Part shown: piece by piece, positions 1-64,000 of the stretch
Position numbering within the stretch: position 1 is the first letter of the stretch
How the letters are laid out: every line of letters begins with the position of its first letter
Assembly: GCF_026157035.1 (NCBI RefSeq)
Contig: NZ_JANJZA010000001.1
Location: 537,001 to 601,000 of the forward strand
Direction: 5' to 3'
Length of the DNA: 64,000 nt
Source of the DNA: Sphingomicrobium nitratireducens
Lineage (GTDB): Bacteria; Pseudomonadota; Alphaproteobacteria; Sphingomonadales; Sphingomonadaceae
Program-made: the position numbers and the translations under genes
Notes under the pieces: model-generated
Told to the model about the DNA's origin: nothing
What the model saw: the letters and a program-made list of their open reading frames with translations, nothing else
The model's database searches: none

Positions 1-222
1 GGGCGGACACACCGGACCGCGCTGCTCGCCGGGTTCGCGGTCAGGATCGAACGGCCCATCGCGCCGGGCGAAAAGCTCACCGTGACGGCCTGGCCGCTCG
101 AGCATGAGGGGCGCAAATATCATGCGGGAAGCGTGATCCACGACGAGGCGGGCCATGCGATCGCCCTTGCGCGCGCGCTGTGGATCGACGTCGGCAGCGT
201 TGGGGATCGCCCCCGCGGATAA
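1..222 (+). CDS. C-terminal part of a hotdog-fold thioesterase-like protein (5' end outside window)
   Basis: The first 222 bases are open in frame 1 and end with TAA. The 73 visible residues look like the last strands of a hotdog thioesterase: an alternating hydrophobic stretch LLAGFAVRIERPIAPGE, then a second strand pair ending in ALARALWIDV. Proteins with this fold hydrolyse acyl-CoA thioesters or bind acyl groups in the cytoplasm, but the catalytic part lies upstream of the window, so substrate and activity cannot be judged. It is followed 34 bp later by an unrelated small gene on the same strand. A MaoC-like hydratase tail is the main alternative. Confidence 0.55.
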   Translation, partial: GRTHRTALLAGFAVRIERPIAPGEKLTVTAWPLEHEGRKYHAGSVIHDEAGHAIALARALWIDVGSVGDRPRG

Positions 223-256
223 GCATTTTTTTATGATTTGGTTGTAGGCAGGTGTC

Positions 257-694
257 ATGAACGCGCCGTTTGCCATTGAACCCCCGAGCCTGCGCAACGC
301 AGCGCTCAGCGACGCCAATCAGTGGCGGGGCGCGATGGTCGACCTGTTCGCGCGCGGCGAGATGCTGATCGCCAAGGCGCTGCGGCGCCGCCAGGGCGAG
401 GGCAAGATTCCGCTCCACACCAGCGAACGCGCGCAGCAGCTCGCGGCACATCTGGGCGAAGACGATGCCGGCTACGGCGCGCTCGAAACCTTCATGGCGC
501 TCTATCGCCGCCGCACGTCGCTGATCCACGGCCTGTCCAACCTCATCGTCGAGGAGGGCGGCTGGGTGCTGGCGGTCGAGTGGGACGACGGGGCCGGCCC
601 GCGCCGCGACTTCTTCACCGAGGCCGAGAGCGAAACCGACCGGCTGCACCTCAAGAGCGTCGTCGACCAGTTGCGCGGCGCGCTGGCCAGCTAG
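257..694 (+). CDS. Conserved-looking hypothetical protein, 145 aa
   Basis: I do not recognise this protein. It is a soluble, mostly helical 145-residue product with a charged centre (residues 40-60), no signal peptide and no membrane segment. The motif ALYRRRTSLIHGLSNLIVEE around residues 80-100 is the most distinctive part. The start ATG is preceded by a GGCAGG-type Shine-Dalgarno sequence. It ends one base before the stop of the convergent aldolase-like gene, so the two genes leave no space for a terminator. Codon use matches the neighbours. Confidence 0.6.
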   Translation: MNAPFAIEPPSLRNAALSDANQWRGAMVDLFARGEMLIAKALRRRQGEGKIPLHTSERAQQLAAHLGEDDAGYGALETFMALYRRRTSLIHGLSNLIVEEGGWVLAVEWDDGAGPRRDFFTEAESETDRLHLKSVVDQLRGALAS

Positions 695-695
695 T

Positions 696-1502
696 TCAGG
701 TCGCGAAAGAGGGGTCGAGCCGGTAGGCCTTGCGCAGCATCGCCTGCCAGTTGACGGCCGCGATGATCTGCAATCCGGCCATGCCCTGCTGCGCCGCGAC
801 TTCGGGCGCGCCCTGCGGCGGCACGGAACAGGCGGCGGCCTGCGCCATCACCTGCGCCTGACAGGCCTTTTCGAGATAGAAGAGCTTGAGGAAGCATTCG
901 CCCACGGTGCGGCCGGTAGAGAGCGTGCCGTGGTTGCGGAAGATCATCATCGACTTGTCGCCGAGATCGGCGAGGATGCGCTCGCGCTCGTCATGGTCGA
1001 CCGCGACGCCTTCATATTCGTGATAGGCGATCTCGCCCAGCACCAGCATCGCGTGCTGGGTGAGGGGCAGCAGGCCTTCTTCCTGCGCGCTGACCGCCAT
1101 GCCGTGGGCGGTGTGAAGGTGCATCACCGCATGGGCGTCCTCGACCCCCATGTGGAGCGCGCTGTGGATGGTGAAGCCGGCAGGGTTGGTCGCGAACGGG
1201 GTCTCGCCCACCGGCATCCCGTCCTTGTCGACCTTGACCAGCGAGGACGCGGTGATCTCGTCGAAGGTGAGGTTGTAGGGGTTGAGCAGGAAATGATGTT
1301 CGGGCCCCGGCACGCGCGCGGACAGATGCGTGAAGATGAGATCGTCCCACCCGAAATGCGCGATCAGGCGGTAGGCGGCGGCAAGATCGACGCGGACCTT
1401 CCATTCCTCGTCGCTGACCTTGCCCTCGAGCGAGGGGACCTCGACGCTGGCGAGCCGGTCGGCGTTTTCCAGACCCCTGGTCATGCCTTCGGCGCGTGTC
1501 AT
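696..1502 (-). CDS. Class II aldolase/adducin-family protein
   Basis: A 268-residue protein with the class II aldolase/adducin fold. The zinc-binding histidines are visible at about H128 and H130 (MHLHTAHG) and H191 (FRNHG), as in fuculose-phosphate aldolases and related decarboxylases. Members cleave or decarboxylate sugar phosphates or small keto acids, and the exact substrate cannot be read from sequence. The start ATG overlaps the maiA stop by four bases (ATGA), making this the last gene of a five-gene minus-strand operon. A second in-frame ATG six codons in is a possible alternative start. Confidence 0.8.
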   Translation of the reverse strand: MTRAEGMTRGLENADRLASVEVPSLEGKVSDEEWKVRVDLAAAYRLIAHFGWDDLIFTHLSARVPGPEHHFLLNPYNLTFDEITASSLVKVDKDGMPVGETPFATNPAGFTIHSALHMGVEDAHAVMHLHTAHGMAVSAQEEGLLPLTQHAMLVLGEIAYHEYEGVAVDHDERERILADLGDKSMMIFRNHGTLSTGRTVGECFLKLFYLEKACQAQVMAQAAACSVPPQGAPEVAAQQGMAGLQIIAAVNWQAMLRKAYRLDPSFAT

Positions 1503-2143
1503 GCGTGGCTCTCCTGCTTGTCGGGGTGGGCGGCGGCGAAGGCCGGATGGCCGCTCGCGGTCTCGTCGGCGCGCCGCAGCGTCGGATAGTCCGCGACCGA
1601 GATCGAGAAGCGCCGCGCATTGTAGAGCTGGGGCACGAGGCAGATGTCGGCGAGGGTCGGCTGGTCGCCGAACAGGTAGGCGCCGGCGTGCGGACGCGCC
1701 ATTTCCTCAAGCGCGGCAAAGCCCTGTTCGATCCAGTGGCGGTACCAATCGTCCTTGGCGGCTTCCGCGCAGCGCAGTTCGGCGCGCAGATATCTGAGCA
1801 CGCGCAAATTGTTGAGCGGGTGGATGTCGCACGCGATCAGCGTCGCCATGGCGAGGACGTGAACCCGCTGGTCCTTGTCGCCGGGCAGGAAGGGCGGATC
1901 GCCATAGGTCGCATCGAGCCAGTCGAGGATGGCGAGCGACTGGGTCATCACCGGGTGGCCCTCGACATGGAGCGCGGGAACCAGGCCCTGCGGATTGACC
2001 GCACGATACTCTTCGCCCTTCTGGTCGCCCTCGACGAGGTTCACCTTCTCCATGTGATAGTCGACCCCCTTGAGGTTGAGGCCGATGCGCACGCGGTAGC
2101 AGGCCGACGAGCGGAAATAGTCGTAGAGGACGGGTCGCGTCAT
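1499..2143 (-). CDS. maiA: Maleylacetoacetate isomerase (zeta-class glutathione transferase)
   Basis: This 214-residue zeta-class GST isomerises maleylacetoacetate to fumarylacetoacetate with glutathione as cofactor in tyrosine and phenylalanine breakdown. The N-terminal thioredoxin-like domain carries the family signature YDYFRSSACYRVRI (residues 7-20) with the SSxC active-site serines, followed by VNPQGLVPAL and an all-helical C-terminal domain with the LIACDIHPLNNLRVL helix. The next enzyme of the pathway, fumarylacetoacetase, is encoded about 7.5 kb away at 9704-10999 rather than beside it. It overlaps the aldolase gene downstream by four bases and follows a thioesterase gene. Confidence 0.92.
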   Translation of the reverse strand: MTRPVLYDYFRSSACYRVRIGLNLKGVDYHMEKVNLVEGDQKGEEYRAVNPQGLVPALHVEGHPVMTQSLAILDWLDATYGDPPFLPGDKDQRVHVLAMATLIACDIHPLNNLRVLRYLRAELRCAEAAKDDWYRHWIEQGFAALEEMARPHAGAYLFGDQPTLADICLVPQLYNARRFSISVADYPTLRRADETASGHPAFAAAHPDKQESHA

Positions 2144-2177
2144 GGAGCGGGAGATTGGAACGCGAACGGGCTGTTCG

Positions 2178-2582
2178 TCAATCGGTGCGGGAAAGAAACG
2201 GTCTCACCACCTCTTCGGGCACGCGGATCGGGCGGCCCGATTTCCGGTCGATGATCGCCCACTGGGTAAGGGCGCGCACGCGCGGCTTTCCGTCCTCGCC
2301 GAGAAATTCCATGTGGCGGGCGAAGCGCGCGCCGCGTGGCGCCTCTCCCACCCAGGTGCGCGCGGTGACCGTCTCGCCTTCGTGGACGGCGCGCAGATAG
2401 TCGATCTCGTGGCGCACCACGACCCACACATAGTCGTCCTGGTGGGATGGCTCGGCGACACTCGACCAGTGGGCGACGGCGACGTCCTGGATCCACTGCA
2501 CCCAGACCGCATTGTTGACGTGGCCGAGCTCGTCGATGTGGCGCGCCTCGGCGGTGATCGGCAGTTCGAAAACGGGGGTCAT
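2178..2582 (-). CDS. Acyl-CoA thioesterase, 4-hydroxybenzoyl-CoA thioesterase type
   Basis: A 134-residue single hotdog-domain protein. The sequence HIDELGHVNNAVWVQWIQD near residue 15 is the usual substrate-loop and central-helix signature of the 4HBT/YbgC group (D-x-x-G-H-V-N-N), so hydrolysis of a small acyl-CoA is likely. The later strand RHEIDYLRAVHEGETV also fits. No signal peptide is seen, so it should be cytoplasmic. Its start overlaps the stop of the M1-like protease gene by four bases (ATGA), and maiA follows 34 bp downstream. The physiological substrate is unknown. Confidence 0.85.
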   Translation of the reverse strand: MTPVFELPITAEARHIDELGHVNNAVWVQWIQDVAVAHWSSVAEPSHQDDYVWVVVRHEIDYLRAVHEGETVTARTWVGEAPRGARFARHMEFLGEDGKPRVRALTQWAIIDRKSGRPIRVPEEVVRPFLSRTD

Positions 2583-3958
2583 CGCGCGTCGGGCGTCGCG
2601 ATCGGCGGCGGGAACAGCGTCACGATTCCGCTCGCGCGGGCAAAATCGGCGAGGAGGGCGGCCGGGTTATCGCCGGGCTCTTCGATGATGGCGCGCGCAA
2701 GATCGACCGCCCGCCTGCTCGCACCCGCCCTAGCGAAGGCCGCGAGCCATTCGTCGCCGTCCACCCCTGTCGCGGGGTCGTCATGGCGCTCGATCAGGCT
2801 GCGCACGAAGCTGAAATAGTCGCCGCCGCGCGCGGTCTCGATGCTCTCCGCTCCCATCATGAGGACCGCGCCGCACGCGTAGGGACCGCGATAGTCGCCG
2901 CGCTCGCGGGCGGTCTCGAGCGAGCCTCCTGCGAGCGTCTGGCGACAGTCGTTCCAGGCGCGCGCCAGCCAGGTCGCGCTGTCATATGCCGGATCGCTGT
3001 CGAGCGAGGCGCGGATGGCGGCGAGGTCGGCCCCGCCTTCCATGATCCAGGCGTCCTTCTCCTGCGCATACTGGACCGTCTGGCCGAGCCAGAAATGGGC
3101 GCTTTCGTGCGCGATGAACCAGTGGATGCGATCGAGCATGTCCTGGTTGCGATCGAGCACCGCATCGCCCTCCATCGCCATCACGACGAGGCCTTCGAGG
3201 GTCGATCCGCCGAGGCTGTTGCGCCCTGGCGTCGGGCCGTCCCAGTCGATCATCACGGTCGGCTTCGCCGTCCCGCGGCGCGGCCCCATCCGCTCGGCGT
3301 AGAGTTCGAGCGTGCGCGGCATGAAGTCGAACAGCTCCTCGCGCAGCCACGCCGGAAGCTGGGGGTCGACGAACGCGGTCAGATAGTCGCTCGACAGGGG
3401 CGTCGACGCCCCGAGCAGGGCGTAGGTCGGGGCACCCTCGACACGCGCGCGGTCGCGCCGCGTCGTGCCGCCGACGAGGATCGTGTCGCCCGGCGCCTCG
3501 AGCGAGACCGAGGCATGGAAGCTTCGGTCCTCGTCCGGGCCGCCCGCGCGGGACCAGGGCTGGACGTCAAAATGGCCGGTGAACAAGGCGAGCGCCCCGT
3601 CGGTGAAGGCGAGCGCGGGGGCATAGTCCGCGTTGAGGCCGCCTTCGTAGGGGCGGAAGGCGATGCGCACGTCGCGCGGCACGGTGGCGCGACCGTCGGG
3701 CGGAAGCAGCACGTCGACGTCGCCGATCCGGGCGAGCCGCGCGTCGTCGGGGTGCGGCGTCCAGCTTGCGAGACGCCACGGGCGGTCGGTGCCCGCGATG
3801 GTCGACGAGCGCTGGAACGACCAGCCTTCCTCGTCGGAAGGCAGGACGTAATGGGCGACCCAGTCGTCGCCGTGGCGCGTCAGGGTGACCTGGGCGCCGG
3901 TCGCGCTCGCCGCCGAAGGGACGAGGAGGGCGACCAGCGCCGCGAGCCACGCGATCAT
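2579..3958 (-). CDS. Secreted M1-like (gluzincin) metallopeptidase, divergent
   Basis: A 459-residue protein with an N-terminal signal peptide (MIAWLAALVALLVPSAASA) and a zinc site HESAH at 284-288 followed after exactly 18 residues by E307, the HExxH-x18-E spacing of M1 aminopeptidases. The GAMEN substrate motif is not obvious, so it is a divergent member whose peptidase activity is only inferred. The open frame runs further upstream, but the start is taken at MIAW because this ATG overlaps the stop of the oligopeptidase gene (ATGA) and begins a clean signal peptide. It lies in an operon with a second secreted peptidase, which suggests a shared role in periplasmic peptide turnover. Confidence 0.8.
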   Translation of the reverse strand: MIAWLAALVALLVPSAASATGAQVTLTRHGDDWVAHYVLPSDEEGWSFQRSSTIAGTDRPWRLASWTPHPDDARLARIGDVDVLLPPDGRATVPRDVRIAFRPYEGGLNADYAPALAFTDGALALFTGHFDVQPWSRAGGPDEDRSFHASVSLEAPGDTILVGGTTRRDRARVEGAPTYALLGASTPLSSDYLTAFVDPQLPAWLREELFDFMPRTLELYAERMGPRRGTAKPTVMIDWDGPTPGRNSLGGSTLEGLVVMAMEGDAVLDRNQDMLDRIHWFIAHESAHFWLGQTVQYAQEKDAWIMEGGADLAAIRASLDSDPAYDSATWLARAWNDCRQTLAGGSLETARERGDYRGPYACGAVLMMGAESIETARGGDYFSFVRSLIERHDDPATGVDGDEWLAAFARAGASRRAVDLARAIIEEPGDNPAALLADFARASGIVTLFPPPIATPDAR

Positions 3959-6114
3959 TCGTCGGCGCCGCCCAGCTGGGTCAGGATGAAGCCGTACGCC
4001 TCGGCGACTTCGTAGAGCCGGTTCCAGCGACCCGACTTGCCGCCGTGGCCCGCGCCCATGTTGATCTTCATGAGCAACAGGTTGTCGTCGGTCTTGGTGG
4101 CGCGCAGCTTGGCGGTCCACTTGGCCGGCTCCCAATAGGTCACGCGCGGATCGTTGAGGCCGCCGGTGATCAGCATCGCCGGATAGTCCTGCGCGGTGAC
4201 GTTGTCGTAGGGGCTGTAGCTGCGGATCAGCGTGAAGGCGTCCGGATCGGTGATCGGGTTGCCCCACTCGTTCCATTCGCCGGGCGTCAGCGGCAGCGTG
4301 TCGTCGAGCATCGTGTTGAGCACGTCGACGAAGGGAACGTGCGCGGCGACCGCGCCGTAGAGTTCGGGGGCCTGGTTGACCACCGCGCCCATCAGCTCGC
4401 CGCCCGCGCTACCGCCCTCGGCCGCGACCATGCCAGGCTTGGCATAGCCCGCCTCGATCAGGCCCCTGGTCACGTCGACGAAGTCGTTGAAGCTGTTGGT
4501 GCGCTTCTTGAGCTTGCCGTCGAGGAACCACTGGTAACCCATGTCGTCGCCGCCGCGGATGTGCGCGATGGCGTAGGCGAAGCCGCGATCGACCAGGCTG
4601 AACTTCGAGGTCGAGAAGCTCGGCGGGATGGCGATGCCGTAGGCACCGTAGCCGTAGACGAACAGCTTGCCCGACTGGTCGAGCGGGAAGTCCTTGCGGC
4701 GCAGCACCGAGACCGGGACCTTGGCGCCGTCGCGCGCTTCGATCATCAGCCGGTCGACGGTGTAGAGCGTGGGATCGTAGCCCGACGGGATTTCCTGGAC
4801 CTTGAGCGTCTCGAGCCGGTCGTCCTCGGGGTGGTAATCGTAGACCGTGCCGGGCGTGACCATCGAGCTGTACGAGACACGATACGAGGCGGGGGCGAAT
4901 TCGGGATTGCCCGCGAAACTCGCCGAATAGGCGGCCTCCTCGAAGGGCACGCGCTCCATCTCGCCCGTGTCGTAATGCCGCAGGTAGAGCTGGTCGAGCC
5001 CGTCGCGGCGGCCCTCGACGAGCATGTGGTCGCGATGCGTGTCGACGCCCTGGAGGTAGAAGTCGTCCGCCCCCGCGATGATAGTGTTCCACACGCCGGG
5101 CTTGGCCGGGTCGGCCTCCGCGAGGCGGAAATTGACGTGGTTGTCGTTGGTGACGATCCACAATTTTCCGTGCGCGCTGTCGACGTCGTACTGGATGTCG
5201 GGACGGCGGCGCATGATCAGCACGGGCTCGGCAAGCGGGTTGTCGGCCGGCACGAAGCGGACCTCGTTCGAGCTGTTCTCGCCGGTCTCGATGAGGATGT
5301 ATTTCTCGTCGGTGGTCTGGCCGACGCCGACCGAGAAGGCGACGTTCTCGGTCTCCTCGTAGATCACCTTGTCGTCCGCCGGGTTCGCGCCGAGCGAGTG
5401 GTAGAGCGCGCGGTAGCTGCGCCAGTTGTCGTTGACCTCGGTGTAGACGAGCCCGTCGGAGCCTGCCGCCCATACCGGCTGGCCGATGCCGACTTCGGTG
5501 ATCGTCTCGAGATCCTTGCCGGTGGCGATGTCGCGCACCTTGAGGACGAAGCGCTCCGACCCGTTGCTGTCGGTCAGGGTCGCGATCTTGGTCGCATCGG
5601 GGCTGACCGCAAAGCCGCCGAGGCGGAAATAGTCGAGCCCCTCGGCCTGCTTGTTCTCGTCGTAGATGAGCGTGCCGTTTTCGGGCTTGATGTCGGCGTC
5701 GCTGCCGGTGACGGGCTTGCGGTACCACAGGCGATACTGCGTGCCGGGCGCGAATTCGGACCAGTAGAGATAGTCTCCGTCCTTGATGGGAACGGTCTTG
5801 TCGTCCTCCTTGATGCGCGCCTTCATCTCCTCGAAGAGCGACTCGATGAACGCCTCGTGCGGCTTCTTCCAGGCCTCGAAATAGGCGTTCTCGGCCTTGA
5901 GATAATCGAGCACGTCTTCGTCATCGACCTTGGGGTAGCTCGCGTCCTTGAGCCAGGCGTAAGGGTCCTCGACGGTGATGCCGTGGGTGGTGAAGCTGTG
6001 GGGGCGCTGCTCGGCAACGGGCGGATCGGGAAGCATGTCGTCTTTCTGGGCAAGAGCGGGGGAGGCGATAAGGGCGGCCGCCATGGCGGCGGTCGTCAGC
6101 GTGGAACGCTTCAT
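3955..6114 (-). CDS. ptrB: Oligopeptidase B-like prolyl oligopeptidase (S9A), exported
   Basis: A 719-residue S9A serine peptidase with an N-terminal beta-propeller and C-terminal alpha/beta hydrolase domain. The catalytic triad is visible as GGSAGG (Ser near residue 567), an Asp in NDPRVTYWEP (about 653) and a His in GAGHGGKSGR (about 688). Oligopeptidase B cleaves short peptides after basic residues. A signal peptide (MKRSTLTTAAMAAALIASPALA) indicates a periplasmic or secreted form. The ATG at 6114 has a good Shine-Dalgarno sequence (AAGGAG), whereas an upstream in-frame ATG would add 21 residues before the signal peptide. It is the first gene of the minus operon 6114-696. Confidence 0.92.
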   Translation of the reverse strand: MKRSTLTTAAMAAALIASPALAQKDDMLPDPPVAEQRPHSFTTHGITVEDPYAWLKDASYPKVDDEDVLDYLKAENAYFEAWKKPHEAFIESLFEEMKARIKEDDKTVPIKDGDYLYWSEFAPGTQYRLWYRKPVTGSDADIKPENGTLIYDENKQAEGLDYFRLGGFAVSPDATKIATLTDSNGSERFVLKVRDIATGKDLETITEVGIGQPVWAAGSDGLVYTEVNDNWRSYRALYHSLGANPADDKVIYEETENVAFSVGVGQTTDEKYILIETGENSSNEVRFVPADNPLAEPVLIMRRRPDIQYDVDSAHGKLWIVTNDNHVNFRLAEADPAKPGVWNTIIAGADDFYLQGVDTHRDHMLVEGRRDGLDQLYLRHYDTGEMERVPFEEAAYSASFAGNPEFAPASYRVSYSSMVTPGTVYDYHPEDDRLETLKVQEIPSGYDPTLYTVDRLMIEARDGAKVPVSVLRRKDFPLDQSGKLFVYGYGAYGIAIPPSFSTSKFSLVDRGFAYAIAHIRGGDDMGYQWFLDGKLKKRTNSFNDFVDVTRGLIEAGYAKPGMVAAEGGSAGGELMGAVVNQAPELYGAVAAHVPFVDVLNTMLDDTLPLTPGEWNEWGNPITDPDAFTLIRSYSPYDNVTAQDYPAMLITGGLNDPRVTYWEPAKWTAKLRATKTDDNLLLMKINMGAGHGGKSGRWNRLYEVAEAYGFILTQLGGADE

Positions 6115-6216
6115 CGTGAAGACTCCTTCTGGTGTGGCGAGAGGTGTAACCTCGCAGACGGTCGCGTCCAGCCCCAAGAATCGCTAAAGGGGCCGCGAAA
6201 AGGAGTTTTGTCACTC

Positions 6217-8016
6217 ATGTCCACCCATGCCGATCGCCTCGACGCGCTGCGCGCGCAGCTCAGGAACGACCAGCTCGACGGGTTCGTCGTGCCGCTGACC
6301 GACGAACACATGTCCGAATATGTCGGAAGCTACGCGCAGCGGCTGGCCTGGCTGACCGGCTTCGACGGATCGGCGGGCGCGGCGGCGGTGCTACCCGAGG
6401 AAGCGGCGATCTTCGTCGACGGGCGCTACACGATCCAGGTGCGCGACCAGGTCGACGGCGACCTCTTCTCCTACCAGTCGGTGCCCGAGACCTCGATCGC
6501 CAAGTGGCTGCAGGATACCGCGCCCGAGGGCGGGCGGATCGGCTACGATCCGTGGCTGCACACGCGCGCGTGGGTCAAGCAGGCGTCGAAGGCGCTGGCC
6601 GGCAAGGCCGAGCTGGTCGCGGTCGAGCGCAACCCGATCGACGCGGTCTGGGCCGGACGGCCCGAGCCGTCCAAGGCGCGGCTCGAACCCTATTCGCAGA
6701 ACCTCGCCGGGCGCAGCAGCGAGAGCAAGCGCAAGGAAATCGCCGACTGGCTCAAGTCCGAGAAAGCCGACGCGAGCGTGATCGCGGCACTCGATTCGAT
6801 CGCCTGGACGCTCAACATAAGGGGCAAGGACGTGACCCACACGCCGGTCGCGCTCGCGTTCCTCATCGTCCATGACGATGCTAGCGCCGACCTGTTCGTC
6901 GAGAGCGACAAGGTCGATGAAGAACTCAGGAATTTCCTCGGCAGCGCGATCCGGATCCACGAGCGCAGCGATTTCGAGGCGTTCCTGACGCGCGAATTCA
7001 AGGGCAAGCTGGTCGCGGTCGATCCCGATCGCTCGGTCGCCGCGATCGAGCAGGCGCTCGAGGCGGGCGGGGCGCGCGTGCTTGCGCGGCGTGACCCGGC
7101 GGTGCTGCCCAAGGCGATCAAGAACGAGGCCGAAGTGCAGGGCCACCGCGACGCGCAGGCGCGCGACGGCGCGGTGATCGCCAAGTTCCTCAAATGGCTC
7201 GAGGAGGAAGCGCCCAAGGGCGGGCAGGACGAACTGTCGGTCGCGGCCAAGCTCTACGAGCTGCGCGAGGCAACCGGCGAGCTCAAGGACCTCAGCTTCG
7301 ACACGATCTCGGGCGCGGGCCATAACGGCGCGCTGCCGCACTACCGCGTCAACGAGGACAGCAACCATAAGCTCGAGATGAACTCGATCTATCTCGTGGA
7401 TTCGGGCGGGCAGTATCTCGATGGCACGACCGACATCACCCGCACCGTGATCGTGGGCGAGCCGAGTGCGGAGATGAAGGACCGCTTCACGCGCGTGCTC
7501 AAGGGCCATATCGCGATCGCCACCGCGCGCTTCCCCGAAGGCATCAGCGGCGGGCGTCTCGACAGCTTCGCGCGCCAATATCTGTGGCAGGTCGGGCTCG
7601 ATTACGGGCACGGCACCGGGCACGGCGTCGGCGCCTTCCTCGCGGTCCACGAAGGCCCGCAGCGCATCTCGCCCCCGGGCGGCGCCTATGCGGGCGCGGA
7701 CGAGCCCCTCAAGGCTGGCATGATCCTCTCGAACGAACCCGGCTACTACAAGGCGGGCGAATACGGCATCCGCATCGAGAACCTCGTTCTCGTGGTCGAG
7801 GTCGAGGGCGCGGCCCCCGAGGCCGACAAGAAACTGCTCGGCTTCGAGACGCTGACCTTCGCGCCGATCGACCGGCGACTGATCGATGTGTCGCTGCTGA
7901 CCCCGGCCGAAAGGCAGTGGGTCGACGACTATCATGTCGAGGTGGTCGAGAAGATCGCGCCGCAGCTCGAAGGCGAGGAGCGCGACTGGCTCGTCGCCGC
8001 CTGCGCGCCGCTCTAA
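6217..8016 (+). CDS. Aminopeptidase P family Xaa-Pro peptidase (M24B)
   Basis: A 599-residue metallopeptidase of the long aminopeptidase P type. It has two N-terminal creatinase-like domains (about residues 1-310) and a pita-bread catalytic domain. The dimetal ligands are recognisable in order: Asp in YLVDSGGQY, Asp in GTTDITRT, His in HGTGHGVGAF, Glu in SNEPGYY and Glu in GIRIENLV. It removes N-terminal residues before proline, probably in the cytoplasm since no signal peptide is present. The start at MSTHADRL is set by an AAAAGGAG Shine-Dalgarno 11 bases upstream. The frame is open for another 2.2 kb upstream, but only as antisense to the oligopeptidase gene. Confidence 0.93.
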   Translation: MSTHADRLDALRAQLRNDQLDGFVVPLTDEHMSEYVGSYAQRLAWLTGFDGSAGAAAVLPEEAAIFVDGRYTIQVRDQVDGDLFSYQSVPETSIAKWLQDTAPEGGRIGYDPWLHTRAWVKQASKALAGKAELVAVERNPIDAVWAGRPEPSKARLEPYSQNLAGRSSESKRKEIADWLKSEKADASVIAALDSIAWTLNIRGKDVTHTPVALAFLIVHDDASADLFVESDKVDEELRNFLGSAIRIHERSDFEAFLTREFKGKLVAVDPDRSVAAIEQALEAGGARVLARRDPAVLPKAIKNEAEVQGHRDAQARDGAVIAKFLKWLEEEAPKGGQDELSVAAKLYELREATGELKDLSFDTISGAGHNGALPHYRVNEDSNHKLEMNSIYLVDSGGQYLDGTTDITRTVIVGEPSAEMKDRFTRVLKGHIAIATARFPEGISGGRLDSFARQYLWQVGLDYGHGTGHGVGAFLAVHEGPQRISPPGGAYAGADEPLKAGMILSNEPGYYKAGEYGIRIENLVLVVEVEGAAPEADKKLLGFETLTFAPIDRRLIDVSLLTPAERQWVDDYHVEVVEKIAPQLEGEERDWLVAACAPL

Positions 8017-8153
8017 ATCTCTTTCGAATCGGGTTTTTTCGGCTCGTCGGCGCCGCCGCGCGCCTGCGCCTTGCGGCGGCGCAGGTTGGCGCGAAGAGCC
8101 TCGGCGAGCCGCCTGGCCCTGTCGTCTTTGGGGTCGTCCTTGGGGGCGGTCAT
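8013..8153 (-). CDS. Small basic protein, 46 aa
   Basis: A short minus-strand gene reading MTAPKDDPKDDRARRLAEAL and ending KKPDSKEI. The middle (residues 12-32) is an arginine-rich amphipathic helix, LAEALRANLRRRKAQAR, flanked by acidic and lysine-rich tails. From memory, similar short proteins with an LRxNLRRRKAQAR core are found in alphaproteobacteria, but I cannot name a function; the charge pattern would fit nucleic-acid or ribosome contact. Its stop shares four bases (CTAA) with the end of the convergent aminopeptidase P gene. It lies upstream of and opposite to the tRNA-Thr gene. Confidence 0.7.
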   Translation of the reverse strand: MTAPKDDPKDDRARRLAEALRANLRRRKAQARGGADEPKKPDSKEI

Positions 8154-8243
8154 GACCTGCCTCTAAATAATTGCTTTTGCACTGCCAAGCCGGGTTGACT
8201 TGGACAGGGCGCTATGGTCATAGGCGCGCCGTTCTCCGCGCAT

Positions 8244-8318
<75 letters not shown>

Positions 8319-8322
8319 GCCT

Positions 8323-8883
8323 TCATTCGCTATCCTCATCGTCCGACGAGAAGTCGGGCGTGACCTCGTGGATCACCGCGCGGATGGTCGAATAGAGCAG
8401 CGCCACCGTCATCGCGAGCAACGCGATCACCAGCACGGTGATGCCGAACAGGATGTTGTAGAGCCAGAAATACCACTGGGCCGGCAACTTCTCGAATTCG
8501 CCGATAGGGAAGACCAGCGCAAGCAGAAGGAAGAGGCTCGCCATCAGCGAGGTCGTCGCGACCTGCGCGACGCGCTTGACCGAACACCACACGTCCTCGT
8601 CGAAGTCCTGATCGACCCGCCGGATGAAGCCGGTCAGCGTCAGCATCAGCGCAAGGATCGTCGCGGACGCGGTCGCGCTCGCCGAGCCGAGATAGAGGCC
8701 CGAGGAGGCCAGCGCATCGACCAGCTGGAGCGCCTCGCCGGCCGAATAGACGCTGCCGATCGCCCATCGAGCCCCAAAGCCCAGTGCGCAGAAGACGACG
8801 AAAATCCCGTAGGCGAAAGGATGCGAACGCAACGACTGGCCCTCCTGTTGGTTATGGTCACGTAACGGATCGGCAAGGTCCAT
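8323..8883 (-). CDS. Four-helix integral membrane protein, unknown function
   Basis: A 186-residue inner-membrane protein with four predicted membrane helices (around FAYGIFVVFCALGFGARWA, SATASATILALMLTLTGFI, LMASLFLLLALVFPIG and YNILFGITVLVIALLAMTV) and an acidic C-terminal tail (SSDDEDSE). I do not recognise a named family. The start is uncertain: ATG 8883 has only a weak Shine-Dalgarno sequence, and a TTG four codons upstream would also work. It is divergent from the DUF202 gene at 8908, with which it would share a very short promoter region of about 25 bp. It ends just beyond the tRNA-Thr gene. Confidence 0.7.
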   Translation of the reverse strand: MDLADPLRDHNQQEGQSLRSHPFAYGIFVVFCALGFGARWAIGSVYSAGEALQLVDALASSGLYLGSASATASATILALMLTLTGFIRRVDQDFDEDVWCSVKRVAQVATTSLMASLFLLLALVFPIGEFEKLPAQWYFWLYNILFGITVLVIALLAMTVALLYSTIRAVIHEVTPDFSSDDEDSE

Positions 8884-8907
8884 GTTTCCATCCAAAGGGG
8901 AGTCTTT

Positions 8908-9297
8908 GTGAGCGCACGCGACGGCACACCGGTCGACAAGCAGGAGCTGGCCGAGGAGCGGACCGATCTTGCCGAGGATCGCACGCTGATGGCGGTCGAG
9001 CGGACGATGGCGAGCTGGATGGGCGCGAGCATGGGCGCGATCGGCGTCGGCCTCGGTTTTCGCGCCATCTTCGGCGAAGTCCAGCCGCCCTGGCTGCCGC
9101 GGCTCATCGCGACCTTCTTCATGGTGTTGGCCATCGTCGTCGTGATCAGCGCCCAGCGGCGTGCCTGCCACGCGATCAAGCGCCTGTCCTCGAACCATGT
9201 CGATCCGCCCAATAGCGGCGGGCTCCGGATCGCCGCCTACGGGATCGCCGCCGGTGCCGCGATCCTGACGGTGGCGATCTGGGTCTTCTTTGAATGA
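8908..9297 (+). CDS. DUF202 (YidH-family) membrane protein
   Basis: A 129-residue protein starting at GTG. The charged amphipathic N-terminal helix ELAEERTDLAEDRTLMAVER followed by a conserved SWMGASMGAIGVGLGF segment is the DUF202/YidH signature. Three membrane helices follow (about residues 38-55, 68-86 and 105-127). Members are small inner-membrane proteins without an established biochemical role. The GTG start is supported by AGGGGAG about seven bases upstream. It diverges from the membrane protein gene 8323-8883. Confidence 0.82.
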   Translation: MSARDGTPVDKQELAEERTDLAEDRTLMAVERTMASWMGASMGAIGVGLGFRAIFGEVQPPWLPRLIATFFMVLAIVVVISAQRRACHAIKRLSSNHVDPPNSGGLRIAAYGIAAGAAILTVAIWVFFE

Positions 9298-9301
9298 GGG
9301 T

Positions 9302-9315
9302 GGCGGAATTCCGCC
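9302..9315. other. Perfect 14-bp palindrome GGCGGAATTCCGCC
   Basis: A perfect inverted repeat starts five bases after the DUF202 stop codon and is followed by GTTTCC. It could form a short hairpin acting as a weak terminator, although the T tract is poor, or serve as a dimeric protein site. The position right after a stop favours a 3' end role. Confidence 0.4.
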
Positions 9316-9384
9316 GTTTCCGATTAATGTCTGGAACCTGACAAAGCACGAGCCCGTTCGAGATTCAGGCAAGGAAAGAAGGCC

Positions 9385-9621
9385 ATGGTGATCGACGACC
9401 CGATCGGACACGATCCGAACGACGTGACCGACGATCCATTCGAGGATTCCGTCGGCGGCGGCGGGATCATCGCCGTCGTCCTCCTGATCGTCGCGATCCT
9501 CCTGCTCGTCTTCATGTTCCGCGAGGAACTCGGCATCGGGACTCCGACGATGGAGGTCGACATCCCCGACCGGATCGATGTCGAGGAACCGTCCCCGACA
9601 CCGCCCGCGATCGACGACTGA
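9385..9621 (+). CDS. Small acidic single-pass membrane protein, 78 aa
   Basis: A 78-residue product with an acidic N-terminal segment (residues 1-23, DDPIGHDPNDVTDDPFED), one strong membrane helix (about 27-46, GIIAVVLLIVAILLLVFMF) and a proline- and aspartate-rich tail. I do not know the family. The ATG is preceded by AAGGAAAGAAGG, a convincing ribosome binding site, which supports a real gene. It lies between the DUF202 gene and fahA on the same strand, separated from each by about 85 bp. Confidence 0.68.
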   Translation: MVIDDPIGHDPNDVTDDPFEDSVGGGGIIAVVLLIVAILLLVFMFREELGIGTPTMEVDIPDRIDVEEPSPTPPAIDD

Positions 9622-9703
9622 CGCGTCGCGCCCGCCCGAATTGACAAGCGCGTGGCAAGCCGCCACCTCGCGCCCATCCTTCCAAGAACCGACGGAGCCC
9701 GGC

Positions 9704-10999
9704 ATGACCCTCGACGCGACCCACGATCCCGATCTCAAGAGCTGGGTCGAGAGCGCCGACGGCCACCCGGAATGGCCGATCCAGAACCTGCCGCTGGGCG
9801 TCTTTTCGACGGCCGGCAAGGGGGCGCGGATCGGGACCGCGATCGGCGAGAAGATCCTCGATTTGAGGGCCATCGCGGAACGCGGGCTGATCGAGGACGA
9901 GGATGTCGCCGAAGCGCTGCGCAGCCGCGTGCTCAACGCGCTCTTCGCGCTCGGTGCCGACGCGATGGCGGACCTGCGCGCGCGCCTGTCGGTCCTGCTG
10001 TCGGACGAAGCCCACCGCGCCGAAGTCGAACCGCATCTCGTGGCGATGGACGCGACCGAGATGCAACTGCCGACCCATGTCGGCGACTACACCGATTTCT
10101 ACGTCGGCATCCATCACGCGACCAACGTCGGCAAGGTGTTCCGTCCCGACAATCCGCTGCTGCCCAACTACAAGTACGTGCCGATCGGCTATCACGGCCG
10201 TGCCAGCTCGATCCGCGTGTCGGGCCATCCGCTGGTGCGCCCGTCGGGGCAGGTCAAGGCGCCCGACGCCGAGGTGCCGGTGCGCAGGCCCTCGGCGCGG
10301 CTCGACTACGAGCTCGAGATGGCGATCTGGATCGGCGAGGGCAACGCGCTCGGCGAACCGATCCCGATCGAGGAAGCGGGACAGCATATCGCGGGCTACG
10401 GGCTGCTCAACGACTGGTCCGCGCGCGACCTTCAGGGCTGGGAATACCAGCCCTTGGGGCCGTTCCTCGCCAAGAATTTCCTCTCGACGGTGAGCCCGTG
10501 GGTGATCACGCCGCAGGCACTTGCGCCCTTCATGAAGCCGATGAAGCCGCGCCCCGACGGCGATCCCGCCCCGCTGCCCTACCTCACCGGCGGCGAGGAG
10601 AAGTGCGCGCTGGGCGTCCGGCTCGAAGTGCTGCTGACGACCGCGAAGATGCGCGAGGCGGGCGAGGCGCCCTATCGCCTCAGCAAGGGCGAGGCCGACG
10701 CCGCCATGTACTGGTCTGCGCAGCAGGTGGTGACCCACCACGCCTCAAACGGCTGCAACCTCCAGCCGGGCGATCTCCTGGGCACGGGCACGCTGTCGAT
10801 GGCGGACGAGGACGGGTTCGGCTCGCTGCTCGAACTCTCGAAGGCGGGCAAGCAGCCGATCGCGTTGCCCAACGGCGAGACGCGCACCTTCCTCGAGGAC
10901 GGCGACGAGGTGACGCTGGTGGCGCGCTGCGAGGCGGACGGCGCGGTCCCGATCGGGTTCGGCAAATGCGCCGGCCAGGTACTGCCGGCGCGCGGCTAG
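9704..10999 (+). CDS. fahA: Fumarylacetoacetase
   Basis: A 431-residue fumarylacetoacetate hydrolase that splits fumarylacetoacetate into fumarate and acetoacetate, the last step of tyrosine breakdown. The N-terminal SH3-like part is followed by the FAH catalytic domain with YTDFYVGIHHATNVGK (metal-binding Asp and the catalytic His), YELEMAIWIG (metal-binding Glu pair), NDWSARDLQGWEYQPLG (Asp) and AKNF (Lys). Full length matches the family. The start ATG has GGAG seven bases upstream. Its pathway partner maiA lies 7.5 kb away on the opposite strand, so the pathway is split here. Confidence 0.96.
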   Translation: MTLDATHDPDLKSWVESADGHPEWPIQNLPLGVFSTAGKGARIGTAIGEKILDLRAIAERGLIEDEDVAEALRSRVLNALFALGADAMADLRARLSVLLSDEAHRAEVEPHLVAMDATEMQLPTHVGDYTDFYVGIHHATNVGKVFRPDNPLLPNYKYVPIGYHGRASSIRVSGHPLVRPSGQVKAPDAEVPVRRPSARLDYELEMAIWIGEGNALGEPIPIEEAGQHIAGYGLLNDWSARDLQGWEYQPLGPFLAKNFLSTVSPWVITPQALAPFMKPMKPRPDGDPAPLPYLTGGEEKCALGVRLEVLLTTAKMREAGEAPYRLSKGEADAAMYWSAQQVVTHHASNGCNLQPGDLLGTGTLSMADEDGFGSLLELSKAGKQPIALPNGETRTFLEDGDEVTLVARCEADGAVPIGFGKCAGQVLPARG

Positions 11000-11056
11000 G
11001 GGTTTTCGTTTCGCGAACGTGCCGATAGCGTGCCTCTCCACGAAGGGGAGGGCGCG

Positions 11057-12037
11057 ATGCGTGCAAGCACATGGGCGGCAGTCGCCGCGGCGGCGATCAC
11101 ACTGATGACGACCGGCTGTTCCCCAAAGCGCGCAGGTGCCTCATCGCCATCGGTCGCGGCGCCGGTCGGCACCGCGCGTTACGACGTCCATGTCGACCCC
11201 TGGTTCTCCCTGCACAGCTTTGCCTGGAATGCGGCGCGCAACGCGTCGGGGCTCAAGCTGCGAAGCCGCGCGAGGATCGACGACGTCGACCGTGCGCTGC
11301 TCGAGCGTCCCGACATCGCGCAGGCCTTCGCGCCACTTGCCGCCGCCTATGCGCCCACTTTCGATATGCATCCCCTATTCTCGAAGGAATTGTACGGGAT
11401 CGGGCTGGCCGCCTCGCTCGACCGATCGCAACTCGATCCCGCGCTTCGTGAGGCACTCGAGGCGTTCATGCCCGTCTACCGGACGCATTTCTGGCCGCGG
11501 CACGAGGCCGAGGCGCTGGCAATGAAGAACGACCTCGAGGGCGCGCTCGATCGCCGCGGCGACCGCATGGCTGCCATCCTCGCCGACAGTCTCGGCAGCG
11601 AGTGGGGCGAGCTTCCGATCCGCGTCGACCTCGTGCCCTACGCGACGCGGGCGGGCGCCTATACCTCGCAGCGGCGGATAGTGATCGCCGCGCTCGATCC
11701 CGACATGCGCGCCCGCCCGCTTGAGATGGTGTTTCACGAAAGTTCGCACCGCGCGCCGCTGGGCGACCGGTTCGAGGCCGCTGCGGAGGCGGCGCTGGCC
11801 CGTCACGGTCTCGCCAACGAGCGTTTCTGGCACCACCTCCTCTTCACCGCCTCGGCGATGGCGGCGCGGGACGTGCCGGGCGACGATTACGTCCCTTATC
11901 CGGTCGCGGTAGGGCTGGCAGGGGGCGAGTCTAAACCGTGGTACGACGCGCTCTTCGCAGTGTGGGACCGGCACGAAACGCTCGAGGCGCGTGCCGATGC
12001 GGCAGCCGCGATGGTCGCGGCGAACGAGGGTCGCTGA
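11057..12037 (+). CDS. Putative lipoprotein metallopeptidase with HESSH motif
   Basis: A 326-residue protein with a signal sequence ending at a cysteine (C21 in LMTTGCSP). It is a lipoprotein candidate, though the lipobox is not ideal. HESSH at residues 227-231 fits a zinc metallopeptidase HExxH motif. A third ligand is not obvious, so catalysis is inferred. I cannot place it in a named peptidase family. It starts at an ATG with GGGGAGG eight bases upstream; an ATG 27 bases earlier lacks a signal sequence start. It would act at the membrane or periplasm. Confidence 0.68.
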   Translation: MRASTWAAVAAAAITLMTTGCSPKRAGASSPSVAAPVGTARYDVHVDPWFSLHSFAWNAARNASGLKLRSRARIDDVDRALLERPDIAQAFAPLAAAYAPTFDMHPLFSKELYGIGLAASLDRSQLDPALREALEAFMPVYRTHFWPRHEAEALAMKNDLEGALDRRGDRMAAILADSLGSEWGELPIRVDLVPYATRAGAYTSQRRIVIAALDPDMRARPLEMVFHESSHRAPLGDRFEAAAEAALARHGLANERFWHHLLFTASAMAARDVPGDDYVPYPVAVGLAGGESKPWYDALFAVWDRHETLEARADAAAAMVAANEGR

Positions 12038-12212
12038 GGCCGCCCTCGCCGTTTCGTCGATGTGCGAACGCGCTTCGTCGTCGCTTTCCCCCGTTCGGCT
12101 TTTCGCGCCCCTGAGCGCCGTCGAAGCGGACGTGCTTTCGCGCCCCGTCTCGCTAGGTTGGGATCAGGGTTGGTCGCGGAAAAACGAACCTTTTCGAAGG
12201 GAAGGAAGAGCG

Positions 12213-12590
12213 ATGAAAAAGACCCTGACCATGCTGGCCGGTGCCAGCCTCCTGATTTCCGGCAACGCGATGGCCATGCAGGCCGATCCCGTCATCGTCG
12301 AGGGCGAGTCCGCCCCGATCGTCGAGGTGAGCTATGCCGATCTCGACCTCACCGAGGCGAGCGACTTCTCCGCGCTCAAGGGCCGGGTTGCCAACGCGAT
12401 CGAAATCGTCTGCTCGAGCGCCGACCACCAGAGCGTGCGCGAAGGCGGGTTCGACCAGTGCCGCAGCGACGCCACGGCCGATGCCAAGCGGCAGCTGCAA
12501 TTTGCGCGCATGCAGGACAAGCTGTCCAAGTATGCGGGCCTCGCGATCGGCGGCGGGCAGCTGCGCACTATCACGTTCGTCACCGAGTAG
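12213..12590 (+). CDS. UrcA family secreted protein
   Basis: A 125-residue protein with a signal peptide (MKKTLTMLAGASLLISGNAMA) and the UrcA pattern: VSYADLDLTEASDFSALKGR, then RVANAIEIVC, with a second cysteine in FDQC. UrcA proteins are small periplasmic proteins seen in Sphingomonadales and Caulobacterales and have no known activity. The two cysteines probably form a disulphide. The ATG has GAAGGAAGAG upstream. A hairpin terminator follows at 12650. The roughly 175 bp upstream (12038-12212) contain no gene I can support and probably hold its promoter. Confidence 0.85.
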   Translation: MKKTLTMLAGASLLISGNAMAMQADPVIVEGESAPIVEVSYADLDLTEASDFSALKGRVANAIEIVCSSADHQSVREGGFDQCRSDATADAKRQLQFARMQDKLSKYAGLAIGGGQLRTITFVTE

Positions 12591-12649
12591 GTCCCTCGTA
12601 CCCTTCGGACACCGCCATGCCCCCGGCGGTGCCGGACGGGGGACGCAGG

Positions 12650-12689
12650 AAACGGTCGCCGCATCCCGTCGCGGCGGCCGTTTTCGTCT
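12650..12689 (+). terminator. Intrinsic terminator after the UrcA gene
   Basis: The arms AAACGGTCGCCGC (12650-12662) and GCGGCGGCCGTTT (12671-12683) pair over 13 positions with one G-T pair around an eight-base loop, followed by TTCGTCT. It lies 60 bp after the UrcA stop and before the 3' end of the opposite-strand tRNA, so it may act from both sides. Confidence 0.75.
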
Positions 12690-12705
12690 GACGGGATGGG
12701 AAGAA

Positions 12706-12781
12706 TGGTGCCGCTTACAGGACTCGAACCTGTGACCCCCTCATTACGAATGAGGTGCTCTACCAACTGAGCTAAAGCGGC
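12706..12781 (-). tRNA. tRNA-Thr (anticodon CGU), CCA encoded
   Basis: On the minus strand the acceptor arm GCCGCTT pairs with AAGCGGC, the D arm reads TAGCTCAGTTGGTAGAGCA, the anticodon loop TTCGTAA sits in a CCTCA/TGAGG stem giving anticodon CGU, and the T arm is ACAGGTTCGAGTCCTGT. The CCA end is encoded (12706-12708 in plus coordinates). It reads the ACG codon and complements the GGU isoacceptor at 8244. Confidence 0.97.
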
Positions 12782-12870
12782 ATCCGGATCGGGCGCATCG
12801 CCCGACGAAGCGCGGCGCATCTAACAGGCTCTGCCGTCCGGCACAAGCGGCTGCGTGCGGCCCATCATGC

Positions 12871-12925
12871 TTAACGGTTTCTTTAACGCTTTCGGGCATT
12901 TTCCGTTCGATTTGGAGATTTAACG
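12871..12925 (+). promoter_or_regulatory. Cluster of three TTAAC motifs upstream of the PAS gene
   Basis: TTAAC occurs at 12871, 12883 and 12920 within 55 bp, ending about 14 bp before the PAS-domain gene start. TTAA pairs spaced by seven bases are binding sites of the alphaproteobacterial cell-cycle regulator CtrA. Here the first two are spaced by eight, so this is only a candidate. The 12782-12937 gap otherwise shows no gene. Confidence 0.35.
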
Positions 12926-12937
12926 GGCGGGATTCGC

Positions 12938-14287
12938 ATGGACAGCTATTCCGAGAGCCAGGGCTATGACGCGGACGTCGCGGACGAGGTCGCACCGGGC
13001 GCCGACGTCGCCGACGCGATCGGCACCGACGAACGCCGCATGCACGTGCGCGCCTACAATTACTGGTGCTCGCTGCTCGAAGGGCGCGACTATCCCTCGA
13101 TCGAGGACCTCGAGCCGGGCGATATCCGCGATTTCGGCCCGCATAGCGTGCTGCTCGACTTCACCGCCGGCATCGACAATCCGGCGACCCCCTATATCGG
13201 CGAGGCGATCCGCGAGGAATGCGGGCTCGAATCTGACATCAAGCGGATCGGTGACGTGCCGCCGCGCTCGCTATTGTCCCGCCTGACCGACCATTACATG
13301 CAGATCATCGCCAACCGCGCGCCGGTCGGCTTCGAGGCCGAGTTCGTCAACCAGCGCAACCACGAGATCTGCTACCGCGGCATCATGATGCCGTTCAGCT
13401 CCGACGGCGAGACGATCGACTTCATCTATGGCGTAATCAACTGGAAGGATCGCGGCGACGAGGTTGCCGCCGATACCCCGATCAAGGCCGCGTTGCCGCC
13501 GCTTGAGGATCCGGTCGAGGCCGTGCCCTCGCCCGGTTTCGTCGCGGCAGGGTCGCACCCGCAATGGGAAGACGGCCCGCTCGCCGAAGCGGCGGCCGAG
13601 GCCGATCCGGTGGCGGTCGCGGCGCTGGCCGACGCGATCACCGTGGGCGGGCTCGACATGGACGACGAGGACGCCCTGCTCGAGGCAGAAGGCCCGTCGG
13701 AGGACGACGGCCTCGCCGACTGGCTGTGTGCCGCACGCGAAAGCGCCGAGGTCTGCAAGCAGGCCGACGGGCGCAGCCGCGCCGCGCTCTACAAGGCGCT
13801 GGCAATGGCCTACGATTTCTCGGTCGCGGCCAAGCGCCGGCCCGAGGACTACGAGGAAATCCTGTCCGATGCCGGCGTGAAGGCGCAGGAACGCGCGCCG
13901 ATGACCCCGGTGGTCAAGCTCGTCTTCGGCATCGACTACGACAAGACCCGCCTGACCGAATTCGCCGCGGCGCTCAGCTACGCGCATCGCAGCGACGTCG
14001 ATTTCGGCGGCTTCACGAAGTTCGTCGAGGAAAGCGACGGCGGCCTCAAGGGGCTCGTCGCCGAAGAGCGCAAGGCGCGCCGCGGTGCAGCACCGACGAT
14101 CGACAAGGCCGCGCTGGCCCGCGAGAAATTGCGCGGCGTCCCGGCGATCGACCTGTCCGAGATCAGTACCAACGACGAGTTCGCCCTGGTCGTCACCCGC
14201 CGCACGCCCGACGGGCGCCACGAGGTGATCGCGCGCGTCGTCGACGACAAGCTGCTCGACCGCGCGCTGATCAAGGCCGCCCGCTAG
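12938..14287 (+). CDS. PAS-domain-like protein, 449 aa
   Basis: Residues 30-170 look like a divergent PAS domain (YWCSLLEGRDYPSIEDLEP, LDFTAGIDNPATPYIGEAIR, then RAPVGFEAEFVNQRNHEICY), the form used in sphingomonads for a PAS_5-like sensory module. The middle (about 190-280) is acidic and low in complexity. The C-terminal part (about 290-449) is helical and unknown. There is no kinase, cyclase or HTH domain, so if it senses something it must signal by protein contact. It is followed by the glutamate dehydrogenase gene on the same strand and preceded by a cluster of TTAAC motifs. Confidence 0.72.
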   Translation: MDSYSESQGYDADVADEVAPGADVADAIGTDERRMHVRAYNYWCSLLEGRDYPSIEDLEPGDIRDFGPHSVLLDFTAGIDNPATPYIGEAIREECGLESDIKRIGDVPPRSLLSRLTDHYMQIIANRAPVGFEAEFVNQRNHEICYRGIMMPFSSDGETIDFIYGVINWKDRGDEVAADTPIKAALPPLEDPVEAVPSPGFVAAGSHPQWEDGPLAEAAAEADPVAVAALADAITVGGLDMDDEDALLEAEGPSEDDGLADWLCAARESAEVCKQADGRSRAALYKALAMAYDFSVAAKRRPEDYEEILSDAGVKAQERAPMTPVVKLVFGIDYDKTRLTEFAAALSYAHRSDVDFGGFTKFVEESDGGLKGLVAEERKARRGAAPTIDKAALAREKLRGVPAIDLSEISTNDEFALVVTRRTPDGRHEVIARVVDDKLLDRALIKAAR

Positions 14288-14384
14288 GGTCCACTTTTCC
14301 CAAACTCGCGCTTGAGGCCCTGTGACAGCGGGTCTATAGCCCGCGCCCGACCGGTCACGGGACAAAAGGGACAAGCGAGTTCGC

Positions 14385-17300
14385 ATGGCTTCTGCTGCAA
14401 CGCTCGTCGACGAGGCGCTCGCCGACACTCTCCGCAATGCATTGCGCAAGGGCGCACTACCTGGAGAATTGGAAGGCCTCGACAAGGCCGGCCTCGACGA
14501 GGCCGCGCGTTTCGTCACCGACGTCGCTGCCAAGCGCAGGCCCGGCGAACTGGCGCTCGCGCTGGAATCGATGGGCGGCGAGGCGGGTCATCGCCGCATG
14601 CGCCTGGCCATCGTCAACGACGACATGCCGTTCCTCGTGGACAGCATCGCCGGCGCGATCGCGGCCAAGGGCCTGTCGGTCTATCGCCTGCTCCACCCGA
14701 TCCTGCCCGCGACGCGCGACAAGGACGGAAAGCTGCTCGACTATGCGGGCGACCATCCCGAATCGCTGATCTACATCGAGCTAGACCGCGCCGACGCGCG
14801 CGGGCGCCACGACCTGTCGGTCGAACTGCGCGACGTTCTTGCTGATGTGCGTGCCGCGGTTTCCGACTGGAAGAAGATGGTCGCCAAGCTCGGGGACGAC
14901 GCCGACGCCATCGCCAACCGCGCGCCCGAAGCGGCCGCGCTGCTGCGCTGGCTCGGCGACAACAACTTCACGCTGCTCGGTCATGCCGACCTCGATGCCA
15001 AGGGCAAGTTTTCGTCCGGTCTGGGCATCCTGCGCGGCGGACTGAAACTGTGGGACGAAACCGTCACGCGGGCCGCGATCGAGGAAGTCGGCAAGGACCG
15101 ACCCTTCCTCATCATGAAGGCCGACCGCATCTCGCCGGTGCATCGCCGCGTGCCGCTCGACGTGATCCTCGTCGCCAACGACGACGGTAGCGTGTCGATC
15201 CATTGCGGCCTGTGGACGTCGGCGGCGCTGCGCGCGCCTGCCGACGAGGTGCCGATCCTGCGCCAGCACCTTTCGGCGCTCGACAAGGAGCTGGGCTTCG
15301 CGCCGTCGAGCCATGGCGCCAAGGCGCTGGTCCACGCCATCTCGACCCTGCCGCACGATCTCGTCATCAGCTTCGACCCGCATGAAGTGCGCCAGGCCGC
15401 GCTGACCGCCATGTCGCTCGCCGACCGGCCGCGCCCGACGCTGATGATCCTCGAGGGCGCGATCCGGCGGCATCTTTATGCCTTCGTGTGGTTGCCGCGC
15501 GACGAGCTGTCGACCTCGCGCCGCAAGGCGATCCAGATGATGCTCGAGGACGAGGTCGGCTCGCCCATCACGAGCTGGGCGGTCGAACTGGGCGACGGCG
15601 AACTGGCGCTGCTGCGCTTCATCATGGCGACCGACCCCAATGAGCCGCTGCCCGACGTCGAAGCGCTCGACGCCGCGCTCGTCGAGATGGTGCGCGGCTG
15701 GGCGCCAGCGGTCGAGGCGGACCTCATCGAGGCGGTCGGGCCCGGGCGCGCGACGCGGCTCGCGCTGACCTATCTGGCCGCGATGCCCGAGGGCTATCGC
15801 ACCCGCACCGAGCCGTCCGAAGGGGCGAGCGATATCCTGCGCATTTCCTCGCTGCCTGCCGATTCCGACGCGCGCGATGCGCGGCTCTATCGTTCGGATC
15901 TCGATGATTCGCACCAGCTGCACCTCAAGACCTATCGCCGCGGCGGGTTGATCCCGCTGTCCGATGCGGTCCCCGTGCTCGAGGAGTTCGGGTTCCGGGT
16001 GCTCGAAGAAATCCCGACCTCGCTGGCCGACGGGGCGCTCGGCTACATCCACAATTTCCACCTCGAACTGCCGGTCGGCACCGACGTCGACGCGATCTTC
16101 GCGCGCGCGGCCATGGTCGAAAGCGCCATCGCCGAAGTGATGGGCGGCCAGGAAGAAAGCGACGAGTTCAACAAACTCGTCCTGTTCGCCGGGCTCGAAC
16201 CGCGCGCGGTCGTGTGGCTGCGCGCCTGGTTCCGCTACCTGCGCCAGACCGGCGTCGCCTTCGGTCTCGCCACCGTGGTCGAGGCGCTCGCGCGCTCGCC
16301 CGAGGCGACCCGCGCGCTGATCGACGCCTTCACCGCTGCGCACGATCCGGCGGCGAAGAACGGCCGCGACGCCGCCACGGCGGAGGCCTTCAAGCGGTTC
16401 GATGCCGCGCTCGCCAAGGTGCGTGCGATCGACGACGACCGCATCTTCCGCCTGATGCGTAGCGTGGTCGCCTCGACGCTGCGCACCAACGCCTTTTCGC
16501 CCGCCGCCGAGGAAGCGCTGGCGTTCAAGATCGACAGCAAGAACATCCCGGGGCTGCCGGCGCCGGTGCCGTGGCGCGAGATCTGGGTCTACAGCCCGCG
16601 CATCGAGGGTATCCACCTGCGCGGCGGGCCGATCGCCCGCGGCGGATTGCGCTGGTCGGACCGGCGCGACGATTTCCGCACCGAGATCCTCGGCCTCGTC
16701 AAAGCGCAGCTGGTCAAGAATGCGGTGATCGTCCCGACTGGTGCAAAGGGCGGCTTCTACGCCAAGCAATTGCCCAACCCGGCGGTCGACCGCGACGGCT
16801 GGCTGGCGGAAGGCACCGAGGCCTACCGCATCTTCATCCGCTCGCTCCTTTCGATCACCGACAACATTCTCGACGACAAGGTCGTCCACCCCGAGAGTGT
16901 TGTCGTCCACGACGGCGAGGACCCCTATTTCGTGGTCGCCGCCGACAAGGGCACGGCGAGCTTTTCCGATGTCGCCAACGCGATCGCGCTCGAGCGCAAC
17001 TTCTGGCTCGGGGACGCCTTCGCCAGCGGCGGGTCGAACGGCTACGACCACAAGGCGATGGGGATCACCGCGCGCGGCGCATGGGTCTCGGTCCAGCGCC
17101 ACTTCCTCGAAATGGGGATCGACGTGCAGACCGATCCGGTCAGCGTGATCGGCTGCGGCGACATGTCGGGCGACGTGTTCGGCAACGGCATGCTCCTGTC
17201 GAAGGCGATCAGGCTGGTCGCGGCGTTCGATCACCGCCACATCTTCATCGATCCCGATCCCGATCCCGCGAAGAGCTGGAAGGAGCGCCAGCGCCTGTTC

Positions 17301-19016
17301 GACCTGCCCCGTTCGAGCTGGGAGGACTATAACGCCAAGCTCCTCTCCAAGGGCGGAATGATCGTCCCGAGGGACCAGAAGGAAATCAAGCTCTCCCCCG
17401 AAGCGCGCGCGGCGCTCGGCATCGAGGAAGAGACGGTCGGGCCGCGCACGCTGATCAGCATGATTCTCAAGGCGCCGGTCGACCTCATCTGGTTCGGCGG
17501 CATCGGCACCTACGTGAAGTCGAGCGGGCAGACCCATTCCGATGTCGGCGACCCCGCCAACGACGCGCTACGGGTCGACGCGGTCGAGCTCAACGCGAAA
17601 GTGATCGGCGAGGGCGCCAACCTCGGCATCACCCAGGCCGGCCGCATCGAGTTCGCGATGGCCGGCGGTCGCATCAATACGGACTTCATCGACAATAGTG
17701 CGGGCGTCGACTGCTCGGACAACGAGGTCAACATCAAGATTCCGCTCAACCGCGAGATGCGCGAGGGCAGGCTCAAGCTGGACGCGCGCAACACGCTGCT
17801 GTCCAAGATGACCGACGACGTGGCCGCGATCGTGCTCGAGGACAATCGCCTCCAGGCGCTGGCGCTGTCGATCGCCGAGGCGCGCGGGGCGGCGGGCCTG
17901 CCGGGCTTCGTGCGGACGATCGAGATGCTAGAGGCCTCCGGTCGTCTCGACCGCAAGGTCGAAGGGCTGGCCTCGTCCGACGCGCTGCTTCGCCGCGCCC
18001 AGGAAAATCGCGGCCTGACGCGGCCCGAACTCGCGGTCGTACTGTCGATGTCGAAGATCGCGCTGCAGGATGCCGCGGAGCATATCGGGCTGGCCGACGA
18101 TCCGTTGATGGAAGCCGAACTGTTCGCGGCCTTCCCCAAGCCGATGATCGCCAAGCACAAGGACGCAGTGGCGCATCACCGGCTCGAGAACGAGATCATC
18201 GCGACCAAGGTCGCCAACCGTCTCGTCAACCGGCTCGGCCCGTCGGTCGCGCTCGACATGACCGAGGAGGAAGGCGCCGCACTGGGCCAGGTCGTCGCGG
18301 CCTTCCTCGTCGCGGAGCGTTTGCTCGACCTCAAGACGCTGTGGAAGCGGATCGAGGAAGCGCAGATCGACGAGCAGGCGCGCATCGAACTGTTCGCGAC
18401 CGCGGCCAAGTCGATCCGCGTCCACCTGTCGGACATCCTTCGCTCGGCGGGCTCGGAAACCAGCATCACCAAGCTGGTCGAGATGCTCGAACCCGGCTTC
18501 AAGGCGATCAACAAGGCCGCGTCCAAGGTCATCCGCTCCGAAGTGCGGGCCGAGGCCGAGGCGCGCCGCGTCGCGCTGATCGGGCTGGGCGCCGACGAGG
18601 CGCTGGTCGAGCACCTCGTGCGTCTCTACCAGCTCGACGGCATCTTCGGGCTGGCGGCGCTGGCCGCGCGCAAGCATATCGACCCGCTGCCGCTGACCAA
18701 GGCCTATACGGCGCTTGGCGAGACGCTCGGTCTCGACTGGGCGCAGCACCAGCTGGTCCGCTACGTGCCGACCGATCACTGGGAGCGCCTGCTCGTCGCG
18801 GGTCTCGCGCGTGACTTCGAACAGTTGCGGATCGACTTCCTGTCGCGCCAGCGTGGTGACGAACCCGACGCCAACGTGGCGCGCTGGGTCGACCGCAACG
18901 GCGCGCGGATCGAGCAGTTCAGGAAGCTGGTCGACCGGGCACGCAACCATGGCGGTGCGACCTCGGCAATGCTCGCCCAGATCGCCAACCAGGCGCGTAT
19001 CCTGCTCGGCCGCTGA
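14385..19016 (+). CDS. NAD-specific glutamate dehydrogenase, large type
   Basis: A 1543-residue enzyme converting glutamate to 2-oxoglutarate and ammonium with NAD. The long N-terminal regulatory region has ACT-like parts ([20 protein letters not shown] near residue 85). The catalytic domain begins around residue 720 with [20 protein letters not shown] and the active-site lysines in [18 protein letters not shown] (about 770-790). The NAD fold shows [13 protein letters not shown] at about 923. A helical C-terminal region of about 400 residues follows. It is slightly shorter than the roughly 1600-residue Pseudomonas and Caulobacter forms. It starts at an ATG 97 bp after the PAS gene, and an ATP-grasp gene follows after 11 bp. 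Confidence 0.96.
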   Translation: [1543 protein letters not shown]

Positions 19017-19027
19017 ACGACGTTTCG

Positions 19028-19879
19028 ATGAAGGTCGCGCTCCTCACGCCCGCGTCGTGGGACCCGCAGTTCCACGAGCTCGGCCGGATGGTCGAAATGC
19101 TGGGCGAGGGCGGGATCGAGGCCGTGCCGACCGTCTGGTCGCAGTGCGACGACGCGGTGCTGCGAAGCGTCGAGGGCGTGCTGCCGCTGATCGCTTGGGG
19201 CTATCACCTCGATCCGGGGCGCTGGTTCGACCTTCTCGACCGGATCGCCTTCCGCAAGGTGCCGGTCGCCAACCCGGTCGAGGTGCTGCGCTGGAACAGC
19301 GACAAGGCCTATCTGGGCGAACTAGACGCGAAGGGCGTCGCGACAGTGCCGGGCATCGTCGGCCATGGCGGAGAAGGCGCCGCGCTGCTCGAGCGCGCGC
19401 GGAGCGAATATGGCGATATTGAACTCGTGGTGAAGCCGATGGTGTCGGCCTCGGCCGCGGGCACTTACCGGCTCGCGCCCGGCGCGGTGCTTCCCGACGA
19501 ATTGCGCGAGCGGCGCCTGCTCGTTCAGCCGTTCCTTCCCGCAATCCTCGACAAGGGCGAGACCTCGCTAGTCTATTTCGGCGGGCGCTACAGCCATGCC
19601 GCGACCAAGCGAGCCAAGCCCGGGGACTATCGCGTCCAGCCGGAATTCGGCGGCAGCGAAGAGCAGGTCGAACCGTCGGCCTCGATGGTGGCACTCGCCG
19701 AGGCCGCGCTCGCGGCCGCGCCTGCCGAAACCGCCTACGCGCGCGTCGACATCGTCGAGGACGGCGAGGTCCCGCGCATCATGGAGCTGGAACTGGTCGA
19801 GCCCGACCTGTTCCTGCGCTACGCCCCCAACAAGGGCGCGGCATTCGTCTCGTCGATCAGAGCCATGCTGTCGGCATAG
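19028..19879 (+). CDS. ATP-grasp domain protein
   Basis: A 283-residue ATP-grasp enzyme. The N-terminal domain has MKVALLTPASWD and PLIAWGYHLDPGRWFDLLDR. The ATP-binding subdomains show VVKPMVSASAAGTYRL, LLVQPFLPAILDKGETSLVYF and the metal-binding RVDIVEDGEVPRIMELELVEP (an E-x-E followed by EPDL). The family joins a carboxylate to an amine through an acyl phosphate, as in DcsG, glutathione synthetase or RimK. The substrate is not known. Its last 61 bases overlap the end of the convergent RHH gene. It follows the glutamate dehydrogenase gene by 11 bp, so cotranscription is likely. Confidence 0.8.
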   Translation: MKVALLTPASWDPQFHELGRMVEMLGEGGIEAVPTVWSQCDDAVLRSVEGVLPLIAWGYHLDPGRWFDLLDRIAFRKVPVANPVEVLRWNSDKAYLGELDAKGVATVPGIVGHGGEGAALLERARSEYGDIELVVKPMVSASAAGTYRLAPGAVLPDELRERRLLVQPFLPAILDKGETSLVYFGGRYSHAATKRAKPGDYRVQPEFGGSEEQVEPSASMVALAEAALAAAPAETAYARVDIVEDGEVPRIMELELVEPDLFLRYAPNKGAAFVSSIRAMLSA

Positions 19880-20103
19880 ATCCACTGGCGGATTGCCGAG
19901 GCGAGGTTGGTGCGCGCGCTCGCCCCGCCGGAAAAGCGCCACAGGTCGATTTCCGCGATCAGCGCGTTCAAGGGCAGGCGGCGTGCCTTTGCAGCCTGCG
20001 AGAGCGCTTCCCAGAAGACGGGTTCGAGGCTGATCGAGGTCTCGTGCCCCGCGATCGTCACCGAGCGCTTGAGCGGCGAGGCGGGAAGGGGAACGTCGTC
20101 CAT
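19819..20103 (-). CDS. Ribbon-helix-helix domain protein (RHH_4 type)
   Basis: A 94-residue protein with the pattern KRSVTIAGHETSISLEPVFW followed by two helices (EALSQAAKARRLPLNALIAE, then DLWRFSGG), as in the alphaproteobacterial RHH_4 family of putative DNA-binding proteins. The start MDDVPLPASP is chosen because it sits four bases after the phaB stop; longer forms would run into phaB. The 3' end overlaps 61 bases of the ATP-grasp gene on the other strand. Cotranscription with phaB makes a role in regulating storage or acyl-CoA metabolism possible but unproven. Confidence 0.78.
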   Translation of the reverse strand: MDDVPLPASPLKRSVTIAGHETSISLEPVFWEALSQAAKARRLPLNALIAEIDLWRFSGGASARTNLASAIRQWIYADSMALIDETNAAPLLGA

Positions 20104-20107
20104 CGGA

Positions 20108-20830
20108 TCAGTACATGTGCTGCCCGCCGTTGATCGACAGGGTCGAGCCGGTGATGAAGCCCGCATTCTCGCTGGTCAGGAATTCGACCCCGCGCGCGAT
20201 CTCGTCGGCCTTGCCGAGGCGTCCGACGGGAATGCGCGCGACGATCTTCTCGAGCACGTTGTCGGGGACCGCGGCGACCATGTCGGTGTCGATATAGCCG
20301 GGCGCGATGGCGTTGACCGTGACGCCGCTGCGCGCCCCTTCCTGCGCCAGCGCCTTGGTGAAGCCGTGGATGCCCGACTTGGCGGCAGCATAGTTGACCT
20401 GGCCGTACTGGCCGGCCTGCCCGTTGATCGAGCCGATGTTGACGATGCGCCCGTAGCCGCGCTCGGCCATGCCTTCGAACACGCACTTGGCCATGTTGAA
20501 ACAGCCGCCAAGGTTGGTGTCGATGACTTCCTGCCACTGGTCGTGGCTCTGGCGCTTCATGGTCGCGTCGCGGGTGATGCCGGCATTGTTGACGAGGACG
20601 TCGACCGGGCCGAGGTCGTTCTCGATCTGCCTGACGGCTTCCTGGCACGCCTGGAAGTCGGCGACGTCGAACTTGTAGGCGGGAATTCCGGTGCGTTCGG
20701 TGAATTCGGCAGCCTTCTGCTCATTGCCGGCATAGGTCGCCGCGACCTTCATCCCCTTGTCCTTGAGGCGCGCCGCGATTGCTTCGCCGATCCCGCGCGT
20801 GCCACCCGTCACCACTGCTACCCGTGCCAT
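20108..20830 (-). CDS. phaB: Acetoacetyl-CoA reductase (SDR)
   Basis: A 240-residue short-chain dehydrogenase. It has the cofactor loop VTGGTRGIGEAI (7-18), NNAG (81-84), Ser in NIGSINGQAGQ (about 134) and Tyr147-x3-Lys151 in NYAAAKSG. The GSINGQAGQYGQVNYAAAK stretch is typical of NADPH-dependent acetoacetyl-CoA reductase, which makes 3-hydroxybutyryl-CoA for polyhydroxybutyrate. No PHB synthase is in the window. The start at MARVAVV has AGGGG nine bases upstream; the ATG three codons earlier would have it too close. The RHH gene follows and hemH precedes it. Confidence 0.9.
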   Translation of the reverse strand: MARVAVVTGGTRGIGEAIAARLKDKGMKVAATYAGNEQKAAEFTERTGIPAYKFDVADFQACQEAVRQIENDLGPVDVLVNNAGITRDATMKRQSHDQWQEVIDTNLGGCFNMAKCVFEGMAERGYGRIVNIGSINGQAGQYGQVNYAAAKSGIHGFTKALAQEGARSGVTVNAIAPGYIDTDMVAAVPDNVLEKIVARIPVGRLGKADEIARGVEFLTSENAGFITGSTLSINGGQHMY

Positions 20831-20859
20831 GTTCGTCATCCCCTGTTGGGGCCGGCGGG

Positions 20860-21873
20860 TCAGTCGATCCAGCCGGCCAGTTCGCGTCGCGTGAGCGCTT
20901 CGAGCATCCTGATACCCGCCGCGCCGTCATTGAGGCAATCGAGCCGGGCGAAATGAGTTCCGCCCGAGGCGAGGAAATCTTCGCGCCCGCGAATGCCCAG
21001 CTCCTCGATCGTCTCGAGGCAGTCGGCCGCAAATCCGGGGGCTGCGATCGCCAATTTGGTCGTCCCGCTAGAGGCCAACTGTTTCAGCATCGTGTCGGTG
21101 GCAGGCTCGAGCCACTTGGCGCGGCCGAAACGCGACTGAAAGCTCGTCTCGACGCGAATGTCGAGCCGGTTCGACAACAGCCGCGAAGTCTTGCGGCAAT
21201 GGCAGTGATAGGGATCGCCGAGTTGAAGCGTGCGCTCGGGCATGCCGTGATAGGAGAGCAGCAGCAGCTCGGGCTCGAAATCGAGCGCGGAAAGCTGGCG
21301 GGTGAGGTCGTCCGCGAGCGCGTCGATGTAGAGCGGGTCGTCGTGATAGGCGGGCAGGGTGCGGATGGCGGGCTGCCAGCGACGCTTCGCGACCGCCGCG
21401 AACAATGCATCGTGGCTGCTCGCGGTCGTGGCGGCGCTGTATTGCGGGTAGAGCGGCATGAAGACGATGCGGCGCGCGCCCTTGTCCCACAGGCGTTCGA
21501 GCGCGCTATCGATCGACGGATTGCCGTAGCGCATGCCCCATTCGACCATCGCGGCATCGCCCAGCGCCTGCTGCAGCGCTTCGGCCTGGCGGCGGGTGAT
21601 CGCGGCAAGCGGGGAGCCGTCCTTCGTCCACACTTCGCGATAGGCCGCCGCGCTCTTCCTCGGGCGTGTGTTGAGGATGATGCCGCGTAGGATCGGTTGC
21701 CAGGCGATGGGAGGGATCTCGACCACGCGGCGATCGGACAGGAATTGTTTGAGGTAGCGTTTGACCGCGCCCGGCGTCGGCGCGTCGGGCGTGCCGAGAT
21801 TGGCGACAAGCACGCCGACCCTCGGCGCGGGAAATTGCGGATGATCGTCTGGGCGCTCCATCCTTGCCGCCAT
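20860..21873 (-). CDS. hemH: Ferrochelatase
   Basis: A protein of about 337 residues that inserts ferrous iron into protoporphyrin IX, the last step of haem synthesis. The family signatures are VLVANLGTPDAPT at the N-terminus, YGNPSIDSAL, the active-site histidine in LLLSYHGMPERT, and the C-terminal Glu motif DCLETIEELGIRGREDFLASGG. CHCRKTSRLL supplies a Cys pair, and other cysteines lie near the C-terminus (DCLET, DCLND). Some alphaproteobacterial ferrochelatases bind a 2Fe-2S cluster, but I cannot confirm it here. The start could be MAAR (21873) or MERP (21861). Confidence 0.95.
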   Translation of the reverse strand: MAARMERPDDHPQFPAPRVGVLVANLGTPDAPTPGAVKRYLKQFLSDRRVVEIPPIAWQPILRGIILNTRPRKSAAAYREVWTKDGSPLAAITRRQAEALQQALGDAAMVEWGMRYGNPSIDSALERLWDKGARRIVFMPLYPQYSAATTASSHDALFAAVAKRRWQPAIRTLPAYHDDPLYIDALADDLTRQLSALDFEPELLLLSYHGMPERTLQLGDPYHCHCRKTSRLLSNRLDIRVETSFQSRFGRAKWLEPATDTMLKQLASSGTTKLAIAAPGFAADCLETIEELGIRGREDFLASGGTHFARLDCLNDGAAGIRMLEALTRRELAGWID

Positions 21874-21913
21874 TTCCACGCTTTTCGCCGGCTGGCAAGG
21901 ACGGGACTTGGTC

Positions 21914-23089
21914 CTAGAGCGCCTCGACGATGGTGGCGTTGGCAATGCCGCCGCCCTCGCACATCGTCTGCAGCCCGTAGCGCTGCCCGCGCGCCTTCAA
22001 GGCATGGACGAGGGTCGCCATCAGCTTGGTACCGCTCGCGCCCAACGGGTGGCCGAGCGCGATCGCGCCGCCATTGACGTTGAGCTTGTCGGGGTCGGCG
22101 CCTGTCTCGCGCAGCCAGGCGAGGGGGACCGGGGCGAAGGCCTCGTTGACTTCGTAGAGGCCGATGTCCTCGTGGGTGAGGCCGGCGCGTGTCAGCACGC
22201 GCTCGGTCGCCGGGATCGGCTCCCACAGCATCATCACCGGGTCGCCCGCAGTCACCGCAAGGCTGACGATCCGCGCCATCGGGGTCAGGTCGAAGCGCTT
22301 GAGTGCCGCTTCGGAGACTACCATCACCCCGCTCGCCCCGTCGCAAACTTGGCTGGCATTGCCCGCGGTGATCTTGCCGCCCGGCGTGACAGCATCGAGC
22401 GCGGCGAGCCCTTCCATCGAGGCATCGAAGCGGATGCCCTCGTCCGTGTCATGACGGATCGTCCTGCCCTCACGGTCGAGGCCGTCGAGCGCGAGGATTT
22501 CCCGGTCGAACGCACCGGCCTCGGTCGCGGCAGCGGCGCGGCGATGGCTTTCGAGCGCGAAGGCGTCGAGTTCCTCGCGCGAGAACTGGTATTTCTCGGC
22601 GATCATGTCGGCGCCGGTGAACTGGCTGAATTGGGTGACGCCGTAGCGTTCGAGGAGGGCCGGGCTCCACGGCCCTGTGCCGACGCCCGCCTGCAGCGCG
22701 AGCATGGTCGGGCTGCCCATCGGCACTCGGGTCATGCTCTCGACGCCCGCGGCGATGACGACGTCCTGCGTCCCGCTCATCACGCCCTGCGCGGCGAAAT
22801 GGAGCGCCTGCTGCGAGCTGCCGCACTGACGGTCGATGCTGACCGCAGGGACGCTGTCGGGAAGCGAGGAGGCGAGCACGCAGCTGCGCCCGATGTGGAA
22901 GCTCTGTTCGCCGACCTGGCTGACGCAGCCCATGACCACGTCCTCGATCGCAGCCGGGTCGATGCCCGTGTCGTCGACCAGCGCGTCGAGAATGGCGGCG
23001 CCGAGGTCGTTGGGATGCCATTCGCGCAGCGCGCCCTTGCGGCGGGCCCCGGCAGTGCGGCGGGCGGCGACGATATAGGCTTCGGGCAT
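21914..23089 (-). CDS. Acetyl-CoA acetyltransferase (thiolase family)
   Basis: A 391-residue thiolase. The nucleophile is C89 in DRQCGSSQQAL, and the other active-site parts are NEAFAPVPLAW, His347 in GGAIALGHPLGASG and Cys377 in CEGGGIANA. The enzyme either condenses two acetyl-CoA or cleaves a 3-ketoacyl-CoA. The downstream phaB fits the first use, while the upstream acyl-CoA ligase fits the second. AGGA lies eight bases before the ATG. The gene follows the molybdopterin oxidoreductase with a 9-bp gap in one minus-strand operon. Confidence 0.92.
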   Translation of the reverse strand: MPEAYIVAARRTAGARRKGALREWHPNDLGAAILDALVDDTGIDPAAIEDVVMGCVSQVGEQSFHIGRSCVLASSLPDSVPAVSIDRQCGSSQQALHFAAQGVMSGTQDVVIAAGVESMTRVPMGSPTMLALQAGVGTGPWSPALLERYGVTQFSQFTGADMIAEKYQFSREELDAFALESHRRAAAATEAGAFDREILALDGLDREGRTIRHDTDEGIRFDASMEGLAALDAVTPGGKITAGNASQVCDGASGVMVVSEAALKRFDLTPMARIVSLAVTAGDPVMMLWEPIPATERVLTRAGLTHEDIGLYEVNEAFAPVPLAWLRETGADPDKLNVNGGAIALGHPLGASGTKLMATLVHALKARGQRYGLQTMCEGGGIANATIVEAL

Positions 23090-23098
23090 GGGGCGTTC

Positions 23099-25204
23099 CT
23101 AGATGGTGGCAGTGAAGGGCAGGCGGGTGACGGGTTCGCTCCCGCCCGCTGCGAGCGCATTGGCGATCGCGGCCGCGAGCACCGAGGCTCCGAGCTGCGA
23201 GACCCCGCCCGGAGGCGCGCTGCTGGCGATACGCTCGACGGTGACGGCCGGGAGCTTCGTCGGGGTGGCGGAGCGACGACCGGGATGCGCCAAGCCGGCG
23301 CGCCAGTCTGGCGCAGGGGCGGTGGCATGGTCGAGCGCGGAAAGCAGTCCGCCTTCGACCTGTTGCGCGGCAAGTGCTGTGTGCGCTGCCCGGCCGCAGT
23401 CGAACACGGCCGTCAATTTGTGCACTTCGACGCCGCCGTCGGGCGCGCGGGCGGCTTCGGCGACGAGGGCGATCGCGCTGCCGTCGATGCGCGCGGCGGC
23501 GATCCCCATGCGGCTGCCGATGCCGCCGCCGTCCCAGCCTGAAAGTTCGCCGACGCGGCGCAGGCTGGCGACAAGCGCGGGGTCGTGGCCGAGCATGCCG
23601 ATGCGGAAGCCGAGCGGTTCGGCGCCGATCGCGCGCGCGACCACATCGACCATGACCTCGCCGGCAAAGCGGGTGAGCGCACCGGTGCCGCCGCGCAGGT
23701 AGCCGGTGCGGATGGGCAGGTCGACCTCGTGCGCTTCGACTGCGATATCGGCGATGCCGTAGGGCGGGACCGCGCCGTCCGTGTCGAGGCCGCCGCCCGA
23801 TTTTCCCGCGACGCGACGCAGCGCGGCGGTCGTACCCAGCGCGCTCGCATAGCGCGCGTGCCAGGCGGCAATGCGGCCCTCGCCGGGCACGGCGGCGATA
23901 CGCATCGCGAGCGGCGGGCGGAGCGGATCGAACAAGGCGGCATGGTCGTGGGGAAGGGTCAGCTGGACCGGGCGCCCCAGCTGGATGGCGAGGATTGCGG
24001 CGATGGGGGCGGCATCGGCCTCGAGCGCGCGTCCGTCGTCGGCGCCGACGGGCATCGGGAAGACGGCGACCTTCTCGCCGGGCAGGCCGGTGACGCGCCG
24101 CACCGCGTCGCGAACCGCTTCGGGGGCCTGGCTGGGGGCCCACACTTCGATCCCGCCCTCGCTGGTCGGGCGCGCGGTGGCGGTGAGCGGTTCGAGCCCA
24201 TGATGCGGGGTCGCGGCGAAGAGGAAGTCGTGGCGCAGTACGCGGTCTGCATCGGCGAGGACGCCCGCTGCATCGCCTTCTTCGACCAGCGTGTCGCCGC
24301 TGGTGCCGAGCCGGTCCGTAAGCGAGAGTTCGATGGACGCGCCGTCGGGCCCCGCCGCGCGATAGCGGATGTCGGCGGCCTGCATCGCCTGGTCCGCCGC
24401 CCACCATGTGTCGGCGACCGCCGCGATCCAGTCCTCGCGCTCGACCAGTTCGATGAGGCCGGGACGCGCGCGCGCAGCGGCGCGGTCGAGACCGAGGATG
24501 GAGCCTCCGCGAGGCGCGAGGCGCGCCGAGGCATAGAGCAGCCCGGGCAAGCGCACGTCGCCTGCCAGCCGCCAGCTTCCGCGCACCTTGGCCGGGCCGT
24601 CGAGGCGCGCGAGCGGCAAGGCGGGGGCGTCGACGAGCTCGACGTTCGGGACAGAGCGGTCGGCGGCGGCAGCGGCGAGATCGCCGATCGAGACGCGTTT
24701 GGGGCCCGCCGACACCCAACCCTTGTCGAGACTGCATTCTTCGGGTTCGACGCCCATCCGGTCGGCGGCCTCGGCGAGAAGCATCGCGCGTGCGGTCGCG
24801 CCCGACAGGCGCATTGCTTCCTCGAAAGCGCGCACCGAGGTGGCCGCAGCGGTGGCGCGGAACTCGTCGACGCCTGCGACATCGGCGAGGAGCGGATTGG
24901 ACGCTCCGCCCGCGCCGACGGGAAGCGGCTCCACCCCGACCAACGCCGGATCAGCGCCGAGCGCGCCTGCGACCAGCGCGGCGAGCGCGGTCCAGATACC
25001 CTGGCCGGTCTCGACCTGCGGGACGGCGATCGTGACCTGCCCGTCCTCGGCGATGCGCAGGTAATGACCGTAGCTCGCACCGCCGCCGGACAGACTGCCG
25101 AAGCGGGGCGGCGGGGCGCCGCGCGGCCATAGCGCGTAGGCGACGACCAGCCCGACGCCGGCGCCGCCTCCGACGAGCAGGTCGCGGCGGGTCAGCCGCG
25201 CCAT
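23099..25204 (-). CDS. Molybdopterin-binding oxidoreductase subunit, Tat-exported (isoquinoline 1-oxidoreductase type)
   Basis: A 701-residue large subunit of the xanthine dehydrogenase superfamily. The N-terminus LTRRDLLVGGGAGVGLVVAY is a twin-arginine signal, placing it in the periplasm as in IorB-type enzymes. Early motifs include VETGQGIWTALAALVAGALG and ASNPLLADVAGVDEFRAT, and the molybdenum-site glutamate region near the C-terminus is GGVSQLGASVLAAAIANALA. These enzymes hydroxylate N-heterocycles or oxidise aldehydes. The usual 2Fe-2S partner subunit is not adjacent. It is sandwiched between an acyl-CoA ligase and a thiolase, suggesting breakdown of an organic acid or aldehyde. Confidence 0.85.
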   Translation of the reverse strand: MARLTRRDLLVGGGAGVGLVVAYALWPRGAPPPRFGSLSGGGASYGHYLRIAEDGQVTIAVPQVETGQGIWTALAALVAGALGADPALVGVEPLPVGAGGASNPLLADVAGVDEFRATAAATSVRAFEEAMRLSGATARAMLLAEAADRMGVEPEECSLDKGWVSAGPKRVSIGDLAAAAADRSVPNVELVDAPALPLARLDGPAKVRGSWRLAGDVRLPGLLYASARLAPRGGSILGLDRAAARARPGLIELVEREDWIAAVADTWWAADQAMQAADIRYRAAGPDGASIELSLTDRLGTSGDTLVEEGDAAGVLADADRVLRHDFLFAATPHHGLEPLTATARPTSEGGIEVWAPSQAPEAVRDAVRRVTGLPGEKVAVFPMPVGADDGRALEADAAPIAAILAIQLGRPVQLTLPHDHAALFDPLRPPLAMRIAAVPGEGRIAAWHARYASALGTTAALRRVAGKSGGGLDTDGAVPPYGIADIAVEAHEVDLPIRTGYLRGGTGALTRFAGEVMVDVVARAIGAEPLGFRIGMLGHDPALVASLRRVGELSGWDGGGIGSRMGIAAARIDGSAIALVAEAARAPDGGVEVHKLTAVFDCGRAAHTALAAQQVEGGLLSALDHATAPAPDWRAGLAHPGRRSATPTKLPAVTVERIASSAPPGGVSQLGASVLAAAIANALAAGGSEPVTRLPFTATI

Positions 25205-25207
25205 GGC

Positions 25208-26869
25208 CTAGCCGGCATGGGCCGCCTTCAACGCGACGCGGTCGATCTTGCCGGTGCCGAGGCGCGGTAGCGGCCCGTCGGCGAAGATGAAGCGCTCGGG
25301 CACCTTGAAGGCGGCAAGCTTGGTCCTGAGGAAGTCGCGCAGATCGTCTTCCGAGATGCCTTCTGCGGAATGGACGACCGCGACCGGGACTTCGCCCAGG
25401 CGCTCGTCGGGCGCGCCGAACACGCAGACCTCGTCGACCTTTTCGCAGGCGTAGAGCGCGGCCTCGACCTCGGCAGCGGCGATATTCTCGCCCCCGCGCA
25501 GGATGATGTCCTTCTTGCGATCCACGATGAACAGATATTCGTCCTCGTCGAGATAGCCGATGTCGCCGGTGCGGAAATAGCCGTCCTCGGTATAGGCGGC
25601 CGCAGTGGCTTGCGGGTTGTCCCAGTAGCCTTTGATGGTCGCGACCGAACGGATCGCGACCTCGCCGGTCTCGCCCTTGGGAAGGTGGGCGCCGTCCTCC
25701 CCGAGGATAGCGATCTCCACGAACGGCACCTGCTCGCGGCCGGTCGACGTCGGCTTGTCGAGATAATTCTCGAAGAAGATGCCGCAGCCGACCGCATTGG
25801 TCTCGGTCAGGCCATAGCCCTGGATCGACTGCGCCTCGGGCATCTCGTCGGCCTGGCGCAGCACGTGCGCGGCCGGGCGCGGCGCGCCGCCCGAATTGAT
25901 ATAGCCCATCGAGGAGAGGTCGTAGTCGTCGCGCTTTGGATGGTTCATCACCTCCATCGCCATGGTCGGAACCCCGGTAAAATGGGTGACGCCCTCGTCC
26001 TGGATCAGCTGGAGCGCATGCTCGGCGTCCCACTTGGGCATCAGCACCAGCGCGCGTCCGATGACGTAGCTGGTGAGCATGACGGGGACTTCGCCGGTGA
26101 CGTGGAACAAGGGGACCGAGACCAGCGCACGCAGCGGCAGGTCCTTGTAGCGCCCCTGGCTCTCGAGCACGCCCTTCAGCACCATCAGCGAGACGGTGTA
26201 GATATAGGCGGCCTGGCAGACCTGCATGTGGGTCGAGAGCGCGCCCTTAGCATCGCCGGTCGACCCCGAGGTAAATAGGATCGTCGCATCGTCATCAGGT
26301 GCGACGGTCGGCAGCGCGATCGCATCGTGCCCGCCGGTGAGCAGCGAGGAGAAAGCCTCTACGGCAGGCTTCGAAATGTCGACGTCGACCACCGCGATAC
26401 CCAGATCGAGGCCCGCGACCATCTGCGTATGAGGCTTGGCGGCGATCACCATCGCGGGACAAGTGAGTTCGAGTGCGTGACGCAATTCCTCCTCGCGCCA
26501 CCAGCCGTTGATGAGCGTCGCGACCCCGCCTGCCTTGAGGATTGCCTGGTAGGCGACGATCCACGCGGTGCAGTTGCGCATCGCGATGCCGATGCGGTCG
26601 CCTTTCTTGGTGCCGCGCGCCACCAACGCCTTGGCGAGCCGCGTCGACAGCGCGTTCAGTTCGGCGAAGGTCAGCCGCTCCTCGCCCGAAATGACCGCGA
26701 CCTTGTCGGCGTTCATCATCGCGAAGGCGTCGAACAGCATGGGCAGAGTCGGCGGGAAGTTGGAGACGTATTTCTTGCCGTCCGGCGTCTCGGCCAGCTG
26801 GAGCATTCCGTCCGGCCCGGTCAGCTTCTCCAATACCGCTTCATATTGCTGATCGAGCGCACTCGGCAT
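25208..26869 (-). CDS. AMP-dependent acyl-CoA ligase (class I adenylate-forming)
   Basis: A 553-residue enzyme that activates a carboxylic acid as acyl-AMP and transfers it to CoA. The P-loop is [12 protein letters not shown] (about 198-209). Other motifs are [49 protein letters not shown] and the catalytic lysine in [14 protein letters not shown]. The acid is not predictable; medium or long fatty acids are common for this subgroup. The start MPSALDQQ has AAGGAG upstream, while an earlier ATG lacks one. It is the first gene of the minus operon and is divergent from lgt with 61 bp between the starts. Confidence 0.9.
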
Positions 26870-26930
26870 CCAACACTCCTTTGCCTTTGGGGATGTCCAC
26901 CCTATGAGGCAGGGGAACAAGAGGGAAGCC

Positions 26931-27815
26931 ATGACGAACGACCGTATTCAAAATGATGAAGGCATCGCCTTTCCGGACCTCGGTCTGGATCCGGTCGCCA
27001 TCGATTTCGGCTTCTACGAGCTGCGCTGGTACAGCCTCGCTTACCTGGCCGGGATCGTCGTCGGCTACTGGTACCTGCTCAAGCTGCTCAAGCAGCCGGG
27101 CGCACCGATGGCGCGGCGCCACGCCGACGACTTCATCCTGTGGGCGACCTTCGGCATCATCCTTGGCGGGCGCGTCGGCTACGTGCTGTTCTACAACCTC
27201 GCTTACTACCTCGATCACCCGCTCCAGATCCTCAACCTGCGCGACGGGGGCATGAGTTTCCACGGCGGGGTACTCGGCACCACACTCGCGATCATCTTGT
27301 TCGCCCGCTCGCAGGGGCTCAACTGGCTGCGCGTCCACGACTATGTCGCCTGCACCGTGCCCTTCGGCCTGTTCTTCGGGCGGCTTGCCAATTTCGTGAA
27401 CGCGGAATTGTGGGGCGCGCCGACCGACGTGCCCTGGGCGATCCGGTTCCCCGAATATCTCAACGGGCAGTGGATGCTCGGGCCGCCGCGTCACCCGAGC
27501 CAGCTTTACGAGGCGGGGCTCGAGGGCATCCTCCTGTTCCTGATCCTCGCCTTCATGTTCTGGCGAACCGACGCGCGCTACCAGCCGGGCAAGCTCGTCG
27601 GTGCGTTCATCTTCTTCTACGGAGCGTTCCGCTTCGGGCTTGAATATATCCGCGAGGCCGACGCGCACCTATCCGACTTCGCGATGGCGACGGGGCTGCA
27701 CATGGGCCAGTGGCTGAGCCTGCCGATGATCCTGGGCGGCCTCTACCTGATGGCGACCGCCAAGGGCCGTCGCGTGCGGGTGGAGCCTACGGTCGGCACG
27801 CAAAGCGTGGCATGA
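26931..27815 (+). CDS. lgt: Prolipoprotein diacylglyceryl transferase
   Basis: A 294-residue inner-membrane enzyme that moves diacylglycerol from phosphatidylglycerol to the lipobox cysteine of prolipoproteins. It has seven predicted membrane helices. The family motifs are [23 protein letters not shown] with the essential histidine, the Lgt signature [18 protein letters not shown] and the late [12 protein letters not shown]. The start at MTNDRIQN is taken because GAGGGAAG precedes it; an ATG nine codons earlier is possible. Its last four bases overlap the next gene (ATGA). It provides lipidation for the lipoproteins encoded elsewhere in this window. Confidence 0.95.
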
Positions 27816-28786
27816 GCCTTCAGGACACGCTGAAGGCCGAAATCGAGCGCGACGGGCCGGTCGGCATCGACCGCTGGATGACCGCCTGCAACCAGCATTA
27901 TTACGGCACGCGCGATCCGCTCGGGCAGGAGGGCGATTTCACCACCGCGCCCGAAATCAGCCAGATGTTCGGCGAACTGGTTGGCGCGGCGCTGGCCGAT
28001 GCGTGGCTGCGCGCCGGGGCGCCGGTTGAGGCGGTCTATGCCGAGCTCGGCCCGGGTCGAGGGACGCTCGCGTCAGACGCGCTGCGCCTGCTGGCCAAGG
28101 CACGGTTCGAGGGCGGGAAACACCTTGTCGAGACCAGCCCGGTGCTCCGCGAGATGCAGGCCAAAGCGGTGCCGGGCGCGGTGCATCACGTGTCTATCGA
28201 GGACTTGCCCACGCGCCCTCTCCTGTGCGTCGCCAACGAATTTTTCGACGCGCTGCCGACCCGCCAATTCGGCCCCGAAGGCGAGCGCAAGGTGCAGGTC
28301 GAGGCCGGCCGATTCACCTATACCACCTCGCATGTCGACCGCGAGGAAAGTCCCGAACGCGAGGCGACGATGGCTTCGCTCGCGCGGCATCTCGTCGCCA
28401 ATGGCGGCGTCGCGCTCGTCATCGATTACGGATTCTGGGAAGGCGGCGCGGACACGCTCCAGGCGATGCGCGCGCACGATCATGCCGACCCGCTCGCCGA
28501 CCCGGGCGAGAACGACCTCACCACCCATGTCGATTTCGGCGCGCTGGCGAAGGCGGCTGCAGGCGAGGGCGCGTCGCTCACCCGCATGATCGCGCAGGGC
28601 AGCTGGCTCGAAAATCTCGGCATCGGCGCGCGCGCGATGGCGCTGGCGGCGGCCAACCCGGATCGCACCGAGGCGATCGCCGCCGACCGCCGCCGCCTGT
28701 GCGACGAGGCGCAGATGGGAACCCTGTTCAAGGTGATGGCCGTCCACGCGCCCGGCTGGCCCGCACCAGCGGGCTTTCCGGCATGA
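27812..28786 (+). CDS. MidA/NDUFAF7-family SAM-dependent methyltransferase
   Basis: A 324-residue class I methyltransferase. The early motif [20 protein letters not shown] is the hallmark of the MidA/NDUFAF7 family, followed by the SAM loop [14 protein letters not shown] and [13 protein letters not shown]. The mitochondrial homologue dimethylates an arginine of complex I subunit NDUFS2, so a role in respiratory complex assembly is plausible for the bacterial protein but untested. It overlaps lgt upstream and pgeF downstream by ATGA, an arrangement that implies one transcript. Confidence 0.9.
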
Positions 28787-29553
28787 ACCTCGACATCGTC
28801 ACCGCGCCCACGCTCGGCGTCCCACACGGCTTTTTCGGCCATACGGGCGGCCTGTCGGCGGGCGCGGTCGCGGGGCTCAATTGCGGGTTCGGGGCCAAAG
28901 ACGATCCCGAGATGGTGCGCGCCAATCGCCGCCTCGCCGCCGACGCGCTGATCGCAGGGGCGCCGCTCGCCTCGGTCCATCAGGTGCACAGCGCAACCTG
29001 CGTCGTCGCGACCGAACCGTGGCCGATCGAAGAGCGCCCGCATGCCGACGCGCTGGTCACCGACCGGCCCGGCCTCCTGCTGGGCATCGTCACCGCCGAC
29101 TGCGCGCCGGTGCTGCTCGCCGACACCGAGGCAGGCGTCGTGGGCGCGGCGCATGCCGGCTGGCGCGGGGCCATCGGCGGGGTCACCGATGCCGCGATCG
29201 CCGCCATGCTGAAGCTCGGCGCGAAGATCGAACAGATCACGGCTGCGGTCGGCCCGTGCATCGGGCGAGCGAGCTACGAGGTCGACTACGCCTTTCCCGA
29301 CCCGTTCCTCGCCGAGGACCCGGACAATGCGCGCTTCTTCCTCGAAGGACCCGCCGACAAGCCGCATTTCGACCTTGAAGCCTATGTCGCGGCGCGCGTC
29401 GCGGCGGCGGGCGTGCGCCAGGTGTGGGCCGCGGGGCTCGATACCTATGCGCTACCCGACCGCTTCTATTCCTATCGCCGCGCGACCCACGAGAACGCGC
29501 CCACCTATGGCCGCCAGATCAGCATGATTGGCCTTGCCCCTAAGACGCGCTAA
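28783..29553 (+). CDS. pgeF: Peptidoglycan editing factor PgeF (YfiH/laccase-domain)
   Basis: A 256-residue protein of the DUF152 (YfiH/LACC1) family. The characteristic residues are LASVHQVHSATC with its histidine, VTADCAPVLLADTEAGVVGAAHAGWRGA with the zinc-site Cys and His, AAVGPCIGRASYEV and a C-terminal FYSYRRATHE. The Escherichia coli protein trims wrongly built L-Ser muropeptide precursors, and relatives act as purine nucleoside phosphorylases. It is the third gene of the lgt operon. Confidence 0.93.
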   Translation: MNLDIVTAPTLGVPHGFFGHTGGLSAGAVAGLNCGFGAKDDPEMVRANRRLAADALIAGAPLASVHQVHSATCVVATEPWPIEERPHADALVTDRPGLLLGIVTADCAPVLLADTEAGVVGAAHAGWRGAIGGVTDAAIAAMLKLGAKIEQITAAVGPCIGRASYEVDYAFPDPFLAEDPDNARFFLEGPADKPHFDLEAYVAARVAAAGVRQVWAAGLDTYALPDRFYSYRRATHENAPTYGRQISMIGLAPKTR

Positions 29554-29587
29554 GCCGCGCCCGACACTTTCCCCGAGGAGTTTTCCC

Positions 29588-30853
29588 GTGAGCAACGACA
29601 CCAAGATCGGCAACCACCAGATCGACCCCGCCACGCTGATGATGGGCTACGGGTTCGACCCGCATCTGTCCGAGGGCGCATTGAAGCCGCCGATCTTCCA
29701 CACCTCGACCTTCGTCTTCCAGAAGGCCGCCGACGGGAAGCATTTCTTCGAGGGCATCACCGGCAAGCGCCCGGGCGGCGCGGGCGGGCTCGTCTATTCG
29801 CGCTTCAACAATCCCAACCAGGAAATCCTCGAGGACCGCCTCGCACTTTGGGAAGGCGCCGAGGACGCGCTGGTCTTCTCGAGCGGGATGACCGCGATTT
29901 CGGTGCTGCTCCTCTCGATGGCGCGCCCGGGCGATGTGATCCTGATGAGCGGCCCGCTCTACGCGGCGACCGAGAGCATCATCATGAAGATCCTGCCGCA
30001 GTTCGGCATTTCCTATGTCGATTTCCCCGCCTCGGCGACGCGGGAGGAGATCGAGGCGAAGATGGACGAGGCCAAGGCCATGGCCGAGGAAAAGGGCGGC
30101 AAGGTTTCGCTGATCTATCTCGAGAGCCCGGGCAACCCGACCAACGCCTTGGTCGACGTCGAGGCGGTGCACGCCGCGCGGCAGGCCAAGCTGCCCGACG
30201 CGCCGATCGCGATCGACAACACCTTCCTCGGCCCGATCTTCGCCAAGCCGCAGGACCAGGGCGCGGACCTCAGCGTCTACAGCCTGACCAAATATGTCGG
30301 CGGTCACAGCGATCTCATCGCGGGCGGGATCACGGGCAAGAAGACGCTGATCGACAAGATCATTCCGATGCGCAACACGCTGGGCGGAATCTGCGACGCC
30401 AATACCGCGTGGATGCTGCTGCGAAGCCTCGAGACGCTCGAATTGCGCATGACGCGGGCCGCGGAAAGCGCGCGCGCGGTGTGCGACTTCCTCAAGGACC
30501 ATCCCAAGGTCGAGCGGCTCGGCTATCTCGGCCATCTCGAGGAAGGCAGCCGGCAGAAGGATATCTACGATCGCCACTGCACCGGTGCGGGTTCGACCTT
30601 CTCGCTGTTCGTGAAGGGCGGCGAAGCGGAGGCGTTCCGCTTCCTCGATGCGCTGAAGCTCGCGAAACTCGCGGTCAGCCTCGGCGGCACGGAGACGCTC
30701 GCCTCCGCGCCCGCGGCGATGACGCATTTGTCGGTGCCCGAGGAACGGCGCCAGGCGCTCGACATCCAGGACAATCTGGTGCGCGTGTCGATCGGGATCG
30801 AGAAGCCCGACGATTTGATCGCGGATTTCTCGAACGCGCTGGACGCGATCTAG
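29588..30853 (+). CDS. Cys/Met metabolism PLP enzyme (cystathionine gamma-synthase / methionine gamma-lyase family)
   Basis: A 421-residue fold-type I PLP enzyme. It shows GGLVYSRFNNPNQEILEDRL (phosphate-contacting Tyr-x-Arg), SSGMTAIS, the PLP aspartate in IAIDNTFLGP, and the Schiff-base lysine in YSLTKYVGGHSD. The C-terminal SLGGTETLASAPAAMTH is typical. Reaction specificity (gamma-synthase, gamma-lyase or O-acylhomoserine sulfhydrylase) cannot be told apart here. It starts at GTG with GAGGAG eight bases upstream. The family usually has about 390 residues, so the N-terminal extension (first 35 residues) is slightly long. A repeated structured element follows its stop. Confidence 0.88.
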   Translation: MSNDTKIGNHQIDPATLMMGYGFDPHLSEGALKPPIFHTSTFVFQKAADGKHFFEGITGKRPGGAGGLVYSRFNNPNQEILEDRLALWEGAEDALVFSSGMTAISVLLLSMARPGDVILMSGPLYAATESIIMKILPQFGISYVDFPASATREEIEAKMDEAKAMAEEKGGKVSLIYLESPGNPTNALVDVEAVHAARQAKLPDAPIAIDNTFLGPIFAKPQDQGADLSVYSLTKYVGGHSDLIAGGITGKKTLIDKIIPMRNTLGGICDANTAWMLLRSLETLELRMTRAAESARAVCDFLKDHPKVERLGYLGHLEEGSRQKDIYDRHCTGAGSTFSLFVKGGEAEAFRFLDALKLAKLAVSLGGTETLASAPAAMTHLSVPEERRQALDIQDNLVRVSIGIEKPDDLIADFSNALDAI

Positions 30854-30862
30854 GCGCTGAAG

Positions 30863-30983
30863 GGGGTCAGGGCGGCCTGACCCCGTCGGACCTGTCGGCT
30901 TCGCCGCAGGCCGTCCGCGCTGCGCCGTCTCTCCGCGCTGCTAGGATTTCGCTGGCGAAATCTACGCTACGCTCGGCGGCTTG
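30863..30983 (+). repeat. Structured dispersed element, copy A (three hairpins)
   Basis: The 121-nt element contains hairpin 1 at 30863-30884 (arms GGGGTCAGG and CCTGACCCC, loop GCGG), hairpin 2 at 30891-30910 (CCTG-T-CGGC, loop TTC, GCCG-CAGG) and hairpin 3 at 30945-30962 (GATTTCGC, TG, GCGAAATC). Hairpin 3 is bracketed by GCCGTCTCTCCGCGCTGCT (30924-30942) and CGCTACGCTCGGCGGCTTG (30965-30983). Copy B at 45365-45491 on the other strand shares the layout, the hairpin 1 loop and the brackets. It fills the gap between two convergent genes, ending three bases before the HAD stop. Confidence 0.85.
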
Positions 30984-30986
30984 CGA

Positions 30987-31652
30987 CTAGCCCCAATCCT
31001 CGATGCGCCAGCCCTGCTCCTTGGCGAGTTCCTCGAGCTTGCCGTGCGGGTTCACCGCGACCGGCTCGTCCGACCATTCGAAGACCGGTCGGTCGGTGAC
31101 GTGGTCCGAGTAGAAGCGGACGTGTCCGCGCACGATTTCCGATTGGCTTTCCCAGTCGAGGATCATCGCCATCTTGGCGGGACCGTAGCAATTCTGGCCG
31201 TCGATCTTGGCATGCACTTCCTCGTCCAGCCCCAAGATGGTGTTGGTGCCGATGACATGGTCGAAGCCCATCCGCGCGCCGATTTCCTGGGCGTAGAAGC
31301 GGTAGCTCGCGGTCGCCATGACGACCATGCGCCCCTCGGCCTTGTCGCGCGCGATCGCGGCTCGGGCGCCAGGGCGGATATTGTGGGCGATCGTCTTTTC
31401 GGCGAAACTGTCGACCAAGGGTTTCAGCTCGGCCTGGCTGCGGCGGTGGCCGAGCAGCAGGCGGTGGTTGATCTCCTTGAGCGTTCCCCGGTCGATCAGC
31501 TTCGCGACGTAGGCGAGCATCGAGAGGATCACTAGCGGGAAGAAGACCAGCCTCAGCGGGTTGCGCCGCATCGCGCAGTGGATCAGGAACGGCGTGTAGG
31601 TCGGCCGCCGCGTAACCGTCTTGTCCATGTCGTAGATCGCAAGATCGGTCAT
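30987..31652 (-). CDS. HAD-superfamily IB phosphatase
   Basis: A 221-residue HAD phosphatase of the phosphoserine phosphatase-like IB group. Motif I is DMDKT (D8 and D10), motif II lies in VVMATASYRFY, and motif III/IV around FYSDHVTDRPVFEWSDEPVAVNP. A hydrophobic stretch at residues 30-52 (NPLRLVFFPLVILSMLAYVAKL) could tie it to the membrane. It removes a phosphate from a small substrate. Its start overlaps the nucleotidyltransferase stop (ATGA), so these genes form one cassette with the degenerate CDP-alcohol phosphotransferase. A lipid or polyol phosphate is the likely substrate by context. Confidence 0.85.
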   Translation of the reverse strand: MTDLAIYDMDKTVTRRPTYTPFLIHCAMRRNPLRLVFFPLVILSMLAYVAKLIDRGTLKEINHRLLLGHRRSQAELKPLVDSFAEKTIAHNIRPGARAAIARDKAEGRMVVMATASYRFYAQEIGARMGFDHVIGTNTILGLDEEVHAKIDGQNCYGPAKMAMILDWESQSEIVRGHVRFYSDHVTDRPVFEWSDEPVAVNPHGKLEELAKEQGWRIEDWG

Positions 31653-32416
31653 GCTTTTCCTTCCAGGATGGCGGAGACGAGGTTGTGGTCGGCAGGCTTG
31701 TCGACATCGACCGCGGCCAGGGGATCGTCCATTTCGACCGCGCGCACAGTGAGGCCGAGGCGCTTTCCGACCGTATCGAGCGTCTGCTGGAGCGTCTTGA
31801 GGCGCAGCACCGCACCCATCAGGATGGCGGGGCCGAGCGCGCCGATCATCTTCCAGCCCTTCTTGCGGTCCTGCTCGACCGAGCGCCACAGCGCGACCGC
31901 TTCTGCTGCCTTGGGACTGGAGAAGGCGAACAAGTTGGCGCCCGAATAGGCGCCGCCGCGGAATTTGAGCCAGGTGCGCTGCGAGCCGGGCAGTCGCTGG
32001 AGGAGGTTGGCGCGCTCGACAAGACCGATGGCGACGTCGGCGCCCGCTGCCTTGGCCATGAAGTCGCCGAGCATGGCGGGCGTCAGCAGCGCGTGGTCGG
32101 CGGTCGTCACGAGTACGGGGAAACGGGTTTCCGGGTCCTTGAGTACGCGGTCGATGGTCGCCGCGATCGTCTCGTCCGACAGGCCGAGCTTGAGGCGCGC
32201 TTCGGCGGGCAGCGCTTCGCCGATCCGCTCCGGCTGTTGGGTGAGGACGCGAATCTGGCCGAACCCGTCCGCTTCGAGCAATGCGGTTGCGACCCGCGCC
32301 ACCATCGGCGTGCCCGCGACCGGGATCAGCGGCTTCAGATCGGTGCCGTGCGCCGCGGCGAACGGGTCATGGCCGGGCCGTGCGCCCGCCAGCAGGATGG
32401 CAGTCCACTCGGTCAA
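31649..32416 (-). CDS. MobA-like nucleotidyltransferase
   Basis: A 255-residue NTP transferase domain with ILLAGARPGHDP, the lysine in DLKPLIPVAGTPMVARV, and VLVTTADHALLTPAML as the acidic metal site. It would join a nucleotide to a small phosphorylated substrate such as a sugar, polyol or alcohol phosphate. A TTG start (MTEWTAILLAG) is inferred because it overlaps the stop of the upstream gene (TTGA) and no ATG lies near the conserved first strand. Archaeal and bacterial inositol-phosphate cytidylyltransferases of this fold are often fused or coupled to CDP-alcohol phosphotransferases, which matches the neighbour. Confidence 0.8.
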   Translation of the reverse strand: MTEWTAILLAGARPGHDPFAAAHGTDLKPLIPVAGTPMVARVATALLEADGFGQIRVLTQQPERIGEALPAEARLKLGLSDETIAATIDRVLKDPETRFPVLVTTADHALLTPAMLGDFMAKAAGADVAIGLVERANLLQRLPGSQRTWLKFRGGAYSGANLFAFSSPKAAEAVALWRSVEQDRKKGWKMIGALGPAILMGAVLRLKTLQQTLDTVGKRLGLTVRAVEMDDPLAAVDVDKPADHNLVSAILEGKA

Positions 32417-33558
32417 CGAATCCAGCTCTCCAGCTTCTGCCCGCGCAGGGACCGTCCCTCCGCTTGCGTCAGGCGCACGGCGGTAACGATCAGCGAGACC
32501 AGCGTCCAGAGCGCGAGCGATTCGAATGCGTGCGCGGGCAGGCCGACCAGCCAGCCGGCAGCGAGAATGAGGAGCCCGACGTTGCGCCCGGCCGCGACCA
32601 GGCGGACTGTGCCGTCTATCGGGCGCCAGCGCCTGAGCGGGAAGCCGAAGCGGGTGCGGAACCACAAGCGCGCAGCAGAGTCGGCGACCTGCCCGCCCGC
32701 CGTCACGAGTACCAGCCCCGAGAGATAGACGGGTTCGAAGGTCCCGTCGGCGAGCCCGTGTGCCCACCCGATCCACCACAGGGCCGGGACGAGAAGCCCG
32801 GACAGCATGCCGTGTAATGCACGCCAAGGAGCGGGGCGACCGATGACCCGCACCAGCCCGCGTCCCGCGGTGGCGGCGATCCCGGAGAGGACGCCGAACA
32901 GCAGGCCCGCGCCGAACCACCCTTCCCAGAAGAACAAGGCGGCCAGCGCGGCGAGCGCCAGTCCGATCAGCGTCATGCCGGCCGGGCCGATTCCGGCAAT
33001 CGCGCTCCAGCGCGCGAGGTGGAAGGCGGGACCGGCGCGCAGCAAGTTGGTGACCACGTCGGTAACGGGATCGCACCCGGCCACGAACGCGGCCTTGCCC
33101 GCCGCGATGCGCTCTTCCTCCTCGAGCGGCATCACGAACCGGCGCGGATGATCGGCCGGCGTCAGGATGTCCATGCCGAGATCGGGGACGAGACGATCCT
33201 GCGCCATCGCCGTCATCACCGCTTCGCGCTCCGCCGGCCTTGTGCAGTGGGCGAGCACGATGCGCTCGTTGGCGACGAGGACGCGCCCCCGCTGTTCGAG
33301 CAGGATCGGAAGCCAGGCCGGGTCCCACACGAAGTCCATGTCCGCGAGGACGACCGAGCGGCCTCCCTCGTCCGACAGGCGGTCGGCTCGTCCCGGGTCC
33401 ATTCCCGCCGCCGCGGCGAGACGATAGGCACGGGTCGCGGCGTGCTGGCCGAACAGGTGCACCGGGTTCTCGCCGACGGGCACGAACAAGGCGGGGCGGG
33501 CGTCTGCGTCCTCGTTCGATGCCTGCGCGAGCGGCTGGCGGCCGTTTTCCTTCTTCAC
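32413..33558 (-). CDS. CDP-alcohol phosphotransferase-like membrane protein with degenerate catalytic motif
   Basis: A 381-residue protein. Residues 20-165 resemble a worn-down nucleotidyltransferase-like domain (SVVLADMDFVWDPAWLPILL, GRVLVANERIVLAHC). Residues 170-381 have the membrane layout of CDP-alcohol phosphotransferases, starting VTDVVTNLLRAGPAFHLARW. The usual motif D-x2-D-G-x2-A-R...G-x3-D-x3-D would fall at 225-253, but reads SGIAATAGRGLVRVIGRPAP and then WRALHGMLSG. Every catalytic Asp is absent. It may be inactive, regulatory or repurposed. A GTG start is likely (VKKENGRQ). It is the first gene of the three-gene cassette and diverges from mlaE. Confidence 0.65.
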   Translation of the reverse strand: MKKENGRQPLAQASNEDADARPALFVPVGENPVHLFGQHAATRAYRLAAAAGMDPGRADRLSDEGGRSVVLADMDFVWDPAWLPILLEQRGRVLVANERIVLAHCTRPAEREAVMTAMAQDRLVPDLGMDILTPADHPRRFVMPLEEEERIAAGKAAFVAGCDPVTDVVTNLLRAGPAFHLARWSAIAGIGPAGMTLIGLALAALAALFFWEGWFGAGLLFGVLSGIAATAGRGLVRVIGRPAPWRALHGMLSGLLVPALWWIGWAHGLADGTFEPVYLSGLVLVTAGGQVADSAARLWFRTRFGFPLRRWRPIDGTVRLVAAGRNVGLLILAAGWLVGLPAHAFESLALWTLVSLIVTAVRLTQAEGRSLRGQKLESWIR

Positions 33559-33605
33559 CGCTTGGTCTTGTCCCGGGCTTCGCTTTCGCGCAAGGGTTGG
33601 CTCGC

Positions 33606-34715
33606 ATGGGGGAAGAGACAACCCGCGACCCCGCCGGAAGCACATCCGGCGGCAGGATCGATATCCATGGCCCGCTGACCATCTCGCGGGCCGGGACGGT
33701 CGAACGCGACATCGAGCACGCTGCCGATCCGCTGGTCATCGACGTGACCAACGTCGACCATATGGACACGGTCGGTGCCTGGCTGCTCCACCGGGCGGTG
33801 CGCGACCGGAACGCGACCATTGCCGGGGCGCACGACGAGATCACGGCGCTGATGAAGCAGGTCGCCGATGCCGACCGGGCCGAACCCAAGATCCACGAGG
33901 ACCCGCCGATCACGCCCAGGAAGCTGATCGAGGATCTCGGTCGCTGGACGATCGAGTTCGGGTTCCACATGGTGCGGCTCATTGGCTTCTTCGGCGCGGT
34001 GTTGCTGGCGATCGCGCACGTCATGCGCCGCCCCAAGAAATTTCGCTTCAACGCGGTCGTGCAGCGCTTCGACCTCGTCGGGGTGCGCGCGCTCGGAATC
34101 ATCGGGCTGATGAGCTTTCTGATCGGCATCGTCGTCGGCCAGCAGGGGTCGGTCCAGCTCCAGCAGTTCGGCGCCGAGGTCTACACGATCAACCTGATCG
34201 GTCGCATCACGGTGCGCGAACTGGGCACCCTGATGACCGCGATCATGGTCGCGGGCCGTTCGGGCAGCGCGTTCGCGGCGCAGATCGGCACGATGAAGAT
34301 CACCGAGGAGATCGACGCGATGCGCACGATCGGCGTCTCTCCGGTGGAGGCGCTGGTGCTCCCGCGCCTGCTGGCGGCGGTCGTCATGATGCCGCTTCTT
34401 GCCTTCTGGGCGATGTTCATGAGCCTGCTTGGCGGCGGCCTGTTCGTCTGGCTCGGGCTCGATATCCCGCCCTTGAGCTATATCCAGCGCCTACAGGAAG
34501 TGACTCCGTTGACCGACCTGTGGGTCGGCCTGTTGAAGGCGCCCGTATTCGGCTTCTTCATCGCGCTGGTCGGCTGCTTCCAGGGGATGCAGGTCGAAGG
34601 CAATAGCGAGGAAGTCGGCATGCGCACGACGACCGCGGTGGTCCACTCGATCTTCATCGTGATCGTCCTCGACGCGGTGTTCGCGGTCTTCTTCAGCCAG
34701 GTGGGGTGGATCTGA
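33606..34715 (+). CDS. mlaE: MlaE-type ABC permease with N-terminal STAS domain
   Basis: A 369-residue inner-membrane permease. Residues 15-85 form a STAS-like domain (DPLVIDVTNVDHMDTVGAWLL), the part that is the separate MlaB protein in Escherichia coli. Residues 125-369 are the MlaE permease with GIVVGQQGSVQLQQFGAE, TAIMVAGRSGSAFAAQIGTM, EEIDAMRTIGVSPVEALVLPR and a last membrane helix ending FFSQVGWI. With MlaF and MlaD it moves phospholipids between inner and outer membrane. The stop overlaps mlaF (TGATG). It diverges from the CDP-alcohol phosphotransferase-like gene by about 47 bp. Confidence 0.93.
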   Translation: MGEETTRDPAGSTSGGRIDIHGPLTISRAGTVERDIEHAADPLVIDVTNVDHMDTVGAWLLHRAVRDRNATIAGAHDEITALMKQVADADRAEPKIHEDPPITPRKLIEDLGRWTIEFGFHMVRLIGFFGAVLLAIAHVMRRPKKFRFNAVVQRFDLVGVRALGIIGLMSFLIGIVVGQQGSVQLQQFGAEVYTINLIGRITVRELGTLMTAIMVAGRSGSAFAAQIGTMKITEEIDAMRTIGVSPVEALVLPRLLAAVVMMPLLAFWAMFMSLLGGGLFVWLGLDIPPLSYIQRLQEVTPLTDLWVGLLKAPVFGFFIALVGCFQGMQVEGNSEEVGMRTTTAVVHSIFIVIVLDAVFAVFFSQVGWI

Positions 34716-35524
34716 TGGAGACCCCCAAGAACTGCATCCCGGTGATCGAAATCGAGGGGCTCAAGAATGCCTTCGGCGATCAGGTCGTGCACGAGAATCT
34801 GGATCTCACCGTCTGCCACGGCGAGATCGTCGGCGTGGTCGGCGGATCGGGCGCGGGCAAGTCGGTGCTGATGCGCTCGATCATCGGGCTCCAGACCCCC
34901 GTCGACGGATCGATCAAGGTCCTTGGCGAGAACATGATCGACCGCGACGAAGCCGAGGCGCACAACGTCCGGCGGCGCTGGGGCATCCTGTTCCAGAACG
35001 GCGCGCTGTTCTCCACGCTGACGGTGGCCGAGAACGTGCAGGTGCCGCTGCGCGAATATTTCCCCTACATCAAGGGCGCGCTGCTCGACGAGATCGCGGC
35101 CTACAAGATCATCATGGCGGGGCTGCCGGCATCGGCCGCGACCAAGTATCCGAGCGAATTGTCGGGCGGCATGAGGAAACGTGCGAGCCTCGCGCGCGCG
35201 CTCGCGCTCGACCCGGAACTCCTGTTTCTCGACGAGCCGACCGCGGGACTGGACCCGATCGGCGCCGCGGCGTTCGACGAGCAGCTGAAGTCGCTGCAGC
35301 GCAAGCTGGGCTTCACCGTGTTCCTCATCACCCACGACCTCGACACGCTCCACGCGATCTGCGACCGGGTGGCGGTGCTTGCCGACAAGAAGGTGATCGC
35401 GGTCGGAACCATTGAGGAATTGCTCGCTTTGGACCATCCTTGGATCCAGGAATATTTCAACGGCCCGCGCGGACGCGCCGTCCACAAGGGTCACGACGTA
35501 CTGCATGGGGGGGCTGCGAGTTAG
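34715..35524 (+). CDS. mlaF: MlaF-type ABC ATPase
   Basis: A 269-residue ABC ATP-binding subunit. The Walker A is GGSGAGKS (43-50), the Q-loop LFQNGALFSTLTVAENV, the signature ELSGGMRKRASLARAL, Walker B LLFLDEPTAGLDP and the switch histidine ITHDLDT. It powers lipid transport with the MlaE permease. The start METPKN is chosen because its ATG overlaps the mlaE stop (TGATG). The C-terminal tail FNGPRGRAVHKGHDV matches the family extension that holds the Mla ATPase dimer. Confidence 0.95.
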   Translation: METPKNCIPVIEIEGLKNAFGDQVVHENLDLTVCHGEIVGVVGGSGAGKSVLMRSIIGLQTPVDGSIKVLGENMIDRDEAEAHNVRRRWGILFQNGALFSTLTVAENVQVPLREYFPYIKGALLDEIAAYKIIMAGLPASAATKYPSELSGGMRKRASLARALALDPELLFLDEPTAGLDPIGAAAFDEQLKSLQRKLGFTVFLITHDLDTLHAICDRVAVLADKKVIAVGTIEELLALDHPWIQEYFNGPRGRAVHKGHDVLHGGAAS

Positions 35525-36478
35525 ATGGAAACGCGCTCGAATTACGTGATGGTCGGGGCGGTCACGCTCGCCCTGATGATCGGTCTCCTCGTCTTCGTCG
35601 TCTGGCTGGCCGGCCTCTCGTCCAGCGCCAAGGCCTGTTACGACGTCTATTTCCGCCAGGGCGTGGCGGGCCTCAATCGCGGCTCGAACGTCAGCTTCGC
35701 GGGCGTGCCCGTGGGCGAAGTGGAATCGATCAACCTGCTGCCCGAGCGTCCGGAATTCGTGTGGGTGCGCATCAGCGTCAACGCCAGCACGCCCGTCCTC
35801 CAGGGCACGCAGGCGACGATCAACGGCGTCGGTTTCACCGGCGTGTCGGAAGTCGTGCTTGACGGCGCGGTCGAAGGCGCCAAGCCGGTCACCGAGCTGG
35901 GGCCGCAGGGCTGCCCGGTGATCCCGGCTGGCACCGGCGGCCTGTCGGCGGTGCTCGACAGCGCGCCCGAACTGATCGACCGTATCCAGCGCCTGACCGA
36001 GCGGCTGACCGAACTGCTCAGCGACGAGAACCAGAACGCGGTCGCCGACATTCTCGACAATGTCGAGCGCTCGACCGCGGTGCTGGCCGATCGCGCACCC
36101 GACCTTGCCGACGCCATTTCCGATGCGCGCGTCGCGGCCCGCCAGGCCGGGATCGCGGCCGAGAAGGTCGGCAACCTTGCCCAGTCGACGCAGGGCATGA
36201 TCGACCAGGAGGCCAGACCCGCCATGGCCGACCTGCGACAAGCGATCGGCGCGGTCGAGAGCGCGGCCAACAACCTGGATTCCGCAGTCGGCGCGGCGCG
36301 ACCGGGGCTCGAGAACTTCTCGCAGTCTACGCTGCCCGAGGCCGACCGGCTGGTGCGCGACCTGCGCCAGCTGACCGACAGCCTCAACGATTTCACGACC
36401 CGTCTCGACAATGACGGGATCGGGGGCGCGATGAAGCCCAAGAAGCTGCCCGACTACAAGCCCGGAAGGAACCGCTGA
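35525..36478 (+). CDS. mlaD: MlaD-type MCE domain protein
   Basis: A 317-residue protein anchored by one N-terminal helix (residues 7-30) with a single MCE domain at about 38-115 (YDVYFRQGVAGLNRGSNVSF, then GVPVGEVESINLLP). The long helical C-terminal part (about 150-290) has heptad-like Ala, Gln and Leu repeats and could form a coiled coil or tube in the periplasm. It binds lipid passed to or from MlaE and MlaF. Its ATG directly follows the mlaF stop and its own stop overlaps the lipoprotein gene (TGATG). Confidence 0.93.
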   Translation: METRSNYVMVGAVTLALMIGLLVFVVWLAGLSSSAKACYDVYFRQGVAGLNRGSNVSFAGVPVGEVESINLLPERPEFVWVRISVNASTPVLQGTQATINGVGFTGVSEVVLDGAVEGAKPVTELGPQGCPVIPAGTGGLSAVLDSAPELIDRIQRLTERLTELLSDENQNAVADILDNVERSTAVLADRAPDLADAISDARVAARQAGIAAEKVGNLAQSTQGMIDQEARPAMADLRQAIGAVESAANNLDSAVGAARPGLENFSQSTLPEADRLVRDLRQLTDSLNDFTTRLDNDGIGGAMKPKKLPDYKPGRNR

Positions 36479-37056
36479 TGCGCCTCATTGCCGTGCTCGC
36501 CTTGCCGCTTGCGCTTTCCGCCTGCCTGGGTGGGGGACGCGACCTGCCGGACACGCTCGCGACGTTGACTTCGACCGCGCCCGAAATCGAACCGGGCGCG
36601 CGGAGCGCGGCGCGCGAGGACGCCGTCACCGTGCTGCTGCCGCTCATCCCGCAGGCGCTCGACACCGACCGCGTGCCGGTCAAGGTCGGCGACACGGCGA
36701 TCGCCTACGTGACCGATCTCGTGTGGGTCGACACACCCGACGTCCTGTTCCAGCAGATGCTCTCGGAAAGCCTGTCGCGGCTGACGGGGCGCGTGGTGCT
36801 CGACCCGGGCCAGGCGATGCTCAATCCCGGCCTGCGCGTGACGGGCAGCCTGTCGCGTTTCGACTATGACAGCCGGTCGGGCGAGGTCGTGGTGCGCTAC
36901 GATGCCGCGATCGCTCGTTCGGACGGCACCGCGGTCGAGACACGGCGCTTCGAAGCGCGCCGTCCCGCCGATGGCATGGCGTCCGGAACCGCGGCGGCTC
37001 TCAACGAGGCGGCCAACCAGGTCGCGGTCGACGTCGCCACCTGGATCGGCGGCTAG
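36478..37056 (+). CDS. ABC-type transport auxiliary lipoprotein (Mla operon)
   Basis: A 192-residue lipoprotein. The signal sequence MRLIAVLALPLALSAC has a lipobox cysteine at C16. The mature part resembles the PqiC/LptE-like auxiliary lipoproteins found with MCE systems (TAIAYVTDLVWVDTPDVLFQ, LVTGSLSRFDYD-like core and a C-terminal LNEAANQVAVDVATWI helix). It probably sits in the outer membrane and receives or delivers lipid. It is the last gene of the four-gene operon and shares the CTAG stop with convergent pepN. Confidence 0.88.
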   Translation: MRLIAVLALPLALSACLGGGRDLPDTLATLTSTAPEIEPGARSAAREDAVTVLLPLIPQALDTDRVPVKVGDTAIAYVTDLVWVDTPDVLFQQMLSESLSRLTGRVVLDPGQAMLNPGLRVTGSLSRFDYDSRSGEVVVRYDAAIARSDGTAVETRRFEARRPADGMASGTAAALNEAANQVAVDVATWIGG

Positions 37057-39656
37057 GTCAGGCTCTTCGAGACCTGTTCGAACACGTCCTTCGAAAGTCC
37101 CGCCTCGCCCGCGATCCGCTCCAGCGCCTCGCGCATCAGCTGTGCGCGGCCCGGCTCGAACCGGCGCCAGCGGCCTAGCGGCGGGACCATGCGCGCGGCG
37201 ACCTGCGGGTTGAGCTTGTCGGCCGCCACGATCATGTCGGCGAGCAACTTGTAGCCGCGCCCCGAGGCGTGGTGGAACACCCACTGGTTGGCCGAAAAAC
37301 TGCCGACCAATGCGCGCAGGCGGTTGGGGTTCTTCATCGAGAAATCGGGATGGCAGGCGAGCGCCTCGACCTCGTCGAGCGCGGCCTCGCGCTGCGCCAT
37401 CGCCTGCAGCGCGAACCATTTGTCGAGGACAAGACTGTCCTCGCGATAGCGCGCGTAGAAATCGGCGAAGGCAGCGTCGCGCTCGGGCGCGTCGAGGCTC
37501 GCCAGCACGCCCAGCGCGTGGCTGCGGTCGGTCATGTTGTCGGCGGCATCGTAGTGCGCCTTGGCGAGGCGGGCGCCTTCGGCCGGATCGGCGGCGGCGA
37601 GGGTCGCCAGCGCGACGCCGCGCAGCTTGCGCTTGCCCATCCCCTCGCCCGACCGGTCGGCGCCCGGCGCGCCGTCGGCCTGCGCCGCGCGGAGCGGATC
37701 GGAGAGCGCCTCGCCAATCGCCTTGCGCAGCGCGTCGCGGGCACCGTGCACCTTGTCGGGGTCGATGCTGTCGAGCCTCTCGCCGATCATGCTCTCGGAC
37801 GGGACGATCAGCGCTTCGGCCTTGAAGGCGGGGTCGAGACTGTCGTCGGCGAGCGTCGCGCGCGCCGCCTCGATGGCCGCATCGGTGTGAAGCGGCTCGC
37901 CGTCGATCGCCGACAGGAGGGCACGCATCATCAGGTCCTGCCCGGCCTCGTAGCGAGCGAAGGGGTCTGGATCGCTCGCGGCGAGCAGTTGCAGTTCGCG
38001 GTCGTCGCGATCGGTCTTGATCGTCACCGGCGCGGAGAAGCCGCGGTTGATCGACAGGAGCGGCGGCTCGTTGACGTCCTCGAAGGTCACCGACTGCCGG
38101 GTCTCGCCGAGCATGACGAGCCGCTCCTCGCCGATCGGCTCGCCCGACTGTTCGGACAGCAGCGCGACGCGCAGCGGGATCGCCATCGGCTGCTTGTCGG
38201 TCTGACCCGGCGTGTCGGGTACCTCCTGCTGCAGCCTGAGCACCGCGCGTCCCGATGCCGGGTCATGGTCGAGATGCGCCGTGACGGTCGGGGTGCCGGC
38301 CTGCGAGTACCACAGGCGGAATTGCGACAGGTCGGCGCCGCTCGCATCCTCCATTGCCTTGACGAAATCCTCGCAAGTCGCCGCTTCGCCGTCGTGGCGG
38401 TCGAAATAGAGGTCGGAGCCAGCGCGGAATTTCTCGGGGCCGAGGATGGTGTGCATCATCCGGATGAGCTCGGCGCCCTTGTTGTAGACGGTGGCGGTGT
38501 AGAAGTTGGCGATCTCGATATAGGATTCGGGACGCACCGGATGGGCGAGCGGGCCGCTATCCTCGGGGAACTGGACGGCGCGGAGCAGGCGCACATCCTC
38601 GATCCGCTTGACCGCTTCGGAGCCCATGTCCTGGCTGAAACACTGGTCGCGAAAGACCGTGAAGCCTTCCTTGAGCGAGAGCTGGAACCAGTCGCGGCAG
38701 GTGACGCGATTGCCCGACCAGTTGTGGAAATATTCGTGCGCGACGACGCCCGCGATATTGTCGAAGTCGCCATCGGTCGCGGTATCCTCGTCGGCGAGGA
38801 TGTAGCGCGAGTTGAAGATGTTGAGGCCCTTATTCTCCATCGCGCCGAAGTTGAAATCGTCGACCGCGACGATGTTGAACAGGTCGAGGTCGTATTCGCG
38901 CCCGTAAACCTCCTCGTCCCACTTCATCGAATCCTTGAGCGCCTGCATCGCGTGGGCGGTCTTTGGCAGGTCCTTCTCGCGCACCCAGATGGCAAGGTCG
39001 ACTTTGCGCCCGCTCATGGTCGTGAAGTGGTCGCGGTTGGCGGCGAGATCGCCCGCGACCAGTGCGAACAGGTAGGACGGCTTGGGGAAGGGGTCTTCCC
39101 ACACGGCGTAATGGCGTCCGTCCTCCTCGTCGCCCGTCTCGACCTCGTTGCCGTTGGCGAGGAGGACGGGATGGCGCGCCTTGTCGGCGTGCATGGTTAC
39201 GCGGTAGCGCGACAGCACGTCGGGCCGGTCGGGGTGGAAAGTGATGCGGCGGAAGCCCTCGCTTTCGCACTGCGTGCAGAGCAGGCCGCCGGACGCGTAC
39301 AGGCCCATCAGCTGGCTGTTTTTCTCGGGCGCGATCTCGACTTGCGTCTCCACCGTCGCCTTGTCGCCCTCGATTGGCACGACGAGGTCGTCGCCGTCGA
39401 GCGTCCAGGCGGCGTCCTTCCCGTCGACGCGCACCGCGAGTGGGCGTAGCTCGTCACCCGCAAGCCGCAGCGGTTCGTCATGATCGCCGTTGCGAGTCAC
39501 TTCCAGCGTGGCGGTGACGCGTGTACTTGCCGCGGAGAGGTCGAGGTCGAGATGGATCTCGGGCACCCACCAGCGCGGCGGCTCGTAATCCTTGCGGAAG
39601 ATGGGGGCATGTTCGGGCGCGGGCGGCGCTTCCGGGTTCATTCGCGTATCGGCCAT
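37053..39656 (-). CDS. pepN: Aminopeptidase N (M1)
   Basis: An 867-residue zinc aminopeptidase of the bacterial PepN type. The substrate motif is FGAMENKGLN (about residue 270), the zinc site VAHEYFHNWSGNR (about 305) with the third ligand in LSLKEGFTVFRDQ. The long helical C-terminal domain runs from about 545 to 867. It removes N-terminal residues from many peptides in the cytoplasm, and no signal peptide is present. The EamA transporter gene ends 12 bp upstream on the same strand. The stop shares CTAG with the Mla lipoprotein gene. Confidence 0.96.
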   Translation of the reverse strand: MADTRMNPEAPPAPEHAPIFRKDYEPPRWWVPEIHLDLDLSAASTRVTATLEVTRNGDHDEPLRLAGDELRPLAVRVDGKDAAWTLDGDDLVVPIEGDKATVETQVEIAPEKNSQLMGLYASGGLLCTQCESEGFRRITFHPDRPDVLSRYRVTMHADKARHPVLLANGNEVETGDEEDGRHYAVWEDPFPKPSYLFALVAGDLAANRDHFTTMSGRKVDLAIWVREKDLPKTAHAMQALKDSMKWDEEVYGREYDLDLFNIVAVDDFNFGAMENKGLNIFNSRYILADEDTATDGDFDNIAGVVAHEYFHNWSGNRVTCRDWFQLSLKEGFTVFRDQCFSQDMGSEAVKRIEDVRLLRAVQFPEDSGPLAHPVRPESYIEIANFYTATVYNKGAELIRMMHTILGPEKFRAGSDLYFDRHDGEAATCEDFVKAMEDASGADLSQFRLWYSQAGTPTVTAHLDHDPASGRAVLRLQQEVPDTPGQTDKQPMAIPLRVALLSEQSGEPIGEERLVMLGETRQSVTFEDVNEPPLLSINRGFSAPVTIKTDRDDRELQLLAASDPDPFARYEAGQDLMMRALLSAIDGEPLHTDAAIEAARATLADDSLDPAFKAEALIVPSESMIGERLDSIDPDKVHGARDALRKAIGEALSDPLRAAQADGAPGADRSGEGMGKRKLRGVALATLAAADPAEGARLAKAHYDAADNMTDRSHALGVLASLDAPERDAAFADFYARYREDSLVLDKWFALQAMAQREAALDEVEALACHPDFSMKNPNRLRALVGSFSANQWVFHHASGRGYKLLADMIVAADKLNPQVAARMVPPLGRWRRFEPGRAQLMREALERIAGEAGLSKDVFEQVSKSLT

Positions 39657-39668
39657 ACCAGCACTCTC

Positions 39669-40607
39669 TCAAGCCGCGTCGGGATTGGTCACCATTTGCG
39701 GGCGACGGCGGGCCCGCATGGCTAGAACGGTGCCGCCAATCGCCAGTGCCGCGCCGCCCAATGACAGCGCAGTCCACTGGAAACCCTCGAACAGGGTCGA
39801 GAGTGCCATCGCGATGATCGGCACGATGGCGGACGAATAAGCGGCTTTGCCCGGACCGATGCGGCGCACGACCGGGTAATAGAGCGAAAAGCAGACGACG
39901 GACGCCGCCAGCGCGAGCCACAGCAGGCCGAGCCAGTATCCCACGCGCGTCTCGATGACGGGCGGGCCGGCGATGGCAAGGGCGATGATCGCGTCAAGGG
40001 CCGCGCCGATCGCCATCGCCCAGGCGAGCAGCGCGAATAGCGAGAGATGCTTCACCTGTTCGCGCGCCTGATAGACGTTGCTGACCGTCGCACCGGCCAT
40101 CGCGAACAGCGTCCAGCCGATGCCGAGCCACAGACCATCGAGGTCGACATCTGGATTGGAGCGCCATTCGTGGAGAAACAGGAGCGCGATGCCGCACGCC
40201 GCGATGGCGCTGGCGAGGAGGAAGCGACCGGTCGGCTTCTGGCCGAGCACCGCCCAGGCAAGCAGCGCGTTGGGTACCATAAGCAGCGCGAACACGGTCG
40301 CGACGAGGCCCGAGGTGACATAATGTTCGGCCATGTAGACCGCGTTGAAATTGAGCGTGAACTGGGCGATCCCGACCACGCTTGCGGCGATCAGCAGGTC
40401 GCGGCTGGGCATCAGGCTATGACCCTTCCAGCGCGTGACCAGAGCCATCCCCACGGCAGCAATCATGAAACGGTAGGCGACCGACCATTGTGCGGGCACG
40501 ACTCCCAACTGGTCGCGGATGACGATCCAGGTCGAACCCCAGATTGCGGTGAAGATGATGAAGGGAATGACGACCGTTTTCAGTCGGTCGGTGCCATCCT
40601 CGTTCAC
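39669..40607 (-). CDS. EamA-family (DMT) transporter
   Basis: A 312-residue membrane protein with ten predicted helices in two EamA repeats (first: FIIFTAIWGSTWIVIRDQLG; second begins near GLWLGIGWTLFAMAGATVSN). The family exports amino acids or metabolites. It starts at GTG, which overlaps the stop of the threonine aldolase gene (GTGA), so the two are almost surely cotranscribed. Export of threonine, glycine or a related compound would fit, but this is inference. The C-terminus RRRPQMVTNPDAA is cytoplasmic. Confidence 0.88.
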   Translation of the reverse strand: MNEDGTDRLKTVVIPFIIFTAIWGSTWIVIRDQLGVVPAQWSVAYRFMIAAVGMALVTRWKGHSLMPSRDLLIAASVVGIAQFTLNFNAVYMAEHYVTSGLVATVFALLMVPNALLAWAVLGQKPTGRFLLASAIAACGIALLFLHEWRSNPDVDLDGLWLGIGWTLFAMAGATVSNVYQAREQVKHLSLFALLAWAMAIGAALDAIIALAIAGPPVIETRVGYWLGLLWLALAASVVCFSLYYPVVRRIGPGKAAYSSAIVPIIAMALSTLFEGFQWTALSLGGAALAIGGTVLAMRARRRPQMVTNPDAA

Positions 40608-41605
40608 AGCGCGGCGATCGCGTCGGCGAGGCGCCGGACCGCCTCCATGTCCTGGTCCCAGCTGGTGACGAGGCGGATCTCGCCCGGTCCCCAGTCGTAG
40701 AAGTCGAACCCCTGGTCGCGAAGGCTGGCCGCTTCCTCCGCGCTCATGCGCACGAACAGTTCGTTGGCTTCGACCGGGAGGAAGAGCCTGTCGCCGCACG
40801 CCTCGGCCAGCGTCGTGGCGGCACGGTTGGCGGCACGGGCATTGTCCTTCCACACGTCGTTTTCCAGCATGGCGAGGATCTGGGCGGCGGCGAAGCGACC
40901 CTTGGACGAAAGGTGGCCGGCTCGCTTGCGCGCGCGGCGGACCTGGTCGGCCATGGCAGGGTCGAACAGGATCAGCGCCTCGGCGTTCATCCCGCCATTC
41001 TTGATGAAACCGAACGACAATGCCTTGGCGCCCGCGCGCCAGGTCAAGTCGGCCGGATCGGCACCGGTACTGACGACGGCGTTGGCAAAGCGCGCGCCGT
41101 CGATGTGGAAGGCAAGGCCGAGCCGCTCGCACGCCTCGCCGATCGCGGCGGTTTCGGCGGGCGAATAGGTGAGCCCGTACTCGGTCGCGTTGGTGATCGA
41201 GACCGCGCGCGGCTGGACCTGGTGGACGTCCTTGCGCACCCGCGCCACCGCTTCCTCGATGGCATCGGGCGAAATCTTGGCGCCGTCGCCATCGAGCAGG
41301 GTGAGCTTGGCCCCGTGGGTGTAGAAGCCGGGCGCGCCCGCCTCGTCCATCTCGATATGCGCATAGCGGTGGCACAGGATCGCGCCGTCGGGCGGGCACA
41401 GCGCCTGCAGGGCAAGGCAATTGGCCGCGGTCCCGGTCGCCACCCAAAGGGCAGCGACGTCGGTTCCGAACAGGTCGGAAAAGGCCCGGTCCATCGCCTG
41501 CGACCACTGATCGCCATCGTAGGCGGTGTCGAGCCGGTTGGCCTCGACGAGGGCGTCCATCACCGCAGGGCAGGCCGGGGCCGCATTGTCCGAGAAAAAG
41601 CTCAT
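40604..41605 (-). CDS. ltaE: Low-specificity L-threonine aldolase
   Basis: A 333-residue fold-type I PLP enzyme that cleaves threonine to glycine and acetaldehyde. Visible features are VATGTAANCLALQALC, CHRYAHIEMDEAG, FHIDGARFANAVV with the PLP aspartate, and the likely Schiff-base lysine in SFGFIKNGGMNAEALI. The start MSFFSDNAA is the usual one for the family, and in-frame ATGs at 41617 and 41704 lack ribosome binding sites. The leader carries a hairpin with a run of six U (41647-41682). The EamA transporter gene overlaps its 3' end. Confidence 0.9.
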   Translation of the reverse strand: MSFFSDNAAPACPAVMDALVEANRLDTAYDGDQWSQAMDRAFSDLFGTDVAALWVATGTAANCLALQALCPPDGAILCHRYAHIEMDEAGAPGFYTHGAKLTLLDGDGAKISPDAIEEAVARVRKDVHQVQPRAVSITNATEYGLTYSPAETAAIGEACERLGLAFHIDGARFANAVVSTGADPADLTWRAGAKALSFGFIKNGGMNAEALILFDPAMADQVRRARKRAGHLSSKGRFAAAQILAMLENDVWKDNARAANRAATTLAEACGDRLFLPVEANELFVRMSAEEAASLRDQGFDFYDWGPGEIRLVTSWDQDMEAVRRLADAIAAL

Positions 41606-41646
41606 CGCGCTTCGCATGAAGGCTGGCCGCCGGATCGTCAACGCAT

Positions 41647-41682
41647 GAAAAAAGGGCCGGCCTTGCGTTGCAGGGCCGGCCC
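41647..41682 (-). terminator. Terminator-like hairpin in the ltaE leader (possible attenuator)
   Basis: On the minus strand GGGCCGGCC, an 11-nt loop and GGCCGGCCC form a perfect nine-pair stem followed directly by TTTTTT. No minus-strand gene lies between it and the divergent SNase gene, so it can only stop transcripts heading into ltaE, whose start is 42 bases further on. No such U run exists for plus-strand transcripts. Confidence 0.7.
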
Positions 41683-41749
41683 GAGGAATGATCGGGAACA
41701 TCATGAAGAAAGCGAGAAGCTTTCGAGAATGCTTGTAAACCTGCGTTGG

Positions 41750-41765
41750 TTAACATCTGATTTAC
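41750..41765. promoter_or_regulatory. CtrA-like site between ltaE and the SNase gene
   Basis: The plus strand reads TTAA-CATCTGA-TTTAC, and the minus strand TAAA-TCAGATG-TTAAC. This is one mismatch from the CtrA consensus TTAA-N7-TTAAC in either direction. It lies in the divergent region and touches the annotated SNase start, so it may regulate ltaE or the SNase gene if that gene starts later. Confidence 0.35.
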
Positions 41766-41766
41766 G

Positions 41767-42276
41767 ATGCGAGGGAGCGCGAAATTGGGTTGGGGGACGA
41801 TCCGGACGGTGTTGCTAATGGTAGTGCTCGTCGCAGCGTACGCTCTTGCGACGCCGGGGATCGTGCCGGCCATCGGGCCGCTGGTCGCGGGGCGCGAGAG
41901 GGTCGAGGCGCGCTTCGTGCGCTGCGGTTCGGGGCCCAACCGCGCCTGCGTCCACGACGGCGACACGTTTCGCATCGACGGGCGCAAGATCCGCCTCCTC
42001 GGCATCGACGCGCCCGAACTGGCCGAGCCGCGCTGCATGGAGGAGAGGGCCCTTGCCGAACGCGCTACCGCGATCCTGCTCGAGGAACTCAACCGCGGAC
42101 CGTTCGAGATGGTGCGCGACCGGCGCGAGGAGCGCGACCGCTACGGGCGCGAGCTGATGCGGATCGAGCGCGAGGAAGACGGGCGCACCGTGTCGATCGG
42201 CGACCGGCTGGTCGACGCGGGGCTCGCCGAGCCCTATCTCGGACGCAAGGCGGAATGGTGTTTCGGAGGTCGTTGA
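41767..42276 (+). CDS. Membrane-anchored or secreted thermonuclease-family protein
   Basis: A 169-residue protein with an N-terminal hydrophobic helix (TVLLMVVLVAAYALATPG, residues 14-31) and a staphylococcal-nuclease-like domain. Motifs include CVHDGDTFRIDG, IRLLGIDAPELAEPRC and the late DRYGRELMRIE arginine region, which supply the expected calcium-binding Asp and catalytic Arg residues. It may cut nucleic acids outside the cytoplasm. ATG 41767 has no ribosome binding site, and a TTG at 41785 with GAGGGAG upstream is a good alternative. The stop overlaps the PPK2 start (TGATG). Confidence 0.8.
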   Translation: MRGSAKLGWGTIRTVLLMVVLVAAYALATPGIVPAIGPLVAGRERVEARFVRCGSGPNRACVHDGDTFRIDGRKIRLLGIDAPELAEPRCMEERALAERATAILLEELNRGPFEMVRDRREERDRYGRELMRIEREEDGRTVSIGDRLVDAGLAEPYLGRKAEWCFGGR

Positions 42277-43046
42277 TGAAGCGCGAAGTCTACGAGGAAC
42301 TGCTCGAACCGCTCGAGCACGAGCTGGTCGCGATGGCGCATTGGGCCAAGGCGAAGGGCGAGCGCATCTGCGTGCTGTTCGAGGGCCGCGACACGGCGGG
42401 CAAGGGCGGGACGATAAAGGCGATTTCCGAGCGGCTCAATCCGCGCCAGTGCCGCACCGTCGCGCTGTCCAAGCCGAGCGAGACCGAACGCGGACAATGG
42501 TATTTCCAACGCTACGTCCAGCACCTGCCGACCGCGGGGGAGATCGTGCTGTTCGACCGCAGCTGGTACAACCGCGCGGGCGTCGAGCGGGTCATGGGGT
42601 TCGCGACCGAAGACCAGGTCGCCGCCTTCCTCGAAGCCGCGCCCAGGTTCGAGAAGATGCTGGTCGAGGACGGCATCCGGCTGTTCAAATACTGGCTCAG
42701 CTGCGACCAGGCGCATCAGGAGGAGCGCTTCGCCGAGCGGCTCGCCGATCCGCTCAAGCGCTGGAAGCTCTCGCCGATCGATGTCGCGGCGCGGACGCGG
42801 TTCGCGGATTACAGCAAGGCGCGCGAGGCGATGTTCGCGGCAACGCATACCGATTGGGCGCCGTGGACGGTGGTCGACTATAACGACCAGAAACTGGGGC
42901 GGCTGACCCTCATCCGCGACCTGCTCGACCGGCTGCCCGACACGCACGTGCCCGAAGAAACGATCGACTGGCCATCGCTGGGCCACGCGCCGCTCGACGA
43001 AGAATTCGCGCTGCTCAAGCCGATCGCGCCGTTTGGCGAGGACTAG
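42276..43046 (+). CDS. ppk2: Polyphosphate kinase 2 family protein
   Basis: A 256-residue PPK2 that moves phosphate between polyphosphate and nucleotides. The Walker A-like loop is GRDTAGKGGT (37-46), the Walker B region IVLFDRSWYNRAGVERVMGF (about 88-107), and the lid lies near DPLKRWKLSPID. The length and motifs fit the class I enzymes that phosphorylate nucleoside diphosphates, though class cannot be fixed from sequence. GGAGG precedes the ATG, which overlaps the SNase stop. It ends in a CTAG stop shared with the convergent small gene. Confidence 0.93.
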   Translation: MKREVYEELLEPLEHELVAMAHWAKAKGERICVLFEGRDTAGKGGTIKAISERLNPRQCRTVALSKPSETERGQWYFQRYVQHLPTAGEIVLFDRSWYNRAGVERVMGFATEDQVAAFLEAAPRFEKMLVEDGIRLFKYWLSCDQAHQEERFAERLADPLKRWKLSPIDVAARTRFADYSKAREAMFAATHTDWAPWTVVDYNDQKLGRLTLIRDLLDRLPDTHVPEETIDWPSLGHAPLDEEFALLKPIAPFGED

Positions 43047-43267
43047 GCGACGCGGCGGGCGGCGGCGACAGTGGCCGGCTCGATCCGGGGCGGTGCGTAG
43101 TCGGGAACGGGCGAATAAGTGGGCGGCAGCGGGCGGCGGCGGCGCTCGCGGCCGGCCATGCTCGAAAAGCCGAGCCCGACCAGCCGCATCACCGGACAAC
43201 GACGCAGCCTGACAACAGCGGCAACGGCGCCAGCAGCAAGCGTCGCGACGAACAACCAGAAGGCCAT
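43043..43267 (-). CDS. Small membrane protein, 74 aa
   Basis: A 74-residue product with one N-terminal membrane helix (AFWLFVATLAAGAVAAVVRL) and a basic, proline-rich tail (ERRRRPLPPTYSPVPDYAPP). I do not recognise it. The strong ribosome binding site GGGGAGGGG four bases before the ATG argues that it is real. Its stop overlaps the PPK2 stop (CTAG), and its start faces the L7/L12-like gene with 118 bp between. Confidence 0.65.
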   Translation of the reverse strand: MAFWLFVATLAAGAVAAVVRLRRCPVMRLVGLGFSSMAGRERRRRPLPPTYSPVPDYAPPRIEPATVAAARRVA

Positions 43268-43385
43268 TTTCCCCTCCCCGTGGTAGCGGACAGCTTCCCT
43301 CTAGCGCGCGAACATGACTCGGCGCAGTGGCGCGGGTGACAGTTCGAAGACTTGCGCGCGCCCCCGGTCACCGCGACAAGGGGGC

Positions 43386-43667
43386 ATGGACATCGAATTT
43401 CTCGACCTGCTGATCTGGGTCAGCCTGTTCTGGCTCGGCTTCTCGCTGGGCAAGAAAAGCGGGGGCGGCGCGCCGATCGAGCCGCTCGATCCCGCGCGGC
43501 TGTCGAGCGACGCGCTGGCGCGGATCGACGCGCTGATCGCGCGGGGAGAGAAGCTCGAGGCGATCCGGGTGGCGCGGCAGGACGCGGGGTGCGGGCTGGC
43601 CGAAGCGAAACGCTTCGTCGACCTGCGTGCCCGCGCGCTGAGGCCCGGCGACCCGATCGAGCGCTAG
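43386..43667 (+). CDS. Membrane-anchored protein with ribosomal L7/L12 C-terminal-like domain
   Basis: A 93-residue protein. An N-terminal membrane segment (LDLLIWVSLFWLGFSLGK) is followed by a soluble part in which LIARGEKLEAIRVARQDAGCGLAEAKRFVD follows the L7/L12 C-terminal pattern (K-x-x-A-I-K-x-x-R-x-x-T-G-L-G-L-x-E-A-K-x-x-V). Such domains occur in small alphaproteobacterial proteins outside the ribosome, and their partner is unknown. AAGGGGGC precedes the ATG. It shares CTAG with the convergent gene at 43664. Confidence 0.75.
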   Translation: MDIEFLDLLIWVSLFWLGFSLGKKSGGGAPIEPLDPARLSSDALARIDALIARGEKLEAIRVARQDAGCGLAEAKRFVDLRARALRPGDPIER

Positions 43668-44167
43668 TCGGCCTTGGGCGGGTAGGGGCTCACCGCGCCG
43701 TGGTCGTAGCTGAGACTCTCGGACAGGCGGAATTTTCCTTCCTCGGGCATCCATTGCCACACGTGCATGTAGCGCGCGCCGCCGGTCAGCTGCCACTCGC
43801 CTTCGTGAAATTCCCAGAAAGTGTGGGTGGCTTCCTCGAGCGCGCCCCAATCGCCCATCGGGCGGATCACGCGGGTGCCCGGGGTGAGGAGGCGGCGGTT
43901 CTTGTAACCCGGATTTTCGGTGCAGCGGCGGCGCACGCCCGACACCAGCGCCTCGCGGCTCTCCTCGGCAAGCCCTCCCTTGTCGTGGATCATGCGGAAG
44001 TCGGGAAGCATCTGCGCCTCGACCAGGTCGGGATCGCAGCCCTCGAACGCCCCCCAGAAGAGGTCGGCGTCGGCCTTCACGATCATGGCGCGCATCGCCT
44101 TGTACTCGGGGAAGGGCGCCGGCTCGGCGGCGGCGAGGGTGGCGAGAAGGGCAAGGCTGAGCGGCAT
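43664..44167 (-). CDS. Secreted NTF2-like (DUF4440-type) protein
   Basis: A 167-residue protein with a short signal peptide (MPLSLALLATLAAAEPAPF) and an NTF2/SnoaL-like cone fold: LFWGAFEGCDPDLVEAQMLPDFRMIHD, TFWEFHEGEWQLTGGARYMHVWQW. Such domains bind small molecules or act as simple enzymes. The catalytic residues are not evident. It is expected in the periplasm. It diverges from the membrane-protein gene at 44295 across a strong palindromic operator at 44194-44207, so both may respond to the same repressor. Confidence 0.72.
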   Translation of the reverse strand: MPLSLALLATLAAAEPAPFPEYKAMRAMIVKADADLFWGAFEGCDPDLVEAQMLPDFRMIHDKGGLAEESREALVSGVRRRCTENPGYKNRRLLTPGTRVIRPMGDWGALEEATHTFWEFHEGEWQLTGGARYMHVWQWMPEEGKFRLSESLSYDHGAVSPYPPKAD

Positions 44168-44193
44168 CGACTGTCTCCTGAGCTACTGTATTG

Positions 44194-44207
44194 CTGTACT
44201 AGTACAG
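44194..44207. promoter_or_regulatory. Palindromic operator CTGTACTAGTACAG
   Basis: A perfect 14-bp palindrome in the 127-bp divergent region between 43664-44167 and 44295-45140, embedded in the larger near-repeat TACTGTATTG...TACAGTATTG. The GTACTAGTAC core resembles operators of GntR-family (YtrA-like) repressors, though no such regulator gene is in the window. It lies about 90 bases before the plus-strand start and 27 bases before the minus-strand start. Confidence 0.6.
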
Positions 44208-44294
44208 TATTGCCCCAAGGGCACAAGATCGTTCGCGCTTTCCCCGCGGGATTGATCCATGTTACTCCTGCGCAAACGGGAAAAGGGGGTCTCG

Positions 44295-45140
44295 ATGCCT
44301 TATCGTCACGCGCACTGGTGGGTGCTGTTGTGCATCGCGGTCATCTTGGGCGGCTTCTGGCCGAGCTATTGGTCGGTGATCGGCACGTCGCGCTGGCAGT
44401 TCCACCTGCACGGGGTGATCGCCAGCGTATGGGTGCTGATGGTCTTCACGCAGAGCTGGACCGCGCATCGCAAGACGCAGCTCCCGCTCCACCGCGCGAC
44501 GGGGCAGGCGAGCCTGTTCCTGTTTCCGTTCCTGATCGGCGGCCTGTTCGGCATCATCGACGTCACCGCCAAGAATTTCGTGGTGGGCGACGCGGCGGAA
44601 AATCCCGTGACGATGATGCACGGCCCCGCCTTCCTGACCGGCATGCTGGTCGCGGCGGCTGCCTACGTGACGCTCTATTATCGCGCGCTCAAGGAGCGGC
44701 GGAAGGTGTGGCCGCACGCGGGCTACCTGCTGGGCACGCCGATCATCCTGTTCGAGAGCCCGTTCAGCCGCCTGGTCGATATCCTGGGCGTTCCCGCCTT
44801 CGCGGTGCGGGGGCCCGAGGATTTCGGGAAGATCATGCCCTCGATCGTCTGGTCGGACGCGGTGGCGCTGGCCTTCTGCCTGATCGTCTACGCCAGGGTG
44901 GGGCCGCGCGCGCGGCCGTTCCTCGTCACGGGCGCGTTCGTCGGGTTGCAGATGGCGGTGATGGCGACGACCAGCGACGTCGCGTGGATCGCCGACGTGC
45001 TGCGCGTGGTGGGCGGAATCCCGAGCGTCGGCATGGTCGCGCTGGGCGTCGCGATCGGCGCGGCGACGAGCTGGCTCGGCTGGCAGGCGGGCAAGCGTCC
45101 GGCACCGGCGATGCCGCAGGCGGGTTCGGCGGTCGCCTAA
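44295..45140 (+). CDS. Multi-pass membrane protein, unknown function (281 aa)
   Basis: A 281-residue inner-membrane protein with about seven helices. HLHGVIASVWVLMVFTQSW, followed by the histidine-containing loop LPLHRATGQASL, then TMMHGPAFLTGMLVAAAAY, gives several histidines near the membrane. This pattern is seen in the broad DUF2306-like group of predicted haem or metal membrane proteins. I cannot state a function. The start MPYRHAHW has AAGGGGG upstream; an earlier ATG adds 12 residues and lacks one. It lies downstream of a palindromic operator and shares CTAA with the convergent small gene. Confidence 0.7.
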   Translation: MPYRHAHWWVLLCIAVILGGFWPSYWSVIGTSRWQFHLHGVIASVWVLMVFTQSWTAHRKTQLPLHRATGQASLFLFPFLIGGLFGIIDVTAKNFVVGDAAENPVTMMHGPAFLTGMLVAAAAYVTLYYRALKERRKVWPHAGYLLGTPIILFESPFSRLVDILGVPAFAVRGPEDFGKIMPSIVWSDAVALAFCLIVYARVGPRARPFLVTGAFVGLQMAVMATTSDVAWIADVLRVVGGIPSVGMVALGVAIGAATSWLGWQAGKRPAPAMPQAGSAVA

Positions 45141-45292
45141 CGGGCGTCGGGGTCGAAGTCGCGGCGGCGCTGGGGCAGGTCGAAGCGTTCGAACAGACGG
45201 TCGATGAGCGGCGCCACCTCGTCGCGCCAGCGCGTGGCGACGAGCAGCAGCGGCACGGCAATCAGCAGCAGGACGATATACAGGTCGAGCAT
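45137..45292 (-). CDS. Small membrane protein, 51 aa
   Basis: A 51-residue product with one membrane helix (LDLYIVLLLIAVPLLLVATRW) and a charged tail (DRLFERFDLPQRRRDFDPDA). Unknown family. The ATG at 45292 has GAGGAA a few bases upstream, which supports it over an in-frame ATG at 45337. Its stop overlaps the convergent membrane gene by four bases (CTAA). Upstream on the same strand lies copy B of the dispersed structured element. Confidence 0.6.
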   Translation of the reverse strand: MLDLYIVLLLIAVPLLLVATRWRDEVAPLIDRLFERFDLPQRRRDFDPDAR

Positions 45293-45364
45293 CACTTCCT
45301 CCCATGAATGGGCGGTGGGTATGCGAGAATTAAACACAGATCAGTAAACGTTAGGTAAACAGCC

Positions 45365-45491
45365 CAAGCCACCGAGCGCAGCGACGCCGACGCGGGACGC
45401 GTCGCCGGAGCAGCGCGAAGAGATGGCTTGCGGCCGGCCGGCGGGTCGGCGCAGCCGAACCCGTTCGACGAGGCAAGGCCGCCCTTGCCTC
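45365..45491 (-). repeat. Structured dispersed element, copy B (three hairpins)
   Basis: Reading the minus strand, hairpin 1 (45491-45470) has arms GAGGCAAGG and CCTTGCCTC around loop GCGG. Hairpin 2 (45463-45442) has CGGG-T-TCGGC, loop TGC and GCCGA-CCCG. Hairpin 3 (45404-45388) has CGACGCG, TCC and CGCGTCG. Hairpin 3 is bracketed by GCCATCTCTTCGCGCTGCT and CGCTGCGCTCGGTGGCTTG. Compared with copy A (30863-30983), loops and brackets are conserved while stems differ by paired changes. It sits in the 246-bp region between two divergent genes, which otherwise shows nothing I can name. Confidence 0.85.
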
Positions 45492-45538
45492 GGCCCCACG
45501 CTAACGCTTCCGAAAGCATCTCGGGGCAATGATTGGGC

Positions 45539-45874
45539 ATGGGTATCCATCTCGACCTGATGCGTATCGCAGGCCGGTGGCGTCGCTCGAATGGCGAATT
45601 GCCGAGCGACCGCGAAGTCATCCGTCGCCGCGACGGCGACCATTGCTGGCTGTGCGGCGGCGCGATCCAGTTCGAGGCGCGGCCCAACAGCAATGCGGCC
45701 CCGTCGATCGAGCATCTCGTGCCGCTATCTCGCGGGGGAAGTTCGGCGCTGTCGAACAAGGTGCTTTGCCACGTCTCGTGCAACCGCGACCTGCGCAATC
45801 ACCCGCTCGAGCAGAAGGAATTAATGCGTGCCGTGCGCCAGCAGAAGCGCCGCAAACGGTGGAGAGGGCGGTAA
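45539..45874 (+). CDS. HNH endonuclease-fold protein
   Basis: A 111-residue protein with a zinc-type HNH site: CWLCGG, then IEHLVPLSRGGSSALSNKVLCHVSCN. The pairs C-x2-C and C-x3-C would hold zinc, and the H in EHLVP with the later N are the HNH residues. A basic tail (QQKRRKRWRGR) fits DNA binding. The biological target is unknown. ATG 45539 is used; a TTG two codons earlier is possible. It is convergent with a truncated winged-helix fragment in a more AT-rich patch, so the region looks like accessory DNA. Confidence 0.75.
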   Translation: MGIHLDLMRIAGRWRRSNGELPSDREVIRRRDGDHCWLCGGAIQFEARPNSNAAPSIEHLVPLSRGGSSALSNKVLCHVSCNRDLRNHPLEQKELMRAVRQQKRRKRWRGR

Positions 45875-45896
45875 GGCGAAACGACTTGGTCGCTAA

Positions 45897-46109
45897 CTAA
45901 CCAACCAAGCTCCACATTTTGTTGGGGCCGTTCTTTCTCACTATATTCTTGTCCTGGAGAGACTGCGCTGCCCAACGCATGTCGTATTGCCAAGTGTAAA
46001 ACAGGTCACCAGAGTTCCTGAGATCATCTTCGTGGTTTTCCCAGATGAACTTTGCGACTTCAGTAACCGTCGCGGGTCCGGAAGCGTGAAGGGCTTCCGT
46101 AACCCACGA
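45897..46109 (-). pseudogene. Truncated winged-helix-like protein remnant (about 70 aa, no start)
   Basis: On the minus strand a 71-codon frame reads WVTEALHASGPATVTEVAKF, then IWENHEDDLRNSGDLFYTWQ and YDMRWAAQSL, ending KMWSLVG and TAG. The pattern of two helices, a W/Y/F-rich core and a final beta-wing (NIVRKNGPNKMWSL) looks like the C-terminal winged-helix part of a DNA-binding protein. An in-frame TAG (46110-46112) lies just before it and there is no ATG, GTG or TTG at its head, so the 5' part has been lost. It is clearly richer in A and T than its neighbours. The 23 bases to nrdB hold nothing else. Confidence 0.65.
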
Positions 46110-46135
46110 CTAAAGAGTTTCTTTTGTCGCCACCC

Positions 46136-47179
46136 TTACTCCGCAGCCCCCTCGAACATATCCGCCTCGCCCTCCGCTTCGACCTCTTTCGCGCCGGCCT
46201 TGGCCTTCATGCGGCGGTCGAAGTTGGTCCAGACGTCCTTCCAGTCGCCGCGCGTCGCGCCCTTGGAATATTCGGTCGCGCGGGTCTCGAAGAAGTTGGC
46301 GTGCTCGACGCCGTTGAGGAGCGGGGCAAGCCAGGGGAGCGGGTGCTCGTCGACCATGTAGATCGGCTTGAAGCCCAGCTGGCCCAGGCGCCAGTCGGCG
46401 ATGTAGCGGATGTACTTCTTGATGTCCTTGGCGGTCATGCCCTCGACCGGGCCCATCTCGAAGGCGAGGTCGATGAAGGCGTCCTCGAGCCGCACCACCT
46501 TCTGGCAGCAGTCGACGATGTCGTCCTTGACCGACTGGGTCAGGCAATCGCGCTCCTTCACGAATTCGTGGAACATGCGGATGATGCCCTCGCAGTGGAG
46601 CGATTCATCGCGCACCGACCAACTGACGATCTGACCCATGCCCTTCATCTTGTTGAAGCGCGGGAAGTTCATCAGCATCGCGAAGCTGGCGAACAGCTGG
46701 AGGCCTTCGGTGAAGCCGCCGAACATGGCCAGCGTCTTGGCGATGTCCTCGTCGGTCTCGACCCCGAACTGGTTCATATAGTCGTGCTTGTCGGCCATTT
46801 CCTTGTACTGGAGGAAGGCCGAATATTCAGATTCGGGCATGCCGATCGTGTCGAGCAGGTGGCTGTAGGCCGCGATGTGGATCGTCTCCATGTTGGAGAA
46901 GGCCGCGAGCATCATCTTGACCTCGGTCGGCTTGAACACGCGGCCGTATTTCTCGTGGTAGCAGTCCTGCACCTCGACGTCGGCCTGGGTGAAGAAGCGG
47001 AAAATCTGCGTGAGGAGGTTGCGCTCGTGCTCGGTGAGCTTCTGCGCCCAGTCGCGGCAGTCCTCGCCCAGCGGCACTTCCTCGGGCATCCAGTGCACCT
47101 GCTGCTGGCGCTTCCAATATTCGTAGGCCCACGGATATTCGAACGGCTTGTAGGTCTTGCGGGCTTCGAGCAGGGACAT
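46136..47179 (-). CDS. nrdB: Class Ia ribonucleotide reductase, beta subunit
   Basis: A 347-residue diiron radical subunit. The ligands are visible: Asp near residue 67 (FFTQADVEV), Glu98 and His101 in SNMETIHIAAY, with the radical tyrosine Y105 in the same helix, and the second pair in WSVRDESLHCEGI. It makes and holds the tyrosyl radical used by NrdA to reduce ribonucleotides. The C-terminal tail should bind NrdA. No ATP-cone is fused at its N-terminus. Two very small membrane genes lie between it and nrdA. The stop is followed by a pseudogene fragment. Confidence 0.96.
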   Translation of the reverse strand: MSLLEARKTYKPFEYPWAYEYWKRQQQVHWMPEEVPLGEDCRDWAQKLTEHERNLLTQIFRFFTQADVEVQDCYHEKYGRVFKPTEVKMMLAAFSNMETIHIAAYSHLLDTIGMPESEYSAFLQYKEMADKHDYMNQFGVETDEDIAKTLAMFGGFTEGLQLFASFAMLMNFPRFNKMKGMGQIVSWSVRDESLHCEGIIRMFHEFVKERDCLTQSVKDDIVDCCQKVVRLEDAFIDLAFEMGPVEGMTAKDIKKYIRYIADWRLGQLGFKPIYMVDEHPLPWLAPLLNGVEHANFFETRATEYSKGATRGDWKDVWTNFDRRMKAKAGAKEVEAEGEADMFEGAAE

Positions 47180-47230
47180 GTCAGGCTCCGAGAGTGAAAA
47201 GGTTGGAGGTTGAAGTGAGGGAGGCGCGCA

Positions 47231-47407
47231 TCAGGCGGTGCCTCCCAGGCCGATGGAAAAAACGAACAGGAAGAGGCCGAGTGCCACCGCCATCATCCCG
47301 AAGATGTGGCGTGGCGTGGCCTTCTCCGGCCCGCCGCCGCGACGGGCGAGGACGATCAGCCCGGTGACGAAGGCGGCGAGCGCTACGGCGAACATGGTCG
47401 TGTTCAC
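47231..47407 (-). CDS. Small two-helix membrane protein, 58 aa
   Basis: A 58-residue product beginning GTG (VNTTMFAVALAAFVTGLIVL), with two membrane helices separated by a basic loop (ARRGGGPEKATPRHIFG). The second helix is MMAVALGLFLFVFSIGL. The GTG is preceded by GGGAGATGAGG, which overlaps the end of the upstream small gene; an ATG four codons later is the alternative. Unknown family. Its position between nrdA and nrdB on the same strand suggests it is cotranscribed with them. Confidence 0.65.
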   Translation of the reverse strand: MNTTMFAVALAAFVTGLIVLARRGGGPEKATPRHIFGMMAVALGLFLFVFSIGLGGTA

Positions 47408-47411
47408 GGCC

Positions 47412-47654
47412 TCATCTCCCAGCCGTCACCAGCACAAAGAGCAGTAGCCCCGCCATCGTCGCGAGTATGAGCAAGAGCGCGCCATAGAGCTTCACGAAGG
47501 TCGCGGCACGCGCAGAGCGCATCATCCGGAGCTGCCTCAGCATCCATCGCCGCTGCCAGCGCATCAGCGCCGTCGTGCGGAAGGTCATGCCCCAGCCGAG
47601 CGCCAGCGCTGCCGCGATGATGATCGTGGCGACCGGGGTCGAAACGGGGGGCAT
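47412..47654 (-). CDS. Small two-helix membrane protein, 80 aa
   Basis: An 80-residue product with an N-terminal helix (VATIIIAAALALGWGMTF), a strongly basic middle with RWQRRWMLRQLRMMRSAR, and a C-terminal helix (LLLILATMAGLLLFVLV). Unknown family. It starts 15 bases after the nrdA stop and ends five bases before the next small gene. The basic loop would face the cytoplasm. Nothing links it to ribonucleotide reduction except its position in the operon. Confidence 0.65.
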   Translation of the reverse strand: MPPVSTPVATIIIAAALALGWGMTFRTTALMRWQRRWMLRQLRMMRSARAATFVKLYGALLLILATMAGLLLFVLVTAGR

Positions 47655-47668
47655 GGCGGTTCATCGTC

Positions 47669-49537
47669 CTACTGGCAGGCCAGGCACTCGTCGTAATCGG
47701 TGGTGGGCAGCTCGTACTTGGCGGCCTCGGGCGTGTTGTCCGCCTCGACCCCGCCCGCGAAGCCCGCGCGCTGCACCGATTTCGAGCGCAGGTAATAGAG
47801 CGACTTGATGCCCAGCTCCCACGCGCGGAAGTGGAGCATCAGCAGATCCCACTTGTCGCAATCGGCCGGGATGAAGAGGTTGAGGCTCTGCGCCTGGTCG
47901 ATCATCGGGGCGCGGTCGCCGGCCAGTTCCAGGAGCCAGCGCTGGTCGATCTCGAAGCTGGTCTTGTAGGTCGCCTTCTCCTCCTCGGAGAGGAAGTCGA
48001 GATGCTGGACCGAGCCGCCCTTCTCGAGGATCGAGTTCCACACCTGGTCGCTGTTCTTCGACTTCTCGCTGAGCAGCGCCTCGAGGTGGGGGTTCTTGAC
48101 CACGAAGGAGCCCGAGAGCGTCTTGTGGGTGTAGATGTTGGCCGGGATCGGCTCGATGCACGCCGAGGTGCCGCCGCAGATGATCGAGATCGACGCGGTC
48201 GGCGCGATCGCCATCTTGCAGGAAAAGCGCTCCATCGCGCCCATGTCGGCAGCGTCGGGACAGGGGCCGCGCTCCTTGGCGAGCATCATCGAGGCTTCGT
48301 CGGCCTGCGCGCGGATATGCTTGAACATCTTCATGTTCCAGCTCTTCGCCATCGCGCCTTCGAACGGGAGGCCGCGCGCCTGCAGGAAGGAGTGGAAGCC
48401 CATCACGCCGAGGCCGACCGAACGCTCGCGTTCCGCGCTATACTTGGCGCGCGCCATCTCGTCGGGGGCGCGGGCGATGTAATCGGACAGGACGTTGTCG
48501 AGGAAGCGCATGACGTCCTCGATGAAGCGCTTGTTGCCGCTCCACTCGTCCCAGGTCTCGAGGTTCAAGGAGGAGAGGCAGCAGACCGCGGTGCGGTCGG
48601 CGCCCAGGTGATCCTTGCCGGTCGGCAGCGTGATCTCGGAACACAGGTTCGAGGTCGAGACCTTGAGGCCGAGGTCGCGATGATGCTTGGGCATCGAGTT
48701 GTTCACCGTGTCGGCGAACACGATGTAGGGCTCGCCGGTGGCAAGGCGGGTCTCGACCAGCTTCTGGAACAGGTTGCGGGCGTTGACCTTGCCGCGCACC
48801 TCGCCGGTTTTGGGCGACTTCAATTCGAATTCGCTGCCGTCGCGGACCGCTTCCATGAACTCGTCGGTGATCAGCACGCCGTGGTGGAGATTGAGCGCCT
48901 TGCGGTTGAAGTCGCCCGATGGCTTGCGGATCTCGAGGAACTCCTCGATCTCGGGGTGCGAGATGTCGAGATAGCAGGCGGCCGACCCGCGGCGCAGCGA
49001 ACCCTGGCTGATGGCGAGAGTGAGGCTGTCCATCACGCGCACGAAGGGGATGATTCCGCTGGTCTTGCCGTTGAGGCCGACCGGCTCGCCGATGCCGCGC
49101 ACGCTGCCCCAGTAGGTGCCGATGCCGCCACCCTTCGAGGCCAGCCAGACATTCTCGTTCCACGTGCCGACGATGCCGTCGAGGCTGTCGGAGACCGAAT
49201 TGAGGTAGCACGAGATGGGCAGGCCGCGACCGGTGCCGCCGTTCGAGAGGACCGGCGTCGCGGGCATGAACCACAGGTTCGAGATATAGTCGTAGATGCG
49301 CTGGGCATGCTCCTGGTCGTCGGCATAGGCCGAGGCGACGCGCGCGAAGAGATCCTGGAAACTCTCGCCCGGGAGCAGGTAGCGGTCGCGCAGCGTTTCC
49401 TTGCCGAACTCGGTGAGCTTTGCATCGCGCTTCGAATCGGTCGCGATCTTGAAGCGACGCTCATGCACCTTCTTCGAATCCGACACCTCTTCGGTGACGT
49501 CGTCGGCAGTGACGTTGGTTCCAGTCGAAAGGTCCAT
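47669..49537 (-). CDS. nrdA: Class I ribonucleotide reductase, alpha subunit lacking an ATP-cone
   Basis: A 622-residue catalytic subunit that reduces ribonucleotides to deoxyribonucleotides. It shows MPATPVLSNGGTGRGLPISC with an active-site cysteine, SKGGGIGTYWGSVRG, the active-site segment STSNLCSEI, and the C-terminal thiol pair in ECLACQ. The usual N-terminal ATP-cone (about 90 residues) that gives dATP shut-off is absent, and the protein begins close to the catalytic barrel. Typical class Ia subunits have about 760 residues. Gene order is nrdA, two small membrane genes, nrdB. Its roughly 260-bp leader carries an NrdR-like box. Confidence 0.95.
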   Translation of the reverse strand: MDLSTGTNVTADDVTEEVSDSKKVHERRFKIATDSKRDAKLTEFGKETLRDRYLLPGESFQDLFARVASAYADDQEHAQRIYDYISNLWFMPATPVLSNGGTGRGLPISCYLNSVSDSLDGIVGTWNENVWLASKGGGIGTYWGSVRGIGEPVGLNGKTSGIIPFVRVMDSLTLAISQGSLRRGSAACYLDISHPEIEEFLEIRKPSGDFNRKALNLHHGVLITDEFMEAVRDGSEFELKSPKTGEVRGKVNARNLFQKLVETRLATGEPYIVFADTVNNSMPKHHRDLGLKVSTSNLCSEITLPTGKDHLGADRTAVCCLSSLNLETWDEWSGNKRFIEDVMRFLDNVLSDYIARAPDEMARAKYSAERERSVGLGVMGFHSFLQARGLPFEGAMAKSWNMKMFKHIRAQADEASMMLAKERGPCPDAADMGAMERFSCKMAIAPTASISIICGGTSACIEPIPANIYTHKTLSGSFVVKNPHLEALLSEKSKNSDQVWNSILEKGGSVQHLDFLSEEEKATYKTSFEIDQRWLLELAGDRAPMIDQAQSLNLFIPADCDKWDLLMLHFRAWELGIKSLYYLRSKSVQRAGFAGGVEADNTPEAAKYELPTTDYDECLACQ

Positions 49538-50013
49538 GGTGCTTCCCCGTGATTCGGTCCGGTCGGGACTCGATGTTCTAGCTTTGTTCAGCCGGTTTTG
49601 CGAGTCCGTTCACCGGCTTTCCCCACAAGCTCCAGGGGACGCATCAGAGCGGGCATCCCCGCTATCCCCGTTACACACAGCTTCCCCGTTCCCGGAAATA
49701 GGTATTCCGGGCCCTCCATACCAGTGGTTGGGCTGCGTCCCCTGTCGCTACACAACCTATAGTGTCCAACCGCGAGTCCGCGCGCAAGGCCAAAATTAAC
49801 GAGAAATGAAAAAATTGGGGTTGCGCGGGGCTAAATCCGCGCGCTTCCACGCTTTTTCTTTTGCCCGGATTCGCGTGCCATTTCGGGACCGGAATCTTGC
49901 TGCGCTGCAGCGCACAGAGGGCGCGCGCGAACGTCCGCTCGTCGAGCCCGTCTTTACAGGTCGGGGCAGGCAGTGAAAGCTGCAAGAATGTCACGGTCGC
50001 CGGGAGAAATGCC
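49538..50013. other. 476-bp intergenic region between nrdA and the VOC gene
   Basis: I find no supportable gene in this region. It contains repeats of the form ATCCCCG and TTCCCCG at 49653-49691, a TTACACACA motif (49671-49679) that resembles a weak DnaA box, and an AT-rich patch AAAATTAACGAGAAATGAAAAAATT (given in parts: AAAATTAACGAG then AAATGAAAAAATT) near 49790-49815. The nrdA promoter and leader should lie here. Confidence 0.6.
49750..49765. promoter_or_regulatory. NrdR-box-like sequence upstream of nrdA
   Basis: ACACAACCTATAGTGT is an imperfect 16-bp dyad close to the NrdR box pattern (ACACwAtATwttGTGT-like). It lies 213 bp before the nrdA start. NrdR usually binds two boxes about three helical turns apart, and I see no convincing second one. 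Confidence 0.45.
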
Positions 50014-50865
50014 TTGAGTCCGCTTGTCGCCATCGCGTTCCTCGCCGCGCCGCTTCCGCCGGCCACCATCTCGCCGATCTGCGGGCAGTCGTCGCCGCGC
50101 GCGAGTGCCGCCCTCGCGACCGAAAACACGGACAGGCTCGCCGACTGGTACGTGAACTTGCTCGGCTTCGAGCGGCGCGCCAGGCTCGGCGGGGAAGAAG
50201 GGCCCATCGTCCACATCCTGGAATGCGGCGGACTGTCGCTCGAACTGGTGCCCGCGGGTGGGCCGGCGCCATCGCGCCCTGCCGGCGGGGGAATCGCCGC
50301 GGGACCGTTCAAGTTCGGGCTGGTCGCGGCCGATTTCGAGGCGGCGCACGGCTGGCTGGTCGACCGCGACATCGCGATCGCCTACGGGCCCGTCACCGAC
50401 GACCAGGGCATCCGCTTCCTCCTGTTGCGCGATCCTGCCGGCAACATGGTGCAGCTGTTCGAGAGTCTCGATCCGGACCGCGACGCGCGCGAGGCCGAGG
50501 CGATCGCCGCGCGCGCGGAAGCGTTCTCGGCGGCCTATGTCGCTGGCGACATCGACGCGCTGATGGATTTCTACACCGAAAGTGCGGTCGGAATGCCGGG
50601 CGGGCGTCGTGCAATCGTCGGGCAGGCGGCGCTCCGGCGCTACTGGACCGTCCCCGACGGCGTCGAGGTGGAGGATCACGAGACGGTCAGCGAGGACTTG
50701 CGGATCGAAGGCGACGTGGCGATCGACCGTGGCACCTATCGCGGGAGTTCGAAGAAGGACGGGACGCTGCGCGTCTTCGCCGGGCGCTACCTCGTCGTGT
50801 GGAAGCGCGGGGAGGACGGCAAGTGGCGGATGGCCGAAGACATGTGGGCCGCGACGCCCGAATAG
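50014..50865 (+). CDS. Exported VOC-domain plus NTF2-like fusion protein
   Basis: A 283-residue protein beginning at TTG with GGGAGA upstream and a short signal peptide (SPLVAIAFLAAPLPPATIS). Residues 30-150 form a glyoxalase/VOC module (NTDRLADWYVNLLGFERRA, HILECGGLSLELVPAGG, LLLRDPAGNMVQLFE). Residues 165-283 form a SnoaL/DUF4440 NTF2-like module (AEAFSAAYVAGDIDALMDFY, RYLVVWKRGEDGKWRMAEDM). Both folds host small-molecule enzymes; the substrate is unknown. Longer upstream starts exist but lack a ribosome binding site. It ends directly against the stop of the next convergent gene. Confidence 0.72.
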   Translation: MSPLVAIAFLAAPLPPATISPICGQSSPRASAALATENTDRLADWYVNLLGFERRARLGGEEGPIVHILECGGLSLELVPAGGPAPSRPAGGGIAAGPFKFGLVAADFEAAHGWLVDRDIAIAYGPVTDDQGIRFLLLRDPAGNMVQLFESLDPDRDAREAEAIAARAEAFSAAYVAGDIDALMDFYTESAVGMPGGRRAIVGQAALRRYWTVPDGVEVEDHETVSEDLRIEGDVAIDRGTYRGSSKKDGTLRVFAGRYLVVWKRGEDGKWRMAEDMWAATPE

Positions 50866-51258
50866 TCAGTCGGCTTTGGGTACCAGCGCGTAGACGCACA
50901 ATTTGTGGCCGTCGGGGTCTCGGAAATAGGCAGCGTAGAAACCCATCTCCTCGGGTTCGCGATAGCCGGGCGCGCCTTCGTCGAGGCCGCCGAGCTTCAG
51001 GGCCTTTTCGTGCAGTTCGCGCACGCGGCGGCGACTGTCGAGCCTCAGCGCGACCATCTGGCCGTTGCCGTCAGTGGCCGGCTCCCCGTTCTGCGGGCGG
51101 GTGAGACAGATAGCGGGCTCGTCGGCGCTTTCGGCATAGATGGTGAACCCGTTGTCGAGGGTCATGAGACGCCGGACGCCGATCAGTTCGAGCAACGCGT
51201 CGTAGAAGGCGCGTGCCCGCTCGAGGTCGTCGGTACCCAGCGTCACATAGCCGATCAT
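50866..51258 (-). CDS. VOC-family (glyoxalase-like) protein
   Basis: A 130-residue single-module VOC protein (MIGYVTLGTDDLERARAFYD, then FYAAYFRDPDGHKLCVYAL). Metal or ligand residues (His, Glu) are not obvious enough to assign an activity. No signal peptide. The start MIGYVTLG is standard for the family. It is the last gene of a run with two DUF3617 lipoproteins, four bases after the upstream stop, and abuts the stop of the VOC-NTF2 gene on the other strand. Confidence 0.8.
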   Translation of the reverse strand: MIGYVTLGTDDLERARAFYDALLELIGVRRLMTLDNGFTIYAESADEPAICLTRPQNGEPATDGNGQMVALRLDSRRRVRELHEKALKLGGLDEGAPGYREPEEMGFYAAYFRDPDGHKLCVYALVPKAD

Positions 51259-51262
51259 CGCA

Positions 51263-51802
51263 TCATTCTTCGATCTTGGTGCCCTCGAGCTCCTCGGCGG
51301 CCTCGGCAAGCGTGCAGTCGCCGACGCGCTTGCCCGACAGGCTGCGCGTCATCGAATAGTCGCCGTCGCCCGCGAAATAGGTGCCCGACTTCACCGTGCC
51401 GTCGACGCCCTCAGCGGTGAATTCTGCATCGACCTGGAGCTGGATCTGCCCGGCATTGGCCTCGCGCTGGCACGCGAGCTGCTGGCGGATCTTGCCGCGA
51501 CGGAAATACGGGTTCTCGATCGTGCAGGTGTCGCCGTCCTCGCCGAACGTCTCGGGCGGCAGCAGGCCGTCCTCGCCGACGCAAACCGTGTGCGTGCGGC
51601 TAGTGTCGAGCGTCGCGGACGTGGCGGGCGTCGAACCGTCGGAGCTGTCGAGCTGGGTGACGATCGTGGTGATCTCGTATTCGCCCGGGAGCAGCAGGTC
51701 GACCGGACCGGCCTTTTCCTCGGGTGCCGCGGTGTCGCCGCCGCCGCCACACGCCGACAGCGCCAGTGCCGCACATCCTGCGGCCAACCAATATGCGTTC
51801 AT
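51263..51802 (-). CDS. DUF3617-type lipoprotein
   Basis: A 179-residue lipoprotein candidate with signal MNAYWLAAGCAALALSAC. The mature part follows the DUF3617 pattern: LLLPGEYEITTIVTQLD, a cysteine-bearing TVCVGEDGLLPPETF, DTCTIENPYFRRGKI, QLACQREANAGQIQLQVD, and an end RVGDCTLAEAAEEL. Four spaced cysteines probably form disulphides. The function is unknown. The ATG at 51802 has GGGGGAG upstream; a GTG two codons earlier overlaps the stop of the paralogue at 51805. Confidence 0.8.
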   Translation of the reverse strand: MNAYWLAAGCAALALSACGGGGDTAAPEEKAGPVDLLLPGEYEITTIVTQLDSSDGSTPATSATLDTSRTHTVCVGEDGLLPPETFGEDGDTCTIENPYFRRGKIRQQLACQREANAGQIQLQVDAEFTAEGVDGTVKSGTYFAGDGDYSMTRSLSGKRVGDCTLAEAAEELEGTKIEE

Positions 51803-51804
51803 TC

Positions 51805-52368
51805 TCACTCTCCCCCTGGTAATTCCTCCGCCGCGGCGCAGTCGCCGACCCGCTTGGCCCGGATCGCCATGTCCATCGACATGCCGCCCGGCGTCCCGCT
51901 GGCAAGTGTCGACACGTCGATCGCGTAGTTATCGGCATCGTAGGTGCCGCTCATCGTCATGTCCTGGATCGCGCCGCCCGAGGTGCAGCGCATCTTGGCG
52001 TTCATCTTGCCGCCCTTGAGCGAGAAATTCTCGTAGGTGCAGTCGCTGTCCGCGCCGGTAAAGAAGTCCTCGTCGGGCTGCTTGACGTCCTCTTCGGTGA
52101 GGCAGACCGAAAATGTCTGCTGGCCCATCGCGTCGCGGATCGAATTGTCCATGCCCTGCGCTACGCCGTCGATCTCCATCGCCTTGATCTCGACGGTCGA
52201 TTCCCACTGGCCCGCGCGGAAGAAGCTTCCGGTCGCGGCCGCATCGCGCATTTCCTTGGCGACCTGTTCTGCCGTCATGTTCTCGCCCTCGACCGCCGGT
52301 TCGCTCGAACAGGCGGCCAGCCCCAGCGCCAGTGCGGCGCCCGAAAGCAGGTGGATGGTTCGCGGCAT
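51805..52368 (-). CDS. DUF3617-type lipoprotein
   Basis: A 187-residue lipoprotein candidate (MPRTIHLLSGAALALGLAAC, lipobox LAAC). It has the DUF3617 layout: GQWESTVEIKAMEIDGVAQG, TFSVCLTEEDVKQP, DSDCTYENFSLKGGKM, MRCTSGGAIQDMTMSGTYD and the closing RVGDCAAAEE, parallel to the gene at 51263. The start has GGGGGAGG nine bases upstream. Unknown role, likely in the outer membrane or periplasm. Confidence 0.82.
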   Translation of the reverse strand: MPRTIHLLSGAALALGLAACSSEPAVEGENMTAEQVAKEMRDAAATGSFFRAGQWESTVEIKAMEIDGVAQGMDNSIRDAMGQQTFSVCLTEEDVKQPDEDFFTGADSDCTYENFSLKGGKMNAKMRCTSGGAIQDMTMSGTYDADNYAIDVSTLASGTPGGMSMDMAIRAKRVGDCAAAEELPGGE

Positions 52369-52435
52369 GTTGGCGCCTCCCCCGATTGCGACCAAGCCAG
52401 CCTAGCAAGGCTTGGGGCGAGTGCAACCCGGCAGG

Positions 52436-52726
52436 TCAGACGCGTCGGTCTGGCCCCGCGCGGTGGGTCGGAGCGTGGAAGTCAGGCGGTTTGTTCGCGA
52501 TCCACCGCAAGAAGCGGGCGATCGCCCCGTCGCGGACTAGTGCGGCGCGGTCGTCGCCGAACGCGGCAAGCGCCTTGTTGTCGAGGCTGGCGTGGAGCGT
52601 GCGGTGGCAGATCGCGTGGAGCGGCACCGTCTCGCGGCCGCCCTGCGACCTGGGGACGGGGTGGTGCCACTCGACCCGATGGCCGAGCGGCCTCCCGCAC
52701 AGCCAGCAGGGCTGGCCGTCGCTCAT
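52436..52726 (-). CDS. HNH endonuclease-fold protein
   Basis: A 96-residue protein with CWLCGRPLG, EWHHPVPRSQGGRE and HAICHRTLHASL, the zinc-HNH layout (C-x2-C, H-H, C-x2/3-H). It looks like a free-standing HNH nuclease of unknown target. Its start overlaps the stop of the POT transporter gene (ATGA), so it is probably translated with that gene, an odd pairing. A second small HNH protein is encoded at 45539; both begin their zinc site with CWLCG but share little else. Confidence 0.78.
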   Translation of the reverse strand: MSDGQPCWLCGRPLGHRVEWHHPVPRSQGGRETVPLHAICHRTLHASLDNKALAAFGDDRAALVRDGAIARFLRWIANKPPDFHAPTHRAGPDRRV

Positions 52727-54108
52727 GGGGTGGTCGGGGTCTCCAGCCGGGACATCGCGCGACCCAAGGCAGGTCCCAGCAGCAGGAAGAAGACCGCACC
52801 CGCACCGGAAAGCGCCACATGGAGCGACCAGAAGGCCGTCGGCCCGAGCGTTTCGTACTGCGTGCCGACGATCCCCGAGCCGGTGCCCGAGAAGAAGGCG
52901 GTGAGATAGACCGCCGCCATCATCAGCGACTGGACCGGAGCGGGTGCGCGGCGCGAGACGAAGGCGAGCAAAGTCGGCCATTGGTAGAGGAAGCTGATCG
53001 CGGTCACGACCATCGCGACGAGCGGGAAGACGAGGCCAACCTTGCCGCCGCCTGCCGCCATTTCGCCGAACACGAGGACCAGTGCGCCCAGCGCCTGGAG
53101 CGTCGCGCCGATCCCGATCTTGCGCAGGTCGTCGGGTTCGCTGCCGCGCGCGGCCTGCCGCTGCCACAGCCAGAAGAGGACCGGGATGAGGAGGATTTCC
53201 GCCCCCGGCTCGACCGAGCTGAACCACGGCACCGGGATCGGACCGAGGAAACTGTCGAGGGACACGCGCTGGTCGATCCAGATCATGCCGATGTTGAACA
53301 TCTGGTCGAAGACGAGGCTCTGTAGCACGCTTGCCAGCATGACAAGGAGGACGAGCGCGAGGAGGCGGCGCTGGTTGGGCGTCATCGCGGGCGCGACCTC
53401 GCGATCCTTGCCGCGTGGCCGGTCTGCCCCGTAGTGGCGCAGCCCCGTGAAGTAGACGATCGCCGCGCCGAGCATGAAGATGCCGGCCGTGCCGAAGCCG
53501 ACATGCCAGCCATATTCCTGCGCAAGCCAGCCGCACACCAGCGGGCCGAGCACCGCACCGACATTGATGCCGAGGGTGAACAGGGTGAAGCCGCGCGAGC
53601 GGATGCCTTCGGCGTCGGGCGGATAGAGCTGGCCGACCTGCGCGGCGATATTGCCCTTGAGGCAGCCCGATCCCAGGATCAGGAGGGCCAGCGCGAGCAA
53701 TACGAGTGGCTCGAACGCCATCGCGAAATGGCCCGCTGTCATCAGGGCGATGCCGAGCATGACGGTGCGCTTGGCGCCCAGCACGCGGTCGGCGAGGAGG
53801 CCGCCGAACAGGGGCGTGAAATAGACGAGCCCGGCGTAGAGACCGAACGTCTGGCTGGCGAGCGCGACGGTCGAGAGCGGACCGAAGATGCTTTCGACGA
53901 GCGCGCGGTACGCCCCCATGCCCGCGACATTCTCGATATGGCCCGCGGTCAGCAGCTCGTCGGCAAGGTAGAGGACGAGAAGCGCGCGCATCCCGTAGAA
54001 GGAGAAGCGCTCCCATGCCTCGGTGAAGGCGAGGAAGAGGAGGCCCTTGGGATGGCCGAGGAAGGTGGCAGGAGGCTCGTCTGCGTCCAGCGGCGTGGTG
54101 CGGTCCAT
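52723..54108 (-). CDS. Proton-dependent oligopeptide transporter (POT family)
   Basis: A 461-residue major-facilitator protein with about 14 helices. [20 protein letters not shown] (helix 1) carries the ExxERF proton-coupling motif of POT transporters, and [19 protein letters not shown] matches the second POT signature. It imports di- and tripeptides with protons, which fits the several secreted peptidases in the window. Clear length match to the family. Its 3' end overlaps an HNH gene, and a DUF3617 protein precedes it by 26 bp. Confidence 0.93.
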
Positions 54109-54134
54109 CGGTCCCCCTTAATGTCCGGAGCGGA

Positions 54135-54587
54135 TCAGCACGCGCCGATCCGCTTCCCCTTCACGTCCGCGATCATCGTCATCGACCCCATCGGGCTGGC
54201 AATCGTCATGCGGTTCTTCGCGGCGTAGCTGGTCTTCGTATAGGTGCCCGTCATGTGCATCTTCATGGTGCCCATGTCGTGCTTGCAGGTCGCCTTCGCG
54301 TCGAGCTTGCCGCCGGTCATCGCGAAACTGTCGTAGCTGCACTTGCCGCCCGTCTGGTCGAACATCGCCTTGGGGCTGTCGGCGGCCTGCTCGGGGGTCA
54401 CGCAATAGTCGAACTTCGTGGGGCTGCCCTTCATCATGTTCGCGACGCCGGGCGGCATGTCGGGCGCGTCGACCTCGACGATCGTGCCTTCGCCCTGCCA
54501 CTTGCCGGGCTGGATCTCGGAGCCCGCCGTGGCCCCCGCGACGGCGAGGCCGATGGCGACGAGCGGCAACGAGATGAGCATACGCAT
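54135..54587 (-). CDS. DUF3617 secreted protein
   Basis: A 150-residue periplasmic protein with signal [24 protein letters not shown]3617 features: [70 protein letters not shown] and the terminal KGKRIGAC. It is the third DUF3617-like gene within 3.3 kb on this strand, and unlike the other two it has no lipobox cysteine. Unknown function. It faces uvrB across about 105 bp. Confidence 0.85.
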
Positions 54588-54692
54588 GAGACTTCCCCTC
54601 GATTGGTCGGCGCGAGCCTATCACCGCCGCGCGCGTGCGCAATAGCGGCGAGGGGTGGCAACTTTTTGCCCGCGTCCCCAATTAGGGTGACG

Positions 54693-56881
<2,189 letters not shown>

Positions 56882-56885
<4 letters not shown>

Positions 56886-57433
56886 AACGGTCGATCGTCG
56901 ACGTTAGTCACCGTGAAGACGCTGCCTTTTTGCTCGGCGTCGACGACGAAATAGGCGCCGGGGCGCATGACCGCGGTCATCCACACGCCCGTATCGGATG
57001 GCTCGGTGGTCATCTTGAAGGTCGGGTTGCGCTCATATTTCCTGATCTGAACCGGCAATGTGAAGTCGAAGCGCAACAACTTGTCGGGATACCGCGCCTC
57101 GAAATCGGTCATGCCATTAGGCCGAATGCAGGTGCCGGGCTGTTCGTTCGGACCATTCGGATCTGCCCACTCGAAGTAGAGATCCAGCGAGAGAAATTCG
57201 CCACGATTATTCGTGAATGGGTAGAAACGGAAATTGCCGCCGGTGTAGCAATCGAGCCTTCCGATCCAGGGGCCCTCGCGGCGAAGCGTGGTCACTGCCT
57301 GTGCGGTGGGTTTGACCGGCTTGATCACCGGGACCGGCACCTTGACCTGTGGCTTGGCGACCGACGTCGTCTGGGCGGAAGCGCTCGAGGCCATCAGGCA
57401 CACCAGCGCGGTCGAAAGAAATACGCCTTTCAT
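56882..57433 (-). CDS. Secreted protein of unknown function, 183 aa
   Basis: A 183-residue protein with signal [20 protein letters not shown]. The mature part has a proline- and valine-rich linker ([16 protein letters not shown]) and then a mostly beta domain with two cysteines ([17 protein letters not shown], and GTCIRPNG). I do not recognise the family. It is expected in the periplasm or outside. It shares TTAG with uvrB and diverges from the small secreted gene at 57555 across a 121-bp region in which I see no clear site. Confidence 0.6.
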
Positions 57434-57554
57434 TTGACTCTCCCCTGTTACGCTTAACCTGCGGCAGCATACGCATTTGCGATCCTTTGGTCGAATCCGT
57501 GCCCGTTGGTCGAAGCGCGCTGGGACTGCGTTCGGTGCGCGCTAAGCAAATCGC

Positions 57555-57923
57555 ATGTGGAGCGTGATCGCCATCTTCGGGATGCAGGCCGCCGCCTTGC
57601 CGCGCCAGCCGGGGCTGGAGCCTGACGTGCCGCCCATGCCGCGCATCACCGAGGAACGACGCGCGGTGACCGATTGCGCGCCCGACCCCGACGCGGAGAT
57701 CACCGTGTGCGGCCGGCGCGAGACGAACTTGCGCATGCCGCAAATGGGACCGCCGCCGCTCAACAGCCGCGGCGACATCATGGTGATGCAGGAACGCTCG
57801 CGACTGACCGAGGCGATGCCTGACCGGATGGGGCGCTGCGCGCCCGTCGGGCCGGGCGGCTGGACCGGCTGCATGGCGGTCGGCTGGGAGAAGAGCTGGG
57901 GCCAGCGCGGCCTCGCTTTTTAA
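57555..57923 (+). CDS. Small Cys-containing protein with CGRR motif, possibly exported
   Basis: A 122-residue protein. A short hydrophobic start (MWSVIAIFGMQAAAL) may be a signal peptide. Residues 38-62 read VTDCAPDPDAEITVCGRRE, followed by NLRMP, a layout of C-x-n-D-x-D-x-E-I-x-V-C-G-R-R seen in many small sphingomonad secreted proteins, usually with a conserved R-x-P after it. Four cysteines probably form two disulphides. Function unknown. It ends two bases before the stop of the convergent SRPBCC gene. Confidence 0.65.
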   Translation: MWSVIAIFGMQAAALPRQPGLEPDVPPMPRITEERRAVTDCAPDPDAEITVCGRRETNLRMPQMGPPPLNSRGDIMVMQERSRLTEAMPDRMGRCAPVGPGGWTGCMAVGWEKSWGQRGLAF

Positions 57924-57925
57924 GC

Positions 57926-59002
57926 TCAGTCGCAGCCTTTCTCGACCGCGTCCCAGTCGGCGCAGGCGATCGGTCTCATGTCCAGTATCGGCTGCTCTTC
58001 CCATTCGCCTTCGCGCATCATCGCGCTCTCCGTGCGGAAGGTGCCGTCGGCAAGGCGCATGGTTCGGCCGCGGACGCGGTGAAACCTGCCGTCGGGATAT
58101 TGGTATCGGGCTTCGAGGAAGCGCAGCGAACCGTCATCCTCAAGCGAAGTCAGCCCCTCGGTCACCCCGCCCGAGGAGGCGTAATAGGTAAAGCCGATGG
58201 CCTGCGCCTCGCCGTCGAAATGGTAGATCGTCTCGCCGCGATAATCGGTGTCGACTCCGCGCACGAGGTGGCGCGTGCGCAGGTGGCCGCCCGCCATGTC
58301 GTCGGCGCACAGCACGTCGTAGGCAGGCCCGTCGCCGAACGTGCCCCGCCAGCATTTCCCCGCCAGAAAGCGCAAGGGTGCGAGGCGATCCTCGACTGCC
58401 GCCGTTTCGGGCCTGGCACGGGCGACAGCCTTTTCCAGTTCGCCGAACGTCCAGCGATTGGCGCGGGTGAAAAAGGAGATCATCGGCTGCCATTCGGGCG
58501 TGTCGCGATAGCCGATGCCCCAGCTGACGATGCGGGTGCGGTGGCTCCCCAGAGGCTCGAAGGAGACGACGTTGTAGAGGTTGGCGGCCTCGACGCGGAT
58601 CGCATCGGTCAACCAGTCCGCCTCGACCGGTTCGAGATCGGCCTGAAGGGTGAGAAGTCGTTGGGGAATATAATTGACGATGCGCGTCTCGATCGTGCCG
58701 GGATCTCCGATTTTGGCGTCCGCGTCATAATGGGAGCGCATCGCCCCGCCCGGACGCAGGTCGACCTCGGCGACGGGAGCGATCCACGAGCGCACGCCCT
58801 CGGCCGTGGTCCACAGCGCCCATACCGACGCGACGTCGGTGTCGAGCACGACTTCCTGTCGCAGGAAAAGCTGCCCGTCCTTGCCAATAAGAACGGTGTC
58901 CTCTTCACCGGCGGCGGCGGTCGCAGTGGCAGGCACCTGCGCGGCGAGGATCGCGGCCGCCAGCACGCCCGCCATGCGCCTCACTCGTCCACTCGTGTCC
59001 AT
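57926..59002 (-). CDS. SRPBCC (AHSA1-like) domain secreted protein
   Basis: A 358-residue protein with a signal sequence (RMAGVLAAAILAAQVPATATA). Residues 45-195 form an SRPBCC domain of the AHSA1 type (VVLDTDVASVWALWTTAEG, WIAPVAEVDLRPGGAMRSHY). Residues 205-358 form a second beta-rich domain (FLAGKCWRGTFGDGPAYDVL, YHFDGEAQAIGFTYY) that I would call lipocalin-like. Binding of a hydrophobic ligand is likely. It lies directly downstream of a TetR regulator gene on the same strand (12 bp), so it may be that regulator's target. Confidence 0.75.
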   Translation of the reverse strand: MDTSGRVRRMAGVLAAAILAAQVPATATAAAGEEDTVLIGKDGQLFLRQEVVLDTDVASVWALWTTAEGVRSWIAPVAEVDLRPGGAMRSHYDADAKIGDPGTIETRIVNYIPQRLLTLQADLEPVEADWLTDAIRVEAANLYNVVSFEPLGSHRTRIVSWGIGYRDTPEWQPMISFFTRANRWTFGELEKAVARARPETAAVEDRLAPLRFLAGKCWRGTFGDGPAYDVLCADDMAGGHLRTRHLVRGVDTDYRGETIYHFDGEAQAIGFTYYASSGGVTEGLTSLEDDGSLRFLEARYQYPDGRFHRVRGRTMRLADGTFRTESAMMREGEWEEQPILDMRPIACADWDAVEKGCD

Positions 59003-59014
59003 TCCAATCCCCTC

Positions 59015-59623
59015 TCAGGCGGCCTGCGTTTGACGAGTCAGCAGGGCGAAGTGATCGCGCAAGATCGCGACGTTGCGATCGAACAGCGAAATGTCGCGGT
59101 GGGTGCGGGCCTGCATGATGCCGCCCTCCATCACGGTCAGGATGAACTCCGCCAGCGCGCGGCGGTCGGTCGAGGCGGGTAGCCGTTCCCCGGCATCGAT
59201 GAGGCAGGCCTCGACCGCATCCGCCCACTGGGCGAAATTGGCCGCGATCAGTTCCCGCACGCGGGGGTCGGGTTCGCTGATCTCGAGCGCGAGATTGCCG
59301 ATCGGGCAGCCGTGCGCGAAGTCGCTCGCGAGGAGCTGGATCCGGTAGCCGTCGAGAAGCGCGAAAACCTTCTCGATCGGGTCATCGACGCCGTGCCAGG
59401 CGTAGGCGAGGAGGTTCTCCTCGATCCCGTCGCGATACCATTCGAGGACCGCGACGAGCAGGTCCTGCTTTCCGGGGAAGAAATGATAGAGGCTGCCCGA
59501 GTGGACCTGCGTGCGCGACAGGATGTCGGCGATCGAGGTCGAGTTGAACCCCTTTTCCCAGAACAGGTCGCGCGCGGCCTCGACGATCCGGGTACGCGTG
59601 TCGCGGTTGCGAGGCTCGGTCAT
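59015..59623 (-). CDS. TetR/AcrR-family transcriptional regulator
   Basis: A 202-residue repressor. The N-terminal HTH domain is VEAARDLFWEKGFNSTSIAD followed by LSRTQVHSGSLYHFFPGKQDLL (residues 12-57). The C-terminal part has the TetR_C LmrA/YxaF-like features HGCPIGNLALEIS and AEFILTVMEGGIMQAR, where a ligand would bind. An imperfect dyad lies 20 bases upstream (59643-59658), suggesting autorepression, and the SRPBCC gene follows 12 bp downstream in the same transcript. Confidence 0.92.
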   Translation of the reverse strand: MTEPRNRDTRTRIVEAARDLFWEKGFNSTSIADILSRTQVHSGSLYHFFPGKQDLLVAVLEWYRDGIEENLLAYAWHGVDDPIEKVFALLDGYRIQLLASDFAHGCPIGNLALEISEPDPRVRELIAANFAQWADAVEACLIDAGERLPASTDRRALAEFILTVMEGGIMQARTHRDISLFDRNVAILRDHFALLTRQTQAA

Positions 59624-59642
59624 GAGCCCCGCTTACCGCAAC

Positions 59643-59658
59643 TTGATTGATCGTTCAA
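59643..59658. promoter_or_regulatory. Candidate TetR operator (TTGA-N2-GATC-N2-TCAA)
   Basis: TTGATTGATCGTTCAA is a 16-bp dyad with perfect outer (TTGA/TCAA) and central (GATC) parts. It lies 20 bases before the TetR start and two bases before the stop of the upstream membrane gene, the expected place for autorepression. Confidence 0.6.
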
Positions 59659-59659
59659 C

Positions 59660-60103
59660 TCAAGCGAGGATGCCGGCCGCTTTCTGTCGTTGCGCGTACA
59701 TCAACAGCATCAGCGCAACGAGGACGACGACAATCGGCATGATCGTGAAGACCCCGCCGGTCAGTTCCTCGGGCTTGTCCGCGAACACGAGATCGTAGCC
59801 GATCCCGACCACCGCCCCGATCAGGGAAAGACCGAACGCGGTGACCGCGTGTCCTTTCCTCAAGAGGAGCAGGATCGAGCCGAGCACCGCCATCCAGACG
59901 CCGAGGCCCCAGGCGATGTCCGCGACGAGCGGGGCGCTTTCCATGTAGGCGACGGTCTCCTCGACGGGCAGCGGCAGTTGCGACAGGTACGCCTCGTTGT
60001 GCGTCCGCGTCATCCAGTAGTCGTAGCCGCCGAACCCGTTCCACACGAGCGACAGCAGGCCGACAATCCAGAGATGCGCCGGAGTCGGTTTGCGCATGGT
60101 CAT
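59660..60103 (-). CDS. Four-helix membrane protein, paralogue of the next gene
   Basis: A 147-residue membrane protein with four helices. The N-terminus PAHLWIVGLLSLVWNGFGGY, then DYWMTRTHNEAYLSQL, is nearly matched by the gene at 60115 (PVHLWIVGIVSLLWNAGGAY). Other parts: ADIAWGLGVWMAVLGSILLL and GHAVTAFGLSLIGAVVGIGY. Unknown function, widespread in proteobacteria by my recollection. AGGAGG seven bases before the ATG supports the start. It precedes the TetR gene on the same strand. Confidence 0.78.
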   Translation of the reverse strand: MTMRKPTPAHLWIVGLLSLVWNGFGGYDYWMTRTHNEAYLSQLPLPVEETVAYMESAPLVADIAWGLGVWMAVLGSILLLLRKGHAVTAFGLSLIGAVVGIGYDLVFADKPEELTGGVFTIMPIVVVLVALMLLMYAQRQKAAGILA

Positions 60104-60114
60104 CCCGCTGCCTC

Positions 60115-60558
60115 CTAGCGAAGCACGCCCTTCGCGCGCATGGCGCGAGCGTAGAAGAAGAGCGCGATCCCGACGACGATGATCAAGAGCGCGAAAAAGT
60201 CGTGACCCGCGCCCTGCAGCGCCGCGGGCGTGTCGACCACGAGATATTGCGCGATCGACGACAGGGCGATGCCGACGAGAGAGATGGCGAAGGCCGTGAC
60301 GGCGTGGCGGTTGCGCATCAGGAGCAGCGCCGATCCGGCCACCGCGCCCCACACGCCGAGCGCCCAGCCCGCGGCCGCCCAGACCGGGAAGGCGTCGATC
60401 CAGTCCAGCATCTCGTCGACCGGGATCCCGGCCATGGCGAGATAGTCCTCGTTGCGCGTCATGCTCATCAGATAGTCGTACGCGCCGCCCGCATTCCACA
60501 AGAGCGAGACGATGCCGACGATCCACAGGTGCACCGGCGTCTTTGCAGTCGTGTCCAT
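60115..60558 (-). CDS. Four-helix membrane protein, paralogue of the previous gene
   Basis: A 147-residue protein of exactly the same length as its neighbour at 59660. PVHLWIVGIVSLLWNAGGAY, DYLMSMTRNEDYLAMAG, GWALGVWGAVAGSALLL and RHAVTAFAISLVGIALSS align throughout, whereas the end (HDFFALLIIVVGIALFFYAR) differs. The tandem pair arose by duplication. The start MDTTAK has AGGGGG upstream; the longer open frame has no good start. The 177 bp to the plus-strand lipoprotein gene show no site I can name. Confidence 0.78.
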   Translation of the reverse strand: MDTTAKTPVHLWIVGIVSLLWNAGGAYDYLMSMTRNEDYLAMAGIPVDEMLDWIDAFPVWAAAGWALGVWGAVAGSALLLMRNRHAVTAFAISLVGIALSSIAQYLVVDTPAALQGAGHDFFALLIIVVGIALFFYARAMRAKGVLR

Positions 60559-60735
60559 GATACCCCCTTGTTCGATTTCTACGCGATCACCCCTCGCGCG
60601 TATGAGCGGGGATCGGCTGCCATCTGTCAAGCGCCGGGGCACGGCGGTCGAACGAGCGCTGCACATGGAACGTCCGGGTGCGCCGGGATAATGCTGGCGG
60701 TGACCGCCAAGCTCGCGCATGATGGAGCCATGCAG

Positions 60736-61320
60736 ATGAAAAGCCTTCCCTTAATAGCCGCGTTGCTGCTTGCCGGCTGCGCGCGCACCGAACCCATCAC
60801 CGACAATGTGGTCGAAAAGGCCGACGTCCCGGCTGCGCTGCCCGCCGAGGACGCGGAACGCGAAGCGCTTCCGCTGACGCCCGGCATGCGCTGGGAGATC
60901 GACGAACCGGCCAATGCCGCGCTCTACGGGGCCGACCGCGCGTCCGCGCAGCTGATGCTCCGGTGCGACGAGGATGGCGGCGAGAAGGCGCTGGTCGTCT
61001 CGCGCTTCCTGCCGACGGTGCCGAGCGGGGCGGGGACGCTGACGCTGACCGGCAACGGTGCGATCGCCAGCGTGCCGGTGGTTGCCGAGGCCAACGAGGG
61101 GCGTCCGGGCGGACGCCTGTCGGCGACGCTCGATCCGGGTGCGCTCGCACAGAGCATTGGCGCGGTGTTCCGCGGACCCGATCCGGTCAACGTCAGCACG
61201 ACCGGCGCCGAGCCGCTGGTTCTGACGGGCGGACCCGAGGTCGGCATGGTTCTCGACAATTGTCTCGGACCCGCCGCGCCGGCCCGCAATGACGACGACG
61301 AGGCGCAACCCGCCGCCTAG
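60736..61320 (+). CDS. Putative lipoprotein, 194 aa
   Basis: A 194-residue lipoprotein candidate (MKSLPLIAALLLAGC, cysteine at 15). The mature part starts with a polar linker and has a beta-rich core (GMRWEIDEPANAALYGADRA, SAQLMLRCDEDGGEKALVVS, LTLTGNGAIASVPVVAEANE). I do not recognise the family. The ATG at 60736 has GGAG eight bases upstream; the ATG two codons earlier has it too close. It shares CTAG with the convergent DUF389 gene. Confidence 0.65.
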   Translation: MKSLPLIAALLLAGCARTEPITDNVVEKADVPAALPAEDAEREALPLTPGMRWEIDEPANAALYGADRASAQLMLRCDEDGGEKALVVSRFLPTVPSGAGTLTLTGNGAIASVPVVAEANEGRPGGRLSATLDPGALAQSIGAVFRGPDPVNVSTTGAEPLVLTGGPEVGMVLDNCLGPAAPARNDDDEAQPAA

Positions 61321-62864
61321 TTCGCGCTTCCCGGCGCCAGCCAGCGGGCGGTGACGGTGTCGCCGGGCGCCTCCTCCATGCGCGACGCACGGGTGCCAGC
61401 CGCGGCGAGGGCGCCGCGCACCTTGCTCGTCGCCTCGGGCGGGCCCGACAGCATGATCGGTGCGTCGATGCGCTGCTGCGCCCAGGCGATCAGCGCGATC
61501 GCGATCCCGTCGGGATTGCCTTCCTTGTCGAGCGGGATGGCGGGGAGCGGGCGCGCGGGCGGGATCAATCGAATGTCCCACCCCTCGGCCGAGCGCGCGA
61601 CGCGGCGTTCGAGGGTCCGGTAGGCGCCGAGTGTCGCGCCTTCGATCGGGGTCGCCTTGACGATCGCGCGTTTCTTGTCGCGGTCGACGGTGACTTCCTC
61701 GCGACTGACGCCGGCGACGAGGGCCAGCTCGGCGACGATCTCGCGGATCTGGCGCTCGCTAGCCTCGGCCTGCTGCTGGGCGCGTGCCGCGGCCAGTTCG
61801 GCGGCCTCGGCATCGCCGCCTTCCGCGCCGACGCGGAACTGGTCGGTCGAGACCGCGACCGGTTGTCCGATCGTGTCGCTCAGCGCCGCCGACGCGCGCA
61901 CGTCTGCCTGGTCGCGAAAATCGGGAGTAAGAACGGTCGCGGTCACGCGCACCGGCTCGGCATCGAAATCGATGTCGACCTGGTTGACCCGCGCCCTTTT
62001 GTCGAATTCGCGAGCGAGCGCCTGGTTGACCTGGCGGGTGACGTTGGCCTCCCACACGATCTGGCGCAGCGAGAAGCTCAGCGGCACGGCCAGCACCACG
62101 AAGGCGAGCACGATGCCCGCGACCTGCATCTGCGTTTGCTTCTTGGAGAGGTTGGTGCGGAAGCCGTAGAGCCGCGCCATCACGGCGGTGGTCAGCGCGA
62201 TGGTCATCAGGTTGGTGATGAACAGCATCAAGGCGCCGCCGAACGCGGTCCAGTTGAACGTCGCGAGCCCGAATCCCACGACCGACAATGGCGGCATCAG
62301 GGCGGTCGCGATGGCGACCCCGACGATCGTGCCCTGCCGCCCCTTGATCATCGCGTAGGCGCCCGCGAGGCCCGAAAAGAGCGCGACGGCAAGGTCGATC
62401 AACGTCGGGCGCGTGCGCCCGGCGATCTCGGGCGTGACCGTCTGGATCGGCGAGAGGTAGGTGATGAACGCGCTGATCAGCACGCCCGCGATGACGCCGT
62501 AGAGCAGGGTCTTGCCGGTCTGGCGCAGCCAGCGGATGTCGCCGATGGCGAGCGCCAGGCCCGAGCCGATGATCGGCCCCATCAGGGGCGACAGCAGCAT
62601 CGCGCCGATGACGACCGCAGGGGAGGACTGGATCAGCCCGAGTACCGCGATGCCGGCCGACATCGAGGTCATGAAGATGTAGCGCCCGTCGAGCCCGCCT
62701 TCCTCGCGCACGCGGCGATAGGCCTCGGTCTGGTCGACGGTCCGCACGAAGTTGCGCCGCCACCACTGACGGATCGACGCGTAGATGCGCAGCCGCTCCC
62801 GCTTGGCGATGAGGGTTTCGGCGTCGGCCTCCTGTTCGGACCGGGTGTCGGCAGTCTCGTTCAT
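61317..62864 (-). CDS. DUF389 membrane protein
   Basis: A 515-residue membrane protein. The DUF389 core (about residues 75-250) has helices around SMSAGIAVLGLIQSSPAVVI, GAMLLSPLMGPIIGSGLALA, GVAIATALMPPLSVVGFGLA and FGGALMLFITNLMTIALTTA. Short basic N-terminal and long C-terminal soluble parts (from about 290, mixed helical and beta) flank it. Members are predicted transporters or channels without an assigned substrate. Length matches the bacterial TIGR00341-type forms with an extra C-terminal region. A terminator on this strand lies just upstream (62893-62930), so it has its own promoter. Confidence 0.88.
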   Translation of the reverse strand: MNETADTRSEQEADAETLIAKRERLRIYASIRQWWRRNFVRTVDQTEAYRRVREEGGLDGRYIFMTSMSAGIAVLGLIQSSPAVVIGAMLLSPLMGPIIGSGLALAIGDIRWLRQTGKTLLYGVIAGVLISAFITYLSPIQTVTPEIAGRTRPTLIDLAVALFSGLAGAYAMIKGRQGTIVGVAIATALMPPLSVVGFGLATFNWTAFGGALMLFITNLMTIALTTAVMARLYGFRTNLSKKQTQMQVAGIVLAFVVLAVPLSFSLRQIVWEANVTRQVNQALAREFDKRARVNQVDIDFDAEPVRVTATVLTPDFRDQADVRASAALSDTIGQPVAVSTDQFRVGAEGGDAEAAELAAARAQQQAEASERQIREIVAELALVAGVSREEVTVDRDKKRAIVKATPIEGATLGAYRTLERRVARSAEGWDIRLIPPARPLPAIPLDKEGNPDGIAIALIAWAQQRIDAPIMLSGPPEATSKVRGALAAAGTRASRMEEAPGDTVTARWLAPGSAN

Positions 62865-62892
62865 CGGGGCCGTGTGTGGGACATCCGGCCGG

Positions 62893-62930
62893 CAAAGAAA
62901 AGGGGCGGCGGACCCAGGTCCACCGCCCCC
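62893..62930 (-). terminator. Intrinsic terminator after the autotransporter gene
   Basis: On the minus strand GGGGCGGTGGA, a short CCTGGG loop and TCCGCCGCCCC pair over 11 positions (one G-T), followed by TTTTCTTT. It lies 20 bases after the stop at 62951, separating that gene from DUF389. Confidence 0.85.
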
Positions 62931-62950
62931 ATCTGCCGAGCGTGCGGCGC

Positions 62951-64000
62951 TTAGAAGCCGAAGCTCAGCGCGACGCTGGCGCCGGTCTCGTCGCCGTCGG
63001 TCTTGTCGATCGTCGCGTTGGCGGCGACGTCGAGACGGACGCTCGAGAAGATCTGGGCCGAGAAGCCGCCCGAGATGCGACCGTAGAGGTCGTCGGGGGT
63101 TTCGCCGACATCGAAGCTGTTGACGATGGTCGGGCTGGCAGTCTGCGAGAAGCTGAACACGCGGCCGTCGCCGTCGAGATCCTTTTCGAGCATCAGGCTG
63201 GCGTGCGGACGAAGCTGGACGCCGCTGCCGGCAAAGTCGCCGCGCAGTTCGACGCCAACCGCGCCGCGAAGCGAGCTGTACTCGATCGAATCGACGTTGA
63301 GGTTGAGCGCCGGATCGCCGCTCTCGGTGTAGCCGTCGACGTCGACGGTGGCGTAATCGAGCGCGAGCACCGGACCGACGCGCAGCTTGCCGACATTGGC
63401 GAGGTAGCCGGCCTTCGCGCCGAGGACGAGGTGATCGCCGTCCATCTCCGCCGAGCGGGCGAGATCCTCGATGATGCCCTCGCGCTCGACTTCATGGTCG
63501 TCGGTGCCCCAGCCCGCATAGGCCTGCACAAACGCCGGGCCCATCGCGTAGCCGGCGAACGCGCCGATCTGAAGCGAGGTCGCCTCGGCTTCGGCATAGC
63601 CCTCGGCATATTCGGCCTCGGGCATCGAGTAGCGGCCCATCAGGCCGACGACGCCGTTGCCGAAGCCGTATTCGATGCCGCCGTGGACGCCGGCGGTGCG
63701 AACCTTGAGCGGGTCCTGCGTCTGGGTCATGTCGATCGAGCGGCTCATCGCGTCGCCGCCCACATAGACCTTGAGGCCCTCGGCCATGTCGCCGTCGCGC
63801 GGCGAGGTGCCGTCCATGCGCTGGGTCATCACGCGGCCGAACTGGCGCGCATTGTCGATCGCGAGGTCCGAGCTGGCGGTCATCGAAAGCGGCGCCTGGA
63901 GCTGCGCGGCGACATATTTGGCGACAACCTCGAAGCCCGCCGAGGTGAGGTGCAGCTGGTCGCCGTAGACGACGTAGCTGTTGGCGACCGACTTGTCGGC
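62951..64000 (-). CDS. GDSL (SGNH) esterase autotransporter, C-terminal part (5' end outside window)
   Basis: The 349 visible residues run off the window end in frame. The first part, VVYGDQLHLTSAGFEVVAKY, is block V of GDSL/SGNH hydrolases with the catalytic Asp-x-x-His (DQLH). From about residue 70 the rest is an autotransporter beta-barrel: alternating strands (GGIEYGFGNGVVGLMGRYSM, GVELRGDFAGSGVQLRPHAS) ending in SVALSFGF with the terminal phenylalanine typical of outer-membrane proteins. It resembles EstA-type esterases shown on the cell surface. A strong terminator follows. Confidence 0.88.
   Translation of the reverse strand, partial: ADKSVANSYVVYGDQLHLTSAGFEVVAKYVAAQLQAPLSMTASSDLAIDNARQFGRVMTQRMDGTSPRDGDMAEGLKVYVGGDAMSRSIDMTQTQDPLKVRTAGVHGGIEYGFGNGVVGLMGRYSMPEAEYAEGYAEAEATSLQIGAFAGYAMGPAFVQAYAGWGTDDHEVEREGIIEDLARSAEMDGDHLVLGAKAGYLANVGKLRVGPVLALDYATVDVDGYTESGDPALNLNVDSIEYSSLRGAVGVELRGDFAGSGVQLRPHASLMLEKDLDGDGRVFSFSQTASPTIVNSFDVGETPDDLYGRISGGFSAQIFSSVRLDVAANATIDKTDGDETGASVALSFGF

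Follow-up and report, generated by a model that had tools for sequence, protein, structure and literature searches.

Composite palindromic elements, each with three hairpins in a fixed order, are dispersed through the genome of Sphingomicrobium nitratireducens and other Sphingomonadaceae, where they keep their fold and mostly follow a gene's 3' end immediately, in a preferred orientation. At one gene junction, elements have been gained or replaced among relatives. On balance, and by a narrow preference, we read them as composite REP-like 3'-end elements that probably serve as RNA hairpin arrays protecting or defining transcript ends, with both function and mode of mobility inferred from sequence. 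The S. nitratireducens genome is referred to as G000 in the comparisons and its sister genome as G528; the window is the whole 64,000-nucleotide stretch of G000 that was analyzed.

The window contains two copies, and direct reading and alignment confirmed the description of both in the initial annotation (Table 1). They lie at the positions reported there, and an alignment of 167 columns, the 20-nt flanks counted in, spans both over their full length. In the arms of hairpin 1 (H1), three base pairs differ between the copies, and each change is compensated; hairpin 2 (H2) retains a bulge and a short loop in both; and hairpin 3 (H3) differs in its core, with framing 19-mers that match at 17 of 19 positions on each side by our own count. 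Compared with dinucleotide shuffles, copies 1 and 2 gave z values of -3.75 and -4.51 when folded as DNA (0 of 200 shuffles as good) and -3.01 and -3.19 when folded as RNA (1 of 200 as good for each). The H3 of copy 1 ends 3 nt ahead of the stop codon (positions 30987-30989) of a convergent gene on the minus strand. Copy 2 is exceptional in that its H3 side is directed towards the start of a gene (a small minus-strand ORF starting near 45295) and not towards a gene end. In the same genome, two head-to-head elements at L123:1317-3582 (C1:44816-47081) flank an AT-rich ORF of 657 aa, which we take to be GHKL-type ATPase-like; it is possibly a foreign gene lodged there.

Table 1. Parts of the two window copies and genes flanking copy 1
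Feature	Position	Strand	Remarks
Copy 1, head	30854..30862	+	Between stop codon of upstream plus-strand gene and H1; read directly
Copy 1, H1	30863..30884	+	9-bp stem, GCGG loop
Copy 1, H2	30885..30916	+	Short CCTG/CAGG subtype, conserved GTC at start
Copy 1, H3	30917..30983	+	Outer bracket enclosing unrelated core
H1-side flanking gene of copy 1	29587..30853	+	Presumably metZ-like; stop codon 30851-30853; start by home-made caller
H3-side flanking gene of copy 1	30987..31652	-	Presumably HAD-like; 221 aa
Copy 2, H1	45470..45491	-	
Copy 2, H2	45436..45469	-	CGGG/CCCG subtype; R2 model match, 52.2 bits
Copy 2, H3	45365..45435	-	

On the strand used in the initial annotation, the modules follow each other in the order head, H1, GTC, H2, H3. 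By reading, the head sequences within the genus of S. nitratireducens are often GCAAGCGG-like. According to a simple hairpin scorer, H1 directly abuts the GTC, with zero gap, in 125 of 166 copies; its commonest loops are GGC-NNN-GCC, GGAGTNAATCC, and AGGGCGGCCT. The H1/H2 junction reads CGTC in 167 of 172 copies, the GTC portion of which is set by the search pattern, and T faces G in 162 of 162, which is partly forced by the pattern; the GTC may be paired. The outer stem of H2 is almost invariant, an invariance that is partly circular because many H2 letters are fixed by the pattern; its inner stem, which is free of the pattern from the third pair on, covaries. In H3, the outer stem varies, the bracket is semi-conserved, and the core is exchangeable; the cores recur by lineage, being of the AAATTCGC type in genome G003 and of the GATTGC type in the genus of S. 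nitratireducens. Behind the thiolase gene of G222 (locus L326) there is a lone H1-type hairpin without H2 and H3, which suggests that the hairpin modules can exist singly.

Pairing is maintained in the further copies. H1 is 97.5% paired over 18 distinct rows representing 32 elements (30 kept of 50 pattern matches, with fixed GTC spacing required and identical 34-mers dropped, and 2 added), with changes on both sides at 6 of 9 pairs. H2 is 93.9% paired over 13 rows, with such changes at 5 of 14 pairs. In both hairpins the covariation score was reached by 0 of 500 shuffles, counts that are not probabilities, the rows being related sequences. Full-element MAFFT alignments misaligned the variable arms and were set aside. 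The simple scorer rated the hairpins better than the best of 20 shuffles in only 113 of the 166 copies and found one mismatch in 96 of the 166 H1 stems.

The copy number and range of the family were assessed with two models. The R1 model (34 positions covering H1 and the linker) derives from 6 copies that BLAST searches and reading had brought up, and the R2 model covers H2 and was built from 13 sequences. The 2.27-Mb genome of S. nitratireducens holds copies beyond the first two: R1 finds 7 in all, at E values of 3.9e-8 or better (next match, 0.008), six of which are expected by construction as source copies of the model. R2 recovers 5 of these 7 at 2.8e-8 or better, and the two outside it have the shorter H2 (CCTG/CAGG), a type absent from the R2 build. 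At E≤1e-4, 30 of the 199 Sphingomonadaceae genomes sampled, from 16 of 96 genera, have R2 matches, which were inspected in part as copies, with the highest count, at least 31, in G003 (a maximum of 33 candidates was scored per genome). Among the 289 genomes of a class-wide sample, R2 matched 2, that of S. nitratireducens and G091, both from the same family. Within the genus, R1 matches at E≤1e-5 occur in 12 of 71 genomes. A family-wide R1 count at the permissive threshold of E≤0.01 (87 of 199 genomes) was discarded, since 7 of 21 inspected matches (L111, L113, L114, L115, L120, L121, and L122) were not element-like. Both models miss other subtypes, so these family counts are lower bounds; for example, G197 has 0 R1 matches, yet by reading it carries a complete element with a different H1 behind a gene that we take to be lepA-like. 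The H2 pattern was found in at least 118 stretches of named genomes. Among the matches listed, 115 of 118 come from Sphingomonas or its relatives (Polymorphobacter, Glacieibacterium, Thermaurantiacus, Hephaestia, Sphingosinicella-type, and unnamed Sphingomonadaceae or Sphingomonadales, the kinship of some of these being our assumption) and the other 3 are labelled Microvirga sp. SRT01, "uncultured bacterium," and "Alphaproteobacteria bacterium."

The initial annotation knew of no named family with such a layout, and Rfam searches agree for the window, copy 1, and the scanned loci. At the gathering score, Rfam models matched no element in the window, in a set of 8 loci, or in a set of 15 loci, where only the neighboring tRNA, signal recognition particle (SRP), and RNase P RNAs were hit, and copy 1 had no match even at E≤5. 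On these results, a named Rfam RNA was rejected for the scanned loci.

The most regular property of the elements is their placement. The set used for this purpose comprised 172 copies found by the H2 pattern: 2 from the window, 133 from the 118 listed loci of named genomes, and 37 others. Six of them lie within a called gene, 14 lack called neighbors on both sides, and 152 are usable; many are orthologous, so the counts are not independent. Genes were called with a home-made codon-bias caller, which overlooked one small ORF or more. The H3 side is directed towards the 3' end of a gene in 136 of the 152 copies and towards a 5' end in 16, and the H1 side faces 95 gene 3' ends and 57 gene 5' ends at scattered distances. 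In 122 of the 136 copies, the end of H2 and the gene end are 37 to 83 nt apart (less in 4, more in 10); as this is roughly the length of an H3, most elements abut the stop codon. For comparison, of 2,150 segments of 130 nt placed at random in element-free gaps, 220 had a gene end no more than 20 nt from their H3 side, a measure that is not identical to the previous one. Among the gaps of 90 to 900 nt in the window and the 118 listed loci, those with an element are 57 convergent, 47 tandem, and 3 divergent, versus 53, 148, and 122, respectively, for those without. In G003, 17 of the 23 copies read have a called stop codon no more than 80 nt from where H2 ends, and three of the remaining six adjoin tRNA or RNase P genes. 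Head-to-head pairs with facing H1 sides are seen at L162-L167, six regions chosen for that arrangement.

Given that the H3 side is mostly directed towards gene 3' ends, the functional strand is probably the reverse complement of the one adopted in the initial annotation, and the order in the sense of the transcript would be the stop codon (or mature RNA end), H3', H2', and H1'. The earlier description of a mobile palindromic repeat or structured RNA stands as far as a dispersed, fold-keeping, REP-like sequence is concerned, and it had overlooked the docking at gene 3' ends and the preferred orientation.

The genes on the H3 side are diverse. They encode 124 proteins that fall into 52 clusters, the largest of which (26 members) consists of short-chain dehydrogenases, presumably phbB-like. 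Pfam searches with ten H3-side representatives identified NusG, EF-G, a GroEL-type chaperonin, RpoA, Rho, sigma-70, SWIB, and two short-chain dehydrogenases; the tenth had no Pfam match at E 1e-10. Elements also lie at noncoding RNA genes: 6 of the 152 copies face tRNA genes, and some elements follow tRNA, SRP RNA, or RNase P RNA genes. At the 15 loci that were chosen for such neighbors, Rfam identified SRP RNA at 3, RNase P RNA at 2, and tRNA at 10. The H1-side gene is, by our assignment, EF-Tu-like in 3 of 5 copies behind EF-G and L17-like in 2 of 4 copies behind RpoA. The motif CTGTCCTACA or a close form was seen beside elements, after H3 at L003, L198, L399, and L400 and on the H1 side at L162 and L164.

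Comparison of relatives reveals turnover. In S. nitratireducens, copy 1 fills the space between the convergent stop codons of the metZ-like and HAD-like genes. In G145, G197, and G077 this junction is empty, the two stop codons overlapping or being at most ~12 nt apart; G216 has an element there that is oriented like copy 1, and those of G528, G523, and G200 point the other way. Trees of both flanking proteins group G000 with G528 (support of 100/99 and 99/95), and the HAD-like proteins of the two are 93.6% identical, but their junction elements are in opposite orientations and belong to different subtypes. With the junction empty in three relatives and occupied in the sister genome by an opposite element of another subtype, copies have been gained or replaced. 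Inversion of a single element was considered and set aside: H1, the H2 subtype, and the H3 core all differ between the G000 and G528 copies, which is better explained by replacement or independent insertion. The remaining parts of the two trees disagree, so the events at this junction were not counted. At the thiolase 3' end (36 genomes with a match, 26 read), an element is found in 4 of the 26 (G000, G200, G077, and G211) and also in G537; its place is taken in G216 by a hairpin plus T-run and in G222 by the lone H1-like hairpin. By reading, complete elements follow the lepA-like gene in G000 and G197, an H3-only remnant does so in G077, and none is present in G528 or G145. Taken together, the three comparisons indicate that both gain or replacement and loss occur. 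In G528 (L418), the lepA-like 3' end is followed by an apparent duplicated fragment of the same gene at the place where G000 has its element.

No mobilizing enzyme was found in the genome scans or among the neighboring genes viewed. The RAYT-type transposase proposed in the initial annotation does not track them: Y1 transposase domains (PF01797, counted at E≤0.001) occur in 6 of the 30 genomes with R2 matches versus 25 of the 169 without, are absent from the S. nitratireducens genome, and, among the 11 genomes in which R2 finds at least 7 copies, were detected only in G101 (24.4 bits, in a 119-aa frame). On this distribution, a RAYT-mobilized REP was rejected. No IS200-type or recurring transposase was noticed by eye among the 52 H3-side cluster representatives and the 30 largest of the 100 H1-side clusters; one two-member H1-side cluster looks XerC-type recombinase-like and is probably a housekeeping gene. 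Of the features of a TIR-bearing MITE, target-site duplication has a single suggestive case: the flanks of copy 1, and of copy 1 only, can be read as a 4-bp CTAG duplication, which was not seen in G528, G523, or G200. Terminal inverted repeats were not seen by eye at copy 1 or at the junction elements of its relatives.

According to the reading that we prefer, the transcript would carry the three hairpins as an array in its 3' untranslated region, where they would block 3'-to-5' decay and/or mark where the transcript ends, acting otherwise than as a canonical U-tract terminator. The element would spread as a non-autonomous unit, through an activity that favors gene ends or with copies surviving there. 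The orientation and placement of the elements favor such an RNA-level role, and the wobble statistics described below do not. This reading is weakened by copy 2, which itself faces a gene start, by the 16 of 152 copies with a gene 5' end on the H3 side, by the lack of G-U/A-C asymmetry in distinct helices, and by the failure to find a mobilizing enzyme. A bolder version, which appears unlikely, is that machinery other than the Y1 type aims integration at transcript ends or stop codons, making the element a portable 3'-end module. If so, landing in one orientation flush with the stop codon would provide a gene with a new 3' untranslated region, and this would hold even for neighboring genes that have no spacer between them.

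Some of the same observations could be expected of transcription terminators. U-less or tandem intrinsic terminators likewise place GC-rich hairpins directly behind genes, and the elements might be U-less multi-hairpin terminators, possibly bidirectional between convergent genes, that are kept mainly for termination. Their presence behind tRNA and other noncoding RNA genes, which need termination, agrees with this, as do, by reading, the ordinary-looking hairpin and T-run that take the place of the element at the G216 thiolase 3' end and the terminator-like hairpin that forms the H3 core at L383. However, a canonical intrinsic terminator (a GC-rich hairpin followed by a U-tract) can be rejected, as TTTT within 12 nt after H1' is present in only 7 of 166 copies and missing in 159. 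The elements also differ from U-less and tandem terminators in having three modules and a sequence-conserved H2 and in lying partly between co-oriented genes, and L384 and L387 already have a terminator-like hairpin between the gene and the element (by reading). Moreover, some copies separate genes that are usually cotranscribed (EF-G/EF-Tu-like and RpoA/L17-like), where full termination would be costly unless a downstream promoter exists, so that a stabilizer fits better than a strong terminator. Termination as the main role is considered unlikely.

It is about as unlikely that the elements are selfish or neutral mobile palindromic DNA, devoid of a host function and tolerated at gene ends only. 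Patchy presence (30 of 199 genomes, and 12 of 71 for the R1 type within the genus), different subtypes in opposite orientations at the same junction of sister genomes, heads and cores typical of each lineage (by reading), and the truncated copy behind the G077 lepA-like gene would all be natural for such DNA. Mere tolerance, however, predicts no preferred orientation flush with the stop codon, and R2 matches in 16 of 96 genera, even with the pattern-dependent near-invariance of H2 left aside, imply that the H2 sequence has been kept over long times.

The initial annotation took the paired changes to mean a conserved fold. This holds, and upkeep of palindromes at the DNA level fits as well. Among 335 distinct helices from 126 elements, 96% of pairs are Watson-Crick, and the mispairs on the transcript strand are 53 A-C versus 48 G-T, compared with 163 versus 254 in shuffled sequences, so wobble counts give no signal of RNA-strand asymmetry. 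The ortholog comparison, which is not deduplicated and is biased to the transcript strand, gave 131 G-U versus 80 A-C and 257 other single mismatches; its 103 pairs, which are not independent, contain 73 compensated and 23 uncompensated double changes versus 468 single changes. As the deduplicated stems have no excess of G-U over A-C, DNA-level maintenance stays compatible with the data, and templated correction of the palindromes is possible. That the elements are primarily gyrase or nucleoid-protein sites or cruciforms behind transcribed genes, with arms kept palindromic by templated correction, nevertheless seems improbable: the wobble counts, the G003 H3 cores that by reading are quite different yet complementary, and the gyrase binding of Escherichia coli BIMEs are in line with it, but the strong orientation relative to genes is unexpected for a symmetric DNA site, and the conserved loops and brackets suggest recognition of sequence beyond palindromy.

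Among described systems, the closest are the CGTC-tagged REPs of alphaproteobacteria (Di Nocera et al. 2013, PMC3733652), which have been reported from S. wittichii, S. chlorophenolicum, and N. aromaticivorans, among others. They are single hairpins of 8 to 9 bp with a loop of 4 to 5 nt and an unpaired CGTC motif at one end; their stems begin with A/T at two positions, and a CCA tail mostly follows. They have no dedicated transposase and, as conv-REPs of S. wittichii, mostly lie within 20 bp of both ORF ends. Shared features are short palindromes in alphaproteobacteria including sphingomonads, the CGTC motif, convergent or tandem sites near ORF 3' ends, the lack of a linked transposase, and head-to-head pairs (here from six regions chosen for them). 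Accordingly, neither the placement nor the lack of an enzyme is new. In contrast to those REPs, the present elements are three-hairpin composites that are G-rich at the first two stem positions, with the CGTC internal and its GTC possibly paired. A canonical CGTC unit with an A/T-starting stem of 8 to 10 bp was found in 0 of the 172 copies, even with no tail required. The family is set apart by its composite build, by this stem result, by its rule of orientation, and by the replacement of one orientation by the other between sister genomes, and we class it as a new REP-like variant, not a CGTC REP. Canonical CGTC REP-like sequences were seen near some elements (L313, L317, and L166), and by pattern such a unit lies within 400 nt on the H1 side of 10 of the 172 copies; a single CGTC-REP-like palindrome at window position 53379, found by pattern, may be due to chance.

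Similarly to the GTAG REPs and BIMEs associated with RAYTs (Nunvar et al. 2010, PMC2817692), the elements are dispersed extragenic palindromes with compensated arms, head-to-head pairs, and a mosaic composition. They differ from those in that GTAG occurs within 12 nt before H1 in only 6 of 166 copies and the Y1 transposase does not track them. GTRG heads are found in 20 of 166 copies, and GTAG in 8 of 23 copies in G003 over a wider stretch. A search of the open-licence literature by titles and abstract openings found no description of the three-hairpin layout, and the sole match to the H2 core string concerns a Burkholderia enzyme. The earlier remark that no named family has this layout therefore holds for the exact layout in the searched literature, with the qualification that CGTC-tagged REPs are partly alike.

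REPs of the CGTC kind, which lack a transposase, pose an open puzzle as to what moves them and what they do. The family described here offers a clean case, with its three-part anatomy and its docking at the ends of core and noncoding RNA genes, to which the sister-genome junction with subtypes in opposite orientations adds. It makes mobility and a role at the 3' ends of genes both directly testable.
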